Assembly: GCA_011051425.1 (NCBI GenBank) | Contig: DRLF01000291.1 | Coordinates: forward strand, 1-11,363 | From: Thiolapillus brandeum | Lineage (GTDB): Bacteria > Pseudomonadota > Gammaproteobacteria > Chromatiales > Chromatiaceae | Direction of reading: 5' to 3' | DNA: 11,363 bases | Shown here: positions 1-11,363 of the stretch, in pieces | Position numbering within the stretch: position 1 is the stretch's first letter | Layout: each line of letters begins with the position of its first letter | Position numbers and translations under genes: made by a program | The notes under the pieces: model-generated | The model's database searches: none | The model's input: only the letters and a program-made list of their open reading frames with translations | What the model was told of the DNA's origin: nothing

Positions 1-281
1 AACCGGTTCTGCAACGCAGCCTGGCGTAATTTTGCACACAGATCCTTTGCAAAACGCTGTGCTTCGATGCTTTTTGCATCGAACTGGGATTCCATGGCAT
101 GACGCCCCTGACCACCGCTATCGAAGCTGCGGCCCGCGCTGTCAGTGTAGAAATCATTGTTTTTCTTGCGCGCCTCCGGATGCTCCAGCTCTTCAAGAAG
201 AACCAGTGGCGCAGCACGATTATCTGCCTGGAGAATTTTCGCATAGCCACCATCAGCAGCCAGTACCCATGAAACAGCCAT
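1..281 (-). CDS. Host attachment family protein (baeRF family 12-like), 3' part outside window
   Basis: The first 93 codons of a leftward gene are present; the reading frame runs off the window edge without a stop. The protein opens with MAVSWVLAADGGYAKIL. It carries the family hallmark HPEAR at residues 34-38 and GRSFDSGGQGRHAM at residues 50-63, then a charged helix. This matches proteins annotated as 'protein required for attachment to host cells', related to archaeo-eukaryotic release-factor (baeRF) domains. The name comes from a plant-associated bacterium; the molecular activity is not established, and many free-living bacteria have a copy. The ATG at 279-281 is preceded by GAGG at a suitable distance. 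The gene is divergent from the sigma-factor operon, across about 195 bases. Family assignment is strong; function is uncertain. Confidence 0.85.
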   Translation of the reverse strand, partial: MAVSWVLAADGGYAKILQADNRAAPLVLLEELEHPEARKKNNDFYTDSAGRSFDSGGQGRHAMESQFDAKSIEAQRFAKDLCAKLRQAALQNR

Positions 282-318
282 CCTTTTCACCTCTCGTTCA
301 TTCAACTGAGTATTATTC

Positions 319-347
319 AATATGGCGTTCATGCGAAGGTTTATCAA
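319..347 (-). promoter_or_regulatory. Candidate sigma70 promoter of the host-attachment-family gene
   Basis: Read on the minus strand, TTGATA (347-342) is followed after 17 bases by CATATT (324-319), roughly 38 bases before the ATG at 281. The -35 box is good and the -10 box is only fair (4 of 6). This is inferred from sequence alone. Confidence 0.35.
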
Positions 348-401
348 GACCGCCAGGTATTTTTTCTGCTTTCACATTTTTTCTGATGGGTTGCCAGCCC
401 C

Positions 402-430
402 TGTCAACCAGATGGCCGCTCATCCGTTTA
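402..430 (+). promoter_or_regulatory. Candidate ECF-sigma promoter, copy 1 (autoregulatory)
   Basis: GTCAACC at 403-409 is followed after exactly 15 bases by CGTTTA at 425-430, upstream of the sigma-factor gene. An AAC core in the -35 box and a CGT core in the -10 box, 16 bases apart, is the usual layout of ECF-sigma promoters. The same two half-sites with the same spacing recur at 2122-2149 before the DUF1800 gene. A start site about 7 bases after the -10 box leaves a leader of about 40 bases to the ATG at 477. The regulatory reading is inferred; the repeated motif is directly visible. Confidence 0.5.
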
Positions 431-476
431 TACAACACAAAACCCCAATTTGACAGATAAACGCGCAGGCCAGATT

Positions 477-1061
477 ATGCAGGCAACGCTTTGCTTTTCC
501 AGCATGGAGACACAGATCAAGGCAGACGAGCACACCCGGCGACGCTACCTGGAGCAGTTTCTGGCCCAGGTGGAAAGGCGCGCCCTGATCATGGCCGAAA
601 TAGCCACGAGCAGCCGGGAAGAGGCGCTCGACCTGGTGCAGGACAGCATGCTGGCGTTTGCAACAAAATATGCCAGGAAACCGCAAAGCGACTGGACACC
701 ATTGTTCTATCGCATCTTGCAAAACCGTATTCGCGACTGGTACCGTCGCAATGCAGTGCGTAACCGCTGGAAAGGCTGGCTGGGCTTTCCTGAAGACAAT
801 GGAGACCCCATACAATCGGCACCTGACCCGCACAGCGTTCTGCCGGAGGACGAGATACACAGGGACGAATCCGGAGATGCCATCGCAAAAGCAGTGGGTA
901 AACTCCCCCTGCGGCAGCAGCAGGCGTTTCTGCTGCGGATCTGGGAAGGGCTTGACGTGGCCGCGACCGCAAAAGCCATGGGCTGTTCGCAAGGCAGTGT
1001 CAAGACACATCTGTCCCGCGCCATGGCCTCATTGCGCGGGCAATTGCAGGAGTATCGCTAA
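477..1061 (+). CDS. ECF-type RNA polymerase sigma factor (sigma-70 family)
   Basis: This is a 194-residue alternative sigma factor with only regions 2 and 4. Region 2 spans about residues 25-95: DLVQDSMLAF at 52-61, then the helix ending RDWYRR at 86-91. Region 4 spans about 132-190, with a helix-turn-helix from LDVAATAKAMGCSQGSVKTH (159-178) into LSRAMASLR. The linker at 105-132 is acidic. It would direct RNA polymerase to a specific promoter class. Three in-frame starts exist: TTG at 450, ATG at 477 and ATG at 504. I chose 477 because a weak AGG lies 7 bases upstream and the candidate promoter would leave a sensible leader; 504 is also possible. The stop codon overlaps the next start by one base (TAATG). 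No zinc-binding anti-sigma gene follows; the partner is probably the next gene. Confidence 0.88.
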   Translation: MQATLCFSSMETQIKADEHTRRRYLEQFLAQVERRALIMAEIATSSREEALDLVQDSMLAFATKYARKPQSDWTPLFYRILQNRIRDWYRRNAVRNRWKGWLGFPEDNGDPIQSAPDPHSVLPEDEIHRDESGDAIAKAVGKLPLRQQQAFLLRIWEGLDVAATAKAMGCSQGSVKTHLSRAMASLRGQLQEYR

Positions 1062-1414
1062 TGCAGTCTTTTGAAGAAAATCTGAAAAAGTCACTGGACA
1101 ATAAGGCTGCATCCCTGGATGCAGCAACCCTGTCCCGTTTGCATCGCGCCCGTGTCAAGGCACTGGAAACCTCCCCACCCTGGTGGAAACAGCCCGCCGT
1201 TTATGCACCTGTCCTTGGCAGTGCCGCCGCAGTCGCGGCCTATCTGTTGCTGTCCACTTACTACCTGGACAGCAACCTCATACAAACGACGGTCAGCAGT
1301 GATCCGGTCGAAGCCATGGAAATCATCAGCCTGGATGTTGACCTGGAACTCGTGGAGGAACTGGACTTTTATGACTGGCTGGCACAACAGGAGGATCAGG
1401 AGAAGGATGCGTGA
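1061..1414 (+). CDS. Single-pass membrane protein, candidate anti-sigma factor
   Basis: This 117-residue protein has three parts. The N-terminal part (1-45) looks cytoplasmic and helical, with LDAATLSRLHRARVKALE at 19-36, a pattern seen in short proteins (DUF3619-like) that follow sigma-factor genes. One transmembrane helix lies at about 46-69. The outer tail (70-117) is very acidic: about 15 D/E against one K. There is no HxxxCxxC zinc motif and no cysteine at all, so it is not a classic zinc anti-sigma factor. Position directly after the sigma gene with a one-base overlap, and the topology, suggest it holds the sigma factor at the membrane and senses something outside. That role is inferred from context. 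It overlaps the next gene by four bases (GTGA). Confidence 0.7.
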   Translation: MQSFEENLKKSLDNKAASLDAATLSRLHRARVKALETSPPWWKQPAVYAPVLGSAAAVAAYLLLSTYYLDSNLIQTTVSSDPVEAMEIISLDVDLELVEELDFYDWLAQQEDQEKDA

Positions 1415-1656
1415 TCATTCCACCCTGGTTCTTGTTGCTGCTGTCGGTGGAGACACTGCCTCCAGCCACGGCACATGCCCCCGGATACCCGTCGCTGGAA
1501 TTGCTGGAGTATATCGGCGCCATGGAAGAGACTGAAGATGGCGAGCTGGTGGATCCCCTGGACGCCGTTCCCGCCCAGAACAACCCTGAACAGGGTGACA
1601 GATCCGATGGCGACAAGCCATCTGCAACAAAGGAAGGGGCGCATGAAACACCCTAA
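1411..1656 (+). CDS. Small acidic exported protein of the sigma-factor operon
   Basis: This is an 81-residue protein starting with GTG. The start is supported by a strong AGGAG seven bases upstream (1399-1403) and by the four-base overlap with the preceding gene. Residues 1-23 form a short hydrophobic signal-like segment ending in AHA. The mature part begins with PSLELLEYIGAMEE (27-40), continues EDGELVDPL, and ends in a low-complexity polar tail. It has about 15 acidic residues against 3 basic ones. Short proteins with an LELLEY-like helix accompany sigma factor/DUF3106 operons in related bacteria (recalled, not searched). Its function is unknown. The acidic character and gene order suggest a periplasmic partner of the basic DUF3106 protein. 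It overlaps the DUF3106 gene by 14 bases. Confidence 0.65.
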   Translation: MIIPPWFLLLLSVETLPPATAHAPGYPSLELLEYIGAMEETEDGELVDPLDAVPAQNNPEQGDRSDGDKPSATKEGAHETP

Positions 1657-2113
1657 GCTGCTGCTGGCGTCGTTACTGATTTTTGCCCTGAGCGGCCAGG
1701 TTCTGCCTGCAGCGGAATCGATACCCTGGGACACATTGACACCCCAGCAGCAGAAAATACTGCGATCGGCAAAAGACCGCTGGGACAGTTTCTCCATTGA
1801 AAAGCAACGCCTGCTCGAGGCCGGGGCATCCCGCTGGCAGGACATGACGCCGGAGCAGCGCGCCAGGGCGCGGAAAAACCTGAAACGCTGGAAAAAGATG
1901 ACGCCGGAACAGCGCAGAAAGTTCAGACAACGCCTGAAAAAGTTCAGGAATCTTCCACCGGAAAAAAGACGTAAGCTGCGCGAATATCGCAACTGGTTCC
2001 AGCAACTGCCTCCCAAGCGTAAGCAGGAACTGCGCAAACGCTGGAAAAACATGACACCTGAGGAAAGACGCCGGCGTCTGGACAAGTTGCCACCCCATCC
2101 TCCCGAAAACTGA
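1643..2113 (+). CDS. DUF3106 exported basic repeat protein
   Basis: This is a 156-residue protein with a signal peptide at 1-24 (hydrophobic core LLLASLLIFALSG, cleavage near LPAA). The mature part consists of helical repeats, with an aromatic residue at 29, 47, 65, 83, 101 and 119, an exact 18-residue spacing. A shorter last unit has W134. The best-preserved units read RWxxMTPEQR. This M/L-[TP]-P-[EQ]-[QKE]-R pattern is typical of DUF3106, a family of unknown function in Proteobacteria. It is strongly basic, with about 41 K/R and 16 D/E in the mature part. The start at ATG 1643 is chosen over a longer frame because AGGAAGGGG precedes it and it gives a proper signal peptide. It is the last gene of the sigma-factor operon and probably acts in the periplasm. 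No clear terminator follows. Confidence 0.85.
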   Translation: MKHPKLLLASLLIFALSGQVLPAAESIPWDTLTPQQQKILRSAKDRWDSFSIEKQRLLEAGASRWQDMTPEQRARARKNLKRWKKMTPEQRRKFRQRLKKFRNLPPEKRRKLREYRNWFQQLPPKRKQELRKRWKNMTPEERRRRLDKLPPHPPEN

Positions 2114-2121
2114 ACAGCCAG

Positions 2122-2149
2122 GTCAACCAAATCGACTCTGCGGCGTTTA
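2122..2149 (+). promoter_or_regulatory. Candidate ECF-sigma promoter, copy 2 (DUF1800/DUF1501 operon)
   Basis: GTCAACC at 2122-2128, 15 bases, then CGTTTA at 2144-2149. Both half-sites and the spacing are identical to the site before the sigma-factor gene at 403-430, while the spacer differs at most positions. It ends 33 bases before the DUF1800 ATG, the right distance for a promoter. The sigma factor encoded just upstream is the obvious candidate to read it. Confidence 0.5.
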
Positions 2150-2182
2150 ACCCCCTACCAGTCATGAATAAAGGGGAATGCC

Positions 2183-3688
2183 ATGTCAAATCCACGCAGA
2201 TACTTTGTCACAAAGAGTGCAGCCATGGTTGCACTGTTTTCGACCGGAATGGCAAAGGTGCCAGACGCTCGGGCCAGCACACGCAACAGCGATGCACTGC
2301 CGCCCCCCGACCCCGATACGCTGACCCTGAACCGCTGCACCTTTGGCGTCAGCAATGAGCTGATCGGCGAAATGCAGCGCAGAGGCCGGGAAAACTGGCT
2401 GGAGCGCCAGATGGACTGGGAAAGCATCGACGACCGGGAAACCAACGACTTCCTGCATCGCCAGACGCCCACGGTGTTCATGTCGGCGAAAGAGCTTGCG
2501 GCGTTGCCCAACAGGGGACAGGCCGCCAACGAGCTCAAGCAGGCCACCGTTTACCGCGCCATGTACAGCAACAGGCAGCTGTACGAAGTCATGGTGGAGT
2601 TCTGGTCCAACCATTTCAGCATCTACCACCGCGACGGGCCGGTCACTCTGCTCAAGACCCTGGATGACCGGAACGTGATCCGCCCCCATGCGCTGGGCAG
2701 TTTCCGCGACCTGCTGCATGCTTCGAGCAAGAGCCCGGCCATGCTCGTCTATCTCGACAACCACACCAACGTGGCCGGCACCCCCAACGAAAACTACGCG
2801 CGGGAACTCATGGAACTGCACACCCTGGGCGTAGACGGCGGCTACACGGAAACAGACGTGCAGGAGGTAGCGCGCTGCTTCACCGGCTGGGCCGTCGGCC
2901 GGCGCGGCAGCGGCAACATGGGTAATTTCCAGTTCTACCCCCGGCTTCATGACCAGGGTGAAAAAACCGTCCTGGGAACCGCCATTCCCGCCAACGGCGG
3001 CATCCGCGATGGCGAACAGGTCATCGACATGCTCGCCGGCCATCCTTCCACGGCCCGCTTTATTTCCACCAAGCTGGCGCGTCATTTCGTCGCCGACGAG
3101 CCACCGCAAGCCCTGGTCGACCGCCTGGCGCGAATCTTTCTGGACACCGACGGCGACATCCGGTCCCTGTTGCGGGAAATCTTTCTCAGCGACGAATTCC
3201 TGCGGTCCGCAGACCAGAAACTCAAGCGCCCCATGGAATACATCATCAGCGCCCTGCGCAGTACCCGGGCCAGCCCCGGCCCCCAGGCCTACCGCGGCGT
3301 GCGCCAATACCTGTTCGCCCTCGGGCAGATACCCTTCGACTGGGTGCCACCCGACGGCTATCCCGATGTCGCCGGCTACTGGACCTCCACCAACGGCCTG
3401 CTGAACCGCTGGAATTTCGCCAGCGCACTGGCCGGGTCGCGTCTGCCCGGTATACGGCTGGATTACCTGGCGCTCATCGGCAGGAACTGGCGCCCCGGAG
3501 CCCTGGTGGATCACCTGGCAGCCCGGTTGCTGCATCGGCCCCTGCTGGACGACGACAGGCGGTCGTTCATCGGCTACCTGGCCAGTGACAAGTCCGCCAC
3601 CAAAAGACTGCCCGTTGAAATCGTAGAAGAACGCGTGCCCGGGCTCATCGGCCTGATGCTGTCTTCCGATTACTTTCAATACCGCTAA
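2183..3688 (+). CDS. DUF1800 family exported protein
   Basis: This is a 501-residue protein that is full length for DUF1800. Visible family blocks are LNRCTFGVS (49-57), FWSNHFSI (140-147), MLVYLDNHTN (187-196), PNENYARELMELHTLGVDGG (201-220), ARCFTGW (230-236), TARFISTKLARHF (290-302), KRPMEYI (348-354) and DWVPPDGYPD (386-395). The N-terminus has RRYFV at 5-9, a hydrophobic stretch, and an ARA-S site near 29-32, so it resembles a Tat signal. The family's biochemical role is unknown. It is nearly always encoded beside a DUF1501 gene, as here, and the two probably act together outside the cytoplasm. AGGGGA precedes the ATG at 2183; an upstream ATG at 2164 is in another frame and was not used. 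The Shine-Dalgarno of the next gene overlaps this stop codon. Confidence 0.92.
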   Translation: MSNPRRYFVTKSAAMVALFSTGMAKVPDARASTRNSDALPPPDPDTLTLNRCTFGVSNELIGEMQRRGRENWLERQMDWESIDDRETNDFLHRQTPTVFMSAKELAALPNRGQAANELKQATVYRAMYSNRQLYEVMVEFWSNHFSIYHRDGPVTLLKTLDDRNVIRPHALGSFRDLLHASSKSPAMLVYLDNHTNVAGTPNENYARELMELHTLGVDGGYTETDVQEVARCFTGWAVGRRGSGNMGNFQFYPRLHDQGEKTVLGTAIPANGGIRDGEQVIDMLAGHPSTARFISTKLARHFVADEPPQALVDRLARIFLDTDGDIRSLLREIFLSDEFLRSADQKLKRPMEYIISALRSTRASPGPQAYRGVRQYLFALGQIPFDWVPPDGYPDVAGYWTSTNGLLNRWNFASALAGSRLPGIRLDYLALIGRNWRPGALVDHLAARLLHRPLLDDDRRSFIGYLASDKSATKRLPVEIVEERVPGLIGLMLSSDYFQYR

Positions 3689-3702
3689 AGGAGAAGCCGA
3701 CG

Positions 3703-4920
3703 ATGAAACTTTCCCGCAGAAATTTCCTGAAAATCACCGGCCTGGGCTCCGCCAGCGCCCTGGCGCCCCGCCTGCTGCTTGCCGCCGATGCCAGCGACAG
3801 CGCCGACGACATCATCATCAGCGTGTTTCTCAGAGGCGCCGCCGATGGTCTCAACATAATTCCACCCCACGGGGATGGCGACTACTACCGCCTGCGTCCC
3901 GGCCTGGCCATTGCACCGCCGGGAAACGAACAGGGCGCATTAGACCTCGATGGCTTCTTCGGTTTCCATCCCGGCATGGCCGCCCTGCTGCCCCTGTACC
4001 AGTCCGGGGAACTGGCCGTCATCCATGCCTGTGGCTCGCCCTCTCCCAGCCACTCCCACTTTGAAGCCCAGGATCTAATGGAGCGCGGCCTGACCACCAA
4101 CAACAGCAGCTTCAGCGGCTGGCTGGGGCGTTACCTGGACTACCGCATGGATGACAGCTTCGGCGTCTTCCACGCCCTGGGCATGGGAAATGCCGCGCCA
4201 CGCACCCTGGCCCACGATGCCTCCACCATCACCATGAACCGCATCGAGGACTTCTCCCTGCTGGTCCCCGAGGCGCAGAAAGCCGAAACCGAAGCCCTGC
4301 TGCAGGCATTGTATGCAGGAGACAGTCCGCTGGAAAACGGCGCCCGGGACACCCTCACCGCCGTGGACACCCTGGCTGCGGCTGATCCCGCGCAGTATCC
4401 GCCACAGAACGGCGCCACATACCCCGACACCGGCTTCGGCGCCCAGTTGCAGGCTGTCGGGCAGCTCATTCGCGCGGATGTGGGGGTGCGGGCGGCGGCG
4501 CTGAGCCTTGGCGGCTGGGACACACACCAGGGCGAATCGGCCACCCTGGACAACCTGCTGCCCGAGCTTGCCCAGAGCCTGGCGGCTTTCCACACGGACA
4601 TGGGTACAGCGATGGACAGGATCACCCTGGTCACTCACACGGAGTTCGGCCGCCGCGCCTACGAGAACGGTTCCGCCGGCACGGATCACGGCCATGCCAG
4701 TTTCGTGCTGACCCTGGGCGGCAACGTCAACGGCGGCAGGGTCTACCACGACTGGCCCGGACTGAGGGACCAGGATCTCTACGGCAAGGGCGACCTGGAA
4801 GTCACCATGGACTATCGAAACGTACTGGGCGAGCTGATCAGCAAGCGCACCCCCGGCATGCCCATGGAGCTGTTATTTCCGGATTTTGATCAGCTTCAGT
4901 TTGCCGGCATCTATACCTGA
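3703..4920 (+). CDS. DUF1501 family protein with Tat signal (alkaline-phosphatase-like fold)
   Basis: This is a 405-residue protein with an N-terminal twin-arginine signal SRRNFLK at 4-10, a hydrophobic region, and a likely cleavage after LLLAADA (about 30). It is therefore predicted to be exported folded, usually a sign of a bound cofactor or metal. DUF1501 motifs seen are FLRGAADGLN (42-51), SHSHFEAQDLMERG (116-129), GGWDTHQGE (270-278), THTEFGRRAYENG (311-323) and GTDHGH (326-331). The conserved D/H residues fit a metal site of the alkaline phosphatase/sulfatase superfamily, to which the family is related; no substrate is known. AAGGAG at 3688-3693 lies nine bases before the ATG. It is the second gene of the DUF1800/DUF1501 operon, 14 bases after the first, and the last before the terminator at 5028-5065. 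Confidence 0.93.
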   Translation: MKLSRRNFLKITGLGSASALAPRLLLAADASDSADDIIISVFLRGAADGLNIIPPHGDGDYYRLRPGLAIAPPGNEQGALDLDGFFGFHPGMAALLPLYQSGELAVIHACGSPSPSHSHFEAQDLMERGLTTNNSSFSGWLGRYLDYRMDDSFGVFHALGMGNAAPRTLAHDASTITMNRIEDFSLLVPEAQKAETEALLQALYAGDSPLENGARDTLTAVDTLAAADPAQYPPQNGATYPDTGFGAQLQAVGQLIRADVGVRAAALSLGGWDTHQGESATLDNLLPELAQSLAAFHTDMGTAMDRITLVTHTEFGRRAYENGSAGTDHGHASFVLTLGGNVNGGRVYHDWPGLRDQDLYGKGDLEVTMDYRNVLGELISKRTPGMPMELLFPDFDQLQFAGIYT

Positions 4921-4965
4921 GCGAAACATCATGATGCTGCGTTTGCGCTCTTGAGCTACGCCAAT

Positions 4966-5006
4966 GGTGCGGTTCCTTCGTCACCGCACCCTACGATCAG
5001 GAACCG
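4966..5006. repeat. Palindromic intergenic repeat element
   Basis: GGTGCGGT (4966-4973) and ACCGCACC (4983-4990) form a perfect 8-bp stem around a 9-base loop. An overlapping alternative pair, CGGTTCC (4970-4976) with GGAACCG (5000-5006), would exclude the first. The element, with CTACG following the stem, resembles short dispersed palindromes scattered between genes in many proteobacterial genomes (REP-like). That likeness is from memory. It may help protect or end the upstream transcript. Confidence 0.5.
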
Positions 5007-5027
5007 ACGGGGCGGCAGTGAACCAGT

Positions 5028-5065
5028 AAAAAAAAGGCATGGTCGGTTACGACCATGCCCTTTTT
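5028..5065. terminator. Strong bidirectional rho-independent terminator
   Basis: GGCATGGTCG (5036-5045) pairs perfectly with CGACCATGCC (5050-5059) across a GTTA loop, giving a 10-bp stem. It is flanked by eight A on the left (5028-5035) and CTTTTT on the right (5060-5065). It can therefore stop the rightward DUF1800/DUF1501 transcript and the leftward clpB transcript, whose stop codon is about 20 bases away. Confidence 0.9.
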
Positions 5066-5084
5066 ATTGCTTTGCTCTATGGAA

Positions 5085-7661
<2,577 letters not shown>

Positions 7662-7695
7662 GTTATTCGGCTCCCAAATTTTCTAGATGGCATTA

Positions 7696-7722
7696 AAGTG
7701 GGGATCAGTTTACAGAATTCAA
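7696..7722 (-). promoter_or_regulatory. Candidate sigma32 heat-shock promoter of clpB
   Basis: On the minus strand TTGAAT (7722-7717) is followed after 13 bases by CCCCACTT (7703-7696), close to the known sigma32 pattern (CTTGAAA, 13-15 bases, CCCCATNT). It would start transcription about 30 bases before the clpB ATG. clpB is a classic sigma32 target, which supports the reading. Confidence 0.6.
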
Positions 7723-7744
7723 CTCTCAGGATGCATTTTTCCCA

Positions 7745-7775
7745 TTGGTGCTATTATGGAGAAAATGCTTATATT
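7745..7775 (+). promoter_or_regulatory. Weak candidate promoter(s) for the four-cysteine protein gene
   Basis: Two overlapping options are visible. One is an extended -10 box, TGCTATTAT at 7749-7757, without a recognisable -35. The other is TATATT at 7770-7775, with TTGGTG at 7745-7750 as a -35 at a long 19-base spacing. Either suits the ATG at 7801. Only one at most need be real. Confidence 0.3.
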
Positions 7776-7800
7776 TGAGAATGTTGCAAGGAGATTTCCC

Positions 7801-8109
7801 ATGACATACCGCTGCTTCACAATAATGATGATCGTGCTGGGTTTTTCAGGCAGCGCCTCTACCGCCGAGCCGTCGCTGCAGGCGCTCAAAGAGAAGTGCC
7901 AGGCCGCCCGCGAGGCGAAGCTTGGCCCGGAACGGGAAGCCCTGATCCAGACCTGCATCAAGAAAGAAAAGAAGCCCGAAGAGGAATGCCGGCGCTTTTA
8001 CGCAGACTATGGCGCAGGTGGCCGTACCGCCGGTGGCGCAGGCAGACCGCCGCTCTATTTCGATCTGCCGGAATGCGTCGAGCTCAGTGAAGCGGAACAG
8101 AAACGATAG
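7801..8109 (+). CDS. Small secreted four-cysteine protein, function unknown
   Basis: This is a 102-residue protein with a signal peptide at about 1-22 (hydrophobic TIMMIVLGFSGSA, cleavage after STA). The mature part has four cysteines at 33, 52, 63 and 92, which could form two disulfides in the periplasm. It has a charged helical first half (KEKCQAAREAKLGPEREALI), EECRRFYADYGAGGRTAGG at 61-79, and a conserved-looking DLPECVE near the end. I recall hypothetical proteobacterial proteins with the same FYADxGAGGRT and DLPECVE elements, but know no function. The ATG at 7801 is chosen because AAGGAG lies seven bases upstream and it yields a clean signal peptide; the open frame extends back to 7687, across the clpB promoter. 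The gene is divergent from clpB and convergent with the nitroreductase gene. Confidence 0.75.
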   Translation: MTYRCFTIMMIVLGFSGSASTAEPSLQALKEKCQAAREAKLGPEREALIQTCIKKEKKPEEECRRFYADYGAGGRTAGGAGRPPLYFDLPECVELSEAEQKR

Positions 8110-8137
8110 AGAACCACAGCCGTTCCGGTACTGCCCC

Positions 8138-8154
8138 CCGGTCTTGCCGGTTTT
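8138..8154 (+). terminator. Weak candidate terminator after the four-cysteine protein gene
   Basis: CCGG-TCTTG-CCGG (8138-8150) followed by TTTT (8151-8154) lies 28 bases after the stop codon. The stem is only 4 bp, though all G-C, and the T run is short and interrupted, so termination here is uncertain. Confidence 0.25.
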
Positions 8155-8185
8155 CCTGTTTCCTCGATGATATGCGGTAAGCGCA

Positions 8186-8851
8186 TCATTCGTACCAGCG
8201 GGTGAAGGTATCCACTGCTTCGCGGGCGGTGCGGTACCGGTTGACCGGATGGCTTTCATCCGGGTAGCCCAGCGCCATGCCACACAGCAACAGGTTCTCA
8301 GCGGAGATGCCAAGCTTTTCCCTCACTGCATCCGGATAGTCAGCCGTCGATGCCTGGGGGCAGCTTCCCAGTCCGTATTCCCTGGCGGCCAGCATCACAG
8401 ACTGGATGAACATGCCCATGTCCAGCCATGAACCCTTGCCCATGTGCTTGTCCATGAAGAAGAACAGGCTGACCGGTGCGCCGAAGAAACGGTAGTTGTT
8501 GAGGGCGGCTTCCAGCCTCTTTTCCTTGTCGTCCCGGCCGATTTCCAATGCCTTGTAGAGATCCATGCCGCATTGGAAACGGCGCTTCTTATACGGGTCT
8601 ATCCACTTGCCGGGGTAATAGTCGTAGTCCGGGTTGGGCTTGGTGCCCTCAGTGGCCAGTTGCAGAAGTGCTTCGCTCAACTGTCTGAGCATGTCTCCCT
8701 GTACGACGGCCACTTGCCAGGGCTGGGTGTTGACCCCGGAGGGCGCCCAGCGGGCGGCATCCAGTATTTTCCTGACGGTCTCCCTTGCTACGGGCTTGTC
8801 CCGATACGCCCGGGTGGAAATCCGGCTTTCGAGGGCTTCGATTGCATTCAT
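8186..8851 (-). CDS. Nitroreductase family FMN-dependent oxidoreductase
   Basis: This is a 221-residue flavoprotein of the nitroreductase fold that would use FMN and NAD(P)H; the physiological substrate cannot be told. Family features seen are SRISTRAYRDKPV (9-21, phosphate-binding arginines), RWAPSGVNTQPWQ (34-46, FMN contact), the long helix MGMFIQSVMLAAREYGLGSCP (145-165) and GMALGYPD (191-198). Residues 66-120 form a longer insert than in minimal members, including NPDYDYYPGKW. The start ATG shares one base with the deformylase stop (TGATG), so translation is coupled. It is the last gene of the rluD operon. There is no convincing terminator between it and the convergent neighbour. Confidence 0.9.
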   Translation of the reverse strand: MNAIEALESRISTRAYRDKPVARETVRKILDAARWAPSGVNTQPWQVAVVQGDMLRQLSEALLQLATEGTKPNPDYDYYPGKWIDPYKKRRFQCGMDLYKALEIGRDDKEKRLEAALNNYRFFGAPVSLFFFMDKHMGKGSWLDMGMFIQSVMLAAREYGLGSCPQASTADYPDAVREKLGISAENLLLCGMALGYPDESHPVNRYRTAREAVDTFTRWYE

Positions 8852-9354
8852 CAGCGATATACCTTTCTCTTGAATAAATCGGTACGGCGGCTGACCACCC
8901 GGTCGATGAACAGGATGCCATCCAGGTGGTCGATTTCATGTTGCACCGCCCGGGCTTCATAACCTTCCATTTCATATTCATGTTCTTCACCCTGCACATC
9001 CTGCGCCTTGAGTTTTATATGAGTGGCGCGAATCACATTACCGGTGTAGTCCGGCACGGAGAGACAGCCTTCCCTGCCCACTTCGTAGCCGTCCCAGTGA
9101 GTGATCTCCGGGTTGATGAGCACTAGGTTGCCATGATTGGGCACAGGCTTGCGGGTGACAGAGCAGTCCACGATGGCGATGCGCTGGAAATGACCGACCT
9201 GGGGTGCAGCAATACCGACGGCGCCGGGGCCATGTTGTCTCGTCAGTTCCAGTTGCGCGACAAAACGACGCAAGCTGTCATCAAAACCGGTTACCGTCTC
9301 TGATACCTGTTTCAGCCTGTCATCGGGAATGGTGAGTATGGGCAGGGCTTCCAC
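8851..9354 (-). CDS. def: Peptide deformylase
   Basis: This 167-residue metalloenzyme removes the formyl group from N-terminal formyl-methionine of new proteins. All three motifs are present: motif I AVGIAAPQ at 45-52 (first position Ala where many enzymes have Gly), motif II EGCLS at 95-99 with metal ligand Cys97, and motif III HEIDH at 139-143 with two His ligands and the catalytic Glu. The start is GTG; it gives the usual MEALPILTIPDDRL opening and lies three bases after the ACT gene's stop codon. It is not next to fmt as in E. coli, so it may be a second deformylase in this genome. This form, with HGPGAVGIAAPQVG and a VSRRTDLFKRK tail, looks like a common non-E. coli subgroup. Confidence 0.93.
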   Translation of the reverse strand: MEALPILTIPDDRLKQVSETVTGFDDSLRRFVAQLELTRQHGPGAVGIAAPQVGHFQRIAIVDCSVTRKPVPNHGNLVLINPEITHWDGYEVGREGCLSVPDYTGNVIRATHIKLKAQDVQGEEHEYEMEGYEARAVQHEIDHLDGILFIDRVVSRRTDLFKRKVYR

Positions 9355-9357
9355 GAA

Positions 9358-9882
9358 TCAGCCCACCAGCATTTCGACGGGGGAGACATTCACGTCGATG
9401 CCCTCGGAGCGCAAGCCACTCAGTGAAGCTTCCAGGGTTTCCAGGGGTACGCTGGCAATACCGGCAATCTGCATGATGTACACCGGCTTGTCCTCACTGC
9501 CGGCGACATCTGAATCCAGTCCCAGTATGTTGAACCCGTCCTGCGCCAGCACACCTGTGACCTTGGCGACGATGCCGGCCTTGTCCGCGCCACTGACCCG
9601 CACGATGAAGTTTGGCGGCACATGGCGGTGCAGGCCACCCTGCATGGGATCGATATGCAGGCTCAGGCCCAGCTCAGCAGCCACTTGGGACAGGGCTTCT
9701 TCCAGCGCCTGGGCATCCATCTCGCCGGCCACCATCATCATGATGGTGAAATTGCCACCCAGCCGCAGCATGGAGGCCTCGCCCAGATGCATACCGCGAT
9801 CGAACAGTGTCCGGGTGATGCGGGCGACGATACCCGGCTTGTCCTCCCCGGTGACGGTCAGCATATACCAGTGTTTACTCAT
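9358..9882 (-). CDS. Double ACT-domain protein, GcvR-like
   Basis: This is a 174-residue protein made of two ACT domains. The first is at about 5-75, with TGEDKPGIVARITRTLFDRG at 11-30. The second is at about 90-165, with SGADKAGIVAKVTGVLAQDG at 97-116, and the two show the same D-K-x-G-I-V motif. ACT domains bind small ligands, usually amino acids. Two-ACT proteins without a catalytic domain are typified by GcvR, which controls the glycine cleavage operon by binding GcvA and glycine. No DNA-binding domain is present. The start ATG overlaps the end of pgeF by eight bases, with GGAG eight bases upstream. Placement before deformylase hints at one-carbon metabolism, but that link is inference. 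Confidence 0.85.
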   Translation of the reverse strand: MSKHWYMLTVTGEDKPGIVARITRTLFDRGMHLGEASMLRLGGNFTIMMMVAGEMDAQALEEALSQVAAELGLSLHIDPMQGGLHRHVPPNFIVRVSGADKAGIVAKVTGVLAQDGFNILGLDSDVAGSEDKPVYIMQIAGIASVPLETLEASLSGLRSEGIDVNVSPVEMLVG

Positions 9883-10615
9883 TACTCTTCTCCAACCAGA
9901 TCAAGCTGGCCATGCGACCGGTGCGGCCATCACGCCGGTATGAAAAAAAACGTTCAGACTCTGTACAAGTGCAGAAGTCACCACCGAAAATCCGGGTCAA
10001 TCCTTCTGCCTGCAGGCGCAGGCTGGCCAATCTGTAGATGTCGGCCAGCCATTTGCCCTTTCCATGCGGCACGAAGGCAGCTTCTGCAGCCGCCTGCTGC
10101 CGCAGGAAGGCCTCACGCACTTCGTCTCCCACTTCAAAGGCGGCGGGACCGATGGCCGGCCCCAGCCAGGCCATGATAGCCGAGGCGGGCCGGCTGAAAC
10201 AGCGCAGTGTATGTTCCAGCACGCCGCCGGCAAGCCCCCGCCATCCGGCATGAGCCGCAGCCACCTGGCTTCCGCTGTCATCACAAAACAGCACCGGCAG
10301 GCAGTCTGCCGTCATTATCGCGCAGACCTCTCCTGCTACCGTACTGAAACGGGCGTCTCCCCGGCACCCGCTGCTGCCGGCAGGCAGCACCTGGCTGCCG
10401 TGAACCTGCTCCATCCACAACGGCTCACCGGGCAGCCCCCCCAGAGCCGTCAGCCTGGCCCGGTTTTTCTTCACGTGGGCGGGATCATCCCCCACGTGAT
10501 CTCCCAGATTGAAGCTGTCCCAGGGTGGAAGGCTGCAGCCGCCATTGCGCGTGGTGCTCAGGGCGCGCACGTTTTCAGGAGCGGGCCAGTCGGGAATGAT
10601 CCAGTCAGCGTTCAT
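9875..10615 (-). CDS. pgeF: Peptidoglycan editing factor PgeF (YfiH family)
   Basis: This is a 246-residue cytoplasmic protein of the YfiH/laccase-domain family. In E. coli PgeF removes wrongly incorporated L-Ser from the peptidoglycan precursor UDP-MurNAc-L-Ser; older records call the family polyphenol oxidase or laccase-like. Metal-site residues are visible: His72 in EQVHG (69-73), Cys105 in ADCLPVLFCD (103-112) and His122 in AAAHAGWRG (119-127). Other family blocks are NLGDHVGDDPAHVKKNR (36-52) and FFSYRRDGRTGRMASLIW (223-240). I start at the ATG at 10613-10615, giving MNADWIIPDWPAP as in the family; a frame extension to 10696 lies wholly inside rluD. It overlaps the end of rluD by 11 bases, the conserved rluD-pgeF pairing. 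Confidence 0.95.
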   Translation of the reverse strand: MNADWIIPDWPAPENVRALSTTRNGGCSLPPWDSFNLGDHVGDDPAHVKKNRARLTALGGLPGEPLWMEQVHGSQVLPAGSSGCRGDARFSTVAGEVCAIMTADCLPVLFCDDSGSQVAAAHAGWRGLAGGVLEHTLRCFSRPASAIMAWLGPAIGPAAFEVGDEVREAFLRQQAAAEAAFVPHGKGKWLADIYRLASLRLQAEGLTRIFGGDFCTCTESERFFSYRRDGRTGRMASLIWLEKSNE

Positions 10616-11363
10616 GCTCAGCCCTGTCCAGCCGCAACTGCTCGATGAGGCCGGCGAGATCGCCGGGTACGGGGCTTTCCCATACCAGAGGTTCACCAGT
10701 GACCGGATGATTCAGACTCAGACGGCGTGCATGCAATGCCTGACGCGGAAACTGCTGCAATGCCTGGACGGTGGCTTGGCTGGCATCACGCGGCAGTTTC
10801 ACTCGGCCGCCGTATACCGTATCCCCGACCAGCGGATAGTGAATATGTGCCATGTGCACCCGGATCTGGTGGGTGCGCCCGGTTTCCAGCTGTACATCCA
10901 GCAGGGTATGCATGCGGAAACGTTCGTTGATACGGTAGTGCGTAACCGCGTGCTTGCCCCCCTGCACGACCGCCATGCACACCCGTCTGCCGGGGTGGCG
11001 ACCGATGGGAGCATCCACCGTACCGCCCGCTGTAGGCAATCCCACCACCAGCGCCAGGTATTCCCGCTTGATCTGCCTCGCCTGCAGGGCTTCGACCAGA
11101 TGCTTGTGCGCCACGAGGCTGCGCGCCACCACCATCAGTCCGGTCGTGTCCTTGTCCAGGCGATGCACGATGCCCGCTCTTGGCAGAGCGGCGGCATCTC
11201 CATCATGATGCAGCAGTGCATTCTGCACCGTACCCGTCCAGTTACCGGCTCCGGGGTGCACCACCAGGCCGGTGGGCTTGTCGATGACCAGGATGTGCTC
11301 GTCCTCATGGACGATATGCAAGGGAATATCTTCGGGCTCGCAGCGCTGATCGGTTTCCGGCAC
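10605..11363 (-). CDS. rluD: 23S rRNA pseudouridine synthase RluD, N-terminus outside window
   Basis: The last 252 residues are present; the gene's start lies beyond the right edge. RluD converts uridines 1911, 1915 and 1917 in helix 69 of 23S rRNA to pseudouridine, needed for proper ribosome assembly and termination. The catalytic motif GIVHRLDKDTTGL is at 64-76 of the visible part, with the active-site Asp at 70. Other family blocks are VIDKPTGLVVHPGAGN (26-41), AVTHYRI (139-145), LETGRTHQIRVHMAH (159-173) and LVGDTVYGG (178-186). Compared with E. coli RluD (catalytic Asp139), about 69 residues including the S4 domain are missing because of the window limit, not truncation of the gene. It heads the visible part of the five-gene leftward operon. 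The GTG codon at the window edge is an internal valine. Confidence 0.95.
   Translation of the reverse strand: MPETDQRCEPEDIPLHIVHEDEHILVIDKPTGLVVHPGAGNWTGTVQNALLHHDGDAAALPRAGIVHRLDKDTTGLMVVARSLVAHKHLVEALQARQIKREYLALVVGLPTAGGTVDAPIGRHPGRRVCMAVVQGGKHAVTHYRINERFRMHTLLDVQLETGRTHQIRVHMAHIHYPLVGDTVYGGRVKLPRDASQATVQALQQFPRQALHARRLSLNHPVTGEPLVWESPVPGDLAGLIEQLRLDRAEHER

Follow-up and report, generated by a model that had tools for sequence, protein, structure and literature searches.

A shared, probable ECF-type promoter core precedes a sigma factor operon and a DUF1800/DUF1501 gene pair in Thiolapillus brandeum and its relatives

DUF1800 and DUF1501 are large protein families without an assigned function, and the predicted sigma factor site considered here would give a regulatory handle on both. 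In contig DRLF01000291.1 of Thiolapillus brandeum (hereafter the window, that is, the whole analyzed stretch of 11,363 nucleotides), the motif GTCAACC-N15-CGTTTA occurs before the gene of an ECF sigma factor and again before a DUF1800 gene, which raises the question of whether this sigma factor controls both itself and the DUF1800/DUF1501 pair, as the initial annotation proposed. ECF sigma factors usually read an AAC-containing -35 element and a CGT-containing -10 element about 16 bases apart, and often activate their own operon. The predicted promoter of the sigma factor gene contains AAC in the -35 and CGT in the -10 element, as expected for this type. Conservation of the site at both places supports the proposed control, and we consider it highly probable that both sites are promoters of the window sigma factor, with an autoregulated, small regulon of exported proteins that includes DUF1800 and DUF1501. 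Within this reading, we infer direct transcription by the window sigma factor, the anti-sigma roles of its neighbors, the signal, and the role of the DUF1800/DUF1501 pair.

The coordinates of the two sites and of the genes around them are collected in Table 1. The sigma factor scores 223.5 bits against NF006550/PRK09047 (cut-off 173) and above the cut-off of TIGR02937 (sigma70-ECF) in a family profile search; in Pfam, region 4 (PF08281, 1e-15) exceeds the cut-off, and region 2 (PF04542, 21.0 bits) stays below its cut-off of 24. The ATG of the DUF3619-like gene shares one base with the sigma factor stop codon, and the first four genes, from the sigma factor to DUF3106, overlap by 1, 4, and 14 bases in turn. 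In the DUF3619-like protein, a hydrophobic stretch spans approximately residues 47-65 (the top 17-residue window, of the two best considered in the hydropathy analysis, reaches 1.74 at residues 49-65), and this protein is a probable membrane anti-sigma factor, judging from its gene position and from AabA of PMC12153292. The 81-residue protein, for which Pfam and NCBIfam gave no match, is probably exported, and the DUF3106 protein is probably periplasmic. The second site falls within the 69-base gap between the DUF3106 and DUF1800 genes.

Table 1. Predicted promoters, genes, and hairpin of the sigma factor and DUF1800/DUF1501 region (positions in the window)
Feature	Position	Strand	Details
ECF promoter of sigma operon, predicted	403..430	+	-35 GTCAACC (403-409), N15, -10 CGTTTA (425-430)
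ECF sigma factor, 194 aa (start ATG 477)	477..1061	+	alternative start TTG 450
DUF3619-like protein, 117 aa	1061..1414	+	PF12279 22.9 bits vs cut-off 22.2
Small protein, 81 aa, hydrophobic N-terminus	1411..1656	+	overlaps both neighboring genes
DUF3106 protein, 156 aa, signal-like N-terminus	1643..2113	+	PF11304 5e-28; hydropathy
ECF promoter of DUF1800/DUF1501, predicted	2122..2149	+	-35 GTCAACC (2122-2128), N15, -10 CGTTTA (2144-2149)
DUF1800 protein, 501 aa, twin-arginine-like N-terminus	2183..3688	+	PF08811 3.8e-137, 458.3 bits vs cut-off 26.1
DUF1501 protein, 405 aa, twin-arginine-like N-terminus	3703..4920	+	PF07394 1.3e-32, 113.9 bits vs cut-off 27
Terminator-like hairpin, 3' of DUF1501	5036..5059	+	10-pair stem, T-rich tail

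The two plus-strand copies of the motif, as initially annotated, are both exact, and an exact search of the window returned only these two, as had been claimed; the region had been given as starting at 402, one base before the first copy begins. The spacers are identical at 7 of 15 positions, so that the statement that they differ at most positions holds only just, and the view that the sites are not a duplicated segment stands. The first copy lies 46 bases from ATG 477 (19 from TTG 450) and the second 33 bases from ATG 2183. The exact motif was absent from 200 dinucleotide shuffles of the window; when up to three mismatches were allowed, two occurrences were found against 1.42 expected in the window, so the search is uninformative at that looseness.

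The motif search had been suggested for the whole genome, and in the draft genome of the organism (2,742,667 bases, 479 contigs, 84% complete), it yielded exactly two exact matches, both in the window. The pattern of 13 bases is somewhat too specific: in 35 distinct sites of relatives, the final TA varies and the seventh base, C, is retained in 29, the core GTCAAC-N16-CGTT being imposed by the search pattern in this comparison, so that its invariance is built in. The shorter form GTCAACC-N15-CGTT occurs three times in the genome, each time before a gene, namely those for the sigma factor (21 bases from TTG 450 or 48 from ATG 477), DUF1800 (35 bases), and a His-rich exported protein of 90 residues (37 bases). 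Further relaxation to GTCAAC-N16/17-CGTT gives nine sites, the other six of which read GTCAACA or GTCAACG and lie inside open frames 100 or more codons long. The open-frame criterion alone separates the sites weakly, because the three good sites touch such frames too, these being upstream extensions of their own genes or other overlapping frames. Rather than occurring at random inside genes, the three strict sites of this genome all stand before gene starts.

A promoter core of this kind has been described for SigAb of Acinetobacter baumannii, where GTCAAC/CGTT is shown to be the core by point mutagenesis, 5' RACE, and ChIP-seq, with a spacing of 17 bases and with 16 tolerated (PMC12153292). 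Both window sites conform to this core (GTCAAC, 16-17 bases, CGTT). SigAb-AabA-AabB (PMC12153292) resembles the window system in the -35 GTCAAC, the -10 CGTT, and the 16- or 17-base spacer, in having few genome sites before genes, and in its autoregulated operon, whose overlapping genes encode the sigma factor and two further proteins, one small and in the membrane, the other periplasmic. Anti-sigma activity is described for these two SigAb operon products (PMC12153292); AabA, the membrane protein, has 107 residues and its DUF3619-like counterpart here 117. SigAb is induced by copper and is called Acinetobacter-specific by its authors, and its direct regulon consists of sigAb, relA, and the sRNA SabS, whereas DUF1800/DUF1501 and small exported proteins are predicted here; the likeness lies in the promoter core and the operon layout, and the copper response is that of SigAb alone (PMC12153292). 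The SigAb core and a similar operon are both found here, which leads us to interpret the sites as promoters used by this sigma factor and the genes that follow it as its probable anti-sigma system.

The core is widely conserved upstream of the sigma factor gene. Among 195 genomes of the same order, the sigma factor was found in 39, including T. brandeum itself, and GTCAAC-N16-CGTT lies on the coding strand within 900 bases upstream of it in 37 of the 38 others, against 3 on the minus strand and 0-1 for the remaining controls (wrong spacings, scrambled patterns). The three minus-strand sites sit where a gene is oriented divergently (G182, G124, and G032), and the single genome without a site upstream of the sigma factor (G001) carries the least similar sigma factor of the set (42% identity). 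Among 80 named loci, a set that shares organisms with the 38 relatives and is hence not independent of them, 70 have the site upstream of the sigma factor (62 with a 16-base and 8 with a 17-base spacer; controls 0-2), and in the other ten no site was found within 900 bases, L230 having just 123 bases upstream. On the sigma factor side, the expected conservation in relatives is thus evident. The distance between site and sigma factor gene reaches 500-830 bases in ten loci; in nine of them (L057, L065, L072, L073, L075, L076, L077, L081, and L085), a gene for a small exported protein comes directly behind the site, and no such gene was recognized behind the distant site of L058.

Genome-wide counts of GTCAACC-N15-CGTT probably also include chance occurrences. 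In the 39 sigma-bearing genomes, 156 sites were counted versus 106 for the reversed pattern, and in 20 of the 156 genomes without the sigma factor, 29 versus 54. Of 40 places chosen for inspection, 34 were sites from the set of 156 sites, located outside sigma factor loci and chosen largely for looking conserved; long frames enclose about ten of them (L157, L165, L179-L182, and L184-L187), which look like chance occurrences. Five genomes of other families contain 26 sites, versus 19 for the reversed pattern, of which 11 precede a sigma factor, DUF1800, or signal-bearing protein, 11 overlap long frames, and 4 have nothing recognized behind them; the gene starts behind sites were re-read individually, automatic calls often being antisense in G+C-rich loci.

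For the DUF1800 side, a search of 46 genomes gave 48 hits in 23 of them, and the upstream regions of 30 of the 48 hits were read. The site precedes DUF1800 in ten genomes (G000, G024, G078, G113, G182, G026, G028, G034, G036, and G039). One of these, in G113 (L124), was read directly from the sequence, outside the scoring with a position weight matrix (PWM), in which the nine other site-bearing regions reached 20.9-30.9 and the other 20 at most 2.2. The PWM was trained on sites selected by the core pattern, so that its invariant positions are imposed, and was used only for ranking DUF1800 upstream regions; the scan reached from 350 bases upstream to 250 bases inside the stop-to-stop frame and misses promoters further up the operon, such as that of G199. 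The 20 regions without a site belong mostly to longer paralogues and to copies in sigma-less congeners; in G094, G068, G006, and G015, both the sigma factor and DUF1800 are present with no site before the latter, and around the 18 unread hits there is no strict site in the complete site lists of their genomes. A core site at the place equivalent to 2122-2149 is found in G024, G113, G078, and L193. The DUF1800 proteins of G026, G034, G036, G039, and G182 are 37-42% identical to that of the window over approximately 300 residues and have no twin-arginine start, so that the predicted promoter is found with two separate lineages of DUF1800. Within the genus, a site-bearing DUF1800 is present in five of six sigma-bearing and none of seven sigma-less genomes (Fisher p 0.005, uncorrected for kinship), a value that is indicative only, because the genomes are related and two of the seven sigma-less ones are without any DUF1800. 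G155, a congener of G026, G028, G034, G036, and G039, has the sigma factor; DUF1800 was not found in it, and the spacer of the DUF1800 sites in those five genomes is absent from all five of its own sites.

Across 369 genomes of the class, a close DUF1800 relative was identified in 13, including that of T. brandeum, and of the 12 other loci, 8 were testable, G242, G495, G209, and G559 lacking sequence upstream of DUF1800. The site is present upstream of DUF1800 in G325 and G558, and in G199 a site with a 17-base spacer precedes a pair of plastocyanin-type genes (the first matching PF00127, the second assigned by eye), after which come DUF1800 and DUF1501; no upstream site was found in G377, G320, G219, G207, and G195. 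Of the 12, G199, G377, G320, and G558 carry the sigma factor, which was not found in the other eight, and the link between site and DUF1800 is seen in two of the four sigma-bearing genomes and in one of the four testable sigma-less ones, G325, a 95% complete genome without a sigma factor match at E <= 1e-25. The anticipated conservation before the same genes therefore holds for DUF1800 in the ten genomes above and is not universal, given the sigma-bearing genomes in which DUF1800 is without the site (G377, G320, G094, G068, G006, and G015).

The case of G325, which has the DUF1800 site and no detectable copy of the window sigma factor, agrees with the possibility that both sites are ECF promoters and that another sigma factor reads the one before DUF1800, so that the window sigma factor controls itself only; the T. 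brandeum genome has five other, weaker sigma-like matches that could fill this role. We regard this as unlikely, because the core at the DUF1800 site is the same as the core before this sigma factor in nearly all relatives examined, and both the number of sites and, within the genus, the occurrence of a site-bearing DUF1800 track the presence of this sigma factor. Gene arrangement bears on a further alternative, in which DUF1800 and DUF1501 form the tail of one long operon, all of it transcribed from 403-430, with no use made of the second site. The gap before DUF1800 is short, and our scan listed no plus-strand terminator-like hairpin in it, in keeping with such read-through. However, in G182 the sigma factor and DUF1800 genes are divergent, with one site on each strand, and in five of the ten site-bearing genomes DUF1800 is not next to the sigma factor (on another contig in G026, G028, G034, and G036, and 1.1 Mb away in G039), so that read-through from the sigma factor operon cannot serve DUF1800 there; the site is nevertheless kept before DUF1800 in all six, which makes the single-operon explanation very unlikely. 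That the second match is coincidental, or bound by something other than a sigma factor, is barely credible: the thirteen specified bases were chosen after the fact and similar sites occur inside genes of other genomes, but the shuffled windows contained none and the same place is conserved in other genera and families.

If both sites are promoters of the window sigma factor, as we favor, the system could operate as follows. The DUF3619-like protein would probably hold the sigma factor at the membrane, and the proteins encoded next, the small exported one and DUF3106, would be putative periplasmic sensor parts. The sigma factor would be freed by a signal at the cell envelope, for which copper or another metal is one possibility; together with RNA polymerase, the free sigma factor would then transcribe its own operon in a positive feedback and, in addition, separate units comprising the DUF1800/DUF1501 pair and the His-rich exported protein.

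CnrX is the periplasmic sensor of the CnrH-CnrY-CnrX system of Cupriavidus metallidurans, which, like the window system, combines an ECF sigma factor, a small membrane anti-sigma factor, and a periplasmic sensor; CnrH, however, matches the window sigma factor weakly (E 2.4e-4, row 27 of 29), and the Cnr system serves cobalt-nickel resistance. The model of AabA and SigAb is likened to CnrY-CnrH in PMC12153292. RpoE-RseA-RseB of Escherichia coli likewise consists of a sigma factor, a membrane anti-sigma factor, and a periplasmic partner, and RpoE matches the window sigma factor with E 3.5e-7, but its promoter differs (-35 GGAACTT, -10 TCAAA, as quoted in PMC12153292).

The third GTCAACC-N15-CGTT site of the T. 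brandeum genome extends the picture beyond the window. Homologs of the His-rich protein are encoded in 5 of 15 genomes of the genus, T. brandeum included, and in four of the five the site ends 31-35 bases before the ATG, once as a GTCAACG variant; in the fifth, G561, site and gene are approximately 500 bases apart, separated by an inverted-repeat insert. Elsewhere, sites precede genes for Gly-rich small proteins, DRGDRIE-like-repeat proteins, an EF-hand protein, and glycine-zipper and DUF4382 lipoproteins, a list that is a selection rather than a count, because the sites were chosen for inspection; judged by eye, the DUF4382-like, Gly-rich, and DRGDRIE proteins recur behind sites in separate families. 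The exported products of these site-bearing genes are candidate components of an unrecognized envelope response.

In all likelihood, the window system belongs to a known type, the autoregulated ECF sigma factors, and has an uncharacterized regulon. The occurrence of the core in both Acinetobacter and many other Gammaproteobacteria suggests that the SigAb promoter is no isolated case. Tentatively, and with less than even probability, there may be a widespread gammaproteobacterial GTCAAC/CGTT family of ECF sigma factors, with SigAb as an outlying example, that controls an envelope metal-stress regulon of mostly uncharacterized exported proteins, including DUF1800/DUF1501 as an exported enzyme pair, DUF4382 lipoproteins, and Gly-rich, DRGDRIE-repeat, and His-rich small proteins. 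In this reading, the DUF1800/DUF1501 pair would have a role in the copper or metal response, in keeping with G199, in which the site heads the plastocyanin-like genes that are followed by DUF1800 and DUF1501. Now that a predicted promoter, its probable regulator, and candidate co-regulated genes can be named, the function of DUF1800/DUF1501 becomes experimentally approachable via the signal that induces the sigma factor.

DUF1800-DUF1501 pairs also adjoin bacterial chitin synthase genes, where, as here, members of the two families are adjacent and DUF1501 bears a twin-arginine signal; the available passages of that report describe no sigma factor or promoter for these pairs (PMC5122149). In the open-licence literature, partly available as passages, no report connecting DUF1800 to an ECF sigma factor came to light; nor did that literature yield papers naming DUF3106 or DUF3619, joining an ECF sigma factor with DUF3106, or joining one with a promoter motif and DUF1501. 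Both families are large, with at least 8000 DUF1800 and at least 7874 DUF1501 matches, each among about 8000 scored candidates.

Our best guess is that the pair consists of an exported enzyme of the alkaline phosphatase superfamily (DUF1501) and a helical partner (DUF1800). The structure model of DUF1800 (pLDDT 88.6) predicts a mostly helical fold with no clear solved relative, and DUF1501 (pLDDT 88.2) models as an alkaline-phosphatase-superfamily fold. R5 and R6 of DUF1800 are nearly invariant; in DUF1501, R6 is invariant and R5 nearly so, the TAT_signal profile PF10518 scoring 19.2 bits, below its cut-off of 22.7. D48, S118, H119, D273, H275, D328, and H329 of DUF1501, which may include active-site metal ligands and the nucleophile, are invariant in 42 sequences.

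The translation start of the ECF sigma factor gene in the window could lie at ATG 477 or at TTG 450. Because relatives share the peptide ahead of ATG 477, which reads MTDKRAGQIM in the window and MTEKLAGRIM or MTQQQAGRIM in others, the comparison favours TTG 450 as the sigma start. Separately, the stretch containing this start overlaps a sigma-70-like promoter match, listed below with a frame beyond DUF1501.

Additional features of the window
Feature	Position	Strand	Remark
Sigma-70-like promoter match	overlapping 450-479		TTGACA-N17-GATTAT
Open frame, 858 codons	5085-7661	minus	convergent with DUF1501; presumably a ClpB-type disaggregase

Among relatives, at locus L088 (genome G066), sigma is spread over two reading frames, and the same open frame is present twice in the sigma operon, between pieces of the DUF3619-like gene (probable anti-sigma). 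Sigma is present twice in genome G113 (loci L054 and L089). The copy on contig C125 is nearly full-length; the other is cut by the end of contig C158 and shows 85% identity to the window sigma across its own last 66 residues, and it is after this cut copy that DUF1800 comes.

The predicted ECF promoter site was also observed in other settings. At L305 (G199), on the reverse strand from 5835, the site lies ahead of a co-oriented series of genes: two of plastocyanin type, then DUF1800 and DUF1501. Divergent, back-to-back sites are found at L070 (G124) and L074 (G032), one for sigma and one for an exported protein with DRGDRIE repeats, and at L337 (G561; reverse complement, about 959-1486) an inverted-repeat element some 300 bases long seems to be interposed between the site and the gene for the His-rich exported protein. 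A well-formed site is present at L317 (G184:C34:671), in a congener without detectable sigma (genome 85% complete), and G325, likewise with no detectable sigma, has a site before DUF1800 and another ahead of a small exported basic protein (L357).
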